Part shown: positions 1 through 64,000 of the stretch, piece by piece
How the letters are laid out: the number at the start of each line of letters is the position of its first letter
Position numbering within the stretch: the first letter of the stretch is position 1
Origin: Rhodospirillales bacterium BBD 1991-14
GTDB taxonomy: Bacteria > Pseudomonadota > Alphaproteobacteria > Kiloniellales > Kiloniellaceae
Direction: 5' to 3'
Length of the DNA: 64,000 nt
Assembly (NCBI GenBank): GCA_001657395.1
Contig: LYSY01000003.1
Location: forward strand, 496,001 to 560,000
Position numbers and translations under genes: made by a program
The notes under the pieces: generated by a model
What the model saw: only the letters and a program-made list of their open reading frames with translations
Told to the model about the DNA's origin: nothing
Databases searched by the model: none

Positions 1-65
1 GCAAAGCCCGTTGTTGCGGTGAGGGCGATGGCAACGGCAGTGCCAGCGAATACCGAAAATCTCAT
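1..65 (-). CDS. N-terminus of a secreted protein (truncated by window edge)
   Basis: Reading leftward from an ATG at 65, 21 codons are visible. They form a classic signal peptide: a short basic start (MRFS), then a hydrophobic alanine/threonine-rich core. The mature domain lies outside the window, so no function can be given. The protein is probably exported by Sec. Confidence 0.6.
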   Translation of the reverse strand, partial: MRFSVFAGTAVAIALTATTGF

Positions 66-700
66 TTAGAACTCCCTATACGGTTTTGCACAGCTCGCAA
101 GCTGAGCGGTTTGATTGATACGATCGCTGTAGGTACCTCTTTCCCAGGCTGCTGATTCTTGTTGATTTATACCCGCAGCCGTCACTCTCCACCCAGGGCG
201 GAGCAATTCCCGAGCTTTGCAAGCTTCGGAGAACCGCTTCGTCTGAGGTGTCTTGAAGAAATCGATGCAGCCATGGCGCAGCGCCCATGTCCGGCGCGCA
301 GCAACGCCGCCCCCGTCCTGTGTCTCATACGTCTGCAGTGAGCGCCCCTGAGGGCGCATCGCAACTCTCTAAGACGGGGTCGGCGCAGTTGACGAGACTG
401 CGTCAGAAGCCACGGCAGCCGCCATGGCCGTCGGATAGGTGTTCACTGCTTTCCTCCCGTTTCGTGTTTCGCACCGGGATTGATCTCCCGAAGACCGGCA
501 CGTTGACCGAAGCTTTGCAACCGGCATGCCAAAACGCTGCTTGCCGTCAAAGTTCTATTAAGTTCTTGATGAGTCAATGCCCCATCGGCCCCTTCCGCCA
601 CCCGGGCCGCAACGCCATGTTACCCGACCTACCCAAGGCCGGCTACGGGTGTGTGGATTCCTACACATCCGGCCACATCCGGCCACATCCGGCGGTTGCC
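66..700. other. Intergenic region without a recognisable gene
   Basis: About 635 bases where no open frame shows a recognisable domain or a convincing ribosome-binding site. It holds a small hairpin (6-bp arms 342-347 and 352-357) and, just past the 3' end of the neighbouring regulator gene, three tandem copies of a 10-bp unit (acatccggcc, 665-693). Base composition is more mixed than in the flanking genes. Confidence 0.5.
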
Positions 701-2107
701 CTAGCTTTCGTAACGGGTGTTACCGCGGCGCTTGGTGTCGATGGGCAGTTCGATGAACAACGGCTGGTGGGCGCGCTGGGAGCAGGCTTGGCGCGGGCAG
801 AGGTGGCAGTTGATGCCGATTGGGCTGAACAGCCCCGCCTCCTCGGTATTGAAGGGCGCGGCGTAGGCCAGGCGGTGGGCATGGCGCATCTCGCAGCCCA
901 GCGAAAGCACGAGCCTGCGGTCCTGGGTATCGCGGCTGAAGACCGGCCGCTCGGTGGTGCGGCTGATGGTGAAGAATCGCTCGCCGTCGGGCAGTTCGAC
1001 GAACTGCGGCACGATCACACCCGGCGTGCGGAAGGCGGTATGAATGTTCCAGACCGGGCAGGCGCCGCCGTGCTCGGCGATCTGAAAGGAGGTGGCGTTG
1101 AAGCGCTTGGTGACGTTGCCCGCCTTGTCGACGCGCAGAAAAAAGAACGGCACGCCCCGTGCGCCCTCGCGCTGCAGCGTGGTCAGGCGGTGGCAGACCT
1201 GCTCGAAGGACACGCCGAAGGCCGCGGCCAGGCGATCGATGTCATAGTGGCTCTCCTCGGCGGCGGCGTAAAAGGGCGCATAGGGCATCAGGAAGGCGGA
1301 GGCGAAGTAGTTCGCCAGTTCGACATGGCAGCGCGCCAGCCCGACCTCGGAGCGGACCGCGCTGCCGGCGGTCAGCCCCTCCAGCACATGCGGCAGTTCC
1401 ACCAGGCAGAGCACGTGCGCCAACTGGAACACCCGGTTCTGGTGGTCGAGCGCCTCTGAAAGCCGGACGAGGCCCGCCGCCTCGTCGTGGATGCGCAGCG
1501 CCTGGCTCATCTCCTCGACCGGCGCGGTCTGGACGGAGATGCCGTGGACCTTGCGCAGGCGCGCCTTCAGAACCGCATAGACGTCGTCGACGTCGCAGGG
1601 CTCGGCAGCGCGCAGTTCCTCCGCCGCGGTCTCCAGTTCGGCGAAGTGGTTGGCGTGATCGCGGAAGAAATCGTGGATGATGGTCTCCGGCGAGGTGGCC
1701 AGGATGTCGTCGGGCATCCGCTCGTTGCCGAGACGCATCATCTTCTCCAGCGCCGTACGGTGGCTGCGGTAGAGCTGGAGGAAACTCTCGACCAAGCGCG
1801 GTGCGTGGTCGATGGCGGCGCGCAGCTCCTGCAGGTCCGGCGGCGCCGTGCCGAAGGCCGGGTCCTGCAACGCACTGCGCAGATCGGCCAGGCGGGTCGA
1901 GGACTCGTCCTTGATGAGATCGCGCCAGTCGACGCCGTAGGCATCCGACAGCGCCATCAACATCTGCACCGAGAGGCTGCGCTGATTGTTCTCCAGCAGG
2001 TTCACGTAGGCCGTGCTGACGCCCAACGCCCCGGCCATCTCGGCCTGGGTCTGGCGATGATCGCGCCGCAGTTGGCGCAACCGCGGGCCGATCAGGGTTT
2101 TCCGCAT
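701..2107 (-). CDS. ScfR/RamB-like XRE-family transcriptional regulator
   Basis: This 468-residue DNA-binding protein belongs to the short-chain fatty acyl regulator family, whose members control glyoxylate, methylcitrate or related acyl-CoA genes. An XRE helix-turn-helix occupies about residues 8-65 (RQTQAEMAGALGVS, then YVNLLENNQRSLS). A central IrrE-like region follows; its usual HExxH zinc motif is degenerate here. The C-terminal DUF2083 region has a cysteine cluster, CHLCPRQAC. The start at 2107 is chosen because the helix-turn-helix begins right after it and the upstream in-frame codons lie in an AT-rich promoter. It is divergent from the reductase-like gene at 2286. Family membership is clear; the regulon is inferred from the family. 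A propionyl-CoA synthetase lies 18 kb away. Confidence 0.85.
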   Translation of the reverse strand: MRKTLIGPRLRQLRRDHRQTQAEMAGALGVSTAYVNLLENNQRSLSVQMLMALSDAYGVDWRDLIKDESSTRLADLRSALQDPAFGTAPPDLQELRAAIDHAPRLVESFLQLYRSHRTALEKMMRLGNERMPDDILATSPETIIHDFFRDHANHFAELETAAEELRAAEPCDVDDVYAVLKARLRKVHGISVQTAPVEEMSQALRIHDEAAGLVRLSEALDHQNRVFQLAHVLCLVELPHVLEGLTAGSAVRSEVGLARCHVELANYFASAFLMPYAPFYAAAEESHYDIDRLAAAFGVSFEQVCHRLTTLQREGARGVPFFFLRVDKAGNVTKRFNATSFQIAEHGGACPVWNIHTAFRTPGVIVPQFVELPDGERFFTISRTTERPVFSRDTQDRRLVLSLGCEMRHAHRLAYAAPFNTEEAGLFSPIGINCHLCPRQACSQRAHQPLFIELPIDTKRRGNTRYES

Positions 2108-2146
2108 GGCATGATCTCTATTAACAATTTTACAGATTTTGACAAA

Positions 2147-2166
2147 TGTTGTGCCGACTGACAACA
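2147..2166. promoter_or_regulatory. Inverted repeat in divergent promoter region
   Basis: TGTTGT (2147-2152) and ACAACA (2161-2166) form a perfect 6-bp inverted repeat with an 8-bp spacer. It lies 40-60 bp upstream of the ScfR-like start and within the AT-rich spacer shared with the gene at 2286. XRE regulators commonly bind such dyads in their own promoter, so an autoregulatory operator is inferred, not shown. Confidence 0.4.
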
Positions 2167-2285
2167 CATAAACCCGAAAGTTGACGTTTCCGGCCCGCCT
2201 CGCGGTTAAAGTGTTCGTCTTCGTGCAATTCCCAAGACCGCCCGCATGCAGCAGAACAGGGGCGGCAAACACAGGCGGACTCCCG

Positions 2286-3338
2286 ATGGCATACAAGATC
2301 CTCATTCTCGGCGCTTCCTACGGCTCCCTGCTCGGCACCAAGCTGCTGATGGCCGGGCACGACGTGACCCTCGTCTGCCGCAGCCAGACCGCGCGGCTGA
2401 TCAACGCCGAGGGCACGGAGGTACGGCTGAAGCTGAAGGGCGAGGACCAGCACCGCACCATCCGCTCCGGCGATCTGCCGGGCCGGCTCGACGCCAAGGC
2501 CCCGGAAGAGGTCGATCCGGCGGTCTACGACCTGGTCGCCCTGGCCATGCAGGAGCCGCAGTACAGCGCCCATGCGATCTGGACGCTGATGGTGCGCATC
2601 GCCGAGGCCCATGTGCCCTGCCTGTCGATCATGAACATGCCGCCGCTGCCCTACCTGAAGCGCATTCCCGGCCTCGACGCAGCGCAGCTTCAGGCCAGCT
2701 ACACCAACGCCCATGTCTGGGACCGCTTCGATCCGGACCTGATGACACTCTGCAGCCCCGACCCCCAGGCCTTCCGCCCGCCGGAAGAGCAGCCCAACGT
2801 GCTGCACGTGGGGCTGCCGACCAACTTCAAGGCTGCCGCCTTTGCCGACCCCGCGCACGACAAGATGCTGCGCCGCCTGGAGGCGGATATCGACGCGGTG
2901 CGCCTGGACGGCAAAGAGGTGCCGGTGAAGCTGCGCGTTTTCGACTCCCTCTTCGTGCCCCTGGCCAAGTGGTCGATGCTGCTGACCGGCAACTACCGCT
3001 GCATCACGGCGGGCGAGCCGCGGCCGATCCGCGAGGCGGTGCATGCGGACCTGGAAGCCTCCCGCACGATCTACGCCCACGTCGACGCCATCGCCCGGTG
3101 TCTGGGGGCCGATCCCGCCGACCAGGTGCCCTTCGAGAAGTACGCACGGGCCGCAGAAGGGCTGCTGAAGCCCTCCTCCGCAGCACGCGCCGTGGCCGCC
3201 GGCGCCCCGGCCATCGAGCGGGTCGACCGCCTGGTCCAGCTCATCGGCCGGTCGCTCGGGATGGACAGCGCCGCCGTCGACTGGGTGGTCGCCACGGTGG
3301 ACGCCAAGCTCGCGCAAAACCAGCGGCTTTCGGCCTAA
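2286..3338 (+). CDS. Ketopantoate reductase-like NAD(P)-dependent oxidoreductase
   Basis: This 350-residue cytoplasmic protein has an N-terminal Rossmann fold (ILGASYGSLLGTKLLMAGHD, about residues 6-25), followed by features of the ApbA/PanE (2-dehydropantoate 2-reductase) superfamily. The sequence diverges from housekeeping PanE, so the true substrate may be another 2-keto acid. The ATG at 2286 is preferred because the Rossmann glycine motif starts five residues later. The gene is divergent from the ScfR-like regulator, which may control it. A strong terminator follows at 3378. The dinucleotide-binding fold is clear; the substrate is unknown. Confidence 0.75.
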   Translation: MAYKILILGASYGSLLGTKLLMAGHDVTLVCRSQTARLINAEGTEVRLKLKGEDQHRTIRSGDLPGRLDAKAPEEVDPAVYDLVALAMQEPQYSAHAIWTLMVRIAEAHVPCLSIMNMPPLPYLKRIPGLDAAQLQASYTNAHVWDRFDPDLMTLCSPDPQAFRPPEEQPNVLHVGLPTNFKAAAFADPAHDKMLRRLEADIDAVRLDGKEVPVKLRVFDSLFVPLAKWSMLLTGNYRCITAGEPRPIREAVHADLEASRTIYAHVDAIARCLGADPADQVPFEKYARAAEGLLKPSSAARAVAAGAPAIERVDRLVQLIGRSLGMDSAAVDWVVATVDAKLAQNQRLSA

Positions 3339-3377
3339 ACCTCCTCCTTTCCACGGGAAGGCTCTGCCTGAACCTTC

Positions 3378-3413
3378 GCCGCCGGGGATGTCGCAGCCCC
3401 GGCGGCTTTTCTT
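3378..3413 (+). terminator. Rho-independent terminator
   Basis: A perfect 10-bp GC-rich stem (3378-3387 paired with 3397-3406) with a 9-nt loop is followed by TTTTCTT. It lies 40 bases after the stop of the reductase-like gene and ends that transcription unit. Confidence 0.85.
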
Positions 3414-3525
3414 GTGCCGCAGGCCCTTCCCCATGCGGGCTGCGCCCCCTTTCTGACCGTCGACCTTTCACCGCCTGCGCCCTAGGTTCCATAGCGGGGC
3501 GAAAAAGGAACGGAGGAGCATCAGG

Positions 3526-4074
3526 GTGACGGAGAGCCAATTCTTCAAGGGCGCCCTGCGCGCCATGGCGGTTGGCCTGGTGCTGCTGCAAGGCGCAGCG
3601 GTCGCGGCCGACCCGCTCGAGGCACCGCTACAGATTGCGCAGCAACAGGTCGACACCGCCATCGTCCGGGGGATCCAGCAGGAACTGCTGGCCCACGGCT
3701 ATCCGGCCGGCCCGGTGGACGGGATCGCCGGGCCGGGGACGCGGGCGGCGATCCGCGCCTATCAGGGCGATGCCGGCCTGACGGTGGACGGCGCGGCCAG
3801 CCGCGCGTTGCTGGACCACCTGAAGTTCGCGCTGCCCAAGGTCAATCGCTTCGGCGACCCTGTCGTCGGCACCGTGCTCAGCGTCCAACGCGAACTTGCC
3901 GAGCGCGGCTATTACCTGGGCCCGCACGACGGCCTGGCTGGCCCGGCCACCTACCGCGCCCTCGACCGTTTCCAGGCCGATGCCGGCCTGCCCCTCGACA
4001 CCGCCCTCGACTCCCGCCTGCTGCAGGAGATCCGCGACGCCCCGCCGGGGATCAAGGCCGACCCGGCGTTCTGA
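3526..4074 (+). CDS. Exported protein with two peptidoglycan-binding domains
   Basis: The 182-residue protein has an N-terminal signal peptide (hydrophobic core MAVGLVLLQGAAVAA) and two PG_binding_1 repeats, about residues 46-100 (GIQQELLAHGYPAGPVDG) and 108-170 (VQRELAERGYYLGPHDGLAG). Each shows the GPxDGxxGPxT pattern that binds cell-wall peptide. It is likely periplasmic and may anchor or sense the wall; there is no catalytic domain. The GTG at 3526 is chosen because GGAGGA lies nine bases upstream; an internal ATG at 3565 is the alternative. The gene is convergent with dctD. Confidence 0.8.
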   Translation: MTESQFFKGALRAMAVGLVLLQGAAVAADPLEAPLQIAQQQVDTAIVRGIQQELLAHGYPAGPVDGIAGPGTRAAIRAYQGDAGLTVDGAASRALLDHLKFALPKVNRFGDPVVGTVLSVQRELAERGYYLGPHDGLAGPATYRALDRFQADAGLPLDTALDSRLLQEIRDAPPGIKADPAF

Positions 4075-4082
4075 CCGGTGGA

Positions 4083-5453
<1,371 letters not shown>

Positions 5454-5481
5454 GGCAGCGGTGCCCCGGTCGGCACTGTCA

Positions 5482-7365
5482 TCACGCCGGCTCCAGCACC
5501 GGCGCGGGGGCCGGCAGGAGCGGCAGTTCCACGGTGAAGAGCGCGCCGCCTTCGCGGTGGTTCTCAGCACGGATCGCGCCCTCGAAGTCCTTCACGATGT
5601 TGTAGGAGATGGAGAGCCCCAGTCCCAATCCCTTGCCCACGTCCTTGGTGGTGAAGAAGGGATCGAAAATGCGGCCGATCTGGTCCGGATCGATGCCGGC
5701 GCCATGGTCGCGCAGCGTCAGAACCACCCTGGCGTCGTCCTGACGGACGGCGATCTCGATCCGCGGCCGCTCCTGCCCCTCCATGGCATCGAGGGCGTTG
5801 GCGACGAGGTTGAGGATGACGTGCTGCAGGCGCACGCGCCCGGCCCGCACCTGCAGGCTGCGGTCCGCCTGGGTCACCGTGACCTCGGCGCCGGCACGCT
5901 CCAGCCGGATGCGCAGGAAGTCCAGGGTGTCGTCCAGCACCTCGGCGATCCGCAGCGGGCGCAGTTCGCTGCGCGGCTTGCGGGCGAAGGTCATCAAGTG
6001 CTTGCTGATCTCTGCCATGCGGCCGGTCAGGGTCTTGATGCGGCTCAGGTTCTCGCCCGCCTCCGCGTGACGCTCCCGCTCGATCAGCAGGCGGGCGTTG
6101 TCGGCATAGGAGCGGATGGCCGCCAGCGGCTGGTTGAACTCGTGGCTGAGGGCCGCCGACATCTGGCCGAGGGCGGCGAGCTTGCCGGCCTGCACCAGGT
6201 CGTCCTGCGCCTGACGCAGGTCGGCCTCCGCCGCCTCGCGCTCGCCGATCTCGCGGGCGAGCTGCAGGTTGGCGGCCGTCAGGTCGGCGGTGCGCTCGAC
6301 CACCCGCCGCTCCAGCTCCTCGGAGGCGCGGCGCTGATAGGCGATACGCTCCACCAGGCGGCCACGGCGCTGCACAATGAGGGTGGCGATCAGCACGGTG
6401 ATGAGACAGGCGAGACCGGCCACCAGGCCCGCCGTCAGGCTCTGGGAGCGGGCGAGATCGGTGGAGGCCAGCACGCTGACGGTCCAGCCCGCCGCCGGCA
6501 TATCACGGGAGACCATGAGGTACTCGGCAGCCGAACCGCCGTCGGCGGCGCTGATGGACAGCAGGCGCGCGCCGGCGGCGTCTGCGGTCTCGCCGATCTG
6601 ACCGCGCTCGGCGATGTCGAGGGGGCGCAGGTCGACGGCCTCGTAGCGGCGGTTTTCGGCAATGGCCCGCCGCGCCGCGTCATCGAGGGGCGCCAGACTG
6701 CGGAAGCGCCAGGCGGGCCGGCTGGAGATGAAGATGACGCCGTGCGGATCGCTGACGATCACTCCCTCGTCCTTGGCGGTCCAGGAAGCCTCGATGTCGG
6801 CGAGGCTGATCTTCACGACGACGGCGCCGAGAATCTGGTCATCCGCCGAGACATGATAGGCAAAGTAGTAGCCGCGCCGGCCAGAGGTCGTGCCGAGGGC
6901 GAAGTATCGGCCGAGGCGCCCCTCCATGGCTTCCTGGAAGTAAGGCCGGTAGCTGAAGTTGTGGCCGACGAAAGGCCGCTCGCTGTTCCAGTTGCTGGCC
7001 GCGAAGGTGAAGCCCTCGGCGTCCATGAAGTAGGTGTCTTCCGCCTCGGTCAGGCGGTTGAAGCTCTCCGTCAGCAGGTTGGCGCGGGCGCGGCTTTCCG
7101 GATCGCGGGAACGGCGGAAGAGCTCGACCACGTCGCTGCGCAGTGCCAGCAGGGTCGGGACGGACTGATAGCGGCCGAGGGCGCCCGCCAGGTTGCTGCT
7201 GTAGAGATCGAGTCGGGCCAGCGCCCGGGTATGGGTCTGGTCAAGAAACAGGGCAGAGGCCCAGACCCAGGTGACGGCGACCACGAGCCCCGTCGCCGCG
7301 GCGGCAGCAGCCAGCCCCAGCGCCGCCCTGTGCCAGCGGCGCGGGCTCTCCATGCGTGCGTCCAC
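5482..7365 (-). CDS. dctB: C4-dicarboxylate sensor histidine kinase DctB
   Basis: A membrane sensor of about 627 residues. It has an N-terminal transmembrane helix, a periplasmic double-Cache sensor region of about 270 residues, a second transmembrane helix (LVAGLACLITVLIATLIV), a coiled coil, and the DctB-type phospho-acceptor helix SHEFNQPLAAIRSYADNA. The ATPase domain has N-box NLVANALDA and G-box GLGLGLS. It would sense succinate-like acids and phosphorylate DctD, encoded 28 bp downstream. The GTG at 7365 is preferred for its ribosome site (GGGGAGGGG six bases upstream); the ATG at 7353 is possible. Confidence 0.88.
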   Translation of the reverse strand: MDARMESPRRWHRAALGLAAAAAATGLVVAVTWVWASALFLDQTHTRALARLDLYSSNLAGALGRYQSVPTLLALRSDVVELFRRSRDPESRARANLLTESFNRLTEAEDTYFMDAEGFTFAASNWNSERPFVGHNFSYRPYFQEAMEGRLGRYFALGTTSGRRGYYFAYHVSADDQILGAVVVKISLADIEASWTAKDEGVIVSDPHGVIFISSRPAWRFRSLAPLDDAARRAIAENRRYEAVDLRPLDIAERGQIGETADAAGARLLSISAADGGSAAEYLMVSRDMPAAGWTVSVLASTDLARSQSLTAGLVAGLACLITVLIATLIVQRRGRLVERIAYQRRASEELERRVVERTADLTAANLQLAREIGEREAAEADLRQAQDDLVQAGKLAALGQMSAALSHEFNQPLAAIRSYADNARLLIERERHAEAGENLSRIKTLTGRMAEISKHLMTFARKPRSELRPLRIAEVLDDTLDFLRIRLERAGAEVTVTQADRSLQVRAGRVRLQHVILNLVANALDAMEGQERPRIEIAVRQDDARVVLTLRDHGAGIDPDQIGRIFDPFFTTKDVGKGLGLGLSISYNIVKDFEGAIRAENHREGGALFTVELPLLPAPAPVLEPA

Positions 7366-7408
7366 AGGCGGCCCCTCCCCGCGACCCTGCTTCACCGGAT
7401 GCCCGCCC

Positions 7409-7591
7409 TCAGCTCTTGAAAAAGGCGTCCGCGCCGGAGCGATAGGACTTCTTGGCGGCGATCTTTTCCTCGACCCGCGCCACCTCGGCCTGCAGTTCGG
7501 CCAGGTACTCCTCAAGCTGTTCGACGCCCAGGCTGTCCAGGTCCCGGGGCTTGGGCGCCTGCTTGCGGGGTTCCAGGTCTTCGATGTCCAT
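7409..7591 (-). CDS. DUF1192 family small protein
   Basis: A 60-residue acidic, predicted coiled-coil protein starting MDIEDLEPRK, with a helical segment rich in Glu/Leu heptads (about 22-47). It matches the alphaproteobacterial DUF1192 family, which has no established function. It lies head-to-head with the quinone oxidoreductase gene, an arrangement I recall as common in this class, and just upstream of dctB on the same strand. Confidence 0.8.
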   Translation of the reverse strand: MDIEDLEPRKQAPKPRDLDSLGVEQLEEYLAELQAEVARVEEKIAAKKSYRSGADAFFKS

Positions 7592-7744
7592 AGGCTTGCA
7601 CTCCCTTGCCCGCGCGCCCTTCCCTCCCCTTTGTGCGGGTGCCCCCTCTCGGCCGGGGCGGGCGCTTGATTTTTTGCGCCTGCACTATACTAACTCGCCC
7701 AAACGAAAGCGATTCTCCCGAAATCACCCGCCGGAGCCCCCGCC

Positions 7745-8749
7745 ATGAGCCAGAGCCTGCCCGAAAGCATGACCGCCATCGAGATCCGGGAGCCCGGCGG
7801 CCCGGAGGTTCTGGTGCCGGCCACCCGGCCCGTACCGCAGCCGGCAGCGGGCGAGGTGCTGATCCGGGTGGCCGCGGCGGGTGTCAACCGGCCGGACGTG
7901 CTGCAGCGCATGGGCGGCTATCCGCCGCCGCCCGGGGCCTCCGACATCCCGGGGCTGGAGGTCGCCGGCCAGGTCGTCGCCCTGGGCGAGGGTGTCGCCG
8001 GCCTGACAGCAGGCGATGCGGTCACCGCCCTGGTGACCGGCGGCGGCTACGCCCAGTACTGCACGGCCCCGGCCGTCCAGTGCCTGCCGGTCCCCAGGGG
8101 CTATGACATGAACCAGGCCGCGGCCCTGCCGGAGACCTTTTTCACCGTCTGGGTGAACGTCTTCCAGCGCTCGGCGCTCAAAAGCGGTGAGAGCTTCCTG
8201 GTCCACGGCGGCACCTCGGGCATCGGCACCACGGCGATCCAACTGGCCAAGGCCCTGGGCGCCCGCGTCTTCGCCACCGCCGGCTCGCCCGAGAAGGTGA
8301 AGGCCTGCGAGGACCTGGGCGCGGAACGCGGCATCAACTACCGCGAGGAAGACTTCGTCGCGGTGGTGAAGGAGGCGACCGAGGGCAAGGGCGTCGACGT
8401 CATTCTGGACATGGTCGGCGGCGACTACGTGCAGCGCAACCTGAAGGCCCTGGCCCCCGACGGGCGGCTCAGCTTCATCGCCTTCCTCGGCGGGCCCAAG
8501 ACCCAGGTCGATTTCACCCCGGTGCTGCTGAAGCGCCTGACCATCACCGGGTCGACCCTCCGGGCCCGCTCGGTGGACTTCAAGGCCGGGGTCGCCGCAG
8601 CCCTCAGGGAAACCGTCTGGCCGCTGCTGGACAGCGGCGCCATCGCCCCGGTCATGGCCGCCAGCTTCCCTCTGGAAGAGGCGGCTCAGGCCCACGCCCT
8701 GATGGAATCCAGCAGCCATATCGGCAAAATCGTGCTGACGACGGATTGA
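7745..8749 (+). CDS. NAD(P)H-quinone oxidoreductase (PIG3/zeta-crystallin type)
   Basis: A 334-residue medium-chain dehydrogenase/reductase of the quinone oxidoreductase branch. The N-terminal GroES-like domain has AAAGVNRPDVLQRMGGYPPP, and the nucleotide-binding domain has the VHGGTSGIGTTAIQLAKALG signature (about 145-165), characteristic of NADPH-dependent members. It lacks the catalytic and structural zinc cysteines of alcohol dehydrogenases. A soluble enzyme reducing quinones or enones is expected. It is divergent from DUF1192 and upstream of the TrcR gene. Confidence 0.88.
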   Translation: MSQSLPESMTAIEIREPGGPEVLVPATRPVPQPAAGEVLIRVAAAGVNRPDVLQRMGGYPPPPGASDIPGLEVAGQVVALGEGVAGLTAGDAVTALVTGGGYAQYCTAPAVQCLPVPRGYDMNQAAALPETFFTVWVNVFQRSALKSGESFLVHGGTSGIGTTAIQLAKALGARVFATAGSPEKVKACEDLGAERGINYREEDFVAVVKEATEGKGVDVILDMVGGDYVQRNLKALAPDGRLSFIAFLGGPKTQVDFTPVLLKRLTITGSTLRARSVDFKAGVAAALRETVWPLLDSGAIAPVMAASFPLEEAAQAHALMESSSHIGKIVLTTD

Positions 8750-8779
8750 ACCTCCTCGACTTGCGTCGAGGCGGTTCCA

Positions 8780-8843
8780 GCCCGCTCCCCCTCCCGGCCA
8801 CCCATAGGATCCTGGTGTTGGGTGGCCGGGAGGGGGAGCGGGC
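8780..8843. repeat. Long perfect hairpin (25-bp arms)
   Basis: A perfect 25-bp inverted repeat, left arm 8780-8804 and right arm 8819-8843, with a 14-nt loop. A smaller hairpin (8754-8771; CCTCGAC/GTCGAGG) precedes it. There is no T-run directly after the stem. It sits between the oxidoreductase stop and the TrcR leader and could end or stabilise the upstream transcript. Confidence 0.7.
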
Positions 8844-9004
8844 CGACACCGAGCATATCGAAAAACCCCCGAAGGGCGGATTTTCGCTTCACACCGCTTT
8901 ATTCCCGCCCGGCGGGCGCCTATATTGGCGCTATTCCCACGACGGCAACCCTTGCCGCCGGCCCGGGCGCAGAGAACTGCGCCGGGCGGAAGAGAGGAGG
9001 ATTG

Positions 9005-9652
9005 ATGTCTCTACCCCTGATGCCGAAGGCGACCGCCGTCTGGCTGATCGACAACACCGGCCTGAGCTTCGAGCAGATCGCCGATTTCTGCGGCCTGCAT
9101 ATGCTGGAAGTGCAGGGCATTGCCGACGGCGAGGTGGCCATGGGGATCCAGGGCCTGGACCCCGTCACCGCGGGTGAGCTGACGCGCGAGGAGATCGTCC
9201 GCTGCGAAGCCGACCCCAAGGCCAAGCTGACCATGGCGAAGAGCGACCTGCCGCAGCCGGTGAAGCGGACCAAGGGCCCGCGCTACACCCCCGTGGCCAA
9301 GCGCCAGGACAAGCCGGACGGCATCGCCTGGCTGGTGCGCCATCATCCGGAGCTGAAGGATTCCCAGATCGCCCGGCTGATCGGCACCACCAAGACGACC
9401 ATCCAGGCGGTGCGGGAGCGAACCCACTGGAATTCCCCCAACATCCGCCCGCGCGACCCGGTGCTGCTGGGCCTCTGCGGTCAGGTCGACCTCAACGCAG
9501 CGGTCGAGAAGGCGCGCAAGGCGGCGGAGAAGGCGGGCATCACCCTGCCGAAGCCGGACCTGGAGCCGGAGCCGCCTCTGCCAGAGGCCAGCGAGCCGTC
9601 AGACAACCCCTTCTCGCTGGAAAACTTCGGCCTGCCCAAGGACGCCAACTGA
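9005..9652 (+). CDS. DUF1013/TrcR-family transcriptional regulator
   Basis: A 215-residue cytoplasmic protein matching the alphaproteobacterial DUF1013 family, described as a cell-cycle transcriptional regulator (TrcR). Two helix-turn-helix-like segments are visible: residues about 12-40 (WLIDNTGLSFEQIADFCGLH) and about 108-140 (LKDSQIARLIGTTKTTIQAV). The C-terminus is proline/acid-rich and probably disordered. The ATG at 9005 has GGAGG five bases upstream. It follows the quinone oxidoreductase/DUF1192 pair. The family match is strong; the target genes are unknown. Confidence 0.82.
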   Translation: MSLPLMPKATAVWLIDNTGLSFEQIADFCGLHMLEVQGIADGEVAMGIQGLDPVTAGELTREEIVRCEADPKAKLTMAKSDLPQPVKRTKGPRYTPVAKRQDKPDGIAWLVRHHPELKDSQIARLIGTTKTTIQAVRERTHWNSPNIRPRDPVLLGLCGQVDLNAAVEKARKAAEKAGITLPKPDLEPEPPLPEASEPSDNPFSLENFGLPKDAN

Positions 9653-9744
9653 GCCCAGTGGGCATGGCGTAGTCCGTAGCCCGAGAGCGGCGCTTAGGAT
9701 CTACGCCGGTTACCGCGTGCCCGCGATCGCTTTAAGATGCCGGG

Positions 9745-10299
9745 ATGCAGGGTTTCGAAAGCAGGGTCGCGCGGCTGGCACTTGGGCTCATCGAGTTCCT
9801 GCCGCTGCTTGTCTTCTCCTACGCTGGGCGCCTCGGTGCGGAGATTGCCGAGCGGTTTTACTGGGGCGCCGCAGCGGTGTTTCCGGTCGTTCTGGCTCTT
9901 CTGATTCTGCGCATCCGGCCCAACCCCTTGTCGGTGGCCGCCAACATCTGGCTCTGCGTCGAGGCCCTGGGCATCCGGGTTTACATCCCAGTCCTGGCAG
10001 AGGCCTTGATATATTTACAGGAGTCCGCGTTCTTCGTCGCCATCATGGCGGTCGGAGCTGCCGCGACCGCGTTCTCCAAGAGCGGTATGTTCAGGCTTTT
10101 GCCCGAGGACAGCGAAGCGGCGAGGCGGCTGGTCCGCATCTACTCGCTGGCGCTGCTCGCGCTCGCCATGATCGGTTTCGCGTGGTCCCGTGCCTTTCAG
10201 GGCGACGAGACGGTCGCCGCCGTGTTTCCCGCAATCTTGCTCTTTCTGGCCCAAATGGTGCTGGACGCACGCCTCCACGCCCGCGCGCGGAAAGCCTGA
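9745..10299 (+). CDS. Hypothetical multi-pass membrane protein
   Basis: A 184-residue, strongly hydrophobic protein with about five or six transmembrane segments, the first near residues 10-27 and others around 40-56, 88-108 and 130-150, and a short basic C-terminal tail (LHARARKA). I do not recognise the family. It contains less biased codons than its neighbours and no clear ribosome-binding site, so it may be a recent arrival. The 150 bases after it contain no supportable gene. Confidence 0.55.
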   Translation: MQGFESRVARLALGLIEFLPLLVFSYAGRLGAEIAERFYWGAAAVFPVVLALLILRIRPNPLSVAANIWLCVEALGIRVYIPVLAEALIYLQESAFFVAIMAVGAAATAFSKSGMFRLLPEDSEAARRLVRIYSLALLALAMIGFAWSRAFQGDETVAAVFPAILLFLAQMVLDARLHARARKA

Positions 10300-10459
10300 T
10301 CGATGCGCGCAGTGCTCATCGCTTTCATCGTCTTCGCCCTCGGCCCTGGTCCTCAGCGGAAAAGACGCCATCTAAGCGGGTGGGACTGGTCGGGCGCGGA
10401 CGTTTTGCCGGGCACGGCCGGCCCATCCCATGTGATCCCCTGAAGCTGGAGTGACGCCC

Positions 10460-11395
10460 ATGACCGCCTGGCCGGATATTCCCTACGCACGCTGGAAAGA
10501 CACCGGCGCCAGCCTGCACATGTGGAGCCAGATCGTCGGCAAGTTCCGCCTGGCCCAGACCCCTTGGATCAACCATTCCTGGCAGGCGACCTTCTACGTG
10601 ACAGGCCGCGGCCTCGGCACCTCCCTGATCCCGGGAGACCCGGCGGGCTACGATATCGCTTTCGACTTCCTCGACCACCAGCTGACCGTCGATACCACCG
10701 ACGGCCGTCGCGAGGTCCTGGCGCTGGCGCCGATGTCGGTGGCGGACTTCCACAAGGGGTTCCTCGAAATGCTCGAGAAGCTCGGCGCCCCGACGGACAT
10801 CCACCACGCGCCCAACGAAGTGCCGGACCCCGTGCCCTTCCGCCAGCAGACCGATCCCGGCGCCTACGATCCGGCGGCGGCGCAGGACTTCTGGCGGGCG
10901 CTGCTGGCCATCGACGGCGTCTTCAAGCAGTTCCGCACCGGCTTCCTCGGCAAGGTGAGCCCGGTCCACTTCTTCTGGGGCAGCTTCGACCTCGCCGTCA
11001 CCCGCTTTTCCGGCCGCCCTGCCCCCCTGCACCCCGGCGGCTTTCCCGCCCTGCCCGACACGGTGACCCGGGAGGCCTATTCCCACGAGGTCAGCTCTGC
11101 CGGTTTCTGGCCGGGCGGCGGCGGCATCGAGGAACCGTCCTTCTATGCCTACGCCTATCCGGTGCCGGAGGGTTTCGGCGAGATGCCGGTCGGGCCCGCG
11201 GAGGCCTACTTCCACAAGGAGCTGGGGGAGTTCGTCCTGCCCTACGACGCCGTGCGCAAGGCCGCCGACCCGGAAGCCGCGCTGCTCGCCTTCCTGCAGA
11301 CGACCTACGAAGCCGCTGCGGAGCGCGCCGGCTGGGACCGCGCGGCCCTGGACTGCCCCTTGGGACAGCCGCGGATTCCGCGCGCCGTCGCCTGA
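10460..11395 (+). CDS. DUF5996 family protein
   Basis: A 311-residue soluble protein matching DUF5996, a family of unknown function. Conserved-looking stretches include SLHMWSQIVGKFRLAQTPWI near the start and SPVHFFWGSFDLAVTRFSGR in the middle. The last third is rich in aromatic residues and acids (FHKELGEFVLPYD). The ATG at 10460 is preferred over a GTG nine bases earlier because GGAG lies eight bases upstream of it. It converges on the pirin gene with a 4-bp gap. Confidence 0.8.
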   Translation: MTAWPDIPYARWKDTGASLHMWSQIVGKFRLAQTPWINHSWQATFYVTGRGLGTSLIPGDPAGYDIAFDFLDHQLTVDTTDGRREVLALAPMSVADFHKGFLEMLEKLGAPTDIHHAPNEVPDPVPFRQQTDPGAYDPAAAQDFWRALLAIDGVFKQFRTGFLGKVSPVHFFWGSFDLAVTRFSGRPAPLHPGGFPALPDTVTREAYSHEVSSAGFWPGGGGIEEPSFYAYAYPVPEGFGEMPVGPAEAYFHKELGEFVLPYDAVRKAADPEAALLAFLQTTYEAAAERAGWDRAALDCPLGQPRIPRAVA

Positions 11396-11399
11396 GGCC

Positions 11400-12128
11400 C
11401 TACCCCAGATCGAACAGCAGGACCTCGCAGTCGGAGCGGGCGGTCACGGCGCAGGCCGCCCCATCTCCTGACGCATTGTTTTCGAGATCCCGGCTCTCGA
11501 ACTGCAGCCCGTCGCCGGCGCTGAGCATCTCGCCGGCGATCTCGATGCGCCCGGAGACGACCTGCAGGAACCCTGCCCGCCCCGGCGCGAAGCTGTAGGT
11601 GGCTTCCCTGCCATCCTCCAGGCGCGCCCGCAGAAGGCTGGCGTCCTGGTGCAGTTGCACCCGCTCCGGCCCGCCGCCGGGCGCGGCGATGGCGGCAAAG
11701 CGGTTCTCCGACTGCGCTGGATCGAACGCGGTCTGCTCGTAGGACGGCGCGAGGTCGCGCCGCTGCGGCAGCACCCAGATCTGCAGGAAATGCACAGGCT
11801 CCTCCGCAGAGGCGTTCATTTCCGAGTGGGTGATGCCGCTGCCGGCGGACATGCGCTGGATCTCCCCCGCCTGGATGGTCGATCCGTTGCCGAGCGAGTC
11901 CCGGTGCGCCAGTGCGCCGGAAACCACGTAGGTCAGGATCTCCATGTGCTCATGGTCATGGCTCGGAAAACCGGCCCCCGGGATCACACGGTCTTCGTTC
12001 ATGACGCGCAGGCTGCGATGGCCCATGCGTCCGGGATCGTGAAAAGCGCCGAAAGAAAAGGTGTGACGGCTGTCCAGCCAGCCGGTCTGGGTACGGCCCC
12101 GTGAAGACCCCTCGTGCAAAAGCGCCAT
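11400..12128 (-). CDS. Pirin family protein (YhhW-like bicupin)
   Basis: A 242-residue pirin. The N-terminal cupin carries the metal-binding pattern FPSHDHEHMEILTYVVSG (about residues 54-71) and the family signature MSAGSGITHSE (about 93-103). Some pirins are quercetin 2,3-dioxygenases and others transcription cofactors, so the reaction is open. The start at 12128 has GGGAGA directly upstream. The second cupin is shorter and lacks obvious metal ligands, as is usual in YhhW-type proteins. Confidence 0.87.
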   Translation of the reverse strand: MALLHEGSSRGRTQTGWLDSRHTFSFGAFHDPGRMGHRSLRVMNEDRVIPGAGFPSHDHEHMEILTYVVSGALAHRDSLGNGSTIQAGEIQRMSAGSGITHSEMNASAEEPVHFLQIWVLPQRRDLAPSYEQTAFDPAQSENRFAAIAAPGGGPERVQLHQDASLLRARLEDGREATYSFAPGRAGFLQVVSGRIEIAGEMLSAGDGLQFESRDLENNASGDGAACAVTARSDCEVLLFDLG

Positions 12129-12286
12129 CGTTCTCCCACATCCCCGGTAAAGGCCCACGCTCGTGAGCAGACTGAAAGTCTAGCCTATCCGGCGTGCAAG
12201 GGCACTCGGCGCGAACCGGGGCCAAAGGACGGTTCGGCCGGGCGTGGCTTCGCTTTTCCGCGCCCGGCCCTTGACGGAACGGTCGA

Positions 12287-12919
12287 TCAGCTTCCCGGCG
12301 TGAAGGTCAGGGTGATGGTGTCGCCCTGTCGTTTCCAGCCGGAAACCTGGATCCGGCTGAAGCTGATGTCATCGTCCATGGTGCTGCAGAACATGTCGAT
12401 GTGAATGTCGCTGTCGTTGGCGCTTTCAGCGACGATCTGATGGGGAAAGTTGCCGCCCGGGATCGGGTTCGCGTAGTCATAGCTCCGCCGCAGCGGAACG
12501 CCCATCAGATCAACCGACTCATAGACACCGGGCCCATCGGTCGGGCCCAGGAGGTTTCCGCTGCGCGTGTAGAACCGCTCGGCGTCGACCTCGAGGTGAT
12601 TGATGCTGAAGGCCTCGAACCCGGTCTCCGGCACGCCCGGCAGTTCCGTCAGAAACAGGATGCTGGTGACCACGAAGTGGCCCTCCGTGCCGTCGCTGTC
12701 GATCTCCAGATTAGGCGACGAGGTACCCACGCCGGCGCTGTCGCAAAGCCCCGCGGTGGTGTCGACCACCTTGAAGGGCACGAGTATGGCATCGAGCTTG
12801 GCGTTGAGGTTCTGCAACTGGTTGAGGACCTGGCCCGCTTGCGCGGCCGCCTCATCAGGCGCCAAGGACTGCAGCGCCAGCAAGCCGGCGGCCAGCACCG
12901 GCAAGGTTCTTTTGAACAC
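12287..12919 (-). CDS. Secreted protein of unknown function
   Basis: A 210-residue protein with a Sec signal peptide (MFKRTLPVLAAGLLALQSLA, likely cleaved near residue 27 after AAA), then a short helical region (VLNQLQNLNAKLDAIL) and a probably beta-rich body. The C-terminus (ITLTFTPGS) resembles a terminal beta strand. I do not recognise the family. It stands alone between the pirin and LysR genes on the same strand. Confidence 0.6.
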   Translation of the reverse strand: MFKRTLPVLAAGLLALQSLAPDEAAAQAGQVLNQLQNLNAKLDAILVPFKVVDTTAGLCDSAGVGTSSPNLEIDSDGTEGHFVVTSILFLTELPGVPETGFEAFSINHLEVDAERFYTRSGNLLGPTDGPGVYESVDLMGVPLRRSYDYANPIPGGNFPHQIVAESANDSDIHIDMFCSTMDDDISFSRIQVSGWKRQGDTITLTFTPGS

Positions 12920-13093
12920 ACTCTCTCTCCCACGGAAATGCGGCTGTCTTCACGCGGCCGCGCCTAGACTTGCCCGGCCTGAGCCGGCGCGCTGTGACGG
13001 AAGCCACAGGGCCGCAACCGGGACGCTGCAATTCGGCGGTAGAGGCAAGGCCCGCCCACCCCAAAGGTGGGGCGCCGGTGCCGGGCAAAGCGA

Positions 13094-14008
13094 TCAGGCG
13101 GCGCGGACACCAGGGATCGCCGAGACGGCCTCGGCCATGTGATCGAGGAAAGCGGCAAGGCGCCGGCGCTGGCGGCGCGCCGGCAGGTAGGCCGCATGGA
13201 TGGTGAGGGCCGGCGCCCGCCAGCCGGGCAGAACGTCGACCAACGCACCTGTTTCAAGGTCCCGCTCGACGAACCAGCGCGGCAGGACCGCGTAGCCGAT
13301 GCCGAGCAGTGCCGCCTTGTGGACGGCGAAGATGTTGTTGGTCGCCAATGCAACCTGGGCCGTTACGGTCGCGTGGCGCCCCCTGGCCGCCGACAGGGGA
13401 ATCGTGCCGGCCTCGAAGGGTTCGAGCGCGGCACAGGGCAACGCAGCCAGATCGCCGGGCCCTGCAATCCTCTTGCCGCCAATAAGATCCGGCGCCGCCA
13501 CGATCATGCGCTCGACGCTGCCGAGGGAGCGCACCACCAGGGTCTCGTCGGGAACGGGGCCGATCTTGATCCAGAGGTCGCAGCCGATTTCGGCGAAGCG
13601 GATGGCCGCGTCCTCCAGCAGCCAGGCGATGCCGACGGCGGGGTGCGCCTGCTGGAAGCGTAAGGCGGCGTCGGCCAGGTAAAGCTGGCCGAGGGCGACC
13701 GGGGCGACCACCTTCAGGCTGCCGCGCAGCCCCCCGGCCTGCTCGGCGAAACGGTCCACCAGGGCATCCCAGGCGGCGATCAGGGCCCGCGCTTCGGCGA
13801 GGCAGTCCTGCCCCGCCGGGGTCAGGGCGAGCGTGTGGGTGGTCCGCCGGATCAGGTCCGTCCCCAACCGCTCCTCCAGTTCCTTCAATTGACGGCTGGC
13901 GGAGGCCTGGGACATGCCCAGGTCCCGCGCCGCCGCGGAGATCGAGCCCCGCTCGGCAATGCGGGCAAAGGTCTCCAGCAGGGTCAGGCGGTCGAGGCTT
14001 TTGCTCAT
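13094..14008 (-). CDS. LysR-family transcriptional regulator
   Basis: A 304-residue LysR-type regulator with the N-terminal winged helix-turn-helix (GSISAAARDLGMSQASASRQ, about 21-40) and a periplasmic-binding-like effector domain (about 90-295). It is divergent from an aldo/keto reductase and a VOC protein, which it probably controls. The start codon overlaps a perfect palindrome, suggesting autorepression. The effector is unknown. Confidence 0.88.
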   Translation of the reverse strand: MSKSLDRLTLLETFARIAERGSISAAARDLGMSQASASRQLKELEERLGTDLIRRTTHTLALTPAGQDCLAEARALIAAWDALVDRFAEQAGGLRGSLKVVAPVALGQLYLADAALRFQQAHPAVGIAWLLEDAAIRFAEIGCDLWIKIGPVPDETLVVRSLGSVERMIVAAPDLIGGKRIAGPGDLAALPCAALEPFEAGTIPLSAARGRHATVTAQVALATNNIFAVHKAALLGIGYAVLPRWFVERDLETGALVDVLPGWRAPALTIHAAYLPARRQRRRLAAFLDHMAEAVSAIPGVRAA

Positions 14009-14021
14009 ACGTACTACGTAT
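14007..14021. promoter_or_regulatory. Perfect 15-bp palindrome at the LysR start
   Basis: ATACGTA-C-TACGTAT, seven perfect base pairs about one central base, overlapping the regulator's ATG (14006-14008). It lies about 100 bp upstream of the aldo/keto reductase. The position fits an operator shared by the divergent genes. LysR sites are more often T-N11-A boxes, so the binding protein is inferred. Confidence 0.45.
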
Positions 14022-14119
14022 AACTATCTCTCTTCTATGCCGTCTACCGCAAATACAGGGATCCAGCCATCTTCTCCTCCGTGAGCGCGGTTATCGCGCC
14101 AAAGAGAGGAGACAAAGCC

Positions 14120-14893
14120 ATGACAGAGATCGCCAAAACCTTCCGGGTCGGGGGCGAGATTGAGGTGAACCGCCTGGGCTACGGTGCCATGCGCCTGACC
14201 GGCCAGCCGGGCAACTTCGGCCCTTATGAAGACTGGGCGGGCGGTCTCGCCCTGCTGCGCCGCGCCGCGGAGCTGGGTGTCGATTTCTTCGACAGCGCTT
14301 GGGCCTACGGGCCCGAGACCGCCGACCGTATCGTCGGCGAAGCCCTGGAGGGCCGCGATGTCGTCATCGCCACCAAGGGCGGTGTCGACAAGCCGGCCCC
14401 GGGAACCATCGTAACAGACGGATCGCGCGAAACGCTGCTGCGCCAGATCGACAAGGCGCTGGTCAACCTGCGCCGCGACCGCATCGATCTCTTCCAGCTT
14501 CACCGCGTCGATCCGGAGACCCCCATCGAGGTGTCCGTCGCCGCCTTGGCGGAGGCGCGGGCCGAGGGGCGCATCCGCCACATCGGCCTGTCCAACGTCA
14601 CGCGGGAGCAGCTTGACCGGGCCCTCGCCGTCGCCCCCATCGCCAGCGTACAGAACCGCTTCAACATGGCCGAGACCGATGCGGAAGCCCTGGCCGACTA
14701 TACGGCGGAGAAGGGTATCGCCTTCATTCCTTACGGCCCGCTCGGCGCCAACCCGATGCAGCGGGGCGCAAAGCTGGCGCCGCGCGAGGCGCTGGCCTGG
14801 CTGCTGAAGCGCTCCCCCAACATCGTCGTGATCCCCGGCACCACGTCGATCCCGCACCTCGAAGAGAACCTGACGGCCTGGGACCTCGTCTGA
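14120..14893 (+). CDS. Aldo/keto reductase
   Basis: A 257-residue TIM-barrel NADPH oxidoreductase. The family signature FFDSAWAYGPETADRIVGEAL (positions about 59-79) supplies the catalytic Asp and Tyr, with the Lys in VIATKGG and the His in DLFQLHRVD. The C-terminal PNIVVIPGTTS matches the cofactor-binding signature. It is shorter than typical 310-residue members but looks complete. The ATG at 14120 follows a GAGAGGAG ribosome site. The VOC gene is 24 bp downstream, so the two likely form an operon that may detoxify reactive carbonyls. Confidence 0.88.
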   Translation: MTEIAKTFRVGGEIEVNRLGYGAMRLTGQPGNFGPYEDWAGGLALLRRAAELGVDFFDSAWAYGPETADRIVGEALEGRDVVIATKGGVDKPAPGTIVTDGSRETLLRQIDKALVNLRRDRIDLFQLHRVDPETPIEVSVAALAEARAEGRIRHIGLSNVTREQLDRALAVAPIASVQNRFNMAETDAEALADYTAEKGIAFIPYGPLGANPMQRGAKLAPREALAWLLKRSPNIVVIPGTTSIPHLEENLTAWDLV

Positions 14894-14917
14894 CCGGCCA
14901 ACCAAGGAGACACCGCC

Positions 14918-15418
14918 ATGACGACGCTTACCGACGCCAAGGCCGCCGCACAGGCGCAAGGCCCGCGGCCCGACCCGCTGGCGCAGATCCGCGCCGAGCA
15001 CGTGATGATCTCGACCGGCGACTATGCCGGCACGCTCGCCTGGTACCGCGACAAGCTCGGCTTCCAGGTCAAACACGAGTGGAGCGTGCCGGAGTTTCCC
15101 GGCGTTCACCTGGCTTACATCGAGTTGAACGGCTTCGTCATCGAGGTGGTCGGCACACCGAAGGCGTTTCAGGAGCGCAAGACGCCGCCGGACCTCGAAA
15201 CCGCCCTCAGCGACCGCGGCTTCGGGCACCTGGCCTTCCTCGCCGCCGACGTCGATGCCGTCGCCGAGGAACTGCGCCGCCGCGGCGTCACGGCAGTGCA
15301 GCCGCCGACCAGCTTTCCCGATGCCGGCCGCCGCGTGCTGTTCATCCGCGACAACAACGGCAACTTCATCGAGTTCGTCACGCCGCTTTCCTCACGCGAG
15401 GATGAAGGCGGGCGATAA
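14918..15418 (+). CDS. Glyoxalase/VOC-superfamily protein
   Basis: A 166-residue protein with one glyoxalase domain (about residues 25-160). The first half holds EHVMISTGDYAGTLAWYRDK and the second FGHLAFLAADVDAVAEELRRRG, with a terminal FIRDNNGNFIEFV that supplies the last metal ligand, Glu. The paired betaalphabeta units resemble lactoylglutathione lyases. AAGGAGA precedes the ATG. It is co-transcribed with the aldo/keto reductase. The substrate is not determinable. Confidence 0.85.
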   Translation: MTTLTDAKAAAQAQGPRPDPLAQIRAEHVMISTGDYAGTLAWYRDKLGFQVKHEWSVPEFPGVHLAYIELNGFVIEVVGTPKAFQERKTPPDLETALSDRGFGHLAFLAADVDAVAEELRRRGVTAVQPPTSFPDAGRRVLFIRDNNGNFIEFVTPLSSREDEGGR

Positions 15419-15436
15419 TCAAGGCGCTGCAGGCCG

Positions 15437-16522
15437 TCACCCCTGCGGTCCGGCAAGGAAGCTGACCACCGCCCTCAGGAAGGTGGCGCGTCCCCATGCG
15501 GCCCGGTCGAGATGCACGAAGTGGGTCGCCTGCGGGATCTGCACGACGGAGACACGCCCGGTTTCGCGGCTTGCCAAATGGGCTTGCAACAGCGCCACGT
15601 CTTCGGGCCGCGACCAGAAATCGCCTTCGGAACGGAGGATCAGCGCATCGGCGGCAATGAGCCGCGCATCCCAGAGCGTCGCCCCCGTCGCCAGCAGAAA
15701 GCTGTCCGCCATGGCGCCGGAGGGGGCGCGGAAGGACGGCGGGTCGCGCTCGGCGGCGGTGGGGTCGCTGGCCAGCGCCGCCTCCACGTAGGCTTCGGCA
15801 ACGGCCGGGTCGCGCCAGGCCGCCTTGTCCTCCAGCGGAATGGAGCGGTCCCAGCCCGGCAGCAGGCTGTCGGCGGTGTTGAGGCGGTAGTTCTGGAAGC
15901 GCGCGCGGTTGAAGCGGTCCGGGTTCTCCGGGTCGGCGAGGCGGGAGCCCTTGCCGATGCGCGGGTGCTCCGGCGTGTAGCCGTAGAGCGTGTTGTAGAA
16001 GACCAGCTTCGAGACCTTCCGCGGATGCAGGCTCGCATAGTGGCCGGCCCAATGCCCGCCGGTCGCCCAGCCGAGGATCGCCACCTGCTCGGCTCCGCTG
16101 CGGGTCAGCACCGCATCGACGGCAGCGGCGAGATCGCGCACGGCCTCGCCTGAGCGCACGAGGGGCTCGGCGACCGCGCGTGGCTGTGTCATTGCCGCCG
16201 GCCGTGTGGAGGCGCCGTAGCCGCGCAGGTCGACGATGTAGACCGCAAGGCCCGCCGCTGCGAGGTCCGCCGCAAGGCTGCCGCCGGGCACAGGAAGGTC
16301 GAAGGAGGGTACGCCCGGCACCCGCGCGCCATGAAGCAGGATCACCGGGTCGCCCCGGCGCTCCATCCCGGCGTCGACCACCTCGCGGATGCCGATCTCG
16401 ATGCCCGGTTCGGAAAGCGCGGTAAAGGACTGGCGCTGGATGTCGGCAAGGGCCGCCGGAACGGTGGCGGTGACGGCGGAGGCCAGAGCCACAGCCGCCG
16501 CGGCGAGAGTTGCCCGCATCAT
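15437..16522 (-). CDS. Secreted alpha/beta-hydrolase fold protein lacking the nucleophilic serine
   Basis: A 361-residue protein with a signal peptide (MMRATLAAAAVALASAVTA, cleavage near ALA) and an alpha/beta-hydrolase fold: oxyanion strand PVILLHGARVPG, then VYIVDLRGYGAST. The nucleophile elbow, normally G-x-S-x-G-G, reads G-W-A-T-G-G, putting Ala at residue 153. The acid region (ILRSEGDFW) and C-terminal histidine (ATHFVHLD) remain. Either the protein is non-catalytic or it uses another mechanism. The start at 16522 has AAAGGAAA upstream. It converges with the VOC gene. Confidence 0.8.
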   Translation of the reverse strand: MMRATLAAAAVALASAVTATVPAALADIQRQSFTALSEPGIEIGIREVVDAGMERRGDPVILLHGARVPGVPSFDLPVPGGSLAADLAAAGLAVYIVDLRGYGASTRPAAMTQPRAVAEPLVRSGEAVRDLAAAVDAVLTRSGAEQVAILGWATGGHWAGHYASLHPRKVSKLVFYNTLYGYTPEHPRIGKGSRLADPENPDRFNRARFQNYRLNTADSLLPGWDRSIPLEDKAAWRDPAVAEAYVEAALASDPTAAERDPPSFRAPSGAMADSFLLATGATLWDARLIAADALILRSEGDFWSRPEDVALLQAHLASRETGRVSVVQIPQATHFVHLDRAAWGRATFLRAVVSFLAGPQG

Positions 16523-16667
16523 GATCGGTTTCCTTTCCCTGTCGTTGACAGAGCCCATATAGGAAGACCGACCGATATCGGAGAAATACCGATTTCAGCA
16601 CATATGATAGAGAAAACAGATCACATCGGCGGCGCTCGATCACGCGCCATGGCTACCTCCAAGCGGC

Positions 16668-16979
16668 TTAGTTGCAGGCGCCCGGCGTGGAGGTCTGGGT
16701 CCTTTTGTCGTGGCAGCCCGATTCGCCATTTTCCGGGTTGGTCACCGTAACCTTATCGATCGTACCCTCGTGCACGACTTCCCAGTCGTCGGTCGACGGC
16801 AGTTTCTTGGCGGCGTTGCCGGCATCCGGACCCTTGAGGGTCGTCGCCCCCAGCGGCGGGCGCGGCTTCGTGTCGGGCTCATCGGCGGCGGCGAGCACCG
16901 GAACCATCAGGGAGGTCGCCAGGGCGCCGGCGACAGCGAGGCTCAGAAGGCGGTGTGTTCTGCTCGAGACTGTCATCAC
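16668..16979 (-). CDS. Small secreted protein of unknown function
   Basis: A 103-residue protein with a clear signal peptide (hydrophobic stretch LLSLAVAGALATSLMVPVLA, cleavage near AAADE) and a short mature part of about 70 residues. The mature part has two cysteines, one at ESGCH and one at the penultimate position (GACN), which could form a disulfide. I do not recognise it. A second ATG immediately follows the first. Confidence 0.6.
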   Translation of the reverse strand: MMTVSSRTHRLLSLAVAGALATSLMVPVLAAADEPDTKPRPPLGATTLKGPDAGNAAKKLPSTDDWEVVHEGTIDKVTVTNPENGESGCHDKRTQTSTPGACN

Positions 16980-17193
16980 TTCGGTTCCTCAAGAACAAGG
17001 GGAAGAGGTTATCTGCATCCGGTAAGTCGCCCCTCCCCGAAGGCCGGTTCGCCGCAGCCGGCTCAAAGCCATCGAAAACCGTCCGCATCCGGGTCGCTCT
17101 CCTTTCGCAACGGCGGAGCGCACCTATATGCAAGGTGCAGTCGATACCGAAGACCTATCGAACCCTGCAACGACGACATAAAAGGCGGATCGG

Positions 17194-18087
17194 ATGAACA
17201 GCCTCGACCACCCGACGCTGCGCCAGTTTCTCGCCGTCGCCGAGGCGGGCACCCTGCGCGCCGCCGCCCGGCGCCTGAACATGAGCCAGCCCCCTCTCAC
17301 CGCGCGGATCCGGCTGCTGGAAGACCGTCTCGGTGTGCAGCTTTTCGAGCGCAGCGTGAAGGGCATGCGCCTGACCGCGGCGGGGGCGGCCCTGGCGGAA
17401 GACGCCCGCGCGCTGCTGGGCGCGCTGGCGCGGGCCGAGGCGCGGGCGAAGGCCGCCGCCGGAGAAGCGCAGCCCCTGCGCATCGGCTTCGTCTCGGCCG
17501 CGCTCAGCGCTGCCGTTCCGGACCTCCTGCGCGGCCTTTCGGCGCGTAATGCGCCGACACCCCACCTGCAGGAGATGACAACGCCGCAGCAACTGGACGC
17601 CCTGGAGGCCGGCGCCCTCGACGTCGGCCTGCTGCATCCGCCGGCGCGCAGGCTGGACGGCTTCGAGAGCCGGCCGCTGGGCCGCGATCCCTTCTGGGCC
17701 GCCCTGCCCTCAGACCACCGCCTGGCACGGCGGCGCGCGCTGCGCTTCGCCGAGATCGCCGGGGAGCCCTTCATCCTTTTTCCCAAAGCCCAGGGCCCGG
17801 CGCTGCGCGAGACGATCGAGGCCCTGGCAAAAGACGCCGGTGCCACGCTGAGGGTCGTCGCAGAGGCGGCGCGGGCGCACAGCCAGCTCTCCCTCGTCGC
17901 CGGCGGCCTTGGCGTCGGCCTCGTCACCCGCGCGACCGCGGCGCAGATGACCATCCGCGGCGTCACCGTCGTGCCGCTGAAAGACACCGCCGAGCGGCTG
18001 TTCGTGGAACTGCACCTGCTGGCCGCACCGGACAAGATGGCGATGCTGACCAAGTTCACCGCACCTCGCCGCACAGGCGGAAGGTGA
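17194..18087 (+). CDS. LysR-family transcriptional regulator
   Basis: A 297-residue LysR-type regulator. The helix-turn-helix lies at about 17-42 (AGTLRAAARRLNMSQPPLTA), with a typical FERSVKGMRLTAAG linker, and the effector domain follows (ALPSDHRLARRRALRFAEIAG). It precedes the cyclooxygenase-like peroxidase by 117 bp on the same strand, so that gene is a plausible target. LysR proteins with this N-terminus often act on aromatic compound pathways; the ligand here is unknown. Confidence 0.87.
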   Translation: MNSLDHPTLRQFLAVAEAGTLRAAARRLNMSQPPLTARIRLLEDRLGVQLFERSVKGMRLTAAGAALAEDARALLGALARAEARAKAAAGEAQPLRIGFVSAALSAAVPDLLRGLSARNAPTPHLQEMTTPQQLDALEAGALDVGLLHPPARRLDGFESRPLGRDPFWAALPSDHRLARRRALRFAEIAGEPFILFPKAQGPALRETIEALAKDAGATLRVVAEAARAHSQLSLVAGGLGVGLVTRATAAQMTIRGVTVVPLKDTAERLFVELHLLAAPDKMAMLTKFTAPRRTGGR

Positions 18088-18204
18088 GTTTTCCCACATC
18101 TCGCCAGGATGGACCGGACTAATGCTCAACCTGGAGCGGCAGACGCAGCGGAGCACTGCCGCCACCGGTCCGTGGGGGACCGCTAACAAGGGGGAGCACA
18201 AACG

Positions 18205-19764
18205 ATGGCGGGGGAATCTTTCGCCGGCAGGGCCAAGAAGTGGCTCGTCAAGACCGCACTCAAGGCCGTGGTCGCGGTGCCGCCGCTGCATCGCCGTCTG
18301 AACCGGAAACTCATCAACTCCTATGCCTATGCCGCCGGCCTGCGTCCGCGCCCGTTTTCCATGGCGGCGCCCTATACCACCTGGCGCGGGCTGACCGACC
18401 GGCGTTACTCCGGGCGGCATATTCCGGAGGCCGAAGCCCACAACGCCGCCCTTCCCCCTCTGGAAGAGGTCGCGGCCCTGTTCCGCAAGACCGAGGACCG
18501 GCGGGCCAGCGATACCAGTCTGCTGTTTCCCTTTTTCGCCCAGTGGTTCACAGACAGCTTCCTGCGCACCAAGTGGAAGCACCCGGACGAACAGGACTTC
18601 GCCGAGAACGAGAGCAACCACGAGATCGATCTCTGCCAGATCTACGGGATCTCGGAAGAGCAGACCCACATGCTGCGCGCCGGCAAGGGCGGCCGGCTGA
18701 AAAGCCAGATGATCGACGGCGAGGAGTTTCCCGCACCGCTGTTCGAGGACCGCAACGGGCGGCTGGAGTTGCACCCGGACTTCACCGGTCTGTACAGCAA
18801 GGCGAACTTCGAGCGTGTCTTCGCCAATGCCGGCGATGCCCACAAGAAGACCTGCTTTGCCGTCGGCCTCGAGCACGGAAATTCGACCCTCGGCAACACC
18901 GTCATGAACACCCTCTTCCTGCGCGAGCACAACCGCATCGCCGGCATCCTTGCCCGGGCCCATCCGGATTGGGACGACGAGCGCCTGTTCCAGACGGCGC
19001 GCAACGTCTGCATCGTGCTGCTGCTGAAGATCGTCATCGGCGACTACATCGTTCACATCGCGCCGGCCGACTTTCCGCTGATGGTCGTGCCCGGTATGGC
19101 GGAGCGGGAACGCTGGTACCGCACCAACTGGATCGCCGTCGAGTTCGCCCTGCTCTACCGCTGGCACGATCTCATTCCTGCAACGGTCTCCTTTGTAGGC
19201 GAGACCCGCGACTCCAGCGCCCTGCGGCACGGGAACGGCTGGTTGCTGGAGGTCGGCGTCGAGCGGGTCTGCCACGATGCCTGCCGCCAGCTTGCCGGCA
19301 AGATCACCCTCGGCAACACGCCTGACTTCCTGATGAAGGTGAAGGAAAGCAGCCTCGAAATGGCACGCGGCTGCGCGCTGGCGCCCTACAACGACTATCG
19401 CCGGCACTACGGCAAGGAGCCCGCGACGAGCTTCGAGGACCTCACCCGCGACCCGGTTCTGGCAAAGAAGCTCAAGGAGGTTTACGGCGACATCGACGCG
19501 CTGGAGTGGTTCGTCGGCATCTTCGCGGAGGCCTACGACGATGCGGAGATGATGGGCGACCTGCTGAAGACCATGGTCGCAAACGACGCCTTTACCCAGG
19601 CCCTCACCAACCCGCTGCTGGCCGAAGCGGTTTACAACGCCGACACCTTCTCGGCGGAGGGCCTTGAGATCATCGAGACCACCAGCCGCCTGGCCGACAT
19701 CATCGTCCGCAACACGGCCATCGCGGACGCCGGCAGCGTCGGTTTCAAGTACCGCGCCGCCTAG
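18205..19764 (+). CDS. Cyclooxygenase-like animal-type haem peroxidase
   Basis: A 519-residue bacterial member of the prostaglandin H synthase/alpha-dioxygenase superfamily. Alignment by eye to animal COX: FFAQWFTDSF (110-119), LFLREHNRIAGILARAHPDW (237-256), then EFALLYRWHDLIP (313-325) and YGDIDALE (427-434). The radical tyrosine (Y318) and proximal haem histidine (H321) are conserved, so oxygenase chemistry on fatty acids is plausible. The distal glutamine is Q113, but the distal histidine is Asp117, and COX Tyr355 corresponds to Ala288. Peroxidase activity may be weak or absent. There is no signal peptide or EGF domain. GGGGGAG lies upstream, and a LysR regulator precedes it. Confidence 0.85.
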   Translation: MAGESFAGRAKKWLVKTALKAVVAVPPLHRRLNRKLINSYAYAAGLRPRPFSMAAPYTTWRGLTDRRYSGRHIPEAEAHNAALPPLEEVAALFRKTEDRRASDTSLLFPFFAQWFTDSFLRTKWKHPDEQDFAENESNHEIDLCQIYGISEEQTHMLRAGKGGRLKSQMIDGEEFPAPLFEDRNGRLELHPDFTGLYSKANFERVFANAGDAHKKTCFAVGLEHGNSTLGNTVMNTLFLREHNRIAGILARAHPDWDDERLFQTARNVCIVLLLKIVIGDYIVHIAPADFPLMVVPGMAERERWYRTNWIAVEFALLYRWHDLIPATVSFVGETRDSSALRHGNGWLLEVGVERVCHDACRQLAGKITLGNTPDFLMKVKESSLEMARGCALAPYNDYRRHYGKEPATSFEDLTRDPVLAKKLKEVYGDIDALEWFVGIFAEAYDDAEMMGDLLKTMVANDAFTQALTNPLLAEAVYNADTFSAEGLEIIETTSRLADIIVRNTAIADAGSVGFKYRAA

Positions 19765-19779
19765 TCCGCGAGGGGCCGT

Positions 19780-20571
19780 CTAGTCGGGCACCGGTACCGT
19801 GTAGTTGAGGCCGAGGCGCCCGCCGTCGGCGTAGAGGGTCTGGCCGGTGATGTAGCTGGAATCAGTTGAGGCCAGGAAGACGGCGACGTTGCCCATCTCC
19901 TCCGGCTCGCCCAGGCGGCCCATGGGGGTGCGCGACATCAGGCGCTTCCAGGCCTCCGGATCGTCGTTCACCGCGCTTACCATGGGCGTGTTGATGGAGC
20001 CGGGGCCGACCGCGTTCACCCGCACGCCCTTGTCCGCCAGCGCCAGGGCCATCACCTTGGTGAGCTGGTTCACCCCGCCCTTGGCGACGCAGTAGGGGGT
20101 GATGCTGGGGATCGCCACCACCGCGTTGATCGACGACATGTTGATGATGGTGCCCTTGCTGCCGTCGCCGCGCGGGCTCTGTGCCACCATGCGGCGCGCC
20201 GCGGCCTGGCCGCAGAGGAAGACGCCCTTCAAGTTCACCCGGATGACGGCGTCGAAGTCCTCCTCGGTGAAGTCCAGGAAGTCGCCGGCCTTGACGATGC
20301 CGGCATTGGCCACCATGCAGTCGAGGCGCCCGAAGGCGGCCACCGCCGAGTCGACCAGCGCCTCCACCGCCGCCTTTTCGCCGACATCGCAGGCGACGAA
20401 GACCGCCTCCGCCCCCTCGGCCTGGAGGGCTTCCACCGCCGCCTCGCCCTGGTCGCAGTCGACGTCGGAGAGCACCACCTTGGCGCCCTCGGCGGCGAAG
20501 CGCTTGGCGCAGCCCAGCCCGATCCCCCCGGCCGCACCGGTCACCACCACCACCTGATCCTTCACACGCAT
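19780..20571 (-). CDS. SDR-family NAD(P)-dependent oxidoreductase
   Basis: A 263-residue classical short-chain dehydrogenase. It has the cofactor loop TGAAGGIGLGC, the NAG motif (VANAGIVKAG), the catalytic Ser in NMSSINA and the active-site YCVAK. An Asp after the second strand (LSDVDCDQG) suggests NAD preference. The terminal YADGGRLGLNY is normal for 3-oxoacyl/sugar dehydrogenases. It converges with the cyclooxygenase-like gene. The substrate is unknown. Confidence 0.87.
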   Translation of the reverse strand: MRVKDQVVVVTGAAGGIGLGCAKRFAAEGAKVVLSDVDCDQGEAAVEALQAEGAEAVFVACDVGEKAAVEALVDSAVAAFGRLDCMVANAGIVKAGDFLDFTEEDFDAVIRVNLKGVFLCGQAAARRMVAQSPRGDGSKGTIINMSSINAVVAIPSITPYCVAKGGVNQLTKVMALALADKGVRVNAVGPGSINTPMVSAVNDDPEAWKRLMSRTPMGRLGEPEEMGNVAVFLASTDSSYITGQTLYADGGRLGLNYTVPVPD

Positions 20572-20622
20572 GCCATAGATCCTCTTACTGTGCTTCGCAG
20601 GCCGCTCAACGGAGCAGCCGCT

Positions 20623-20720
20623 TCATCCTTCGAGGCGGGCCTCTAGCTCTCCTCAGGATGAGGTCACGTCGAAAGCCTCACCCTGAGGAGCGATCCGCAG
20701 GACCGCGTCTCGAAGGGCGA
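20623..20720. repeat. Dispersed palindromic repeat, copy 1
   Basis: A spacer element with nested inverted repeats: outer arms CCTTCGAG (20627-20634) and CTCGAAGG (20709-20716), inner arms CTCCTCAGG (20649-20657) and CCTGAGGAG (20682-20690). The same architecture and near-identical words recur at 57627-57725, so this is a dispersed family and not a single terminator. It lies between the SDR gene and prpE. Confidence 0.7.
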
Positions 20721-20770
20721 GGCAAGGCTCCTCGTGCGGCCTGTCAGATTACCCCTGGCTTTATAGCGTC

Positions 20771-22663
20771 TCAGCCGCCCTTGGGAAAACCGATGCCGGC
20801 CAGCGATTCGCGGATTTCGTCGAGGATCACCGGGTCGTCGATGGTGGCCGGGGTCTTGAAGTCCTCGCCGTCGGCGATCTTGCGCATGGTGGCGCGCAGG
20901 ATCTTGCCGGAGCGGGTCTTGGGCAGGCGCTTGACCACCGTGGCGTTCTTGAAGGCCGCCACCGGGCCGATGCGGTCGCGCACCATCTGCACCACCTCGT
21001 CGGTGACCGCACCGTCGCCGGCCCCGGCCTTCAGCACCACGAAGCCGACCGGAAGCTGGCCCTTCAGGCTGTCGGCGACGCCGATGACGGCGCATTCGGC
21101 GACGTCCGGGTGGGCGGCCAGCACCTCCTCCATCGCACCGGTGGAAAGCCGGTGGCCAGCGACGTTGATGATGTCGTCGGTGCGCGCCATGACGTGGACA
21201 TAGCCGTCCTCGTCGATGATGCCGGCGTCGCCGGTCTCGTAGTAGCCGGGGAAGTTGGCGAGGTAGGACTTGGTGTAGCGCTCCTTGGCGTTCCACAGCG
21301 TCGGGAAGGTGCCCGGCGGCATGGGCAGCTTGCCGGCCAGCGCGCCGATGGTGCCCGCCGGCACCTCATGCCCCTCGGAGTCCAGAACTTTCAGGTCCCA
21401 GCCCGGCATGGGGCGGGTCGGCGAGCCCGGCTTCACCGGCAGAAGTTCGAGGCCCAGGCAGTTGGCGGCGATGGCCCAGCCGGTCTCGGTCTGCCACCAG
21501 TGATCGATCACCGGCACCTGCAGTTTCTCTTCCGCCCAGGCCAGAGTGTCCGGGTCGCAGCGCTCGCCGGCCAGGAAGAGGGCGCGGAAGTGGCTGAGGT
21601 CGTACTGCCCGATGTAATCGCCCTCCGGGTCCTGCTGGCGGATGGCGCGGAAGGCCGTGGGCGCGGTGAAGAGGCTGACCGCCCTGTGCTGGCTGATCAC
21701 CCGCCAGAAGGCGCCGGGGTCGGGCGTGCCCACGGGCTTGCCCTCGTAGAAGATCGTGGTGGCGCCGTGCAATAGCGGCCCGTAGACGATGTAGGAATGG
21801 CCGACCACCCAGCCGACGTCGGAGGCCGACCAGTACACCTCGCCGGGATCGATGTTGTAGAGGTTCTTCATCGTCCACTTCAGCGCCACCGCGTGCCCGC
21901 CGTTGTCGCGCACGATGCCCTTGGGCTGGCCGGTGGTGCCGGAGGTATAGAGGATGTAGAGCGGATCGGTGGCGGCCACCGGCACGCAAGGGTGCGGCGC
22001 GGCCGCCGCCACGGCCTCGCCCCAGTCCTCGTCGCGCCCCGCCGTCAGCGCGGCCGTGGCCTGCGGGCGCTGCAGGATGAGGCAGGTGTCAGGCTTGTGG
22101 GAGGCCATGTCGATGGCGGCATCCAGCAGCGGCTTGTACTCGATGACCCGGTTGACCTCGATCCCGCAGGAGGCGGAGAGGATGGCCTTGGGCGCGGCAT
22201 CGTCGATGCGCGTCGCCAGCTCGTTGGCGGCAAAGCCCCCGAAGACCACGGAGTGGACGGCGCCCAGGCGCGCGCAGGCCAGCATGGCAACGGCGGCCTC
22301 GGGCACCATGGGCATGTAGACGATGACCCGGTCGCCCTTGGCGACGCCACGCGCCGCCAGCGCCCCGGCCAGCCGCGCCACCTGGTCCTGCAGTTCGGCG
22401 TAGGTGATGCTGCGGATCGTGTCGGTCACCGGGCTGTCGTAGATGATGGCCGCCTGCTCGCCCCGGCCGCCCTCGACGTGGCGGTCGACCGCGTTGTGGC
22501 AGGTGTTCAGCTCGCCGCCCGGGAACCAGCGGTAATAGGGCGGGTCGCTGTCGTCCAGCACCCGGTCCCAGGTCTTCGTCCAGTCGATCTCCGCCGCCGC
22601 CGCGGCCCAAAAGCCCTCCGGGTCGGCGGCCGCCGCCCGGTAAACCTCGTCGAAACGCCCCAT
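20771..22663 (-). CDS. prpE: Propionyl-CoA synthetase
   Basis: A 630-residue ANL-superfamily acyl-CoA ligase activating propionate (acetate or other short acids less well). An ACS N-terminal segment (YYRWFPGGELNTCHNAVDRH, about 43-62) precedes the P-loop YTSGTTGQPKG and the VYWSASDVGWVVGHSY stretch typical of PrpE. The catalytic lysine lies in the terminal motif PKTRSGKILR. The length fits PrpE (about 630) better than acetyl-CoA synthetase (about 650). The start at 22663 begins MGRFDEVY. No methylcitrate genes are adjacent, so propionyl-CoA may feed the methylmalonyl route elsewhere. Confidence 0.9.
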   Translation of the reverse strand: MGRFDEVYRAAAADPEGFWAAAAAEIDWTKTWDRVLDDSDPPYYRWFPGGELNTCHNAVDRHVEGGRGEQAAIIYDSPVTDTIRSITYAELQDQVARLAGALAARGVAKGDRVIVYMPMVPEAAVAMLACARLGAVHSVVFGGFAANELATRIDDAAPKAILSASCGIEVNRVIEYKPLLDAAIDMASHKPDTCLILQRPQATAALTAGRDEDWGEAVAAAAPHPCVPVAATDPLYILYTSGTTGQPKGIVRDNGGHAVALKWTMKNLYNIDPGEVYWSASDVGWVVGHSYIVYGPLLHGATTIFYEGKPVGTPDPGAFWRVISQHRAVSLFTAPTAFRAIRQQDPEGDYIGQYDLSHFRALFLAGERCDPDTLAWAEEKLQVPVIDHWWQTETGWAIAANCLGLELLPVKPGSPTRPMPGWDLKVLDSEGHEVPAGTIGALAGKLPMPPGTFPTLWNAKERYTKSYLANFPGYYETGDAGIIDEDGYVHVMARTDDIINVAGHRLSTGAMEEVLAAHPDVAECAVIGVADSLKGQLPVGFVVLKAGAGDGAVTDEVVQMVRDRIGPVAAFKNATVVKRLPKTRSGKILRATMRKIADGEDFKTPATIDDPVILDEIRESLAGIGFPKGG

Positions 22664-22910
22664 GATGCTTCCGCTCCCTGAATGCCCTGATGCCAGCCTT
22701 GCCCAGCTTGTCTTAGGCCCCCTTCCTGGAAGCCCAAGCATAGGCGGCTGAGGACGGAAACGAAAGCCGCCCGGCAGCCGGCGCCGGTCCATGCCGCTCT
22801 GCGACAAAACGCCCCGGGCCCCCGGTTTCTCTCGCAAATCTAATCCTGAGTGAATAACTCAGATATGCCGCAGGAACCGAACCATTCGAGCCAAAAAAGG
22901 ACCCCTTACC

Positions 22911-23618
22911 GTGCGCTACCTTCCCTATGCCGTGGGCGGCTTCATGCTGCTGCCCTTCGCCATCTGGCTTGCCTTCTGGAGCCTCTTTCCCGGGCCCAAG
23001 CACGGCCTGGACGTGCCGCTGGTGAGCGCCATGCTGGCCACCTCCATGCCGCTGGTGCTGTGGTTCTTTGTCGCCAACCTGGGCTTCCTCGCCAACTCCA
23101 TCGGCGGCGGCGACCAGTACGACCGGCCGGACTTCCGCCCCGTGCGCGGCCTCGTTGCCCTGCTGCCCTGGGCGGCGCTGGCGCTGGGGGTGCTGAGCCA
23201 GCCCTTCCTCTTCCTGCAGGGGGAGGTGAACGCGCTGATGCCGCTGCCGCTCCTCACCGGCGCGGCGATCTTCTTCGCCATCCGCCGGGGCGAACAGGCA
23301 CGCACCGCCGACCGCGCCCTCTGCAAGCCGGAGAGCAAACCGCAGGGAGCGCCGGCCGAAGAGGCTCCCGCCCGGCCCTCCGCCCTCGCCCGGCTCGGTG
23401 GTCTCTGCCTGAAGCTGGTCTATGCCGTGCCGCTGGCCGGCTGGCTGATCGAGGACGCAGTGAAGGGCCGCGAAAGCGCCAAGCTGTTCCTCGCGCTCAA
23501 TCTCTTCATCCTGGCGGCCGCGGCCGTGGCGGTCTTCGGCTACCCGGCCCTCATCGTGATGGCCCTGGCCCTGGTGCCGGTCGTCTTTGCCGGCATCTTC
23601 TGGACGACTTGGGCCTGA
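22911..23618 (+). CDS. Hypothetical integral membrane protein
   Basis: A 235-residue protein with about six transmembrane segments (about 5-25, 38-62, 82-103, 108-122, 192-207 and 212-232). A hydrophilic, proline-rich loop lies at 128-160 (KPQGAPAEEAPARPS). I do not recognise the family. The GTG start follows an AAGGA. The last 64 codons are duplicated at 26476-26670. Because the intact copy is here, this is the parent gene. Confidence 0.65.
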   Translation: MRYLPYAVGGFMLLPFAIWLAFWSLFPGPKHGLDVPLVSAMLATSMPLVLWFFVANLGFLANSIGGGDQYDRPDFRPVRGLVALLPWAALALGVLSQPFLFLQGEVNALMPLPLLTGAAIFFAIRRGEQARTADRALCKPESKPQGAPAEEAPARPSALARLGGLCLKLVYAVPLAGWLIEDAVKGRESAKLFLALNLFILAAAAVAVFGYPALIVMALALVPVVFAGIFWTTWA

Positions 23619-23654
23619 AAACCAGGTGGGCCTGAAAACCAGGTGGGCCTGAAA
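23611..23654. repeat. 17-bp tandem repeat over the stop codon
   Basis: The unit GGGCCTGAAAACCAGGT is repeated at 23611-23627, 23628-23644 and partly 23645-23654. The first copy contains the stop codon of the membrane-protein gene, so the array has grown from its 3' end. Confidence 0.8.
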
Positions 23655-23738
23655 GCGGCCCGGCACCGAGCCATCCCAAAACCGCTGCCGGGCCGGGGAA
23701 ACCCCCGGCCCCTCGTGCTTCCGGAACGCCGGACGCGA

Positions 23739-23773
23739 CTGCCCGAACGCCGCTGCCCGAACGCCGCTGCCCG
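23739..23773. repeat. 14-bp tandem repeat
   Basis: Unit CTGCCCGAACGCCG at 23739-23752 and 23753-23766, plus half a copy to 23773. It lies in the non-coding spacer before the ATP-grasp gene. Confidence 0.75.
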
Positions 23774-23904
23774 CCCGGGACTCCGCCATTTACGCAAAGT
23801 TAAGCCGAAAGGCGCGAAGCTGATCGGCGGGAAATCGCGTAAACCGCCGGGCTGACCGGCTGAGGTCTCCGCGGCGTCCCACGGCGGGTCCGGAGGGCAG
23901 TGGG

Positions 23905-25137
23905 ATGAGCATCGCAGCGGGAAACGCTTCCAAGACTTCACCAGAGACGACCGATCACGCGGTCGAGCCGACGGACCCGAAAATCGGGCCCGCGGACGCC
24001 GACGCCAGGGCCCTTCAGGCCCAGGTAAGCCACGCCGTCGGCCGTGACCTGGCCGATTACGCGAATGCCAAGGTGGGCATTGCCGACTACCTGCGCCACG
24101 CGCAGAAGCAAAGCGGACGCGGGCCGCTCGAACTGGTGCGGGAGTACTACCGCCTCCATCGCGGCCCCGGCAAGATGACCTTGTCCGAGTACGTGCAGTA
24201 CGGCGTTTATGACCGCAAGCGCCACAGCCCGGAAGACCAGGCCCGCTTCATCACCAACAGCCTGCATTGGCCGATCACCCACGCCTGCTGCGACATGACC
24301 TGGCAGGCCACGACCGAGGACAAGTGGCTCTGCTCTCACATTCTGTCGCAATCGCAGATCCGGGTGCCCGAAACCCTGGCGGTGATCGACAAGACCGAGC
24401 GCGCCTATCCCAAGACCCACAAGATCGCGACGGCCGGCGCGCTGCGCGACTTCCTGACATCGCAGGACGTCCTGCCCCTGTTCGGAAAGGAGAACCGCGG
24501 CATCTGCAGCTTCGGCGCCTTCCTCGTCGAAGCGGCCGACGCGGACGGCATGATCCTGAAGGGGCAGGGTCGCATCGGCTATGAAGCCTGCATGGACCAA
24601 CTTATCGGCGCGACGCCTTACCTGCTGCAGCGGCTGGAGCGCAACCACGGCTTCTTCGACCGCTACACCGACGGCCTCGCCACCGTGCGCGTCTGCATCC
24701 TGCTGGACGGGGACGGCATCAAGATCCCCTTCGCCGTCCTCAAGCTGCCGGCGCCCGGGACGGTGGCGGACAGCTTCTGGCGCCCCGGCAATCTCGCCTG
24801 CAACCTCGACCCCGCGAGCGGCAGGATCGTCACCGCGCGGAGCAAGGACGCGCTCGGCACGACCGACCACGCGCTGCATCCGCAAAGCGACGCCCCGCTT
24901 GTCGGTGAGGCCTTGCCGCTGTGGCAGCCTCTGCTCGATTTGGCGCACGCCTGTGCGCCGGTCTTCGCCCCCGTGCGCTACCAGTCGATGGACATCGCCA
25001 TCACAGCGGACGGCCCGGTGCTGATCGAGATCAACACCGGCGGCGGCTTCGATCTTCCGCAGCTCGCCAGCGGTGTGGGCTTCCTGACCGACGAAGTCCG
25101 GAGCTTTTTCCGCGCCTGCGGATACAAAGCGCTCTGA
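23905..25137 (+). CDS. Sugar-transfer-associated ATP-grasp protein
   Basis: A 410-residue protein matching the ATP-grasp family often found beside polysaccharide or sugar-modification genes (PF14397). Its N-terminal 100 residues are helical (ELVREYYRLHRGPGKMTLSE). The ATP-grasp core carries ENRGICSFGAFLV and, near the end, SMDIAITADGPVLIEINTGG, where Glu and Asn would bind the two magnesium ions. Such enzymes ligate a carboxylate to an amine through an acyl-phosphate. A DegT aminotransferase gene follows in the same direction, which suggests a joint amino-sugar or amide pathway. Confidence 0.78.
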   Translation: MSIAAGNASKTSPETTDHAVEPTDPKIGPADADARALQAQVSHAVGRDLADYANAKVGIADYLRHAQKQSGRGPLELVREYYRLHRGPGKMTLSEYVQYGVYDRKRHSPEDQARFITNSLHWPITHACCDMTWQATTEDKWLCSHILSQSQIRVPETLAVIDKTERAYPKTHKIATAGALRDFLTSQDVLPLFGKENRGICSFGAFLVEAADADGMILKGQGRIGYEACMDQLIGATPYLLQRLERNHGFFDRYTDGLATVRVCILLDGDGIKIPFAVLKLPAPGTVADSFWRPGNLACNLDPASGRIVTARSKDALGTTDHALHPQSDAPLVGEALPLWQPLLDLAHACAPVFAPVRYQSMDIAITADGPVLIEINTGGGFDLPQLASGVGFLTDEVRSFFRACGYKAL

Positions 25138-25249
25138 GCCCGGCGCCCTGAGTCAGCCGGCGCGGCGCGCCGGGTCCGGGCCGATCGGGGGTGCAGGTCC
25201 GGAGTTCCTGCAAAACCGGCGCTCCTGCAAAAAAAAAGGGAAAACCACC

Positions 25250-26464
25250 ATGTCCCCCAAAGCCGATGTCTACGATGCCGAGCCGATCCCGGAAGCGGCG
25301 CGCGCGGAGATCGAGGTCCTGCTCGCCAACGGAGACCTGTTCCGCTACCGCGCCGCGGCGGGCTCGCCGGTCGCAAAGCTGGAGGATGCCTTCGCGGCGT
25401 TCATGGGTGTACCCTTTGCGCTGGCCGTGAACTCCTGCTCTTCAGCCCTTTTCCTGTCGCTGAAGGCACTCGGGCTGGAACCGGGCGACCGGGTGCTGAT
25501 CCCGGCCTTCACCTTCTCCGCGGTTCCCTCATCCATCGTTCACGCGGGCTGCCAGCCGGTCCTGGTCGACGTCGGCGCGAACTACCGCATCGACATGCGC
25601 GATTTCGAAGCCAAACTGGAGGAGGACATCAAGGCGGTTGTGATCAGCCACATGCGCGGCCACACCTCCGACATGGACGCGATCATGGCGCTCTGCGGGG
25701 CGCGCGGCATCCCGGTGATCGAGGACGCGGCCCATTCCCTCGGAACGCTCTGGTCGGGCCGCAGGATCGGCACCATCGGACGCATCGGCTGCTTCTCCTT
25801 CCAGTCCTTCAAGATGATGAACGGCGGCGAAGGCGGCATGCTGATCACCGAAGATCCGGACATCATTGCGCGGGCGGTGATCATGTCCGGCGCCTATGAG
25901 CATAACTGGAAGCAGCACCCCATCGCCCACGACCGCTGCCGCTTCTGGCAGAACAAGCTGCCGCTCTACAACATGCGCATGAACAATCTCTCCGCGGCGG
26001 TGGTGCGCCCGCAGATCGAGGAGGTGCCGCGGCGGGTGCGCGACGGCCGGGCCAACCACGACCATGTCGCCGCCCTGCTGAACGCCTCGCCGTGGCTGGA
26101 GGTTCCGGCGCCGCTGGAGCAGGAGTTGCGGGCCCCCGATTCGATCCAGTTCAATCTCCGCGGCTTCGACTCCGACGACGAGGTGAAGGCCTTCCAGCGC
26201 CGCGCCAACGAGAAGGGCGTTCCGGTTCAGGTCTTCGGGCTGTCGGAGGACAACGCCCGGGCCTTCTGGAACTGGCAGTTCATCGGCCCGCAGAAGAATC
26301 TGGAGCAGACACGGGCCATGCTGATGCGGGCCTGCGATGTCCGCCTGCCGGCGCGGCTGGGCCGTGCGGACCTGGATTTCATCGCCGGCGCCCTGCTGGA
26401 AGCAGCCGCCGCCGTGAAGAAAGCGAACCGCACCGCAGGTGATCCGCTGCGGGCCTTGGCCTGA
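25250..26464 (+). CDS. DegT/DnrJ/EryC1/StrS aminotransferase
   Basis: A 404-residue PLP enzyme of the sugar-aminotransferase family. The N-terminal sugar-nucleotide region has VNSCSSALFLSLKALGLEPG, which grips the cofactor phosphate. Motif FTFSAVPSSIVHAG follows. Asp159 in IEDAAHSLG contacts the pyridine ring, and the PLP lysine is Lys188 in FSFQSFKMMNGGEGG. Typical substrates are 3- or 4-keto sugar nucleotides or inosose. The ATP-grasp gene is 112 bp upstream. The stop codon touches the start of a duplicated membrane-gene fragment. Confidence 0.87.
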   Translation: MSPKADVYDAEPIPEAARAEIEVLLANGDLFRYRAAAGSPVAKLEDAFAAFMGVPFALAVNSCSSALFLSLKALGLEPGDRVLIPAFTFSAVPSSIVHAGCQPVLVDVGANYRIDMRDFEAKLEEDIKAVVISHMRGHTSDMDAIMALCGARGIPVIEDAAHSLGTLWSGRRIGTIGRIGCFSFQSFKMMNGGEGGMLITEDPDIIARAVIMSGAYEHNWKQHPIAHDRCRFWQNKLPLYNMRMNNLSAAVVRPQIEEVPRRVRDGRANHDHVAALLNASPWLEVPAPLEQELRAPDSIQFNLRGFDSDDEVKAFQRRANEKGVPVQVFGLSEDNARAFWNWQFIGPQKNLEQTRAMLMRACDVRLPARLGRADLDFIAGALLEAAAAVKKANRTAGDPLRALA

Positions 26465-26475
26465 GGCAGGTCGGG

Positions 26476-26670
26476 GCGCCGCTGGTCGGCTGGCTGATCG
26501 AGGACGCGGTGAAAGGCCGCGAAAGCGCCAAGCGGTTCCTCGCGCTCAACGTCTTCATCCTGGCGGCTGCGGCCGTGGCGGTCTTCGGCTATCCGGCCCT
26601 TATCGTGATAGCCCTCGCCCTGGTGCCGACCGTCTCCGCCGGCATCTTCTGGACCACCTGGGCTTACTAG
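26476..26670 (+). pseudogene. 3' remnant duplicate of the membrane-protein gene at 22911
   Basis: This stretch is close to identical, over about 190 bases, to 23427-23618. Translated in the matching frame it reads APLVGWLIEDAVKGRESAKR, then a transmembrane pair and AGIFWTTWAY, against VPLAGWLIEDAVKGRESAKL and AGIFWTTWA in the intact gene. It has no start codon and only the last quarter of the reading frame. Changes are mostly third-position, which suggests an old duplication kept under weak constraint. Its end overlaps the stop of the HAD gene. Confidence 0.8.
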
Positions 26671-27194
26671 AGGCGAGGCTTGGACGGCGGCGTCGAAGGC
26701 GGCGGAGCCGCACCCAGCAAGCAGTCCAGGACCTCGCCCCAGCTCTCAACGCGGGTGACGGCCGGCAGGTGGCGTGCATTGGCTGCCACCTCCGCCTCCT
26801 GCGGGCGGAAGAGCAGGCGGCTGGGCACGCTTTCCAGATAGCCCAACACTTCAAGACGGTCGTCGATGAAGTGTGTGATGCCCAGGTCCTTGCAGATCGG
26901 CGCCTTCTCATGGCGCTTGCGGCAGAAGTGCAGCTGCGCAGGATCGAGCCCCGTCCGGGCATAGACCAGATGATGGCTGAGCCACTCGCGGGTGCGCGCT
27001 TCCGTGCGGGCGCCGCACTTCGAGACCAGAAAGATGTTCTCGCCGAAGCGCGCGTCAGCCAGGCGCTGCAAAGCCTCGATTGCGCCCGGCAGGGCCGGGG
27101 TCTTCAGATAGTTGTCACTGAAGAACGAGGTGTCGGCCGCGGCACTTACGCCTTCGATGATGACGCCGCCGATATCGACGCCTAAACGTTCCAT
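26667..27194 (-). CDS. HAD-superfamily hydrolase-like protein
   Basis: A 175-residue haloacid-dehalogenase-fold protein. Motif I is GVDIGGVIIEG with the nucleophile Asp7; position +2 is Gly9, so the general acid Asp is absent, as in several HAD subgroups. Motif III lysine is likely Lys97 (CRKRHEKAP), and motif IV is HFIDDRLEVLGYL with Asp111-Asp112. There is no long cap domain. GGAG precedes the ATG. It is the last gene of the slipin/tRNA-like unit, suggesting a phosphatase role there; the substrate is unknown. Confidence 0.72.
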   Translation of the reverse strand: MERLGVDIGGVIIEGVSAAADTSFFSDNYLKTPALPGAIEALQRLADARFGENIFLVSKCGARTEARTREWLSHHLVYARTGLDPAQLHFCRKRHEKAPICKDLGITHFIDDRLEVLGYLESVPSRLLFRPQEAEVAANARHLPAVTRVESWGEVLDCLLGAAPPPSTPPSKPRL

Positions 27195-27226
27195 TTCTTT
27201 TCTCCATTCATAAACTCTGCCAGCAG

Positions 27227-27274
27227 GGGGCCGGGGCCTTCTCGGGCCCCGGCCCCGCCGGCAACCCGGCGGGG
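27227..27274 (-). promoter_or_regulatory. Overlapping alternative hairpins between slipin and HAD genes
   Basis: A perfect 12-bp stem (27227-27238 with 27245-27256, 6-nt loop) and a perfect 9-bp stem (27253-27261 with 27266-27274, 4-nt loop) share bases 27253-27256, so both cannot form fully at once. Neither has a T-run. They could stabilise the slipin message or tune HAD expression. Confidence 0.6.
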
Positions 27275-27308
27275 AGCCGGCGCGCCTGACCGTCCGGGAT
27301 CTCCCCCG

Positions 27309-28451
27309 TCAGGCCTTGCGCGGCCGGATCCGCACCAGATCCTCCAGCACGCCGTCCATGCCGTTTCCGACGACGACGTTGCCGACCTTCTCGGACACCT
27401 TCTCAAGCGCCTCGAGCTCCTTCAGCCGCAGGAGGATGGGGTTGTCCTCCATCAGCTTTGCGGTGTTGAGCAGGGACCGCGTGGCCGCGGTCTCCTCCCG
27501 CCGCTTGATGACGTTGGCCTGGGCGGTCTTCTCCGCCTCGATGACCCGGTTCATCAGCTCCCGGACGTCGCCCGGCAGGATGACGTCCTTCAAGCCGACG
27601 GAAGAGACCTCCAGCCCCGCCTCGCCCAGCTTGGGCAGCAGCAGGTCTGCGATCGCCTGGTTGATGCCCAGCTTGTCGCCGAGCAGCTCCTCAAGCGTGC
27701 GCGTGCCCACCACCTGCCGCAGCGCGAACTGAAGCTCCTTGTAGAGGAAGTCCTTCAGATCCGCGGTCAGGGCCACCGCCTTCAGCGGGTCGGCGACCCG
27801 GTAGACAGCGGTGATGTTGGCCCGCAGGCCGATCCGGTCCTTGGTCAGAACCTCCTGGCCGGTCACCTCCAGGGTCTGCAGCCGCAGATCGAAGGTCACC
27901 ACCTGAATGTTCCGCAGGGCCTTCACGAAGGCGTAGCGGCCGGGCTTCAGCCGGGACTGCAGAACGCCGTCGACGTAGAGCAGGCCCACGTGGTCGGAGA
28001 CCACCTCGGCGATCGCCACCAGGTTCTTGGAGACCAGGTCCTGGGCCGCCAGCCGCGCCAGGGGCGCAACCAGCCGCTCGGGCAGAGCGATCTCCTGGGC
28101 GGCGTCGATCACCTCCAGGCTCACCGGCCGCAGCAGCTTGCCGTAGAAGGCGACGCTCCGCGGCGCCACCAGCCCGGCCAGCTTGCCGTTGGCGTAGACC
28201 ACCCCCACCTCCCCGTCGCCCATGTCGGCAACCAGGAAGTAGGTCTGAACCACCTGCGGGTGGGTCAGGTAGAGCGCCTGCAGTTCCGGCGCCTTGACCA
28301 GCGGCGCCCGCAGGTCGAGCTTCACGACCTCGATCTGGCCCTGGCCCCGCAGCATCCGGTAGACGCCCGGCTCCAGCACCTTATGGAAGGCCCGGTCCCG
28401 ATACAGGAGACCGAGCTCGTAATCGGCAATCTTCTCGGTCTTGATAACCAT
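27309..28451 (-). CDS. Slipin-family (SPFH/stomatin-like) protein without membrane anchor
   Basis: A 380-residue protein, longer than the usual 250-320 for slipins. Three related units precede the SPFH core: ELGLLYRDRAFHKVLEPGVY, then EVGVVYANGKLAGLVAPRSV, then VGLLYVDGVLQSRLKPGRYA. The SPFH domain follows (LTKDRIGLRANITAVYRVAD, then LPGDVRELMNRVIEAEKTAQ), then a coiled coil. No N-terminal hydrophobic helix is present, so it is probably cytosolic and oligomeric. AAGGAG precedes the ATG. Its leader carries two tRNA-like RNAs. I recall this anchorless type near RNA-repair genes in other bacteria; no rtcB is in the window. Confidence 0.85.
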   Translation of the reverse strand: MVIKTEKIADYELGLLYRDRAFHKVLEPGVYRMLRGQGQIEVVKLDLRAPLVKAPELQALYLTHPQVVQTYFLVADMGDGEVGVVYANGKLAGLVAPRSVAFYGKLLRPVSLEVIDAAQEIALPERLVAPLARLAAQDLVSKNLVAIAEVVSDHVGLLYVDGVLQSRLKPGRYAFVKALRNIQVVTFDLRLQTLEVTGQEVLTKDRIGLRANITAVYRVADPLKAVALTADLKDFLYKELQFALRQVVGTRTLEELLGDKLGINQAIADLLLPKLGEAGLEVSSVGLKDVILPGDVRELMNRVIEAEKTAQANVIKRREETAATRSLLNTAKLMEDNPILLRLKELEALEKVSEKVGNVVVGNGMDGVLEDLVRIRPRKA

Positions 28452-28878
28452 CGAACTACTCCTTGTTCTTCACAAATGTTTCTTTCGCCCTCGCGGAGGA
28501 CCGGAACCGTCCTTTGTTGCGCCCCGCTTCGGAGGCCGGAGAAAAGCTCCAAATGAATAACGCTGTCGGATCACCGGAAGAGCGCCGACCGCGGCTGCTG
28601 GTCGGTCCCTGCGTTCTCCCTCCCCCGCCCGGGCGGCGCCCCGGGGTGCCGCGCCACCGGCGCCCGTCCGCTCCGAAGAGCAGCGGGACAGCGGGCGACA
28701 CGGCGTGCCGGAGCGCCTGACGGGCAGGGTTGGAGAGCGCGGTGGGACCGCGCGGAAGCAGACCGCCGCCTGGCCCCTGTCCGTCACCGCCGCGGCAGCC
28801 GAAGCCACCAACGCAGGTGTCCGGATGGAGCCTGGCCCTCTTCCGGCATCCTTCGTTTCGAGATCAGCTTTACAGGCT
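28452..28878 (-). other. Leader between tRNA-like RNAs and slipin
   Basis: About 430 bases with no supportable protein gene. The long frame crossing the tRNA-like genes (28470-29069) is an artefact of tRNA sequence. A short hairpin (CAGC/GCTG) follows the first tRNA-like RNA. The slipin ribosome site (AAGGAG) is at the downstream end. Confidence 0.5.
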
Positions 28879-28952
28879 GAGTGATGGTGGGAGTCGAACC
28901 CACTACGCCTAGAGTCGGAATCTAGTGCTCTAACCTCATGAGCTACATCCGG
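28879..28952 (-). ncRNA. tRNA-like RNA A: tRNA-Arg(CCG)-like with defective acceptor stem
   Basis: On the minus strand a 74-nt cloverleaf can be drawn. The D arm is GCTC/GAGC. The anticodon arm CTAGA/TCTAG has a 7-nt loop TTCCGAC (anticodon CCG, Arg), the variable loop is GCGTA, and the T arm is GTGGG-TTCGACT-CCCAC. Only four of seven acceptor pairs form (GATG/CATC); the outer three are mismatched. The 5' end abuts tRNA-like B with no spacer. It is probably not a normal translation tRNA. Confidence 0.6.
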
Positions 28953-29026
28953 TGCCAGACACGGGAATCGAACCCGCGACCTCCGGGCACAGTGACCCGG
29001 CGCTCTCACCACTGAGCTAGTCTGGC
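28953..29026 (-). ncRNA. tRNA-like RNA B with 8-nt anticodon loop
   Basis: A 74-nt cloverleaf with a perfect 7-bp acceptor (GCCAGAC/GTCTGGC, discriminator A), a D arm GCTC/GAGC and a T arm GCGGG-TTCGATT-CCCGT. The anticodon stem CCGGG/CCCGG closes an 8-nt loop, TCACTGTG, which lacks the universal U33 in a 7-nt frame, so no standard anticodon can be assigned. CCA is not encoded in full (CC then G). A perfect hairpin (29041-29055) and a GCGGTACCGC palindrome (29031-29040) lie just upstream. Confidence 0.6.
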
Positions 29027-29193
29027 TGGTGCGGTACCGCTTCGGGAAACCCGAAACGCTGCTCGACACACGCGGGGCGCATTACGGACGCCGGGCGCGC
29101 CGGCCGGGCCTTCGGAACCCGAACCATAGAGCGGTCAAAAGTACCTAACGAATGTGGCCCCGGATCTCTCGCGAGGGATGCCTTCGTCGGTTG

Positions 29194-29220
29194 CTATGCG
29201 GTGCTTGGTGCTTTCATCAT
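29194..29220 (-). CDS. Possible 8-codon leader peptide upstream of the tRNA-like RNAs
   Basis: On the minus strand, AAAGGGAGCAGG is followed by two ATGs and a short frame reading MMKAPSTA, then TAG. The ribosome site is among the best in this area, and the frame lies 168 bases upstream of tRNA-like B in the same direction. It could be a translated leader peptide that couples ribosome behaviour to the downstream RNA. Such short frames also occur by chance. Confidence 0.3.
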   Translation of the reverse strand: MMKAPSTA

Positions 29221-29568
29221 CCTGCTCCCTTTCTCGTTTGTTGGGGCAGGACACGCGCAAGGACGCGGGTCTAGACCCCGGTGGTGATGCCCTCAAAGGG
29301 GCTTTCGAGATGGTCCCTCATTGACATGAGACAGTCTCTTTCGCGCGTTGACCCGCGGCGGAATTGCCGTCGGGTTCGGGGGGTATAGGCCGGATGGGAT
29401 TCGGAAATCAACCGCAAACCAGCGGTTGAGAGCGGAAAAGACCGAAGCGGAAAGCCGGGTGCGACCAGTGATGAAGAAAGTTGCGCCGCGCGCGGGGAGC
29501 CGCTACGTCTTCTTGCGCAACCAACGAAAAGCCGTGGTCAACGCGGCGTCTGGGACAGAGTTCAAGAG

Positions 29569-31200
29569 ATGGACAGCCGCACCAATCCCTTCGAGGAGGG
29601 CCTCGCCCGAGGTCCGTCCAATTACGAATCGCTTTCGCCGCTGAGCTTCCTGCCGCGCGCCGCGGCGGTCTATCCCGGCCGCACCGCCGTCATCCACGGC
29701 AACCTGCGCTACACCTGGGCAGAGGTTTACGAACGCTGCCGCCGGCTCGCCTCGGCGCTCACCAAACGCGGCATCGGCGCGGGGGACTGTGTCGCCGTGA
29801 TGGCGCCCAACACACCACCGGCGCTGGAGGCGCATTTCGGCATCGCCGCCGCCGGCGCGGTGCTGAACGCCCTCAACGTGCGCCTGGACGCCGCCACCAT
29901 CGCCTTCATCCTCAATCACGGCGAAGCCAAGGTGCTGATCACCGACCGCGAGTTCTCGCCCACCATCAAGACGGCGCTGGCGCAGGTGGAGCGTGACATC
30001 CTGGTGATCGACATCGACGATCCTTTAGGGGAAGGCGGCGAGCTTATCGGCGAGACCGACTACGAAAGCTTCCTCGCCTCGGGCGATGCGGACTTTCCCT
30101 GGCGGCTGCCGGACGACGAGTGGGACTCGCTCTCCCTGCTCTACACCTCCGGCACCACCGGCAATCCCAAGGGCGTGGTCTATCACCACCGCGGCGCCTA
30201 CCTGAACGCGCTGGGCAACATCCAGGTCTGGGGCATGGGCGCGCATCCGGTCTATCTCTGGACCCTGCCGATGTTCCACTGCAACGGCTGGTGCTTTCCC
30301 TGGACGATCACCGCGCTGGGGGGGACCCACGTCTGCCTGCGCCAGGTGCGCGCCGATGCGATCTACGCCGCCATCGCCGAGCACAGCGTCACCCACCTTT
30401 GCGGCGCGCCCATCGTCATGCAGATGATGCTGAACGCAACGGAAGACGAAAAGCACCCCTTCGACCAGCAGGTGAAGTTCATGACCGCCGCCGCACCGCC
30501 GCCGGCGAGCGTGCTGGCCGCCATGGCCGACGACGGCATCGAGGTCACCCACGTCTACGGCCTGACGGAGGTCTACGGCCCCGCGGTGGTCTGTGCCTGG
30601 CATGCCGACTGGGACGGGCTGGACATCGAACGGCAGGCGGCGCTGAAGGCGCGCCAGGGCGTCAACTATCCGGTGCTGGACGGCCTGATGGTGGCCGACG
30701 CCGAAACGCTGGCCCCGGTGCCGCGCGACGGAGAGACCCTGGGCGAGGTCTTCATGCGCGGCAACATCGTCATGAAGGGCTACCTGAAGAACCCCGGCGC
30801 CACCGAGGCGGCCTTCAACGGCGGCTGGTTCCACACCGGCGACCTGGCGGTCTGGCATCCCGACGGCTACATCGAGCTGAAGGACCGTTCCAAGGACATC
30901 ATCATCTCCGGCGGCGAAAACATCTCCTCCATCGAGATCGAGAACACGCTTTACCGTCACCCTGCCGTCGCCGGCGCCGCCGTGGTCGCGCGGCCCGACG
31001 AGACATGGGGCGAAACCCCTTGCGCCTTCGTCGAACTGAAACCCGGCGCCAGCGCCGAAGAGCCCGAGATCATCGCCTTCTGCCGCGAGAACCTGGCTCA
31101 CTTCAAGACGCCGAAGACAGTGATCTTCGGCCCCCTGCCCAAGACTTCCACCGGCAAGATCCAGAAGTTCGTGCTGCGCGATCAGGCCAAAGCGCTGTAG
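29569..31200 (+). CDS. Acyl-CoA synthetase (medium/long-chain, DmdB-like)
   Basis: A 543-residue ANL-superfamily ligase that adenylates a fatty or short substituted acid and transfers it to CoA. The P-loop is YTSGTTGNPKG, the A5 motif is VYGLTEVYGP, the hinge region is GWFHTGDLAVWHPDGYIELK, and the catalytic lysine is in PKTSTGKIQK. The sequence resembles the group including 3-methylmercaptopropionyl-CoA ligase (DmdB) and medium-chain synthetases. A TetR regulator starts 10 bp after the stop and a desaturase lies downstream, which points to fatty-acid metabolism. The ribosome site is weak. Confidence 0.85.
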   Translation: MDSRTNPFEEGLARGPSNYESLSPLSFLPRAAAVYPGRTAVIHGNLRYTWAEVYERCRRLASALTKRGIGAGDCVAVMAPNTPPALEAHFGIAAAGAVLNALNVRLDAATIAFILNHGEAKVLITDREFSPTIKTALAQVERDILVIDIDDPLGEGGELIGETDYESFLASGDADFPWRLPDDEWDSLSLLYTSGTTGNPKGVVYHHRGAYLNALGNIQVWGMGAHPVYLWTLPMFHCNGWCFPWTITALGGTHVCLRQVRADAIYAAIAEHSVTHLCGAPIVMQMMLNATEDEKHPFDQQVKFMTAAAPPPASVLAAMADDGIEVTHVYGLTEVYGPAVVCAWHADWDGLDIERQAALKARQGVNYPVLDGLMVADAETLAPVPRDGETLGEVFMRGNIVMKGYLKNPGATEAAFNGGWFHTGDLAVWHPDGYIELKDRSKDIIISGGENISSIEIENTLYRHPAVAGAAVVARPDETWGETPCAFVELKPGASAEEPEIIAFCRENLAHFKTPKTVIFGPLPKTSTGKIQKFVLRDQAKAL

Positions 31201-31209
31201 AAGCTTTTC

Positions 31210-31773
31210 ATGAGCAAGAGCGAGGAGACCCGCGCGCGGATCGCCCGGGCGGCGCTGCGGCTGTTCGTGGAGCAGGGCGTGGCCGCCACGCGCACCCGCG
31301 AAATCGCCACCGCCGCCGCAGTGGCCGAGGGATCGATCTACCGCTACTTCGAGTCCAAGGAGGCGCTCGCCCACGCCCTGTTCAAGCAGGTCTATGTCCA
31401 CTACGCGGAAGACCTGCAGGCCATCGCCGCCCGCAAGGCACCGTTCCGAGAGACCTGGGCGGCGGTCGTGGCCCACCTCTGCCGCGCCTTCGACGAGGAC
31501 GCCGACGCCTTTCGCTTCCTCCTCATCACCCAGCACGAGCACCTGGGCGAGATCTCCGCACAGCTGGAAAGTCCGGTGGAGGTGGTGCGGGCGATCATGG
31601 CCGAGGCCATCGACACCGGCGAGATCTCGGTCCCCGATGCCGATCTGGCCGCCTCCCTCGGCCTCGGGGCCGTGGTCCAGGCAGCCGTCTTCGTGCTCTA
31701 CGGGCAACTGCAGGGGCCGCTCTCGGCCTGGGCCGAGGAAATCCAGGCCCGCAGCCTGAAGGCCCTGGTCTGA
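31210..31773 (+). CDS. TetR/AcrR-family transcriptional regulator
   Basis: A 187-residue regulator with the TetR helix-turn-helix (about 11-57: ALRLFVEQGVAATRTREIAT, then AEGSIYRYFESKEALAHALF) and a helical ligand domain. It sits 10 bp after the acyl-CoA synthetase gene and 190 bp before the operator-like dyad at the desaturase promoter, so it likely represses both in response to an acyl-CoA, as DesT/FadR-type TetR proteins do. A 15-bp tandem repeat follows its stop. Confidence 0.86.
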   Translation: MSKSEETRARIARAALRLFVEQGVAATRTREIATAAAVAEGSIYRYFESKEALAHALFKQVYVHYAEDLQAIAARKAPFRETWAAVVAHLCRAFDEDADAFRFLLITQHEHLGEISAQLESPVEVVRAIMAEAIDTGEISVPDADLAASLGLGAVVQAAVFVLYGQLQGPLSAWAEEIQARSLKALV

Positions 31774-31778
31774 GCGTT

Positions 31779-31833
31779 ACCCAGCCTGGCCTCACCCAGC
31801 CTGGCCTCACCCAGCCTGGCCTCACCCAGCCTG
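31779..31833. repeat. 15-bp tandem repeat
   Basis: The unit ACCCAGCCTGGCCTC occurs three times perfectly (31779-31793, 31794-31808, 31809-31823), plus nine bases of a fourth copy. It is non-coding and lies just after the TetR stop codon. Confidence 0.85.
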
Positions 31834-31964
31834 CGCTTCGTCGCCCGCTTTCCCCGCGCCCCCGCCCGACCTGGAGCCCCGTTTAGGGGCCTGCCACCAG
31901 CAATCCCGCTAGACAGGCAGAAACGGCACCGCCTTCGCCGGAGGCATCCACTCTTCCCTTGAAA

Positions 31965-31984
31965 ATGAGTGATTACTCACTCAT
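31965..31984. promoter_or_regulatory. Perfect TetR-type operator at the desaturase promoter
   Basis: ATGAGTGA-TTAC-TCACTCAT is a perfect 8-bp inverted repeat with a 4-bp spacer. It lies 48 bp upstream of the desaturase ATG and directly after a TTGAAA that could serve as a -35. TGAGTGA...TCACTCA is a recurring TetR-family operator pattern, and the TetR gene is the nearest upstream regulator. Binding would block RNA polymerase. Confidence 0.7.
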
Positions 31985-32031
31985 ATCTGAAATCCAGGGC
32001 CCCGGGGCCCATCCAGACGCGGGAGGCAAGC

Positions 32032-33162
32032 ATGCCGGAAACGCAGAAAATCCGCTTTGCCGAGGGTGGCGGCGGGGCGTTCTACAAGGAAGCCAAGCAG
32101 GCGGCGGACGGCTATCTGGCAGCCGCCGGGAAGTCGCGCTTCGCCGATGCGCGCATGATCGTGAAAGGGCTGGTCTTCGGGGGCCTGGCGGCGGCCTCCT
32201 ATGCTGGGGTGCTCTGGTCCGGCCTGCCCGGGCCCGCCCTCTTCGGCTTCGCCGCTGTCTCTCAACTGGCGGCCTTCTTCCTGGCGGTGAACCTGGGCCA
32301 TGACGCGGCCCACGACGCGCTGTTCCGCAGCCAGCGGCTGAACCGCTTCGTCGTCAACGCGACCTTCACCCTGCTGGGGGTCGACGGCCGGCTCTGGGCG
32401 CTGCGTCACCGCAAGTCGCACCACGTCTTCCCCAACGTGCTGGGCTGCGATGCTGACATCGACGACAACACCTTCGTGCGGCTGTCCCCGCACCATCGCT
32501 GGCGGCCCTATCACCGCTTCCAGCATCTCTACGCGCCCCTGCTCTACATGCTGGTAGGGCTGCATTCGATTCTGGTCCAGGATGTCGTCTATCTGCGCAA
32601 GAAAAGCCTCGCCAACATGCGCAACCTCACCCACAGCCGAGGCGAGATCGCCGGCTTTTTCTTCCGCAAGGCTGTCTACTTCACGCTCTGCCTGGGCCTG
32701 CCGCTGGCGCTGCTGCCCCTGCCGGCCTGGCAGATCGTGCTCGGCTGGATCGGCGTGACGGCGATCATGTCGCTGACCTTCATGGCGCTGCTGGTCGGCA
32801 CCCACTTCGCCGAAGAATCAGCCTTTCCCGCGGTGGCCGCCGACGGCGCCATCCCGCGCGGCTGGGCCGAGCATGCGGTTGCCACCGCCGTCGACTGGAA
32901 TCCGGAAAGCCGCTTCGTCCACTTCCTGACCGGCGGCTTCAACACCCATGCGACCCATCACCTCTTCCCCAACCTTTCACACCTGCACTATCGGGCCATC
33001 GACCCCTTGATGAAAGCCACCGCACGGCGCCACGGCATCGCCGTCGCAGCCACGACGCTGGGCGGCCTGATGCTCTCTCACTGGCGCTTCCTGCGCCGCC
33101 TCGGACGGGGGCCCGGCGACCCCGGCACAGTGCCGCTGGGCGAGCGCACGAAGCCGGCGTAG
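32032..33162 (+). CDS. Membrane fatty acid desaturase
   Basis: A 376-residue integral membrane di-iron desaturase. The three histidine boxes are present: HDAAHD, HRKSHH and THHLFPNLSHLHYR. Four or so transmembrane helices are visible (about 40-80 and 210-260). It resembles front-end/acyl-lipid desaturases. GGGAGG lies ahead of the ATG at 32032. It is preceded by a TetR-type operator and probably adjusts membrane lipid unsaturation. Electron donors are not encoded nearby. Confidence 0.87.
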   Translation: MPETQKIRFAEGGGGAFYKEAKQAADGYLAAAGKSRFADARMIVKGLVFGGLAAASYAGVLWSGLPGPALFGFAAVSQLAAFFLAVNLGHDAAHDALFRSQRLNRFVVNATFTLLGVDGRLWALRHRKSHHVFPNVLGCDADIDDNTFVRLSPHHRWRPYHRFQHLYAPLLYMLVGLHSILVQDVVYLRKKSLANMRNLTHSRGEIAGFFFRKAVYFTLCLGLPLALLPLPAWQIVLGWIGVTAIMSLTFMALLVGTHFAEESAFPAVAADGAIPRGWAEHAVATAVDWNPESRFVHFLTGGFNTHATHHLFPNLSHLHYRAIDPLMKATARRHGIAVAATTLGGLMLSHWRFLRRLGRGPGDPGTVPLGERTKPA

Positions 33163-33198
33163 CCGGGGGCGGAGCAACGGCCATACCCTGAATGAGAA

Positions 33199-33243
33199 AA
33201 CCGCGCCCCCCGGTCCTCGTACACGAGGGCGGGGAACGCGGTT
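33199..33243. terminator. Compound hairpin after the desaturase gene
   Basis: Outer stem AACCGCG (33199-33205) with CGCGGTT (33237-33243), with inner C-rich/G-rich and CCTCG/CGAGG stems. There is no T-run on the plus side. It probably acts as a terminator or stability element between the desaturase and the convergent DUF465 gene. Confidence 0.55.
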
Positions 33244-33381
33244 CGTCCCGATTTGCCTGCTTGTCTTCCGTCGCGCCAGCGATTGCTGCTTTTCGCTCCC
33301 GAGGGGTTTGCCCCTCTGGCACGGGCCTGCCTGGCTGCCGTTTGTCAGCGCCTTGGACTGAGGCTTCGTGTGGGAGTCTCG

Positions 33382-33552
33382 CTAAGCGTGGCTGTTATGA
33401 CCTGCGATTTCGTCCTTGATCCGGAGCTTCTCGCGTTTAAGCTCGATTATGCGCAGATCGTCGGGATGCGGCCTCTGGTTCTCTTCCTCAATTGCATGGT
33501 CGATGGCCGCATGTTTGCTGAGCAACGAGGAAATACGCTCATCCGCTGTCAT
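33382..33552 (-). CDS. DUF465 (YdcH-like) small protein
   Basis: A 56-residue highly charged helical protein: MTADERISSLLSKHAAID, then a helix with RIIELKREKLRIKDEI. It matches DUF465, whose members are small coiled coils of unknown function. The start at 33552 is chosen because GGAGG lies five bases upstream. A second DUF465 gene is at 36154. Confidence 0.8.
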   Translation of the reverse strand: MTADERISSLLSKHAAIDHAIEEENQRPHPDDLRIIELKREKLRIKDEIAGHNSHA

Positions 33553-33643
33553 TCGGACCTCCAATGAGCCTTAGGTACCCCACCAGAGTAGTCGCATTTT
33601 TGTAATTAAGCAAATCTCGGCAACCCAAAGGGTTAGATAGGTT

Positions 33644-34240
33644 ATGCACAACACCTCAAGGTTGATAGTCGGGATCTCCGGTGCAAGCGGCGTGCGCTAC
33701 GGCATCCGCATGCTGGAAACCCTGCGCGACCTGCCGGTGGAGAGCCATCTGGTGCTGTCCAAGGCCGCCGAGCTGACCATCGCCTACGAGACCGATCTGA
33801 AGGTGGCCGAAGTCACCGCCCTGGCCGATGTGGCCTATCCGGTGGGCGACCTGGGCGCGGCCGTTTCCAGCGGTTCCTTCCAGACCCTGGGCATGGTGGT
33901 GGCGCCCTGTTCGGTGCGCTCGATGTCGGAGATCGCCTCCGGCGTCACCTCGAACCTGCTGACCCGGGCCGCCGATGTGGTGCTGAAGGAACGCCGCCGG
34001 CTGGTGCTGATGCTGCGCGAGACGCCGCTGCACAGCGGCCATCTGCGCTCCATGCTGGCGCTGTCCGAGATGGGGGCGGTCATCGCCCCGCCGGTGCCCG
34101 GCTTCTATGCGAATCCGCAGACCATCGACGAGATGGTGGACCACACGGTCGGCCGGGTGCTGGACCTTTTCGGCCTCGACAGCGACAAGGTACGGCGCTG
34201 GGGCGAGGACTCCGGCAAGGTGCGCCCGCTGCGGGGCTAA
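33644..34240 (+). CDS. ubiX: UbiX-family flavin prenyltransferase
   Basis: A 198-residue flavoprotein that attaches a dimethylallyl group to FMN, making prenylated FMN for UbiD decarboxylases. The family signatures are VGISGASGVRYGIRMLETL at the N-terminus (phosphate-binding), APCSVRSMSEIASGVTSNLL and LMLRETPLHSGHL. No ubiD is in the window. It would support ubiquinone synthesis; COQ9 is also in the window. Confidence 0.9.
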   Translation: MHNTSRLIVGISGASGVRYGIRMLETLRDLPVESHLVLSKAAELTIAYETDLKVAEVTALADVAYPVGDLGAAVSSGSFQTLGMVVAPCSVRSMSEIASGVTSNLLTRAADVVLKERRRLVLMLRETPLHSGHLRSMLALSEMGAVIAPPVPGFYANPQTIDEMVDHTVGRVLDLFGLDSDKVRRWGEDSGKVRPLRG

Positions 34241-34283
34241 CGCTCCGCCTTTCAGGTCTCCGCCAAATCAGTTTGCTGCCGAG

Positions 34284-34817
34284 TCAGTTTCCCAGCGACC
34301 AGATCGCTTCCAGGGGTGTGACCTCCGGGCAGGCGCCGCGCAGCACCACGGCGAGATCCGCCAGATCGGCGTCATCAGGCTCTGCGGTGTAGACCTCCAG
34401 GTAGAGGCGCATGTTGGCGGCGGCGAGCCGGGGGTCGGGATCGGCCTCATCGATGGGCAGTTCCTCATAGAGGAGGAGCTGCTCCAGCATCTCGCCCTGC
34501 AGCTCCAGCCCCTTCACCTGCTCGCGCAGTCCCTCTCCCAGGGACTCGGGCAGCTGCTTCTGGTCCTTCAGCCAGCGGCGCACGCCGCGCAAGGGGCGCA
34601 CCACGGCCGCCTGCCAGTCGGAGGAACAGGCCCGCAGCAAGGCCAGCTCGGCGGCACTCAGGCTGTGCCCGCAGCGCCCGGACCAGGCGGCAAAGAGCAG
34701 CAGGTTCACGTCCAGGCCGTGGCGGTCCTGAAGGGTGATGCAGGATTCGGCGACGCCGCTGCGCTCATAGGCGTTGAGCGAAAACTCCCAAAAGGGGTTT
34801 TCCGGCGCCGTCGCCAT
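34284..34817 (-). CDS. TIGR02444 (DUF2390) family protein
   Basis: A 177-residue soluble, mostly helical protein matching TIGR02444, an uncharacterised proteobacterial family. N-terminal NPFWEFSLNAYERSGVAESC and the stretch DVNLLLFAAWSGRCG are characteristic. The ATG shares one base with the stop of the phosphofructokinase gene (TAATG), so the two are translationally coupled. Function is unknown. Confidence 0.82.
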   Translation of the reverse strand: MATAPENPFWEFSLNAYERSGVAESCITLQDRHGLDVNLLLFAAWSGRCGHSLSAAELALLRACSSDWQAAVVRPLRGVRRWLKDQKQLPESLGEGLREQVKGLELQGEMLEQLLLYEELPIDEADPDPRLAAANMRLYLEVYTAEPDDADLADLAVVLRGACPEVTPLEAIWSLGN

Positions 34818-35959
34818 TACGACCCCACAGTCTCCGCGACCTTGCCGGCCGGGTCGCTTTCGCGCTCTTCCGGCAACTCGCCGAGATAGATGCCAAGGCC
34901 CTGAGCGGTGCGCACCAGCGGCCCTGCAATGTCGACGGCCTTGTAGCCGGCAATGGCATCGGTGATGGGAATGTCGACGACCTGACGGCCGCTCCAGGCG
35001 ACCATGCGGTCGAAGCGCCCGGTGGCGATCAGGTCGACCGCGTAGACCCCGAAGACCGAAGCCATCAGGCGGTCATGGTCGGTCGGCGGGCCGCCGCGCT
35101 GCAGATGCCCCAGAACGGTGACGCGGGTTTCCGAGCCTGTCTCCTCGGCGATGCGTGCGGCCAGGTAGTGGCCGACACCGCCGTAGGTGGAAGAGCCGTC
35201 GCCCTGAACCTGGCGGACGGCCTCGCCCGTCTCGGTCTTCACCGCCTCGGCCACCACGACCAGCGCGAAGTTGCGGCCCCGCGCCTTCAGGCTTTCGATC
35301 TTGCGCCCGATTCCCTCCAGGCTGTAGCCGATCTCGGGGATCAAAATGACGTCGGCGCCGCCGGCGATGCCGGCGCCGATGGCGATATGGCCGGCATCGC
35401 GGCCCATGACCTCCAGCACCATGACCCGCGAGTGGCTGGCCGCCGTGGGCTGCAGCTGGTCGAGCGCATCGGTCGCAATCTTCACGGCGGTGGCATAGCC
35501 GATGGAGACCTCCGTGTGGCCGAGGTCGTTGTCGATGGTCTTCGGCAGGGTAATCAGATCGATGCCGCCCTGCTGTGCGAGGCGCCGCAGGATGTCCTGA
35601 CTGCCGTCGCCGCCGATGCCGATGAGGGCATCGAGATCGAGATGGCGGTAGCCCTCGATCACCTCTTCGGAGCGGTCGATACGCCTGCCGTCGGCCATCG
35701 GAAAGTCGAAAGGATCGCCCTTGTTGGTGGTGCCGAGAATGGTCCCGCCGCGGCGCAGCAGGTTGCCATCGAAGATGCCAAGCTCCAGCACCTCTGCATC
35801 CACCGGCCGGGCCAGCAGCCCGGCGGTCCCGTTGTGGATACCCACCACCTGCCAGCCGTAGCCTTCTACCGCGCGGTGGACCACCGCGCGCAGCACCGCG
35901 TTCAGGCCGGCGCAATCGCCGCCACTGGTCAGGACTCCGATCCGCTTCTGCCTGCTCAT
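34817..35959 (-). CDS. 6-phosphofructokinase, mixed-substrate type
   Basis: A 380-residue phosphofructokinase of glycolysis. N-terminal GVLTSGGDCAGLNAVLRAVV binds nucleotide, and the catalytic loop PKTIDNDLGHTE holds the base Asp. GGDGS at 116-120 is the ATP-type residue set, but residue 140 is Lys (PKTIDND), a pyrophosphate-type feature; ATP-dependent PFKs carry Gly. This pairing marks the mixed-substrate (TIGR02483-like) group. The start is MSRQKRIGVLTSGG. TIGR02444 is coupled downstream. Confidence 0.87.
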   Translation of the reverse strand: MSRQKRIGVLTSGGDCAGLNAVLRAVVHRAVEGYGWQVVGIHNGTAGLLARPVDAEVLELGIFDGNLLRRGGTILGTTNKGDPFDFPMADGRRIDRSEEVIEGYRHLDLDALIGIGGDGSQDILRRLAQQGGIDLITLPKTIDNDLGHTEVSIGYATAVKIATDALDQLQPTAASHSRVMVLEVMGRDAGHIAIGAGIAGGADVILIPEIGYSLEGIGRKIESLKARGRNFALVVVAEAVKTETGEAVRQVQGDGSSTYGGVGHYLAARIAEETGSETRVTVLGHLQRGGPPTDHDRLMASVFGVYAVDLIATGRFDRMVAWSGRQVVDIPITDAIAGYKAVDIAGPLVRTAQGLGIYLGELPEERESDPAGKVAETVGS

Positions 35960-36153
35960 TGCCTGCGTCCGATCCTCTCTTGCCCTTCAGCCATGCCGGG
36001 CGTTGCCGTGCCGGGGTTGCCGTCCAGAAAAGACTATAGCAGCTTGTGCCGCCCAGACCGCCGGAATCCAGCCAGCGCCGGCCGTTTGCCGGGACTCCCA
36101 CAAAGCCGCCCGAAAGGCTATACTCGGGGCTCCCTCGCTTGCCTCAGATCGCC

Positions 36154-36360
36154 ATGGATCAACCCGATTTCGAACAAATGCGCCGTAAGCTGGCGGAGCT
36201 CAAGTCCGAGCACCGCGATCTCGACGACATCATCACCCAGCTCTCGGAGAACCCGCCGTTCGACCAGCTGCAGATGCAGCGGCTGAAAAAGCGCAAGCTG
36301 TCGCTGAAGGATCAGATCCTGAAGCTGGAAGACGCCCTGCTGCCCGACATCATCGCCTGA
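36154..36360 (+). CDS. DUF465 (YdcH-like) small protein
   Basis: A 68-residue coiled-coil-like protein (MDQPDFEQMRRKLAELKSEH, then LQMQRLKKRKLSLKDQILKL). It matches DUF465, like the gene at 33382, but the two are divergent. The ATG at 36154 begins the helical core. It is divergent from the phosphofructokinase gene and convergent with the diguanylate cyclase. Confidence 0.78.
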   Translation: MDQPDFEQMRRKLAELKSEHRDLDDIITQLSENPPFDQLQMQRLKKRKLSLKDQILKLEDALLPDIIA

Positions 36361-36412
36361 TCGGAAATAGGGCCCCGCCGGGAGAGGTCCCGAGGTACGG
36401 GACGCGGCGGCG

Positions 36413-37147
36413 CTAGGCCTGGCTGCGGCCGCGCTTGTTGGCGTACATCGCCCGGTCGGCCGCATCCAGAGCCTCATCCACCGGCTGTTCGGCACTCAGC
36501 GGATGAGCGCCAACGGCCACGGACAGCGGCAGGGTCGAGCCGTTCCACTCGACCTCTTCGGCGGCGATCACCTGGGCCAGGCTTTCCGCCTTGGCCTGGG
36601 CGGCCGCCACGTCGGACTGGGCCAGGATCACACCGAACTCGTCGCCGCCCAGACGCCCGACGACGTCGGATGCGCGGACGTTGCGCAGCAGGATCTCGGC
36701 GATCCGCCTCAGGGCTGCGTCGCCCGCGCCATGACCATGGCGGTCGTTGATCTGCTTCATCCCGTTGACATCGAAGTAGAGCACGCTGCCGGCCGCACCG
36801 TAGCGTTCGGCGAAGGCGGACATGCGGGTCAGCTCGCGGATGAAGGCGCGGCGGTTGAGAACCGGCGCCAGGGTATCCTGGTCGGCCAGCTCCTCCAGGT
36901 AGCCGACGCGCTGGCGCGCTTCCTCCAGTTCCTGGCGCAACTCGTAGACCTCGGCCATGAGCTGCTGAAGGGCCTGGCGCACCTTGGGCGTCAGTTCGGC
37001 CGCCGGAATGCCCATAACGCTCGCCACGTCCTCGGGCGCCGACACCGGCGCGCGGGCATTCGATTCGGCCTTGCGATAGGCGGTCTTGGCCTGCACGGCC
37101 GAAGCGCCGGAAACCGGGGCGGGAGCGCCTGTGTTACGGACCTTCAT
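36413..37147 (-). CDS. GGDEF-domain diguanylate cyclase
   Basis: A 244-residue protein that would make cyclic di-GMP from two GTP. A low-complexity N-terminus (about 1-45) leads into a coiled coil (about 60-90, QLMAEVYELRQELEEARQRV), then a GGDEF domain (about 90-244). The active-site motif GGDEF is at 167-171 and the inhibitory RxxD site, RASD, at 158-161, so it should be active and feedback-inhibited. No sensory domain or membrane segment is visible. The start has GGAAGG upstream. Confidence 0.88.
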   Translation of the reverse strand: MKVRNTGAPAPVSGASAVQAKTAYRKAESNARAPVSAPEDVASVMGIPAAELTPKVRQALQQLMAEVYELRQELEEARQRVGYLEELADQDTLAPVLNRRAFIRELTRMSAFAERYGAAGSVLYFDVNGMKQINDRHGHGAGDAALRRIAEILLRNVRASDVVGRLGGDEFGVILAQSDVAAAQAKAESLAQVIAAEEVEWNGSTLPLSVAVGAHPLSAEQPVDEALDAADRAMYANKRGRSQA

Positions 37148-37291
37148 GCCACCTTCCAATACCATCCGCCATCCGCAAGCCTGCCGCCGGACCCGGGCTT
37201 CCCGGACCGGCTGAGGCCCCTTGCGGCGCTGCTGGCGACCCAATCTAGCACGAAGCTTAACCCTTGATAGTAAACGCTTCGTTCATAAACT

Positions 37292-37334
37292 CTCCGCCCC
37301 GGAAGGCCGGAAACGGACGCTTTCCGGGGCGGAG
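37292..37334. repeat. 13-bp inverted repeat upstream of purE
   Basis: CTCCGCCCCGGAA (37292-37304) pairs perfectly with TTCCGGGGCGGAG (37322-37334) across a 17-nt loop. It lies in the 360-base spacer between the divergent cyclase and purE genes. It could be a transcript-leader hairpin of purE. No T-run follows. Confidence 0.6.
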
Positions 37335-37410
37335 CCGATTGCTTGCCTCCCGGGCTGAGAGCCCAGATAATGCCGCCTTCCTCAGGCGCGCCGCCGGACC
37401 CTTTCGGTTT

Positions 37411-37440
37411 CTGGGCGGTCCCTGGGCGGTCCCTGGGCGG
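37411..37440. repeat. 11-bp tandem repeat in purE leader
   Basis: CTGGGCGGTCC is repeated at 37411-37421 and 37422-37432, with CTGGGCGG to 37440. Related GGGCG words continue to about 37470. Confidence 0.75.
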
Positions 37441-37507
37441 TTTCAGGGCGATTTCTGGGCGGGCCCTTGGCGGTCGACTTACGAAAAAACGGGGGACAGG
37501 CGAGAGA

Positions 37508-38020
37508 ATGAACGGGGGCTCGGGAACCGGGGGCCCGGCGGAGGTCGGGATCATTATGGGCAGTCAGTCGGACTGGCCGACCATGAAACACGCGGCGGCG
37601 GTGCTGGACGACCTCGGCATCGCCCACGAGTGCCGGATCGTCTCCGCCCACCGCACGCCAAAGCGCCTCTACGACTATGCCGCCACTGCGCGGGACCGGG
37701 GTCTCAAGGTGATCATCGCGGGCGCCGGCGGGGCCGCGCACCTGCCCGGGATGACAGCGGCCATGACCCCCCTGCCGGTTTTCGGCGTACCCATCGAAAG
37801 CCGGGCCCTCAGCGGCAAGGACTCCCTGCTGTCGATCGTGCAGATGCCTGGCGGCGTTCCGGTGGGGACCCTGGCCATCGGGCGGGCCGGGGCAACCAAC
37901 GCCGCGCTCCTCGCCGCCGCCGTGCTGGCGCTCTCCAACGCCGGGCTGGCCCGCGCGCTGGACGACTGGCGGAGCCGGCAGACCGCCTCTGTTGCAGAGG
38001 AACCGGTGGACGAAACGTGA
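37508..38020 (+). CDS. purE: N5-carboxyaminoimidazole ribonucleotide mutase
   Basis: A 170-residue class I PurE converting N5-CAIR to CAIR in purine synthesis. The N-terminal [16 protein letters not shown] and central [15 protein letters not shown] supply substrate-binding Ser/Asp and the catalytic His; [14 protein letters not shown] and [19 protein letters not shown] are family hallmarks. The ATG at 37508 starts a short nine-residue lead. purK overlaps by four bases. Confidence 0.93.
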
Positions 38021-39174
38021 GCGTGAACGACCCCGACCTGGCGAAACCCGCCGCGCCGGAAGAGGCCGCAACGACCCCGCGGCCCGACCCCTCGCAGCCG
38101 CTGCCCCCCGGCAGCCGCATCGGCATCCTCGGCAGCGGACAGCTCGGCCGCATGGCCGCCCTGGCTGCGGCGCGTCTGGGTTACCGCTGCCACGCTTTCG
38201 GCCCGGAGGCGAATGCGCCGGCCAATCAGGTCTGCGATGCTGCCACGGTGGCGGCCTACGACGATGTCGAGGCGCTGAAGCGCTTTGCCGGTGCCGTTGA
38301 CGTGGTGACCTTCGAGTTCGAGAACATCCCGCTTTCCACCGTCGAGGTGCTGGAGGCTCTGGTGCCCTTGCGCCCAGGCGCAAAGGTGCTCTCCATCTGT
38401 CAGCACCGGCTGCGCGAAAAGGACTTCTGCCGCAGCGTATCGGTGCCCACCGCCGACTACCGTCCGGCGCACGACGCGGACGGGCTTGTGGAAGCCGTCG
38501 CCGCCATCGGCCGGCCCTGCATCCTGAAGTCGGCGGAGCTGGGCTACGACGGCAAGGGCCAGGTGCGCATCGACGCCGACAGCGACCTGGAGGCAGCCTG
38601 GGCAGCCATGCGCGGCCACGCCGCGGAGGCCGTGGGGATCGTCGAAGCGGTGGTCGAGTTCCGCATGGAAATCTCTGTCATCGTCGCGCGTGGCAGCGAC
38701 GGTGCCATGCGCACCTATGTCCCGGTGGAGAACCGCCACCGCAACCACATCCTCGACGAGACCATTGTGCCGGCCAACCTGAGTCAGGACCTGTCGGACA
38801 AGGCCGAGGCCATCGCCCGCCACCTGGCCCAGGAAATGGGTCTGGTCGGGCTGCTGGCGGTGGAGATGTTCGTCACCCACGACGGCAAGGTGCTGGTCAA
38901 CGAGATGGCGCCGCGGCCGCACAACTCCGGCCACTGGAGCCTGGATGCCTGCGTCACCTCGCAGTTCGAACAGTTTATCCGGGCCGTTGCCGGGCTGCCT
39001 TTGGGCGCCACCGAACGGCTCTGCGACGCGGTGATGAAGAACCTGCTGGGCGACGAAGTCGACGACTGGCGGAAGATCCTGAGCGACCCCGGCAGTAAGC
39101 TGCACCTCTACGGCAAGGCCTCCGCCCGGCCCGGCCGCAAGATGGGCCATGTCACGCGCCTGATCCGCCGCTAG
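38017..39174 (+). CDS. purK: 5-(carboxyamino)imidazole ribonucleotide synthase
   Basis: A 385-residue ATP-grasp enzyme that carboxylates AIR to N5-CAIR for PurE. The N-terminal domain begins [20 protein letters not shown]; the ATP-grasp core has [12 protein letters not shown] and [15 protein letters not shown]. The GTG at 38017 overlaps the purE stop (GTGA), a translationally coupled pair; GTG 38023 is the alternative. A Pro/Glu-rich N-terminal extension of about 30 residues precedes the fold. Confidence 0.93.
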
Positions 39175-39195
39175 CGCGGGCCAGTCGGGCGTGGA

Positions 39196-39803
39196 TCAGT
39201 CGGGCGCATCGAAGGCAAGGGCATCCGGTCTGTAGTTGAAGGCTTCAAGCCGCGCCTCGGCGCTGCCGTTCAACGGTCCGAGCCGCAGAACCGTGAGGCT
39301 TGCCGGGCTGACCGGAACGACACGCCCGGGGCTGAGTCCCAGGAGGCCTTCCAGCAGGGCGCGGATGACGCCGCCATGGGCGACCATCAAGGCGCGCTCC
39401 AAAGCGCCGCTGCGCAGCCCGGCCACGACACCGTTGGTGCGCTGCTTGAAAGTCTGCCAGCTCTCGCCGCCCGGCGGCGTATAGATGCCGCTGCGCCAAC
39501 CCTGGAAGGCCTGGGCGTTCTCCGTCATCAGGTCGTCGATGTTCTGCCCGGTCCAGCGGCCGACATTGATCTCCCGCAGCGCGGGGACCGGCTCATGCTC
39601 GGCGTAACCCAGCAGCTCGGCCGTCTCCCGGGTGCGGGTCAGGTCGGAGACCAGCACCCTTTCCGGCTGGAAGCGCTGGACCGTGGCGGAAAGCGCGCGC
39701 GCCTGATCGCGCCCGCGCTCCGACAGGCCGACATCGGCCTGGCCTTGCAGCAGGCGCTGCGCGTTCCATTCCGATTCACCGTGCCGCACGAGAAAGAGGC
39801 GCA

Positions 39804-39804
<1 letters not shown>
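39196..39804 (-). CDS. Histidine phosphatase family protein
   Basis: A 202-residue branch-1 phosphoglycerate-mutase-like phosphatase. The catalytic RHG motif (LFLVRHGESEWN) begins at once, with Arg in LTRTRETAELL and the second histidine in MVAHGGVIRAL. The ATG at 39804 overlaps the stop of the ABC ATPase gene (TGATG), so it belongs to that operon and probably releases phosphate from the imported compound. CobC-type function is less likely in this context. Confidence 0.85.
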
Positions 39805-40919
<1,115 letters not shown>

Positions 40920-40937
40920 GGTCTTCAGATCGCTTCT

Positions 40938-42683
40938 TCAGTTCTTCAGCCAGGGTTGCGACTTCGCCTGCAACTTGTTGGCCAGCAGGGAGACGGCAAC
41001 CGAGATCCCCAGGATGACCACCGCGACAGCGTTGGCGAACTGGGCAAAGCCCTCGGAAGCGTAGCGGTAGGCCACCACGCTCAGCACCGGCATGGTCGGC
41101 GTGAACAACAGCACGACCAGCGAGAGGTCGCGCACGATCTTCACGAAGACCAAGAGCGCGCCGGCGCTCAGCCCGCGGATCGACAGCGGAATGGTGATGG
41201 CCGAAAGGCGCCTCAGGAAGCCCGCCCCTGTAAGGCGCGCGCTCTCCTCAAGGTCGCCGCTGACCTGCTGGATCACCGCCCGGCCGGTCTGGACCGCAAA
41301 GGGCAGCAGAAAGGCCGTCGCCGCCAGGACCAGCAGGGCAAAGGTGCCGTAGAGCGCGGGAAAAGGCCCGATCGGCGCGCCGTAGAGGGCAATGTAAGCG
41401 GCCCCGAAGGCGATGCCGGGAATGAACAGCGGCAGGAAGCAGAGCTGACTGACGGTGGTGGGGATCACGCCGCGCTTGGCGCGCACCAGACTGTAGGACA
41501 CCAGCAGGCCCAGGACCGTGCCCACGGCGGCCACGGTGAAGCCGAGGCCGAGCGTGATGGTCAGGGCCGACAGGATGTCCGGATTGTAGGCGATGCCCGC
41601 CAGGCCCTGCGCGATGGAGGGCGTCGACTGGCCGATCCAGTAGTGCAGCGTCCAGTTCGAAAACAGGGCCGAGGACGAGGGCGCGAAGCTGGACGCGATG
41701 AGCACGAAGATCGGCACGATGGTGGCAAAGACGGAGATGCCGATCGCCGCTGCGCAGAGCGGCCAGCGCAGTCCGCCGAGGTCGAAGCGCTTGGCGCGCC
41801 CGCCCTTGCCGGTGATGGTCGCATACGACCGCCGCCCGGTTATCAGCCGGTTGCCGAGCCAGAGAAAGAAGGCCGAGATCAGCACCAGAAGGATGGCGAT
41901 CACGTAGCCGCGCGCGGTCTGGCCCACCTCCATCATGCCGAAGATGCGGGTCGAGAGCGTCTGCATGCGCACCGGCAGGCCGAGCAGCGCCGGCACCGCG
42001 AAGTTGGAAACGCCGCCGGCAAAGGCCAGCGAACCGCCGGCGATCACCGCCGGCAGGGTGACGGGCAGGATGATGCCGAAGAAGACCGTGCGCCGCTTGG
42101 CACCGGCCATCTGCGCCGCCTCGACAAGATCGGAGTTCACGGTTGCCAAAGCCGCTGCGATCACGGTGAAGGTCAGCGAATAGTAGTGCGTGATCAGCAC
42201 AATGAGCGAAGGCACCATGCCCCAGGCAAGCCAGTCGGGAATGTCGAGGCCAAGGCCCTGGAGAAAGCCGATCTGCCCGCCCAGCCGCTCGTTGCGGAAC
42301 AGCACGCTCCAGGCCATGGCGGCCGCAAAACTGGGGATCATGAACGGCAGGGTCGAAAGGACGGCGATGGTGCGCCGGAACGGCACATCGGTCATCACCA
42401 CCAGCCAGGCCAGGAAGCCGCCGATGAGCACGCAGCCCCCGGCCACCGCGGCGCCGATGATCATGGTGTTGGTCAGCGGCTTGTAGAACAGGTTCGGCGA
42501 GAGGCGGCTGGAGAGAACGTCGCGCCAGGCCCCCAGGGTCTCCGGCGCCAGGGTGACGAGCGTGATCTTCAGCAGCGGAGCGGCGATCAGGATTGCCACC
42601 ACCGCCAGTACAAAAAGCGAAAGACTGCGGCCCGGGGCGGCGAAAAACCGCCGCCCCGAGGCGCTGAGGGCAAGCTCTGACAC
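40938..42683 (-). CDS. ABC transporter permease with two fused permease domains
   Basis: A permease of about 580 residues with two binding-protein-dependent transport domains in tandem, as in ferric (FbpB) and sugar-phosphate (AfuB) importers, giving about 12 transmembrane helices. EAA-like loops are visible: EAAQMAGAKRRTVFFGIILP in the first half and ARLTGAGFLRRLSAITIPLS in the second. The GTG at 42683 is chosen to avoid a 73-bp overlap with the binding-protein gene; an ATG at 42770 is possible. Confidence 0.83.
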   Translation of the reverse strand: MSELALSASGRRFFAAPGRSLSLFVLAVVAILIAAPLLKITLVTLAPETLGAWRDVLSSRLSPNLFYKPLTNTMIIGAAVAGGCVLIGGFLAWLVVMTDVPFRRTIAVLSTLPFMIPSFAAAMAWSVLFRNERLGGQIGFLQGLGLDIPDWLAWGMVPSLIVLITHYYSLTFTVIAAALATVNSDLVEAAQMAGAKRRTVFFGIILPVTLPAVIAGGSLAFAGGVSNFAVPALLGLPVRMQTLSTRIFGMMEVGQTARGYVIAILLVLISAFFLWLGNRLITGRRSYATITGKGGRAKRFDLGGLRWPLCAAAIGISVFATIVPIFVLIASSFAPSSSALFSNWTLHYWIGQSTPSIAQGLAGIAYNPDILSALTITLGLGFTVAAVGTVLGLLVSYSLVRAKRGVIPTTVSQLCFLPLFIPGIAFGAAYIALYGAPIGPFPALYGTFALLVLAATAFLLPFAVQTGRAVIQQVSGDLEESARLTGAGFLRRLSAITIPLSIRGLSAGALLVFVKIVRDLSLVVLLFTPTMPVLSVVAYRYASEGFAQFANAVAVVILGISVAVSLLANKLQAKSQPWLKN

Positions 42684-42697
42684 GGAGGTCTTGCCGG

Positions 42698-43834
42698 CTA
42701 CTGCAGCGTCAGAACCAGATCGGCGACCTCTGCGCGGATCGTCGCGGTCTTTTCCGGGTTCACGCGCCACGCGGCAAACTCCGACAGCGGAACGGCATCG
42801 GGATGCGGCACGATATCGGTCCGCGTGGCGTAGTCGCCCGGCACGTAGAACGGCTTGAAGCCGGCACCGCCCGTTTCCGATTCATCGCCCATGAGGAAGT
42901 CGATGACAAGGCGGGCGGCTGCCGGGTTCTTGGCGCCCTCGGCGATGCCCAGCACCGCCGGAAAGACGATACCCGGCGACGGTTCGACGGAGTTGGCAAG
43001 CTGCAGGGCCCAGCCCTCCTCCGCGTTGTCGCGGCGGTCCGAATAGCTGGTAAACCCTATCGGCGGATTGCTCTGCCCCAGCTTGCCCACCGCGGCATTC
43101 ACATCGTCGGTGGAGCCCACCAGGATGACGTCATTGGCGAAGAGATCGGCGATGAACTGCTCGCCGGCGTTGTTGACGCCGGAGGCCAGCGCGATCTTCT
43201 TGCCGAACTGCGCCTCATAGGCGGCGGCCATGGCGTCGGACTGCAGGACGATCTCGGTCATCAGATCCAGATAGTCGCCGCGCTGCAGCGGGTCGACCAT
43301 CACCACGCGGCCCTTCCAGGGTGCCGTGGTCAGCTCCCAGAGATTGCTCACCGGCGGCCCGTCCGGATGGGTCTCCTCATTGTACATCAGCACCTTGGTG
43401 GAGAGGCGCTGGGCCAGGAGCGGATTCTTGAACTCGGCGGGCACGCGGTCGGCCACCCGCGGCGGCACGTAAGGACCGATGATGCCGGCGCCCAGCAGCT
43501 TGTCGAAGACCACCGGCGCATCGGAAATGTAGACGACATCGGCATTGGCAACGCCGGCCTGATGCTCCGCCTGCAGACGCGTGATCTGCTCGGTGGAGGA
43601 GATATCGTAACCGACGAGGTCGATCTCCGGATAGGCCTCCTCAAAGGCCGCTTCGACCTTCTTGATCCGACTGGTGAAGGAATAGACGACCACCTGGCCC
43701 TCGGCCTTGGCGGCGTCGAGAAGTTCCTCCGGCGACTTCTTGTCCATATCGGCGGCCAGCGCCGACACCGTCAGCGCGGGCAAGGCCAGCGCGCCCAAGG
43801 CAACAACTGCTACTGACTGCAAAAGACTCTTCAT
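42698..43834 (-). CDS. Extracellular solute-binding protein (AfuA/FbpA type)
   Basis: A 378-residue periplasmic binding protein with a signal peptide (SVAVVALGALALPALTVSAL, cleavage near ALAAD). The mature protein starts in the group-1 style used for iron or sugar phosphates (EGQVVVYSFTSRIKKVEAAF). The hinge segment YNEETHPDGPPVSNLWELTT is typical. No iron-binding Tyr-Tyr pair is obvious. With the RpiR regulator and phosphatase, an organic phosphate or other phosphorylated ligand is more likely than iron. Confidence 0.85.
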   Translation of the reverse strand: MKSLLQSVAVVALGALALPALTVSALAADMDKKSPEELLDAAKAEGQVVVYSFTSRIKKVEAAFEEAYPEIDLVGYDISSTEQITRLQAEHQAGVANADVVYISDAPVVFDKLLGAGIIGPYVPPRVADRVPAEFKNPLLAQRLSTKVLMYNEETHPDGPPVSNLWELTTAPWKGRVVMVDPLQRGDYLDLMTEIVLQSDAMAAAYEAQFGKKIALASGVNNAGEQFIADLFANDVILVGSTDDVNAAVGKLGQSNPPIGFTSYSDRRDNAEEGWALQLANSVEPSPGIVFPAVLGIAEGAKNPAAARLVIDFLMGDESETGGAGFKPFYVPGDYATRTDIVPHPDAVPLSEFAAWRVNPEKTATIRAEVADLVLTLQ

Positions 43835-43879
43835 GGTCTCGTCTCCCCGTTTGTCGAGGCCGGGCCCGATGACCCGCCC

Positions 43880-44719
43880 TCAAGGCTCAAAGCGTTTGAT
43901 CAGGTCTCCCAAGGTCTCCAGGACGCGCAGCGAGCGCTCCTCGTTGCGCCGCGCAAGCTGCAACACCAGGGCGTTGCAGATGGTCATCGGCACGAGCAGG
44001 GTCTGAAAACCTTCGCGGCGCCCGCTGCGCGGGGCCGACACAAGGTGGTCTGCCGGCGGGTTCAGGGTCGGGCCGATGGTGCCGGAGACGGCGATCGTGG
44101 CCGCGCCGAGGGCCTTGGCCCGTTCGATGACCGCGGCGTAGTGGCGCGGCTGGCGCCGGAACGCGAAAGCGATCACCGCGTCTTCGGCCGTCATCTCGAC
44201 AAGCTGTTCGGCGAGGTCGCGGCCGTCGCCGCGCAGGCGCACGACGCTGATGCCGAAGCGGCGGAAGCGCCGCTCCATCATCACCGCCAGGGTTTCGGCA
44301 TTGCCGCGCGCGAAGAGAAAGACCTTGCGGGCCCGGTGCAGCACATCGGCGATCTCGGCGATGCGCTCGACCGAGAGATACTTCGGCAGATCCTCGAGCG
44401 CCTCGACCTCCTGCGCCACCAGGCCGGCGATCAGGTCAGAGCCGCGCGTTTCCTCCAGCGTCGTGCGGACGCGCAGCGCCGGATCACTGCGGACGATGAA
44501 CTCGTCACGCAGCGCATCGCGAAAACCGGCGTAGCTCTGGAACCCCAGCTTACGGGCGAGGCGCGAGGCGGTGGCCTCGTGAACGCCGATGGACTGGGCA
44601 AGCTCGGAGGCCGTGCCCAGCGCCGCCGCGCGCGGCTTGGCGACGATCTCCTGCACCATTTTGCGCTCGGCCGGCGTCAGCCGCTCAGCCGCGTCCTTGA
44701 TCCGCAGCACGATGGACAT
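43880..44719 (-). CDS. MurR/RpiR-family transcriptional regulator
   Basis: A 279-residue regulator with an N-terminal RpiR helix-turn-helix (about 15-75: ERKMVQEIVAKPRAAALGTA, then IGVHEATASRLARKLGFQSY) and a C-terminal SIS domain (about 125-255), which usually binds a phosphorylated sugar (VFLFARGNAETLAVMMERRF). It is the first gene of the transporter operon. GGGAGG lies upstream of the ATG at 44719. Repressor control by an imported sugar phosphate is inferred. Confidence 0.88.
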   Translation of the reverse strand: MSIVLRIKDAAERLTPAERKMVQEIVAKPRAAALGTASELAQSIGVHEATASRLARKLGFQSYAGFRDALRDEFIVRSDPALRVRTTLEETRGSDLIAGLVAQEVEALEDLPKYLSVERIAEIADVLHRARKVFLFARGNAETLAVMMERRFRRFGISVVRLRGDGRDLAEQLVEMTAEDAVIAFAFRRQPRHYAAVIERAKALGAATIAVSGTIGPTLNPPADHLVSAPRSGRREGFQTLLVPMTICNALVLQLARRNEERSLRVLETLGDLIKRFEP

Positions 44720-44821
44720 GCCCGGCTTTCCTCCCGACCCCGTTTCACCGGAGGTTGACTGTAAGCCAAATCGTTTACCCGACACTTAGCTTATGCACGC
44801 AACATTGCAGAATTAAGTCAG

Positions 44822-44842
44822 TTTTGCAAAGTTTCTTGCAAA
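44822..44842. promoter_or_regulatory. Candidate operator: repeated TTGCAA words
   Basis: TTTTGCAAAG and, 13 bases on, CTTGCAAATC place two TTGCAAA half-sites, the first forming the perfect palindrome TTTGCAAA (44823-44830), about 100 bp upstream of the RpiR start. A third TTGCA is near 44805. The spacing fits an operator for the RpiR-type protein. Confidence 0.4.
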
Positions 44843-45001
44843 TCATGCCCGGACTGCGCCCTAGCGGCATGCCACAGCCGTCCGCGAGCACGCCACGGCA
44901 GCGCCAAGCGGAAAAGCTTCGCAGGAAGAGTACTTTTGATTTCAGAGAGCTAGAACGTCATCCCTTGCCGGGGCAGCAGCGCCCGCCGGGACGAAACCGC
45001 G

Positions 45002-45700
45002 TCAGGCCCGCGCGCCCCGCCGCGGTCCGCGGCGCCGGCGGGAAAACGGCATGCGCGGGCTGCCGAGCCCCGGCCCGGCCGTCAGGTTGGCCATCACGCG
45101 GTCCGGGAAGCTCATTGCCGCCCCGACGCCCTTGCCCAGGCGGCCCGCCACCTTGAGCACCTCGGAGATGCGCCGATCGAGGAAGCTCCAGGTCCCGGCA
45201 TAGTCTTCCGACTTGTCATTGAGCCAATAGAGCAGGGTGGAGGAATAGACCCCCGCCAGCAGGGCACGCTTGGTATAGAAGTTGTAGTCGGTCGCCGTAT
45301 CGCCGGCGGCATACCAGATGGCATCGACGGTCCGGTAAAGGCAGCGCAGGCCGAGGGCCGCGTTCTGAGGCAGGGCGAGAAAGGCCAGGGCGCGCCGCGC
45401 CGCCTCGCGATGGGCGGCGATCGCCTCCAGCCGCAGGCGCACCCCCGCCGCAACCTTCTCGCGCACCTTCATCGACGCCAGATCGAGCCGCTCCAGCTCG
45501 GCCAGCATGCGGCGGTCCGCCTCGTCGCTGAAGGTCCGCACCAGCTCCGCCGGGCCACCCGGAAACAGGCGCCGGGCCTCCGCCGCCCCGATTCCGCAGT
45601 CCCGCGCCGCCGAATCGAGGGCGACCCAGGTCCAGCCGTCGAAGGGCACGTGGCGCAGCGCAGCGTCCAGCAGAGCGTGCCTTTGCTTCTCCTCAGTCAT
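45002..45700 (-). CDS. COQ9-family ubiquinone biosynthesis protein
   Basis: A 232-residue soluble protein with a TetR-like helical fold (LDAALRHVPFDGWTWVALDS at the N-terminus) and the COQ9 stretch RCLYRTVDAIWYAAGDTATD. COQ9 binds lipid and presents ubiquinone precursors to COQ7. A proline/arginine-rich tail ends the protein. It lies 10 bp after the peptide deformylase gene on the same strand. UbiX is also in the window. Confidence 0.87.
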   Translation of the reverse strand: MTEEKQRHALLDAALRHVPFDGWTWVALDSAARDCGIGAAEARRLFPGGPAELVRTFSDEADRRMLAELERLDLASMKVREKVAAGVRLRLEAIAAHREAARRALAFLALPQNAALGLRCLYRTVDAIWYAAGDTATDYNFYTKRALLAGVYSSTLLYWLNDKSEDYAGTWSFLDRRISEVLKVAGRLGKGVGAAMSFPDRVMANLTAGPGLGSPRMPFSRRRRGPRRGARA

Positions 45701-45709
45701 GGGCTTCAG

Positions 45710-46375
45710 TCATGGGGCTTCCAGGACCTCGCTGTTGCTCGGGGTTTCCTGCTGGGTTTCCTGCGCGGCCTCCGGCAGGACAGCCGCAGCGTGGCGAAGC
45801 GCTTCTTCCGCAAAGGACAGCAGCGACAAGTCTGTCATGCGCTGGGGATAGAGAACACCGTCCAAATGGTCGCATTCGTGCAGCACCACCCTGGCGTGGA
45901 AACCGGCGGCCTCCCGTTCCAGGCGCTCGCCCTCCAGAGTCAGGCCGCGATGGCGTATCCGCCTGGGACGCGGCACCTGACCCACCAGGCCGGGCACCGA
46001 GAGGCAGGCCTCCGGACCCAGCGAGAGCGCCGGATCGAGGACCTCGATCTCCGGATTGATCAGGATCGTCAGCGGCACCGCCCGCCCGGCCCCGGCGCCG
46101 TTTCGGGCGGCCTCGGAGACCGAGTCGTCGGCGCCCTTGTCATCGAAGCCGGCCGCATCTTCCGCCGCCGCACGGCCCGTGGCGACGAAGAACACCACCA
46201 CCCGGAGGGGTACGTGCACCTGGGGCGCGGCAAGGCCGGTGCCGCCGGCGTCCTCCATGGTTTCCAGCATGTCACGCACCAAGCGGTGGATCTCCGGGGC
46301 CCTGGGGTCGGCGACCGGCTCCGCCGTGCGGCGCAGGATCGGGTGGCCCATACGGGCGATCTTGAGGATGGCCAT
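45710..46375 (-). CDS. def: Peptide deformylase
   Basis: A 221-residue metalloenzyme removing formyl groups from new proteins. The three motifs are GGTGLAAPQ (about 45-53), EACLSVPG in place of EGCLS, and HECDHLDG, which supplies the two metal histidines and catalytic Glu. An unusual Ala/Gly/Asp-rich insertion (about 72-105) interrupts the first half. The start at 46375 begins MAILKIARMG. Confidence 0.9.
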   Translation of the reverse strand: MAILKIARMGHPILRRTAEPVADPRAPEIHRLVRDMLETMEDAGGTGLAAPQVHVPLRVVVFFVATGRAAAEDAAGFDDKGADDSVSEAARNGAGAGRAVPLTILINPEIEVLDPALSLGPEACLSVPGLVGQVPRPRRIRHRGLTLEGERLEREAAGFHARVVLHECDHLDGVLYPQRMTDLSLLSFAEEALRHAAAVLPEAAQETQQETPSNSEVLEAP

Positions 46376-46542
46376 AGCGACAATATGGCGGCGCGGCGGG
46401 GTGGGGTAAAGGCGGGCGGAGCGCTTCAAGTCCCCCAACCGCGGTGGCCGTCAGCCGAGGCTGAAACACCGCGAAAGGTCCCGAAAATCCGCCGAAAACA
46501 GCGCGAATTCCGGCGAAAAAGCCCTTCCTTTTCCGGCCGCCC

Positions 46543-46548
46543 TATGAT
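46543..46548 (+). promoter_or_regulatory. Possible -10 element of rpsU
   Basis: TATGAT lies 132 bases upstream of the rpsU start, in an otherwise GC-rich spacer. A run of seven T after a weak hairpin (around 46590) is between it and the gene. The -35 is not clear. Confidence 0.3.
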
Positions 46549-46679
46549 ACCTAACCGCCAATCCTCGCTGCAGTGGTGCCGCGAGAACGGTTTTTTTACC
46601 TCATCATCAAGGAATTTCGGCCCAAAGGTTCGCCGGGGTGCGGGCGTTTCGCGGCCTCAGAAAGGAGCACTGAGCGTCT

Positions 46680-46883
46680 GTGCAAGTTCAGGTTCGAGAC
46701 AACAACGTCGATCAAGCCCTGCGCGCGCTGAAGAAGAAGCTGCAGCGCGAGGGTGTCTTCCGGGAGATGAAACTCCGCCGCAACTTCGAAAAGCCGTCGG
46801 CCCGCAAGAAGCGCGAACGTGCCGAGGCCGTGCGCCGCTACCGCAAGCTGCTGCGCAAGCGCATGGAGCGCGAAGGCTTCTAG
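46680..46883 (+). CDS. rpsU: 30S ribosomal protein bS21
   Basis: A 67-residue very basic ribosomal protein: [20 protein letters not shown], then [20 protein letters not shown] and a basic tail. It is a full-length alphaproteobacterial bS21, which binds near the mRNA 3' end of 16S rRNA. GTG start; AAAGGAG lies 12 bases upstream, slightly wide. It is followed by two hairpins and a terminator. Confidence 0.93.
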
Positions 46884-47035
46884 GGGGCGGCCGCCCTTCG
46901 GAAGTCCTTGCCGCACCAGCGGCAAGACACCGGAAAGGCCATGCCGGCCCTCCTGCCCGCAGCCGTTTGAGCTGAGAGGCCGGACCATCCGGCACATGGT
47001 CCCTGACGGGCCTCCACCGACGGAGGCCATCAAGA

Positions 47036-47060
47036 AGAGCGGGCGTTCAGCCCGCTTTTT
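47036..47060 (+). terminator. Rho-independent terminator after rpsU
   Basis: AGCGGGC (47038-47044) pairs with GCCCGCT (47050-47056) with loop GTTCA, followed by T runs. An upstream hairpin GGCCTCC/GGAGGCC (47009-47028) lies close by. Confidence 0.85.
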
Positions 47061-47144
47061 CATTTTCAGTTGGGGAACTCCCCCCGCACCTGCCCCTTGG
47101 GCAGCGCACGCCCGAGCGGGCCGCCGGCGATCTTTCGCCCGCGT

Positions 47145-47855
47145 TCAGGCGGCGCTGGCGCCGGACACCCCGTTTCGGGATCCGCCGCTTCGGGATTCGC
47201 CGCTTCGGGATTCGCCGCTTCGGGGCGCCCTTCCGCCAGATGGCCCATCCTCGGAGGTACCGGTGGAGATCAGCTTGGCCATGTGGACGGACAGCAGCGG
47301 CTGCACCTCTGGCGCGGCAAAGGCAATGCGCCCCACCTCCTCATAGCCCAAGGCGCAGTAGAGCGGCACGCCGGTCAGCGTGGCCCAGAGCTCCAGGATG
47401 CGGCAACCGGCCATGACCGCCTGTTCCTCGGAAAGCTGCACCAAACGGGTCGCCAGGCCGCGGCGGGTATGCTGCGGGTGGACGAAGATCGACCGGATCT
47501 TGGCGGAGTTGGGCGACAGGCCCATGCCCTGGCCCATGCCCTGGCCCATGCCCTGGTCCATGCCGTGGCCGCTGCCCGGGCCATTGCCGGCGTCCTCCAC
47601 CCCCTTGTCGAACTGCGGCGTCCGCAGGGACCAGCCGCCGCTAGCGACGATGCGCCCCTCCTCTTCAGCGACGAAGTAGGTTTCGTCGTCGATCAGGGAG
47701 GGATCGTAGGTGCCGAGATGGGAAATGAAGGCCTCGATCTGCTCGGCCGTGTAGTCCCGGGTATTGAGGGCTTGGACGGAGAGGAAATGCATGGCCTCGA
47801 TGGCCGGCATGTCTTCCCGCCGCGCCAGGCGGATGCGCGCTGTCGAGCGTGTCAT
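47145..47855 (-). CDS. GNAT-family N-acetyltransferase with expanded repeats
   Basis: A 236-residue acetyltransferase. The N-terminal strand (ARIRLARREDMPAIEAMHFL) and the acetyl-CoA loop (HPQHTRRGLATRLVQLSEEQ) are intact. A Gly/Met/Gln insert (GMDQGMGQGMGQGMG) separates the two, encoded by a 12-bp tandem repeat (47521-47568). The C-terminus is a Ser/Gly/Arg repeat encoded by a 15-bp array (47171-47223). The ATG at 47855 follows AAGGGAG. The substrate is unknown. Confidence 0.82.
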   Translation of the reverse strand: MTRSTARIRLARREDMPAIEAMHFLSVQALNTRDYTAEQIEAFISHLGTYDPSLIDDETYFVAEEEGRIVASGGWSLRTPQFDKGVEDAGNGPGSGHGMDQGMGQGMGQGMGLSPNSAKIRSIFVHPQHTRRGLATRLVQLSEEQAVMAGCRILELWATLTGVPLYCALGYEEVGRIAFAAPEVQPLLSVHMAKLISTGTSEDGPSGGRAPRSGESRSGESRSGGSRNGVSGASAA

Positions 47856-48262
47856 CTGGGCTCCCTTGCAGGCAGCGCGGCGCCTGGTTGGAATGCCCAG
47901 GTCAGCGGAGCAAGCCAGCGGATGTGGATCAGCCGACGACCGGGGCGTTGCGCGTGCGATGCAAGAAAGGGGGTCTCGCAGAGCCTGAGCCACGTTCCTA
48001 CGACGGAGTCGCCGCATGAACCGCCGCGGGAGCGTGAGACCCAACGGGGGCCCCGTTCTCAGCACCGCACGCAGGTAAGACTCTGGCAGGGCTATGTTTC
48101 AAAGCGTTTTCGGGGGAACGCGGAAATTGTATTGATTGTTTCTGTGCCCGTGAACCCGACCCCTTGGAGCGGAAACAACAGCTTGCGGGACCGCCCCAGC
48201 GGCACTGCCGGGCCGATCCCACCAAAACCGGGCCCAAAACAGGGCCAAAAACCGAAGCGACT
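47856..48262. other. Intergenic region without a gene
   Basis: About 400 bases between the GNAT start and the TPR gene stop. No open frame has a domain or ribosome site of note, and I see no clear terminator or promoter; it may contain the GNAT promoter. Confidence 0.5.
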
Positions 48263-49870
48263 TCAGGCCACCAGCACCTGCTGCATCCGCTGCAGGGCGG
48301 AAGCGCGCTCGCTGTCGCTGCCGTTGTCGGCGAAAAGCTCGGCGGCCCGCCGGTAGTCCTCCGCCGCGGCCAGCACCTCGCCCAGGCGGGCCAGGCAGTC
48401 ACCGCGGCCCATGTAGGCCCAGGGCTCGGTCGGGTTCAGGGCAATGTCCTTCTCGAAATCCCGCAGCGCTGCGTCCAGGCAGCCCTGGCGCAAATGAAAA
48501 CGGCCGCGCAGGTGGCTGGCCCGCGGGTGGGTGTCGTCCAGCTCCACCGCCCGGTCCAGGTCGGCCTGGGCGCCGGGGATATCGCGCAGCCGCTCGCGCC
48601 AGCGGGCCCGCTCCAGCAGCGCCGACACGCAGCCCGGCGAAACCCGCAACGCCTGATCGCAGTCGGCGACGGCCTTGGAGAAGTTCTTCAGGGCACCAAA
48701 GCACTGCGCCCGCTCGATGTAGAGGGGCGCTTTGCCGTCGTGCCCGGCCAGCGCCGCATTGAGGTCGAGCACCGCAAGGCGGATTTCGCCCAGGCGGCTG
48801 TAGCACTGGCCGCGGCGCCCGTGCGCCTGGCTGGAGCCCGGTTCGAACTCCAGCTCGCGGGTGTAGTCCTCGATCGCGCCGTGATAGTCGGCCTGGCGCT
48901 GACGCAGCCGCGCCCGGTTGGCAAAGCCCGGCGCAAAGGTCGGGTCCAGTACGATCGACCGGTCGTAATCCGCCAGGGCGTCGTCCAGCTTGCCCTGCGC
49001 TTCGCGGGCCACGCCGCGGCGGTTGAAGATGGTCGCCTCTTCCGGCGCCAGGGCCGCGGCGCGGGTCAGGTCGGCTTCGGCCTCTTCGTGACGCTTTACG
49101 CGGCTGAGCGCGGCGGCGCGATGAAACAGGGTCACCACCTGCTCGCCGGCGAGGTCGATCGACCTGGTGAAATCGGTCACCGCCCTCAGATAGTCGTGGC
49201 GGTCAAGATGGCAGAGGCCGCGGTTCGAGTAAGCCGCGGCGAAGCTGGCATCGTGGCGGATCGCGGCGTCGAAATCGCAGAGCGCACCGGTCAGGTCGCC
49301 CTTCTCGCGCCGCACCATGCCCTTGCCGTTGTGGGCCACCGCCCAGCCGGCGCCATGGATCCCGGCCTGCTCGAAGTCGTCGATGGCCAGGTAGGTGTAG
49401 CCGAGATGGCGGTAGCTGTAGGCACGCTCGAGGTAGTACTGGCCATTGCGCGGGTCACAGGCCAGCGCGGCCGAAAACTCGACCACGGCGCCCTGATGGT
49501 CGCCGGACTCAGCCCGCGCGAGGCCGCGCCCAAAGCAGCCCTCCGCGTCTTCGTGGACTGTCCGCTCCGGCTCCCGCTGCGCCTCGAGGGAGCCAAGCTC
49601 TGGAGACAGTTGGCGATCCTTGATGACCGCATCGCGTGGGGCGCCGACGCCCTGTGCCGCAGCCGCATCAGCGGGGTAGCGGGTGCGGTCGTTGGAGGGC
49701 CGCAGGCCTTCGCCATCCAGGAACGTGAAGGCCTCCAGGCCGATCAGGCGGCGCGAACGGCCGTCGAGCGGCAGATCAGCCGGAAAAAGATCGCAGGGAA
49801 AGTGTGCAGAAAGCCGCAGACTACAGTCGTTGTTGCCGTCCGTGTCGGCTCCGTTGCGCTGGCCAGCCAT
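48263..49870 (-). CDS. Tetratricopeptide-repeat protein
   Basis: A 535-residue soluble protein. An N-terminal region of about 110 residues of unknown fold leads to roughly twelve TPR units (about 115-530), each of the pattern A-x-x-x-x-G-x-x-x-x-A; examples are YYLERAYSYRHLGYTYLAID and FYSNRGLCHLDRH-like units. Such arrays bind proteins. No signal peptide is visible. The start at 49870 has GGGGAG upstream. The partners are unknown. Confidence 0.83.
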   Translation of the reverse strand: MAGQRNGADTDGNNDCSLRLSAHFPCDLFPADLPLDGRSRRLIGLEAFTFLDGEGLRPSNDRTRYPADAAAAQGVGAPRDAVIKDRQLSPELGSLEAQREPERTVHEDAEGCFGRGLARAESGDHQGAVVEFSAALACDPRNGQYYLERAYSYRHLGYTYLAIDDFEQAGIHGAGWAVAHNGKGMVRREKGDLTGALCDFDAAIRHDASFAAAYSNRGLCHLDRHDYLRAVTDFTRSIDLAGEQVVTLFHRAAALSRVKRHEEAEADLTRAAALAPEEATIFNRRGVAREAQGKLDDALADYDRSIVLDPTFAPGFANRARLRQRQADYHGAIEDYTRELEFEPGSSQAHGRRGQCYSRLGEIRLAVLDLNAALAGHDGKAPLYIERAQCFGALKNFSKAVADCDQALRVSPGCVSALLERARWRERLRDIPGAQADLDRAVELDDTHPRASHLRGRFHLRQGCLDAALRDFEKDIALNPTEPWAYMGRGDCLARLGEVLAAAEDYRRAAELFADNGSDSERASALQRMQQVLVA

Positions 49871-50007
49871 TGTTCTCCCCTTACTGGACGTTGCTGCTCG
49901 CACCATGCAGAGGGGCGGCCATCCCCACTGTGGGGAATGTCACAAGAAGAGACAGACTCGGCGATTCGGGAGTAATCCGGGCGGCCCGCTGCGCCCGAAT
50001 GCGCGTA

Positions 50008-50325
50008 TCAGTCGTAGCCGAACAGCCAGTGCGTGCGGCCTTCGGAGAGATTGCGGACCGAGTGGCGGGCATGCCTGGGAATAAAGGCCTCGTCCCCGGG
50101 CTCGACGACAAAGCGCTCCTGTTCGACGATCAGCTCCAGCCGCCCCTCGACCACGGTCACCAGTTCGTTGGTCTCGTGCACGAAGTCGTTCCAGGCCTGG
50201 CCGGGGGGATCGTCGAAGCTGTGGCAGGAATAGCCACGGGCCCGCCAGGCCGCCGCGACGGCGGCTGGGTCCGGCGGCGCCGCGAAACGCCGCCGGGCCA
50301 CGGTTGCGGGTGCGGTCTTCGTCAT
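50008..50325 (-). CDS. Cupin-domain protein
   Basis: A 105-residue single-cupin protein. The cupin motif 1 is partly degenerate (WNDFVHETNELVTVVEGRLE: His then Glu) and motif 2 is PGDEAFIPRHARHSV. It may bind a metal. Small standalone cupins are functionally varied, so no reaction can be given. It shares the strand with the TPR and PhoX genes. Confidence 0.82.
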   Translation of the reverse strand: MTKTAPATVARRRFAAPPDPAAVAAAWRARGYSCHSFDDPPGQAWNDFVHETNELVTVVEGRLELIVEQERFVVEPGDEAFIPRHARHSVRNLSEGRTHWLFGYD

Positions 50326-50418
50326 GCCGCAAACGTCGGCCAGGCCGCCGCCCGCCGCAAGTGAAAAGGGGCGGCCCGAAGGCCGCCCCCAAATCAGTCC
50401 GCTCAGGCAGTGCCGGCG

Positions 50419-52413
50419 TCAGGTGCCGATCTCACCACCGTCGTCCTTGCGGATGACCACGACCGAGGGCCGCGGCGGCATGCCTTCGGTGAAGTCGGGC
50501 CAGCGGGTGGCCGGGTCTTCGAAGGTCGAGTTGCGCTCGAAGCCGGGATAGGCCTTGGTCCCGTCCGTGGCTGGGTGCTGGATCGCCAGGAAGAGGGACG
50601 TGGTGTCCGGCGTGAACTTCGGCCCGCAGAGCTCCGCACCAACGGGGGTGCGGAAGAACATCTTGCTGTAGCCGCGCATGTCGCCTTCGGTCTCCAGGCC
50701 CCAGAGGCCGTCGGCGGTGCCGGTCTTGGACCAGCCGGAGCCCTGATCGGTCGAGATCCAGAGCCGGCCGCCCGCATCGACGGCGCAGTTGTCCGGCGAG
50801 CCGAACCAGCCGTTCTCCGAAGTCGCCGGATGGTACTTGGCGCCCGCTTCCGGATCGTTCGGGTTGCCGGCGATCACCAGCAGGTCCCAGGTGTAGCGCA
50901 GCGCGTCGTGATCGCCGTTGGGCGGCGTCATCTCGAGCACCTGGCCGAAGTCGTTGGGCCCACGCGGGTTGGGGCCGTCGACTGCATCGGCCTTGCGCCT
51001 GGAGTTGTTGGTGAGCATCACGTAGACCTTGTTGGTCGTGGCGCTGGGCTCCACGTCCTCCGGGCGGTCCATCGGGGTGGCGCCCAGAAGGTCGGCGGCG
51101 ATGCGCGCTTCGATGACCACGTCGGCCTGGCTGTTGAAGCCATTCTCCGCCGTCAGCGGGCCCTGACCGTGGATCAGCGGCAGCCAGTCGGCGGTGCCGT
51201 CCTCGTTGAAGCGGGCCACGAAGAGGGTGCCGCTGTCGAGGATGTCCATGTTGGCTTCGCGGTTGTCCGGATCGTAGCGCCGCTCCGACACGAACTTGTA
51301 GAGGTAGTCGAAGCGCTGGTCGTCACCCATGTAGACGACGACCCGACCGTCGTTGTTGATGATCGATTCCGCGCCCTCGTGCTTGAAGCGGCCCATGGCG
51401 GTGCGCTTCTTCGGCGTCGAGGTGGGATCGAGGATATCGACCTCGACCACCCAGCCGAAGCGGTTGGGCTCGTTCGGCTCGGCATTGATGTCGAAGCGCT
51501 TGTGGAACTTGGACCAGGCATACCAGCCGCCCGGCACGCCGTAGCGCTTGTAGTTGCGTTCTTCCGGGTGGCCGTCGACGTTGCCGCCGAAGTAGCCGTG
51601 GAAGTTCTCCTCGGCCATCAGATAGGTGCCCCAGGGCGTGATGCCGCCGGCGCAGTTGTTGATGGTGCCGATGCAGCGGGTGCCGCTCTGGTCGACCGAG
51701 GTCTTCAGGCGGTCGCTGCCGGCCGCCGGCCCGGTCAGCTCCATGTAGGTGCCGTTGGCGGTGATGCGGCGGTTGTACTCGCCGTCGGTGACGACCGCCC
51801 AGTTGCCGCCTTCGCGCTTGACCTCGATCACGGTGCCGCCGTGGGCGGCCATCTCGATGTTGACCAGCTCTTCGGTCATGTCCGGGAAGCCCGTGCGGTC
51901 CTGGCGGCCGATGCCCGGGAACATGACCTCTTCGCTGGTGTACTCGTGGTTCACGCAGAGCAGGCCGTGGTCGGGATTGTCGGAGCCGTAAGGCAGCCCG
52001 ACGTAGCCCAGGTAGTCGTTGTTGTAGCCGAACTGCTTGGCCTGGGCCTCTGCCGTCTGGTTCGCGGGATCGAACTCCGGCGAGTCGGCAAAGACCGGGT
52101 CGCCCCAGCGGATCAGGACCTGCGCACTGTGGCCCTCGGCGACATGGTGGGTCTCATCCACGCCGTGCTCGATCTCCGTCCAGACGTAGCGGCCGGCGGC
52201 GGCCTCAGCCGACTTGGCGCCACCGAAGGCCCCCAGGGTGCTGCCCAGCGCCGTCGTCGCGGCGAGCCCCAGGGCGCCGCGCATGACGTCGCGGCGGCCA
52301 TAGCGCCGCGCGGCGACCTTGCCGAAAGTCTTGGTCAGTCTGGTGTTCGTAGGAATATCTTCGGAAGCCTCAAAGGCGGCTCCCTTTGAAGCAAATCCGT
52401 CGCTTTTTTTCAT
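50419..52413 (-). CDS. PhoX-family alkaline phosphatase-like protein (Tat-exported)
   Basis: A 664-residue DUF839/PhoX protein. PhoX enzymes are Ca/Fe-dependent phosphatases that release phosphate from organic esters in the periplasm. A twin-arginine signal lies at about 37-70 (YGRRDVMRGALGLAATTALG). PhoX-like stretches follow: CVNHEYTSEEVMFPG, GGITPWGTYLMAEENFHGYF and DNCAVDAGGRLWISTDQGSG. The ATG at 52413 follows AGGAGAGG. A three-heptamer PHO box lies about 100 bp upstream, so induction by phosphate starvation through PhoB is expected. Confidence 0.88.
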   Translation of the reverse strand: MKKSDGFASKGAAFEASEDIPTNTRLTKTFGKVAARRYGRRDVMRGALGLAATTALGSTLGAFGGAKSAEAAAGRYVWTEIEHGVDETHHVAEGHSAQVLIRWGDPVFADSPEFDPANQTAEAQAKQFGYNNDYLGYVGLPYGSDNPDHGLLCVNHEYTSEEVMFPGIGRQDRTGFPDMTEELVNIEMAAHGGTVIEVKREGGNWAVVTDGEYNRRITANGTYMELTGPAAGSDRLKTSVDQSGTRCIGTINNCAGGITPWGTYLMAEENFHGYFGGNVDGHPEERNYKRYGVPGGWYAWSKFHKRFDINAEPNEPNRFGWVVEVDILDPTSTPKKRTAMGRFKHEGAESIINNDGRVVVYMGDDQRFDYLYKFVSERRYDPDNREANMDILDSGTLFVARFNEDGTADWLPLIHGQGPLTAENGFNSQADVVIEARIAADLLGATPMDRPEDVEPSATTNKVYVMLTNNSRRKADAVDGPNPRGPNDFGQVLEMTPPNGDHDALRYTWDLLVIAGNPNDPEAGAKYHPATSENGWFGSPDNCAVDAGGRLWISTDQGSGWSKTGTADGLWGLETEGDMRGYSKMFFRTPVGAELCGPKFTPDTTSLFLAIQHPATDGTKAYPGFERNSTFEDPATRWPDFTEGMPPRPSVVVIRKDDGGEIGT

Positions 52414-52509
52414 TGTAGGTGCCTCTCCTAGATGCGGGGGTGACACCGCTTTCGCGGCATTTTTTGGCTGTCTGGTGGCGGGACCCTACAGCAGGTTGAT
52501 GCTGGACCC

Positions 52510-52538
52510 ATGACAATTCGATTACAAGTCCATGACAG
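52510..52538 (-). promoter_or_regulatory. PHO box (PhoB-binding site)
   Basis: On the minus strand three heptamers sit 11 bp apart: CTGTCAT (52538-52532), TTGTAAT (52527-52521) and TTGTCAT (52516-52510), each followed by four variable bases. This matches the PhoB consensus CTGTCAT-N4 direct repeat. It lies 97-125 bp upstream of the PhoX gene and points toward it. Confidence 0.88.
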
Positions 52539-52820
52539 CCAAATTCCGCCTGCCGGCACCTCCGGCCGGCGGCGGCACTCAACGAAAAATCCCGTGTTTT
52601 CAATGGCTAGGCGCGGCTCTGCAACCCGAAGAAAACATTCTTCGTAGATCTGCAATGTGAACAATCGAAACCAATTTCCGCTGCCGTCCACATGCGACTG
52701 AAACAATCGGATTGCAGGCTCGGCCAGGCCGGAAACAGCCCCCCGGCCGCGCCAAGTCGGGACTTGCGCGGGATGGGCTGTGCGGGCCACTCTATCGACT
52801 GGTTCAGACAGATTGCCGTC

Positions 52821-55517
52821 ATGTCCAATCCCTTGCGTCCGACCGACCGACTCGAGGCGTCCCTGGAGGCTTTCCAGGAGCCTGTGGCCCTGGCCACCGT
52901 GGCCAACGACGGCGCCGAGTCGACCCTGGTCAGCGCCAACAAGGCCTTCGTGCGCGCCAGCGGATGGAGCTCCCAGGAGCTGCAGGGCCGCCGCCTTTCC
53001 GACTGCGATGCAGCGCTGATCGACCTGCGGCCGCTGTTCGACCGCAACGGCCAGCGCCGCCATTGGCTGGTGATCCACCACGTGGCGGAAAAGAAGGACA
53101 GTGCCGGCAAGCAGAGCATTCCCGAAGAGACAGCGGCGGCAAAGACCACAGGGGAAACGACCCCAGGGGAAAAGACCACAGGGGAAAACACCACGGGGGG
53201 CGACGACGGGTTCAGGGCGCTGGTGGAAAGCATCCCCAACGGTGTCCTGGTGCACCGCAACTTCCGCCCGCTCTACGCCAACCGTGCCTGTGCGCAGCGC
53301 ATCGGCTTCGACAGCGGTGCCGAGCTGGTGGCCGAGCCCACCTTGCTGCCCTTCCTGCCCATCGAGATGCACAACCGGGCGGTCCGCCGCCACCGGCGGA
53401 TCCTGGACGGCGGCGACCCCGGCCCGGCCCACGTGCTGCGCTGTCTCACACGCTCGGGCGAGCCGTTCTGGATGGAAGCCACGGAGGAGCGCATTCTCTG
53501 GCAGGGCGAGCCGGCGGTCCTGGTCTCGCTCAGCGACGTGACGGATCAGGTCCAGATGCGCCGCACCGAGCTGATGCTGCGCGAGGCGGTGGACAATCTC
53601 TCCGACAGCTTCGTGCTCTACGACTCCGACCTTCGGATCCTGCTCAGCAACCGCCGCTTCCACGAGCTCTTTCCCTTCCTGCCGGCGCAAAGCGAAATCG
53701 TCGGCAAGCCGATGCAGGAGCTGGTGGAGGCCAGCGTCGCCAACAACGTGGTGACCGATCCGCGGGTCTGGCGCGACCGCGAGCAGTTCATCGCCGACTT
53801 CATCGCCGACCGCCGGACCAACGAGATCAGCATCAGCGAAGACGCCTGGCCGGACGGCCGCTGGGATTTGGTGAAGGAACAGCACACCCGCTCCGGCGGC
53901 TTCGTCAGCGTGCGCACCGACATTACCGAGCGCAAGCGCGCCGAATTCGCCCTGCGCGACCAGGAGAGCCGCCTGGAGCAGGCCCTGGCCGAGCGCTCGG
54001 CGCAGCTCAAGGGCATCCTCGCCAATATCGCCCAGGGGGTGACCGTCACAGCGCCCGACATGCGGGTGCTGCTGGTGAACCAGGGCTTCCTCGACATCTT
54101 CGAGATCCCCGAAGAGCTGGGGCGCCCGGGGGTCCATGCCTCCGAACTGGTGCGCCAGGGCCTGCGCAACGGCAACTATCCGCGCGCCGAGGTGGAGGCC
54201 GCGGGCGGCGAGGAGCCCTTTGTCGAGCAGCGCCTCGCCAGCATGGCCCGGGTCACCCGCAGCGTCGACCAGCGCACCCTGGCCGACGGCCGGGTCATCG
54301 AGATCCGCCAGCAGCGCCTGCCGGACGGCTGTGTCGTTTCCACCTACAACAATATCACCGACCGGGTGCGCACCGAGCGCGAGCTGCAGCGTCAGCGCGA
54401 GAAGATCTATCAGAACGAAAAGCTGACCGCCCTGGGCGGGCTGCTGGCCGGCGTGTCCCACGAGCTGAACAACCCGCTTTCGGTGGTGATCGGCCAGGCG
54501 GCGCTGCTGGAGAGCATGGCGACCGACAGCGACATGGCCGAGCGCGCCATGAAGGTGCGCAACGCCGCCGACCGCTGCGCCAAGATCGTGAAGACCTTCC
54601 TGTCCATGGCGCGCCAGCGCCCGGCCGCGCGGGTGGCGATCCAGCTCAACCGGCTGATCGACGACGTGCTCGACCTGGTGACCTATCAGCTCAGCACCAC
54701 CGACGTGGCGGTGACCTGCGACCTCGCGCCCGACCTGCCGCCGGTGACCGGCGACCCGGACCAGCTCAGCCACATCCTGGTCAACCTCTTCATCAACGCC
54801 CAGCAGGCCATGCTCAATGCGCCGGCGCCCCACCGGCTGCTGATCTCCACGGCATTCATGGAGACCAGCCATCAGGTGCGCATCGTGGTGCGCGACAACG
54901 GCCCGGGTATCCCTGAGGAAATCCGCTCGCGGATCTTCGACCCCTTCTTCACCACCAAGCCGGTCGGCCACGGCACCGGCGTCGGCCTTTCGGTCTGCCA
55001 CGGCATGGTGACCGCCCACGGCGGCAGCATCACCGTGGACAACGCGCCCGAGGGCGGGGCCATCTTCACCGTCCTGCTGCCGGCGGGCGGCGAGGCCCAG
55101 CCCGAACTGCCGGAAGCCGCCGAGCCCGTCCTGCAGAGCCAGGAGGAGCAGATCCTGGTGGTCGACGACGAGCCGGACATCACCTCCTTCCTGGTGGAGA
55201 TCCTGGAGGCGGCGGGTCACAGCGTCGACGTGGCCTCCAGCGGCCAGGCGGCGCTCACCAACTTGGCGGGGCGCGACTACGCGGCCATCATCTGCGATCT
55301 GCGCATGCCCCATCTGGATGGGCCGGGACTTTATGGTGCGCTCAGCGAGACCAAGCCCCACCTGCTGGACCGCTTCGTCTTCATCACCGGCGACCTCTTG
55401 AACGAGCGCACCGACCGCTTCCTGAAGAAGACCGGGCGGCCCTGCATCGAAAAGCCCTTCATGCCCAACCAGATCCGCCAGCTCGTCGACGAGATCGCCC
55501 AGCGGAGCAAGGCGTAG
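52821..55517 (+). CDS. Hybrid sensor histidine kinase with PAS domains
   Basis: An 898-residue soluble sensor. It has an N-terminal PAS-like region, a Thr/Gly/Glu repeat linker (about 105-125), and three further PAS-type regions including [20 protein letters not shown] and [20 protein letters not shown]. The kinase part has the phospho-acceptor [16 protein letters not shown] and G-boxes DNGPGIP and [10 protein letters not shown]-terminal receiver has [12 protein letters not shown] and the acceptor Asp in [11 protein letters not shown]. No membrane helix. The start is uncertain; ATG 52692 is in frame. It is divergent from the phoX-like gene. Confidence 0.85.
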
Positions 55518-55529
55518 GCGTAGAGCGCT

Positions 55530-56432
55530 TCAACGCTTTCCGCGGAGCTGTTCCAGTTCCTCGATGGAGCGCGGCCAGTCTTTTTTCAGCAGCGCCGAGA
55601 GGGAGCGGTCGGCGAGCAGCTTGCCGCCGGTCTGGCAGCGCGGGCAGTAGTTGGTCTCGTTGCTGGCGTGGCGGATGCGCTGCACCTTGGTGCCGCAGAC
55701 CGGGCAGGGCTGGCCGTAGCGGCCGTGCACCGCCATGTCTTTGCGGAAGGCCGTCACCTTCTCCGGAAAGCCCTCGCCTGCGTCCTTGCGCAGCCGCTCC
55801 ACCCAGTCCGCCAACGCCGCCCGCGTCGCCTCGTAGAGCGTTTCGATCTCGGCAGGGCTGAGCTTTTCGGTCATGGCCACAGGCGACATCCCGGCGCGGT
55901 GCAGGATTTCGTCGGAGTAGGCATTGCCGATGCCGCTGAAGATCTTCGGGTCGGTGAGCGCGCGCTTGACCGTGTGGTTGCGCGCGGTGAGCGCCTTTGA
56001 AAAGGCCTCCAGGCCGGCCGCCATCACCTCCAGCCCGCCGGGGTCGTGCTCGGCCAGCGCCGCCTCCCCCTCCAGCAGGTAGAGCGAGGCGCGCTTCTTG
56101 GAACCGGCCTCGGTCAGGGTGAGGCTGCCTTCGGCAAAGTCGAAGGCGGCGAGCCCCACCTTGCCCTGCAGCGCCGCGCCCGGTGGGCGCCAGTGCAGCC
56201 GCCCGGCGATCATCAGGTGCAGCACCAGCCAGAGGTCGTCCTCGAGGCCGATGACGATGCGCTTGCCGAGCCGCCGCAGCGCCGTCACTTCGCGCCCCTC
56301 CACCGTCCTGATCGGCGGCACCGCCGTGCGCAGCAGAAAGGGGCTGGCGAGCCGGATCGTCTCCAGCCGCTGCCCCAGAACGCGCCGCTCCAGCGCCTCG
56401 ATATAGACAGTGATATCTGGCAGTTCGGGCAT
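55530..56432 (-). CDS. mutM: Formamidopyrimidine-DNA glycosylase (Fpg/MutM-type)
   Basis: A 300-residue base-excision repair enzyme of the Fpg/Nei family that removes oxidised purines such as 8-oxoguanine. It begins MPELPD, giving the catalytic Pro2 and Glu3. The H2TH segment is [20 protein letters not shown], and the zinc finger is CPVCG ... [10 protein letters not shown]. Compared with housekeeping MutM the sequence is divergent, so a Nei-like substrate range is possible. The start at 56432 must expose Pro2. It is convergent with the hybrid kinase gene. Confidence 0.85.
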
Positions 56433-56679
56433 GAAAGCCAGCTTGGCACGGGCCGGCGCCGCGCAGCAACCGGCACTCGCGTGCCGCAGCCTGTTGATGC
56501 GGGCCAGGCGGCGTCCCGAAGGACGCCCCCCACCTCTTCGCCCAACAGTGACAAACCGGCCTTTTCGGGTCACACTCTCAACGCTCGATTGGGACAACCA
56601 ACGACCGGGGCGGCCACGCCCTCAGGAAGACTGCGCGCGCCACACCGCCACCGTCGGCCAAAGCGGGGAGGGACGCGCC

Positions 56680-57588
56680 ATGACCAATCAGGAACCGGTG
56701 TGGCCGAAGAAGACGCGCGAGCTTCACAGCCACCATTTCGATTCGACCATCTGGAACGACTTCGCCTTCCGGGACGGCGACGTCGTCATCGCCACCTATG
56801 CCAAGTCCGGCACCACCTGGCTGCAGCAGATCGTCAGCCAGTTGATCTTCAACGGTGAGGAAGGTCTCCCGGTGGCCGAGATGTCGCCCTGGCTGGACCT
56901 GCGCGTGCCGCCGAAGGAGGTGAAGCTCGCCGAGGTCGAAAAGCAGACCCACCGGCGTTTCGTGAAGACCCACCTGCCTGTCGACGCCCTGGTTTTCTCG
57001 CCGCAGGCCAGATACCTCTACATCGGGCGGGACGGGCGCGACGTCGTGTGGTCTCTCTACAATCATCACGCCAACGCCAACCAGCTCTGGTACGAGGTGC
57101 TGAACGACACGCCGGGGCGCGTGGGGCCGCCGATCGAACCGCCGCCGGACAGCGTCCGGCAGTACTTCGCCGACTGGCTGGAAAAGGACGGCTTTCCCTT
57201 CTGGTCGTTCTGGGAGAACGTCCGGAGTTGGTGGGCGGTCCGCGATCTGCCCAACGTCCTGCTCGTCCACTTCGCGGCGCTTAAGACCGACATGCCCGGC
57301 GAGATCCGCCGCATCGCCGACTTCCTCGAGACCGGGACCGACGCGGAGCGCTGGGACGATATCCTGGCGCATTGCAGTTTCGACTACATGAAGGAGCATG
57401 CCGAAGCCAGCGTGCCCCTGGGCGGCGCGTTCTGGGAGGGCGGCGCCCGGACCTTCCTGCACAAGGGCCAGAACGGCCGCTGGCGCGACACCCTGAGCGC
57501 GGAGGAGTCCGGCGCCTACGAGCGCAAGGCCACCGAAGAACTCGGCAGCGACTGCGCCGGATGGCTCAAGACCGGGAAGCTGCCGTAG
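56680..57588 (+). CDS. Cytosolic-type sulfotransferase
   Basis: A 302-residue PAPS-dependent sulfotransferase. The 5'-phosphosulfate loop is TYAKSGTTWLQQIVSQL (about 37-53), the 3'-phosphate region is YIGRDGRDVVWSLYNHH, and the C-terminal motif HKGQNGRWRDTL corresponds to the RKGxxGxWK element. It resembles animal/plant SULT1-type enzymes and would sulfate an alcohol or phenol. The ATG at 56680 follows GGGGAGGG. No sulfate-activation genes are nearby. Confidence 0.87.
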   Translation: MTNQEPVWPKKTRELHSHHFDSTIWNDFAFRDGDVVIATYAKSGTTWLQQIVSQLIFNGEEGLPVAEMSPWLDLRVPPKEVKLAEVEKQTHRRFVKTHLPVDALVFSPQARYLYIGRDGRDVVWSLYNHHANANQLWYEVLNDTPGRVGPPIEPPPDSVRQYFADWLEKDGFPFWSFWENVRSWWAVRDLPNVLLVHFAALKTDMPGEIRRIADFLETGTDAERWDDILAHCSFDYMKEHAEASVPLGGAFWEGGARTFLHKGQNGRWRDTLSAEESGAYERKATEELGSDCAGWLKTGKLP

Positions 57589-57625
57589 CGGGCTGGTGAG
57601 ATTGTCGAGAACACGGCCCAGGCAT

Positions 57626-57731
57626 GCTTCGAGACGGGCCTTCGGCCCTCCTCAGCATGAGGTCAATGCACTGAAATCACGCCAAACCTCATCCTGAGGA
57701 AGCCCCGCAAGGGGCTGTCTCGAAGGATGAC
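57626..57731. repeat. Dispersed palindromic repeat, copy 2
   Basis: Outer arms CTTCGAGAC (57627-57635) and GTCTCGAAG (57717-57725) are perfect; inner words CCTCAGCATGAGG and CCTCATCCTGAGG resemble those of the element at 20623-20720. Extra hairpins (GGGCCTTCGGCCC, GCCCCGCAAGGGGC) decorate the arms. It lies between the sulfotransferase and AMP nucleosidase genes. Confidence 0.75.
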
Positions 57732-57833
57732 CAAGGGCTCAATCGCCCGTTTTCCAAAGCCTGTCAGCGACACCGCCGCTACCCATCAAAGAGATTCCAA
57801 AAACCCGGCCCATGGCGTAGGCTCCGGCCCACC

Positions 57834-59318
57834 ATGACCGAACTGCACAGCGTCGAAACGCCGGCGCCGGCGGCGCCCGAGACCTTCACCGACCCTGTGG
57901 CTGCCGTCGACCGCCTGTCCATGCTCTACGACGAGGCGACGAGCTTTCTCTGCACGCGCTTCGAGGAACTGCTGGACGGCGGCCGGCCCAACAAGCGGCT
58001 GCGCGCCTTCTACCCCCAGGTGGCGGTGACCACCACCTCCTTCGGGCAGATCGACTCGCGCCTGTCCTACGGCCATGTCTCGACACCCGGCCAGTATGCG
58101 GCGACCATCACCCGGCCGGACCTGTTCCGCGACTATCTGACCGAACAGCTCGGCCTGTTGCTGAAGAACCACGGGGTGCCGCTGATCGTCGGGCCCTCGC
58201 GCACGCCGATCCCGCTGCACTTCGCCTTTCCCGACGGCATGCATGTGGAGGGCGCGCTGGTGGAGCGGCTCGACCAGCCGTTCCGCGACCTCTTCGACGT
58301 GCCGGACCTGGCGATCACCGACGATGCCATCGTCAACGGCACCTTCGAGCCGGCGCCGGGCATGCCCCAGCCCCTGGCGCCCTTCACCGCGCCGCGGGTC
58401 GACTACTCCCTGCACCGCCTGGCGCACTACACCGCAACCGCGCCGGACCACTTCCAGAACTTCGTGATCTTCACGAACTACCAGTTCTACATGGATGCCT
58501 TCTGCCGGCTGGCAGAGGAGGCCATGGCGCGGGAGGACGGCAACTACACGGCCTTCGTCGCGCCGGGCAACGTGGTGACCCCCGCCGGGGCCAAGGCGCC
58601 GGTGTCGGGCACGGCGCCGGAGCGCCTGCCCCAGATGCCGGCCTATCACCTGAAAGCCGACGACCACAGCGGCATCACCATGGTGAACATCGGCGTCGGC
58701 CCCTCCAACGCCAAAACCATCACCGACCATATCGCCGTCATCCGCCCCCACGCCTGGCTGATGCTCGGCCACTGCGCGGGCCTCAGGAACACCCAGAAGC
58801 TGGGCGACTACGTGCTGGCGCACGGCTATGTGCGCGAGGACCACGTGCTGGATGCCGACCTGCCGAGCTGGGTGCCGATCCCGCCGCTGGCCGAGGTGCA
58901 GGTGGCGCTGGAGGACGCGGTGGAGGAGATCACCGGGCTGGAGGGCTACGAGCTGAAGTCCATCATGCGCACCGGCACGGTCGCCACCATCGACAACCGC
59001 AACTGGGAACTGCGCGACCACCGCGAGCCGGTGCAGCGCTTCTCCCAGTCCCGCGCCATCGCGCTGGACATGGAAAGCGCCACCATCGCCGCCAACGGCT
59101 TCCGCTTCCGCGTGCCCTACGGCACGCTGCTCTGCGTCTCCGACAAGCCGCTGCACGGCGAACTGAAACTGCCCGGCATGGCGACCGCCTTCTACAAGCG
59201 CCAGATCGACCAGCACCTGCAGATCGGCCTGCGCGCCATGGAAAAGCTGCGCGCCATGGCGCCGGAGCGCCTGCACTCCCGCAAGCTGCGCAGCTTTACG
59301 GAAACGGCCTTTCAGTAG
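57834..59318 (+). CDS. amn: AMP nucleosidase
   Basis: A 494-residue enzyme splitting AMP to adenine and ribose 5-phosphate. An N-terminal regulatory domain (about 1-170) precedes a PNP/UDP-like phosphorylase domain: MVNIGVGPSNAKTITDHIAV, LMLGHCAGLRNTQKLGDYVL and ALDMESATIAANGFRFRVPY, the last carrying the catalytic-site MES motif. The length fits the bacterial Amn family (about 490). It is preceded by a repeat-bearing spacer. AMP salvage or energy-charge control is expected. Confidence 0.92.
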   Translation: MTELHSVETPAPAAPETFTDPVAAVDRLSMLYDEATSFLCTRFEELLDGGRPNKRLRAFYPQVAVTTTSFGQIDSRLSYGHVSTPGQYAATITRPDLFRDYLTEQLGLLLKNHGVPLIVGPSRTPIPLHFAFPDGMHVEGALVERLDQPFRDLFDVPDLAITDDAIVNGTFEPAPGMPQPLAPFTAPRVDYSLHRLAHYTATAPDHFQNFVIFTNYQFYMDAFCRLAEEAMAREDGNYTAFVAPGNVVTPAGAKAPVSGTAPERLPQMPAYHLKADDHSGITMVNIGVGPSNAKTITDHIAVIRPHAWLMLGHCAGLRNTQKLGDYVLAHGYVREDHVLDADLPSWVPIPPLAEVQVALEDAVEEITGLEGYELKSIMRTGTVATIDNRNWELRDHREPVQRFSQSRAIALDMESATIAANGFRFRVPYGTLLCVSDKPLHGELKLPGMATAFYKRQIDQHLQIGLRAMEKLRAMAPERLHSRKLRSFTETAFQ

Positions 59319-59403
59319 CAGACGCAGGCCGTGAACCCGGGCGGGCCGTAGATCGACCCATTCGTAAGACTCGCTACATTCTGGAGATCGAAGGCGCTTC
59401 ACG

Positions 59404-59811
59404 ATGACGCCAAGCAGAATGGCCGCCCTGGCCGCCGCCCTGTTCATTCTGGCCGCGCTCGGCACGACCGGCGCGACGGCCGGCGGCGCAGAAGGGGACC
59501 CGGTACTTGTGACCGATCTCGAGAAGGCCTGCGACGGCGGCGAAGCGGCGGCCTGTCATCGCCTGGGGGCGATGTACGACTATGCTCAGGGGGTCGATGA
59601 AGACCTGGTACTGGCCGCGGACTACTACCGGCGCGCCTGCGACGGCGGTCATGCCGCCGGCTGCTACGGGCTCGCCGTCAAGCTCCAGCTCGGCGAGGGC
59701 GTGGCGCGCGACCAGGGCCGCGCCGACGCCCTGATCCGCCGGGCCTGCGACGGCGGCCTCGCCATCGCCTGCGACAACCTGCCGCCTGCCACGAAAACCG
59801 AGAGCGACTGA
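59404..59811 (+). CDS. Secreted Sel1-repeat protein, cysteine-rich
   Basis: A 135-residue protein with a signal peptide (AALAAALFILAALGTTGATA) and about three Sel1/Hcp-like repeats. Each carries a pair of cysteines: ACDGGEAAACHRLG, ACDGGHAAGCYGLA and ACDGGLAIACDNL, as in the Helicobacter cysteine-rich proteins, where each pair forms a disulfide. Probably periplasmic, protein-binding. Confidence 0.8.
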   Translation: MTPSRMAALAAALFILAALGTTGATAGGAEGDPVLVTDLEKACDGGEAAACHRLGAMYDYAQGVDEDLVLAADYYRRACDGGHAAGCYGLAVKLQLGEGVARDQGRADALIRRACDGGLAIACDNLPPATKTESD

Positions 59812-59999
59812 AGCTGCTCTCCAAAACCGTCTGAAAGCGCCCTCGCATGACGCATTTAGGGCTCTGGCGCGCCTGAGACTTCCGTTCCGGTGAAAAATCT
59901 GACAAGAATTTCAGAACAGGGAGTTCACGCGACGGCGCCTTGAAGAGCGGCCCGCGTGAAAACCGGCTGGAGAGACTTTAGCCCGGGAGGATTGGGCCC

Positions 60000-61577
60000 A
60001 TGACCGCATCCGCAAGCGAGCCGCCCCGCCCGCGCCGCAGCCGCCGCAGCGGCGGCCGGGAGGCACGCAAGGCCCTGCGCGCGGCCCCGCTGGCCGAGGA
60101 CATCCGCCCGGTGCGCGGCGGGCTGGAAGGCGGGCGCTACCGCCCTCTGGACGACCGCGCCATGCAGCGCATTCATGAAAGCGCGCTGAAGGTGCTGGCG
60201 GAGATCGGCCTGGCCGACGCCCCGCCGTCGGGCATCGAGGCCATGACCCTTGCCGGCGCGGTCCTGGGTGACGACGGGCGCCTGCGCTTCCCGCCCGCCG
60301 TCGTTGAAGATGCTCTGGCCGCCGCCAACCGAGACGTCACGCTCTGCGCCCAGGACCCGGCCCAGGACATCAACCCCGGCGGCCGGCGCGTCTACTACGG
60401 CACCGCGGGCGCGGCGGTCCATCTGGTCGATGTGGCCCAGCGGCGCTACAGAGAATCGACCCTGCAGGACATCTACGACGCCGCGCGCATCGCCCAGACG
60501 CTGGACAACATCCACTTCTTCCAGCGCCCCATGGTGGCGCGCGACCTGGAGGATCCGACGGACCTGGACCTCAACACCGTCTACGCCTGCGTGCAGGGTA
60601 CGACCAAGCACATCGGCACCTCCTTCACCTCGGTCGCACGGGCGGAAAAGGCGCTGGAGATGCTGCACCTCTTCGCCGGCGGCGAGGCAGCCTGGCGCGA
60701 CAGACCCTTCGTCTCCAACACCAACTGCTTCGTGGTGCCGCCGCTGAAGTTCGCCACCGAGTCCTGCGAAGTGATGGAGACCTGCATCCGCGGCGGCATG
60801 CCGGTGCTGCTGCTCTCCGCCGGTCAGGCCGGAGCCACGGCGCCGGCGGCCATCGCCGGGGCGGTGACCCAAGCGGTGGCGGAATGCCTGGCCGGGCTCG
60901 TTTACGTGAACGCCATCGCCCCCGGGCATCCGGCGATCTTCGGCACCTGGCCCTTCGTCTCGGACCTGCGCACAGGGGCCATGTCCGGCGGCTCGGGCGA
61001 ACAGGCGCTGCTGACGGCGGCCTGTGCCCAGATGGCGCAGTTCTACGACCTGCCGGGGGGCTCGGCCGCCGGCATGGCCGACGCCAAGCTGCCCGACGCG
61101 CAGTCCGGCTACGAGAAGGGCATCACCGACGTCATGGCGGGGCTGGCGGGGCTGAACATGGTCTACGAGTCCGTCGGCATGCACGGCTCCCTGCTCGGCT
61201 TCTGCTTCGAGAGCCTGATCATCGACAACGACATGATCGGCCAGTGCCTGCGCTGTGTGCGCGGCATCGAGGTGACGGAGGACTCGGTCTCGATCGAGGC
61301 CATGCGCCAGGTCTGCCTGGAAGGGCCCGGCCATTACCTGGGCCACAGCCAGACCCTGGGCCTGATGCAGAGCGAGTACGTCTACCCCGAACTCGGCGAC
61401 CGTTCCTCCCCCAAAGAGTGGGACGAGAACGGCCGGCCCGACCTGCTGGCCCGCGCGACGGCGGAGAAGGAACGCATTCTGGCGGAGGTCTTCCCGCGCC
61501 ACGTGGCAGAAGAGATCGACACCGCCGTGCGCGCCGTCTTCGACATCAAGCTGCCGACGGGTCGGATGAGCCGCTAA
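60000..61577 (+). CDS. MttB-family (non-pyrrolysine) methyltransferase
   Basis: A 525-residue protein of the trimethylamine methyltransferase superfamily. An Arg/Pro-rich basic N-terminus (about 1-30) precedes the TIM-barrel core: YYGTAGAAVHLVD, SFTSVARAEKALEMLHLFAG, then GPGHYLGHSQTLGLMQSEYV. No in-frame amber codon occurs, so it is a non-Pyl member; such enzymes demethylate quaternary amines such as glycine betaine with a corrinoid protein. No corrinoid protein gene is in the window. GGGAGG lies upstream; the 3' end overlaps the AraD1-like gene by 4 bp. Confidence 0.85.
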   Translation: MTASASEPPRPRRSRRSGGREARKALRAAPLAEDIRPVRGGLEGGRYRPLDDRAMQRIHESALKVLAEIGLADAPPSGIEAMTLAGAVLGDDGRLRFPPAVVEDALAAANRDVTLCAQDPAQDINPGGRRVYYGTAGAAVHLVDVAQRRYRESTLQDIYDAARIAQTLDNIHFFQRPMVARDLEDPTDLDLNTVYACVQGTTKHIGTSFTSVARAEKALEMLHLFAGGEAAWRDRPFVSNTNCFVVPPLKFATESCEVMETCIRGGMPVLLLSAGQAGATAPAAIAGAVTQAVAECLAGLVYVNAIAPGHPAIFGTWPFVSDLRTGAMSGGSGEQALLTAACAQMAQFYDLPGGSAAGMADAKLPDAQSGYEKGITDVMAGLAGLNMVYESVGMHGSLLGFCFESLIIDNDMIGQCLRCVRGIEVTEDSVSIEAMRQVCLEGPGHYLGHSQTLGLMQSEYVYPELGDRSSPKEWDENGRPDLLARATAEKERILAEVFPRHVAEEIDTAVRAVFDIKLPTGRMSR

Positions 61578-62572
61578 AGCGCCGCCACCGCCGCCGAACC
61601 GCTGTTCAGGGTCGCGAGCGGATTGCGCAGGGGTCGCCCGAAGAGCGGGGCTTCGATCTCGAAGACATCGCCGTCCTGCGGCTTGATACCATCGGGAAAG
61701 CTGAGCACCGCTGCGCCAAAGAAATGCACATGCACATCGCCGGGCCGCCTGTGCTGCGGGTATTTGAAGTGATGGTGCTCCAGGTTGGCGATGGTATGGC
61801 TCATGTTGGCCTCGCCGGTGCCGAAGGGCTTCTCCCAGATCACCTCCGTACCGCGCCGGATGCGGGCTGTGCCCCGAATGTCGTCCGGCGCTTCGCCCGG
61901 CAGCAGCTCCGGCCCGAAGGAACAGGGCCTGAGCTTTGAATGGGCGAGATAAAGATAGTTCTGCTGCTCGATCACGTGGTCCGAGAACTCGTTGCCCAGC
62001 GCGAAGCCGATCCGCCGCGGCGTGCCGTCCGGGGCGATGACATAGAGCCCGACCAGTTCCGCCTCGTCGCCGCCGGCCTCGGCAAAGTCGACCATGCCGA
62101 AAGCCTGCTCCGGCGGCGCGACGATGCCGCCGTCGCCTTTGAAGAACCACTCCGGCGGCACACCGACGGCACCCGCGGCGGGCTTGCCGCCGTCCAGGCC
62201 CCACTTGAACATCTTCATGGAGTCGGAGAGTGCCGACTCGCCAGCCTCGGCAACCGTCTTGTGCATGGAATCACGGGCATCGGCGCTGCCGAGGTGGGTG
62301 AGACCGGTGCCGGTGATGAGGCAGTGCGCCTCGTCCGGATGATCCAGCGGCACCAGCAGGCGGCGCTCCGCCACCACGGCGTCATAGTCCTCCGTCGTCT
62401 CGCCGGCCAGCTCTTGGGCCAGTGCCGCCAGGCTCACGCCCTCGCCGATGGCCCGCTGCGCCAGGTCGTAGACCCGTTCGACGCCGTCGAGCAGACGCAG
62501 CGCCATGCCGCCATCTTCGGCGATCGCAACCGAGCGGCGATCCTTCCGGGAGATAAACTGGACCAGTCGCAT
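61574..62572 (-). CDS. AraD1/GguC-family sugar-acid dehydratase
   Basis: A 332-residue member of the GguC/AraD1 group of the fumarylacetoacetase fold. Family stretches are MFKWGLDGGKPAAGAVGVPP, ALGNEFSDHVIEQQNYLYLA, EANMSHTIANLEHHHFKYPQ and DVHVHFFGAAVLSF. AraD1 removes water from 2-keto-3-deoxy-L-arabonate. The start at 62572 begins MRLVQFIS. It shares the operon (11-bp gap) with the enolase-superfamily gene, so it likely acts on that enzyme's 2-keto-3-deoxy product. Confidence 0.83.
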   Translation of the reverse strand: MRLVQFISRKDRRSVAIAEDGGMALRLLDGVERVYDLAQRAIGEGVSLAALAQELAGETTEDYDAVVAERRLLVPLDHPDEAHCLITGTGLTHLGSADARDSMHKTVAEAGESALSDSMKMFKWGLDGGKPAAGAVGVPPEWFFKGDGGIVAPPEQAFGMVDFAEAGGDEAELVGLYVIAPDGTPRRIGFALGNEFSDHVIEQQNYLYLAHSKLRPCSFGPELLPGEAPDDIRGTARIRRGTEVIWEKPFGTGEANMSHTIANLEHHHFKYPQHRRPGDVHVHFFGAAVLSFPDGIKPQDGDVFEIEAPLFGRPLRNPLATLNSGSAAVAAL

Positions 62573-62583
62573 AGCCGCCCCCC

Positions 62584-63753
62584 CTATTCGATCACGGCGA
62601 AGTCGCCGAGCGCATCCTCGGCAATTTCCAGTCCGAGACCTGGCTTGTCGTCGTCGAGGTCGATGAAGCCGCCCTCGGGTTCCGGATCGCCACGGAAGAC
62701 GTAGTAGAACAGCTCGTTGCCGATCTCGACGTCGTGCACCGGAAAGAACTCGGAGATCGGGCAGTTCACGTTGGCCATGGTCAGGTGATAGTTGTGCATC
62801 TGGCCGGCGTGGGGCACCACCGGCACCTGATAGGCCTCGGCCAGGGCGTTGATTTTCTGCGCCGCAGTGATGCCGCCGACACGGTTGGTGTCGTACTGGA
62901 TGACGCTGACCGCGCCGAGATCGAGCAGTTGGCGGAAGCCGAAGAGCGTGAATTCGTGCTCGCCACCCGAAACCGGGATACCCATGGCGTTCAGTTCGGC
63001 ATAGCCGTGCAGGTCGTCGGCGATCACCGGCTCCTCCAGCCAGCGCGGCTCGAAGGGGGCGAGGCGCGGGATCATGCGCTTGGCATAGTCCAGGGTCCAG
63101 CCCATGTAGCATTCCAGCATGAGGTCGCGGTCATAGCCGATGACCTCGCGCAGGGCCTCGACGCGCCTGACGTTTTCGCGCATCCCCTGCGGCCCGTCCT
63201 TGGGGCCCCAGCCGAAGCGCATCTTCATCATGGAGAAGCCCTGATCGACGTAGCTCTGGGCCTCGGCCTGCATGGCATCGATGCTGTCGGAATAGAGCTT
63301 CGAGGCATAGACCGGGATCTTCTCTTTGGTGCGTCCGCCGAGCAGCTTGAAGACCGGTTTGCCCGCGGCTTTCCCCATCAGGTCCCAGATGGCGATGTCG
63401 AGGGCGGAGATCGCCGTCATGCCGACTCCCTTGCGGCCCCAGGCCAGGGTGCGGCGGTACATCTTCTCCCAGAGGTAGGCGTAGTCGAAAGGGTCCTCGC
63501 CCATCACCAGCGGCGCCAGGTAAAGATCGATGGTGTGCTTCACCAGTTGCGGCGCCAATGCGGCGTTGCCGATGCCCACGAGGCCGTCGTCGGTTTCCAC
63601 CTCGCAGACCAGCCACTCGTGGAAGCGGAATGACCCCATGGCATCGCCGCGCTCGTAGAGCGCGTCGGAAGCATTGGTGCAGAAGTTGGGCTGCGGCGGA
63701 ACGGTCTTGCCTTTCCACTGCAGCACCCGCGTCCGGACGTTCGTGATCTTCAT
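62584..63753 (-). CDS. Enolase-superfamily sugar-acid dehydratase (RhmD-like)
   Basis: A 389-residue mandelate-racemase/muconate-lactonizing protein. The N-terminal capping domain includes [20 protein letters not shown]. The barrel has [11 protein letters not shown] (base region), metal ligands [15 protein letters not shown] and SGGEHEF, and the histidine in [12 protein letters not shown]. The first metal ligand is Glu where L-rhamnonate dehydratase has Asp. It would dehydrate an aldonate to a 2-keto-3-deoxy acid for the next gene. The start at 63753 begins MKITNVRTR. PdxA-like follows upstream. Confidence 0.85.
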
Positions 63754-63764
63754 GGCATGTGGCC

Positions 63765-64000
63765 TCAGGCTGCCCGGTCGCGGCGGTTGGCCGCCATCTG
63801 CGCGCACATCATGAAGGCCCGGCGCGCCGGCTCCACGTTGGCGCGGTTCCGGCCGACGATGTCGAAGGCCGTCCCGTGGGCCGGCGTGGTCATTGGAAAC
63901 GGGAGACCGCTGAGAACCGAGACGCCCATGTGAAATCCGAGAAGCTTGATCGCGATCTGGCCCTGGTCGTGATACATGCTGACCGCACAGTCGTAGTCGC
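63765..64000 (-). CDS. PdxA-family dehydrogenase, C-terminal part
   Basis: Only the last 78 codons are inside the window. The sequence [20 protein letters not shown], then [20 protein letters not shown], is the metal- and substrate-binding end of PdxA/PdxA2 dehydrogenases. In this context (sugar-acid genes 12 bp downstream) the PdxA2 type, which oxidises 4-phospho-D-threonate/erythronate, is more likely than the vitamin B6 enzyme. The 5' end lies beyond base 64000. Confidence 0.75.

What the first reader, a model, noticed from the sequence alone, without database searches (positions are those of the whole stretch)
26667..29220. Slipin/HAD operon headed by two abutting, non-canonical tRNA-like RNAs
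Seen: on the minus strand two 74-nt cloverleaves abut without spacer. RNA B (28953-29026) has a perfect acceptor but an 8-nt anticodon loop. RNA A (28879-28952) has a normal CCG (Arg) anticodon arm but only four acceptor pairs. Downstream, same strand, are a slipin with no membrane anchor and a HAD protein. Known: some RNA-repair loci (Rsr/RtcB) carry tRNA-like RNAs such as Y RNA, and slipins occur near RNA-repair genes as I recall. Inference: this is a stress or RNA-damage unit in which the tRNA mimics are substrate, bait or sensor. No rtcB is in the window.
Basis: partly seen in the sequence, partly recalled or inferred. Interest (0 to 1): 0.85.

Follow-up and report, generated by a model that had tools for sequence, protein, structure and literature searches.

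The report
tRNA mimics with swappable anticodon loops
Upstream of a soluble scaffold-like protein, many bacteria carry one or two fake transfer RNAs whose fold is kept while the anticodon loop keeps changing, in one genus often into exact copies of real tRNA loops, which suggests bait or sensors for enzymes that cut tRNAs.

Summary
The two abutting, non-canonical tRNA-like RNAs are real and belong to a conserved module: 163 of 170 distinct homologous slipin loci have one to three tRNA-like RNAs upstream; of four further loci only one does. rtc RNA-repair genes lie near slipin in 14 of 14 fetched loci of other proteobacterial classes and in 0 of 6 of the window's class; the window's genome has one rtcB, on another contig. 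The HAD gene is not a conserved partner.

RNA A's short acceptor is conserved; RNA B's 8-nt loop is not. In one genus (81 loci) A's anticodon and D stems are invariant while the loop has 24 forms; positions 34-35 need more changes than any other of 640 leader columns, and 38 of 79 seven-nt loops equal a real tRNA loop (tree simulation: mean 11, maximum 27). Best reading: tRNA mimics that bait or report anticodon nucleases, held by a soluble slipin. The mechanism is inferred. A Band-7/tRNA-like link was, as I recall, reported in 2016 (not readable here): new variant of a known kind.

The parts
29194..29220 (-). micro-ORF, 8 codons (MMKAPSTA*), behind an AAGGGAG Shine-Dalgarno
   Evidence: In-frame micro-ORF of 6-8 codons found in 17 of 17 relatives examined (window included), 16 ending Thr-stop; translation not shown
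29213..29255 (-). hairpin that holds the micro-ORF's Shine-Dalgarno and first start codon
   Evidence: Fold -16.8 kcal/mol, shuffles mean -9.3, z -2.96
29061..29130 (-). conserved 5' structured element (CUAUGGU-CGGG..CCCG, GCCGGCGCG..GUAAUG..GCGUGU)
   Evidence: Alignment and RNAalifold consensus
28953..29026 (-). tRNA-like RNA B: 7-bp acceptor, 8-nt anticodon loop, encoded ACC 3' end
   Evidence: Rfam 60.7 bits; in 19 relatives all 7 acceptor pairs show two-sided changes
28883..28949 (-). tRNA-like RNA A: 4-bp acceptor, 7-nt loop UUCCGAC (CCG)
   Evidence: Rfam 45.9 bits, model 4-67; covariation
28864..28880 (-). 3' hairpin UCAGC-CUGUAAA-GCUGA directly after A
   Evidence: Alignment and pair counts, 90.5% of cells paired
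28452..28863 (-). rest of the leader up to the slipin start
   Evidence: Sequence
27309..28451 (-). soluble (predicted) slipin-like protein, 380 aa: extra N-terminal SPFH-type beta repeats, SPFH domain, C-terminal helices, no membrane anchor seen
   Evidence: PF01145; repeats and hydropathy; AF2 model and Foldseek
26667..27194 (-). putative HAD-like protein; neighbour, not part of the conserved module
   Evidence: Homologue only in L001 and L007 of L001-L023 and in none of L047-L066; no family match

Best explanation
The locus encodes a tRNA-mimic plus scaffold module of the RNA-repair kind. One leader transcript (inferred) carries a 5' structured element, tRNA-like B (complete acceptor, in most loci an encoded NCCA end) and tRNA-like A (truncated acceptor followed by a hairpin), then the slipin mRNA. 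The mimics do not decode. Their anticodon arms are displayed as bait or sensor for anticodon nucleases (toxins, phage-triggered or rival-delivered tRNases). Nuclease engagement of the bait would spare real tRNAs or report the attack, and the soluble, ring- or cage-forming slipin would hold the RNAs; where rtcB/rtcA are in the operon, cut RNAs could be resealed. Because nucleases differ in target, the loop is repeatedly replaced, in one genus often by a real tRNA's loop, inside a kept scaffold. Shown: the RNAs, their conservation, covariation, loop turnover, match to real loops in one genus, and rtc linkage in relatives. Inferred: transcription as one RNA, processing, slipin binding and oligomerisation, nuclease engagement, protection.
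For: Linkage: 163 of 170 distinct loci. Structure under selection: 97.7% of 908 cells paired, 27 of 48 pairs with two-sided changes against 12.7 in shuffles (0 of 500 as high) and at most 10 with slid partners. rtc genes near slipin in 14 of 14 loci of other classes; sigma54-like pattern upstream in 16 of 180 loci, 1 on the reverse strand. Loop turnover: genus g15, A anticodon stem, T5 strand and D stem identical in 81 of 81, 24 loops; at least 31 and 26 changes at positions 34 and 35, the top two of 640 leader columns, against a third-codon mean of 5.2 (346 sites, one at 25 or more); anticodon stem 0; similar on two other trees. Loops equal real tRNA loops in 38 of 79 (simulation mean 11.1, maximum 27 in 400 runs; distinct loops 23 against mean 46.5). 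Window against nearest relative L001: slipin DNA 97.2%, rest of leader 91.1%, A 78.9%, B 66.2% (other pairs under evidence against). Own genome: 45 other tRNA genes including Arg(CCG), 44 with 7 acceptor pairs. Hughes 2020 (passages) raises competitive inhibition of a nuclease by the tRNA-like YrlA RNA as one possibility.
Against: No expression, processing, binding or cleavage data. No rtc gene is adjacent in the window's class as far as examined. In Salmonella the tRNA-like YrlA RNA was not cut by the anticodon nuclease. The excess divergence of A and B is not general: window against L007 has A 90.3% and B 75.3% but rest of leader 65.4%; L006 against L144 has A 82.2%, B 91.7%, leader 93.6%; and the stretch downstream of slipin differs too (79.8% against L001). 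By haplotype diversity of 7-nt windows the A loop ranks only 85th of 1725, below other leader and coding windows. Other leader columns reach 25 changes and one third-codon site 30, so part of the turnover may be lack of constraint. 41 of 79 seven-nt loops in g15 are not exact real loops; U33 is kept in 103 of 156 (duplicates included); B loops of 4-10 nt are poor mimics. In the window's own group 3 of 19 A loops and 0 of 19 B loops equal a G000 tRNA loop. g129 has 8 loop forms in 33 loci and g116 4 in 13. The real-loop set came from one genome (42 tRNAs). E. coli, Citrobacter and Subdoligranulum homologues have no cloverleaf upstream by parser or ARAGORN.
Confidence: 0.4

Rival explanations
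1. Cis-regulatory sensor: the mimics, 5' element and micro-ORF form a leader that senses translation stress or tRNA damage and controls slipin (and rtc) expression; the mimics are read by the cell's own tRNA-handling enzymes rather than serving as decoys.
For: All lie in the slipin leader; micro-ORF in 17 of 17 of the window's relatives examined; long conserved leader stretches in genus g15. In Anabaena the slipin gene alr0740, rtcB and a silent tRNA operon are up in a trcR mutant, and repression of rtcB and the tRNA operon is relieved by translational stress (PMC10272220, passages); whether alr0740 belongs to this family was not tested.
Against: Does not by itself explain why A's anticodon loop matches several different real tRNAs in g15. 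The micro-ORF was not looked for outside the window's group.
Confidence: 0.27
2. Structural or processing role only: the tRNA shape is a landing site for RNase P, RNase Z or slipin, and the anticodon loops vary because nothing reads them.
For: Scaffold kept, loops free; B keeps NCCA in 80 of 108 distinct cases; other loop columns and other 7-nt windows vary as much or more.
Against: In g15 the loops are less random than site-independent change on the tree predicts (23 alleles against mean 46.5; 38 real-loop matches against mean 11.1), and they recur (presence of CTCATAA needs at least 13 changes).
Confidence: 0.23
3. A bacterial vault-like particle: the soluble SPFH protein forms a cage around tRNA-like RNA, as major vault protein does with vault RNA.
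For: Foldseek lists major vault protein for the full model (E 2.3e-10, TM 0.42 by query); no membrane anchor by hydropathy; the vault is described as an exception among SPFH complexes in lacking membrane association (PMC12624060, passages).
Against: TM is low and stomatins rank higher by E-value; with the N-terminal domain alone no vault protein is among the 50 rows shown nor in the sequence search; oligomerisation untested.
Confidence: 0.06
4. Ordinary or suppressor tRNAs that enter translation.
For: tRNA covariance model matches; 103 of 156 seven-nt A loops keep U33 and 152 a purine at 37.
Against: Short acceptor and no NCCA on A (NCCA in 3 of 163), non-7-nt loops on B (99 of 108), loop not conserved between near relatives, 45 other tRNA genes with 41 anticodon labels in the genome.
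Confidence: 0.03
5. Decayed tRNA genes left by integration of a mobile element.
For: Truncated acceptor; abutting tRNAs.
Against: Covariation in 19 relatives and presence in 163 of 170 distinct loci; integrases were not searched for.
Confidence: 0.01

Closest known systems
SPFH/Band-7 scaffold with a novel tRNA-like RNA in RNA-repair systems (Burroughs and Aravind 2016, NAR 44:8525; abstract recalled, paper not held)
   Same: By recall, the same pairing of a Band-7 protein with a tRNA-like RNA in RNA-repair neighbourhoods
   Different: I could not check whether that paper describes tandem B-A pairs, hypervariable anticodon loops, the 5' element, the micro-ORF or loci without rtc genes
rsr-yrlBA-rtcBA RNA-repair operon of Salmonella with Y RNA YrlA (PMC7790460, passages)
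   Same: rtcBA/RtcR setting; a non-coding RNA with a tRNA-like domain and an RNA-binding partner
   Different: There Rsr (Ro60) and Y RNA; here an SPFH protein and near-complete cloverleaves; Rsr was not tested for
PaFlo8, an SPFH protein in the rtc locus of Pseudomonas aeruginosa (PMC13086221, passages)
   Same: SPFH gene within the rtcA/rtcB/rtcR locus
   Different: 'tRNA' does not occur in its main text; relation to this family not tested
Vault particle (major vault protein, vault RNA, TEP1)
   Same: Soluble SPFH protein with small RNA
   Different: Weak fold match only; no cage or RNA content shown
tmRNA and other tRNA-like RNA domains (recalled)
   Same: tRNA fold used outside ordinary decoding
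   Different: ARAGORN reports no tmRNA here; two mimics with variable anticodon loops

Membership tests
canonical tRNA gene | 7-bp acceptor stem | tested here: not met
   A: 4 pairs in the window, 7 consecutive pairs in 4 of 163; B meets it in the window and in 73 of 108
canonical tRNA gene | 7-nt anticodon loop with U33 | tested here: not met
   Window B has 8 nt; 9 of 108 B loops have 7 nt. Window A meets it
canonical tRNA gene | conserved anticodon identity within a genus | tested here: not met
   24 A loops in 81 loci of genus g15
Band-7/tRNA-like module of RNA repair (2016, recalled) | SPFH protein with a tRNA-like RNA gene upstream | tested here: met
Band-7/tRNA-like module of RNA repair (2016, recalled) | association with rtcB, rtcA or rtcR | tested here: inconclusive
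   Met in 14 of 14 fetched loci of other proteobacterial classes and in L016; not at the window locus nor in 6 of 6 same-class loci; the window's genome has rtcB on another contig
Rsr/Ro60-Y RNA system | TROVE (Ro60) protein and Y RNA | not tested
   No TROVE search run; the Rfam scan of the window at gathering scores lists no Y RNA
slipin/stomatin (SPFH) | SPFH domain | tested here: met
   PF01145 103.9 bits; stomatin chains in the PDB
slipin/stomatin (SPFH) | N-terminal membrane anchor | tested here: not met
   Highest 19-residue hydropathy mean 1.28
vault | major vault protein repeats | tested here: inconclusive
   Full model matches vault protein weakly; the N-terminal domain alone shows no vault protein in the sequence search or the 50 Foldseek rows shown
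HAD phosphatase (26667-27194) | profile match to a HAD family | tested here: not met
   No match in Pfam, NCBIfam, PADLOC or PDB sequences; no fold was predicted

The most novel reading that the evidence does not exclude
A chromosomally encoded, evolving decoy repertoire: tRNA mimics whose anticodon loops are exchanged as modules under diversifying selection to match the tRNA-cutting toxins that a lineage meets, a nucleic-acid counterpart of variable immune receptors, scaffolded by a soluble SPFH assembly.
Probability: 0.27. Interest if true: 0.92.

Novelty: new variant of a known kind. Interest (0 to 1): 0.72.

Why it matters
If the bait reading holds, bacteria keep a genomic record of which tRNA-cutting enzymes they face, readable from a seven-base loop, and RNA repair gains a decoy arm. 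It makes the unclear role of tRNA-like RNAs and of SPFH proteins near rtc genes directly testable by loop swapping. A related slipin-nucleotidyltransferase locus covers at least 80% of the query in 1617 of 5426 E. coli genomes, though there the upstream RNA is no full cloverleaf.

Tried and rejected
HAD as module partner: rejected. The 8-nt loop as a conserved feature: rejected. Ordinary tRNA: rejected. Vault homology: the full model matched, the N-terminal domain alone did not, so kept as a weak rival. PADLOC families: none at E up to 1. Phage records: no slipin match at E 1e-15 in 50,697 records. Plasmid records: 9 of 72,556 at E 1e-30; of the 4 that I opened, 1 has a cloverleaf upstream; these 4 are outside the 170. 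A survey of another phylum failed and was not repeated; presence outside Proteobacteria rests on L017-L019.

Rows dropped or weak: of 85 genus g15 genomes with a match, 82 were taken into the analysis (3 partial matches left out) and 81 used (L182 ends too close to slipin). Ten of 180 loci are duplicates; still include them. L147 and L148 are two pieces of one gene of one genome. L023 was left out of A1 because its stretch has a stop. L051, L052 and L064 rest on my parser alone: no ARAGORN or Rfam hit in the same genomes' L029, L030 and L042; L019 and L108 score low. L069-L199 were checked by the parser only.

Literature: 10 searches. No held paper has 'slipin' with 'tRNA-like' or 'SPFH' with 'tRNA-like'; the library lacks the 2016 paper, so no claim of first report is made. 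Passages only were seen of PMC7790460, PMC10272220, PMC9938897, PMC13086221, PMC13174449, PMC9650030, PMC11090510, PMC11237479 and PMC12624060.

Full report
What is there. On the minus strand two tRNA-like RNAs abut. B (28953-29026) scores 60.7 bits and A (28883-28949) 45.9 bits against Rfam tRNA; A matches only model positions 4-67, that is, four acceptor pairs. B has a full acceptor and an 8-nt loop; A has a 7-nt loop with anticodon CCG. Downstream are a Band_7 protein and a small ORF with no family match.

It is a conserved module. A genome scan gave 23 slipin homologues. A cloverleaf parser found tRNA-like RNA upstream in 173 of 180 loci (163 of 170 distinct), against 1 of 180 on the reverse strand and 0 of 180 in shuffled upstream or slipin coding sequence. 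The seven misses are two contig ends (L045, L182), a slipin fragment (L147, whose other piece L148 does have them) and four distant homologues (L020-L023). 106 distinct loci have two, 56 one and 1 three. Independent checks: Rfam finds them upstream in 19 of 19 of L001-L019 and ARAGORN in 17 of 19; three parser hits (L051, L052, L064) have no Rfam or ARAGORN support, and L069-L199 were seen by the parser only. Four loci opened later from plasmid records are outside these counts: Burkholderia has a cloverleaf, while E. coli, Citrobacter and Subdoligranulum have none, although a T-arm-like hairpin can be seen by eye in the first two.

Link to RNA repair. At least one rtc gene lies near slipin in 14 of 14 from other classes of the phylum: RtcB, RtcA and RtcR in L048-L051, L053 and L058; RtcB and RtcR in L052 and L064; RtcB alone in L047, L054-L057 and L059. 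It is 0 of 6 in the window's class (L060-L063, L065, L066). Of the named loci, Rhodoferax L016 has all three and the rest of L001-L023 none. A sigma54-like pattern (TGGCAC..) lies upstream in 16 of 180 regions, 13 of them genus g116, against 1 on the reverse strand. In Citrobacter rtcR stands divergently before slipin, which a nucleotidyltransferase gene follows. The window's genome has one rtcB, on contig C9, with no RtcA or RtcR match within the 17.5 kb fetched there. The putative HAD gene has a homologue only in L001 and L007 of L001-L023.

RNA structure. RNAalifold on 19 relatives recovers both cloverleaves, a 5' element and a 3' hairpin; 31 of 59 pairs have two-sided changes. For the structure that I wrote down, 97.7% of cells pair and 27 of 48 pairs show two-sided changes (shuffled mean 12.7, 0 of 500 as high; at most 10 when slid). 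In 20 g15 loci, where the sequences are close, 9 of 71 predicted pairs have two-sided changes. A's acceptor is short: at most 4 consecutive pairs in 142 of 163. B keeps 7 pairs in 73 of 108 and an encoded NCCA in 80 of 108, but its loop runs from 4 to 10 nt.

The loops. In genus g15 the A anticodon stem, T5 strand and D stem are identical in 81 of 81 loci, while the loop has 24 forms. On the slipin tree, positions 34 and 35 need at least 31 and 26 changes, the two highest of 640 leader columns; the anticodon stem needs none; third codon positions average 5.2 (346 sites, maximum 30). Trees from the leader flanks, or from leader plus slipin, give 29/24 and 28/23. Of 79 seven-nt loops, 38 equal a real anticodon loop of one genome of the genus (42 tRNAs): Met CAT, Leu TAG and CAG, Asn GTT, Thr TGT and Lys TTT; column shuffles average 11.3, maximum 21 of 2000. 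Because related rows share loops, I also simulated the seven sites independently on the tree: mean 11.1, maximum 27 in 400 runs; distinct loops 46.5 on average, minimum 30, against 23 observed. So in this genus loops behave as linked, recurring modules.

Results that cut the other way. By haplotype diversity the A-loop window ranks only 85th of 1725 seven-nt windows in the same alignment, and other leader columns reach 25 changes. In the window's own group 3 of 19 A loops and no B loop equal a G000 tRNA loop. Against L001 the window shows 97.2% identity in slipin DNA and 91.1% in the rest of the leader but 78.9% in A and 66.2% in B; against L007, however, A (90.3%) and B (75.3%) are better kept than the rest of the leader (65.4%), and for L006 against L144 only A is clearly lower (82.2%; B 91.7%, leader 93.6%). 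Genera g129 (8 loop forms in 33 loci) and g116 (4 in 13) are less varied. The strongest argument for function is therefore the non-random content of the loops in g15, not their rate alone.

The protein. No membrane helix by hydropathy, and an N-terminal segment that repeats the SPFH entry strands (repeat 1 against repeat 3 scores 72, shuffle maximum 37). The AF2 model (pLDDT 84) matches stomatins, HflK/C and, more weakly, major vault protein; the N-terminal domain alone shows no vault protein among the rows listed.

A leader peptide. In 17 of 17 relatives of the window an in-frame micro-ORF of 6-8 codons precedes the 5' element, 16 ending Thr-stop; in the window its Shine-Dalgarno sits in a predicted hairpin (z -2.96).

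Reading. The most economical account is a tRNA-mimic and scaffold module from RNA-repair systems that shows anticodon arms to tRNA-cutting enzymes, as bait or sensor. [quoted passage not shown] In Anabaena the slipin gene alr0740, rtcB and a silent tRNA operon are up in a trcR mutant (PMC10272220, passages); whether alr0740 belongs to this family was not tested. Binding, cleavage and protection are inferred.

Novelty. By recall, the 2016 review of Burroughs and Aravind names a Band-7 module with a novel tRNA-like RNA; it is not held. I therefore file this as a new variant of a known kind: tandem mimics, apart from rtc genes in this lineage, with module-like turnover of the anticodon loop in at least one genus.

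Noticed in passing
window 29194-29220 (-) and aligned places in 16 relatives (L001-L013, L141, L144, L148): Micro-ORF of 6-8 codons, 17 of 17 in frame, 16 ending Thr-stop (ACAUAR), with its Shine-Dalgarno inside a predicted hairpin in the window: a possible translation-sensing leader peptide.
   Followed up: partly
window 29138-29153 (-) and 28543-28558 (-): Direct repeat like ATTCNTTWGGNNCTTT before the 5' element and again before slipin in the window and most aligned relatives; possible promoters or regulator sites.
   Followed up: no
window 61074-61173 (+): Rfam PYLIS_3 (mttB pyrrolysine insertion element) at 64.6 bits; perhaps sequence similarity of an mttB-like gene, not tested for pyrrolysine.
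   Followed up: no
L291 4202-6928 (E. coli STEC639 record): Slipin plus nucleotidyltransferase after a sigma54-like site; upstream RNA reduced to a T-arm-like hairpin by eye, no cloverleaf found; at least 80% of the query present in 1617 of 5426 E. coli genomes.
   Followed up: partly
L017-L019 and L293: Homologues in Planctomycetes- and Clostridia-type records with a single tRNA-like RNA (L017-L019) or none found (L293); no rtc match in L017-L019.
   Followed up: partly
L289 (own genome C8:87217-87287): Second Gln(CTG)-like tRNA gene with odd loop CCCTGTC and no encoded CCA.
   Followed up: no
L036 and L058 (both G007): Three tandem tRNA-like RNAs before slipin.
   Followed up: no
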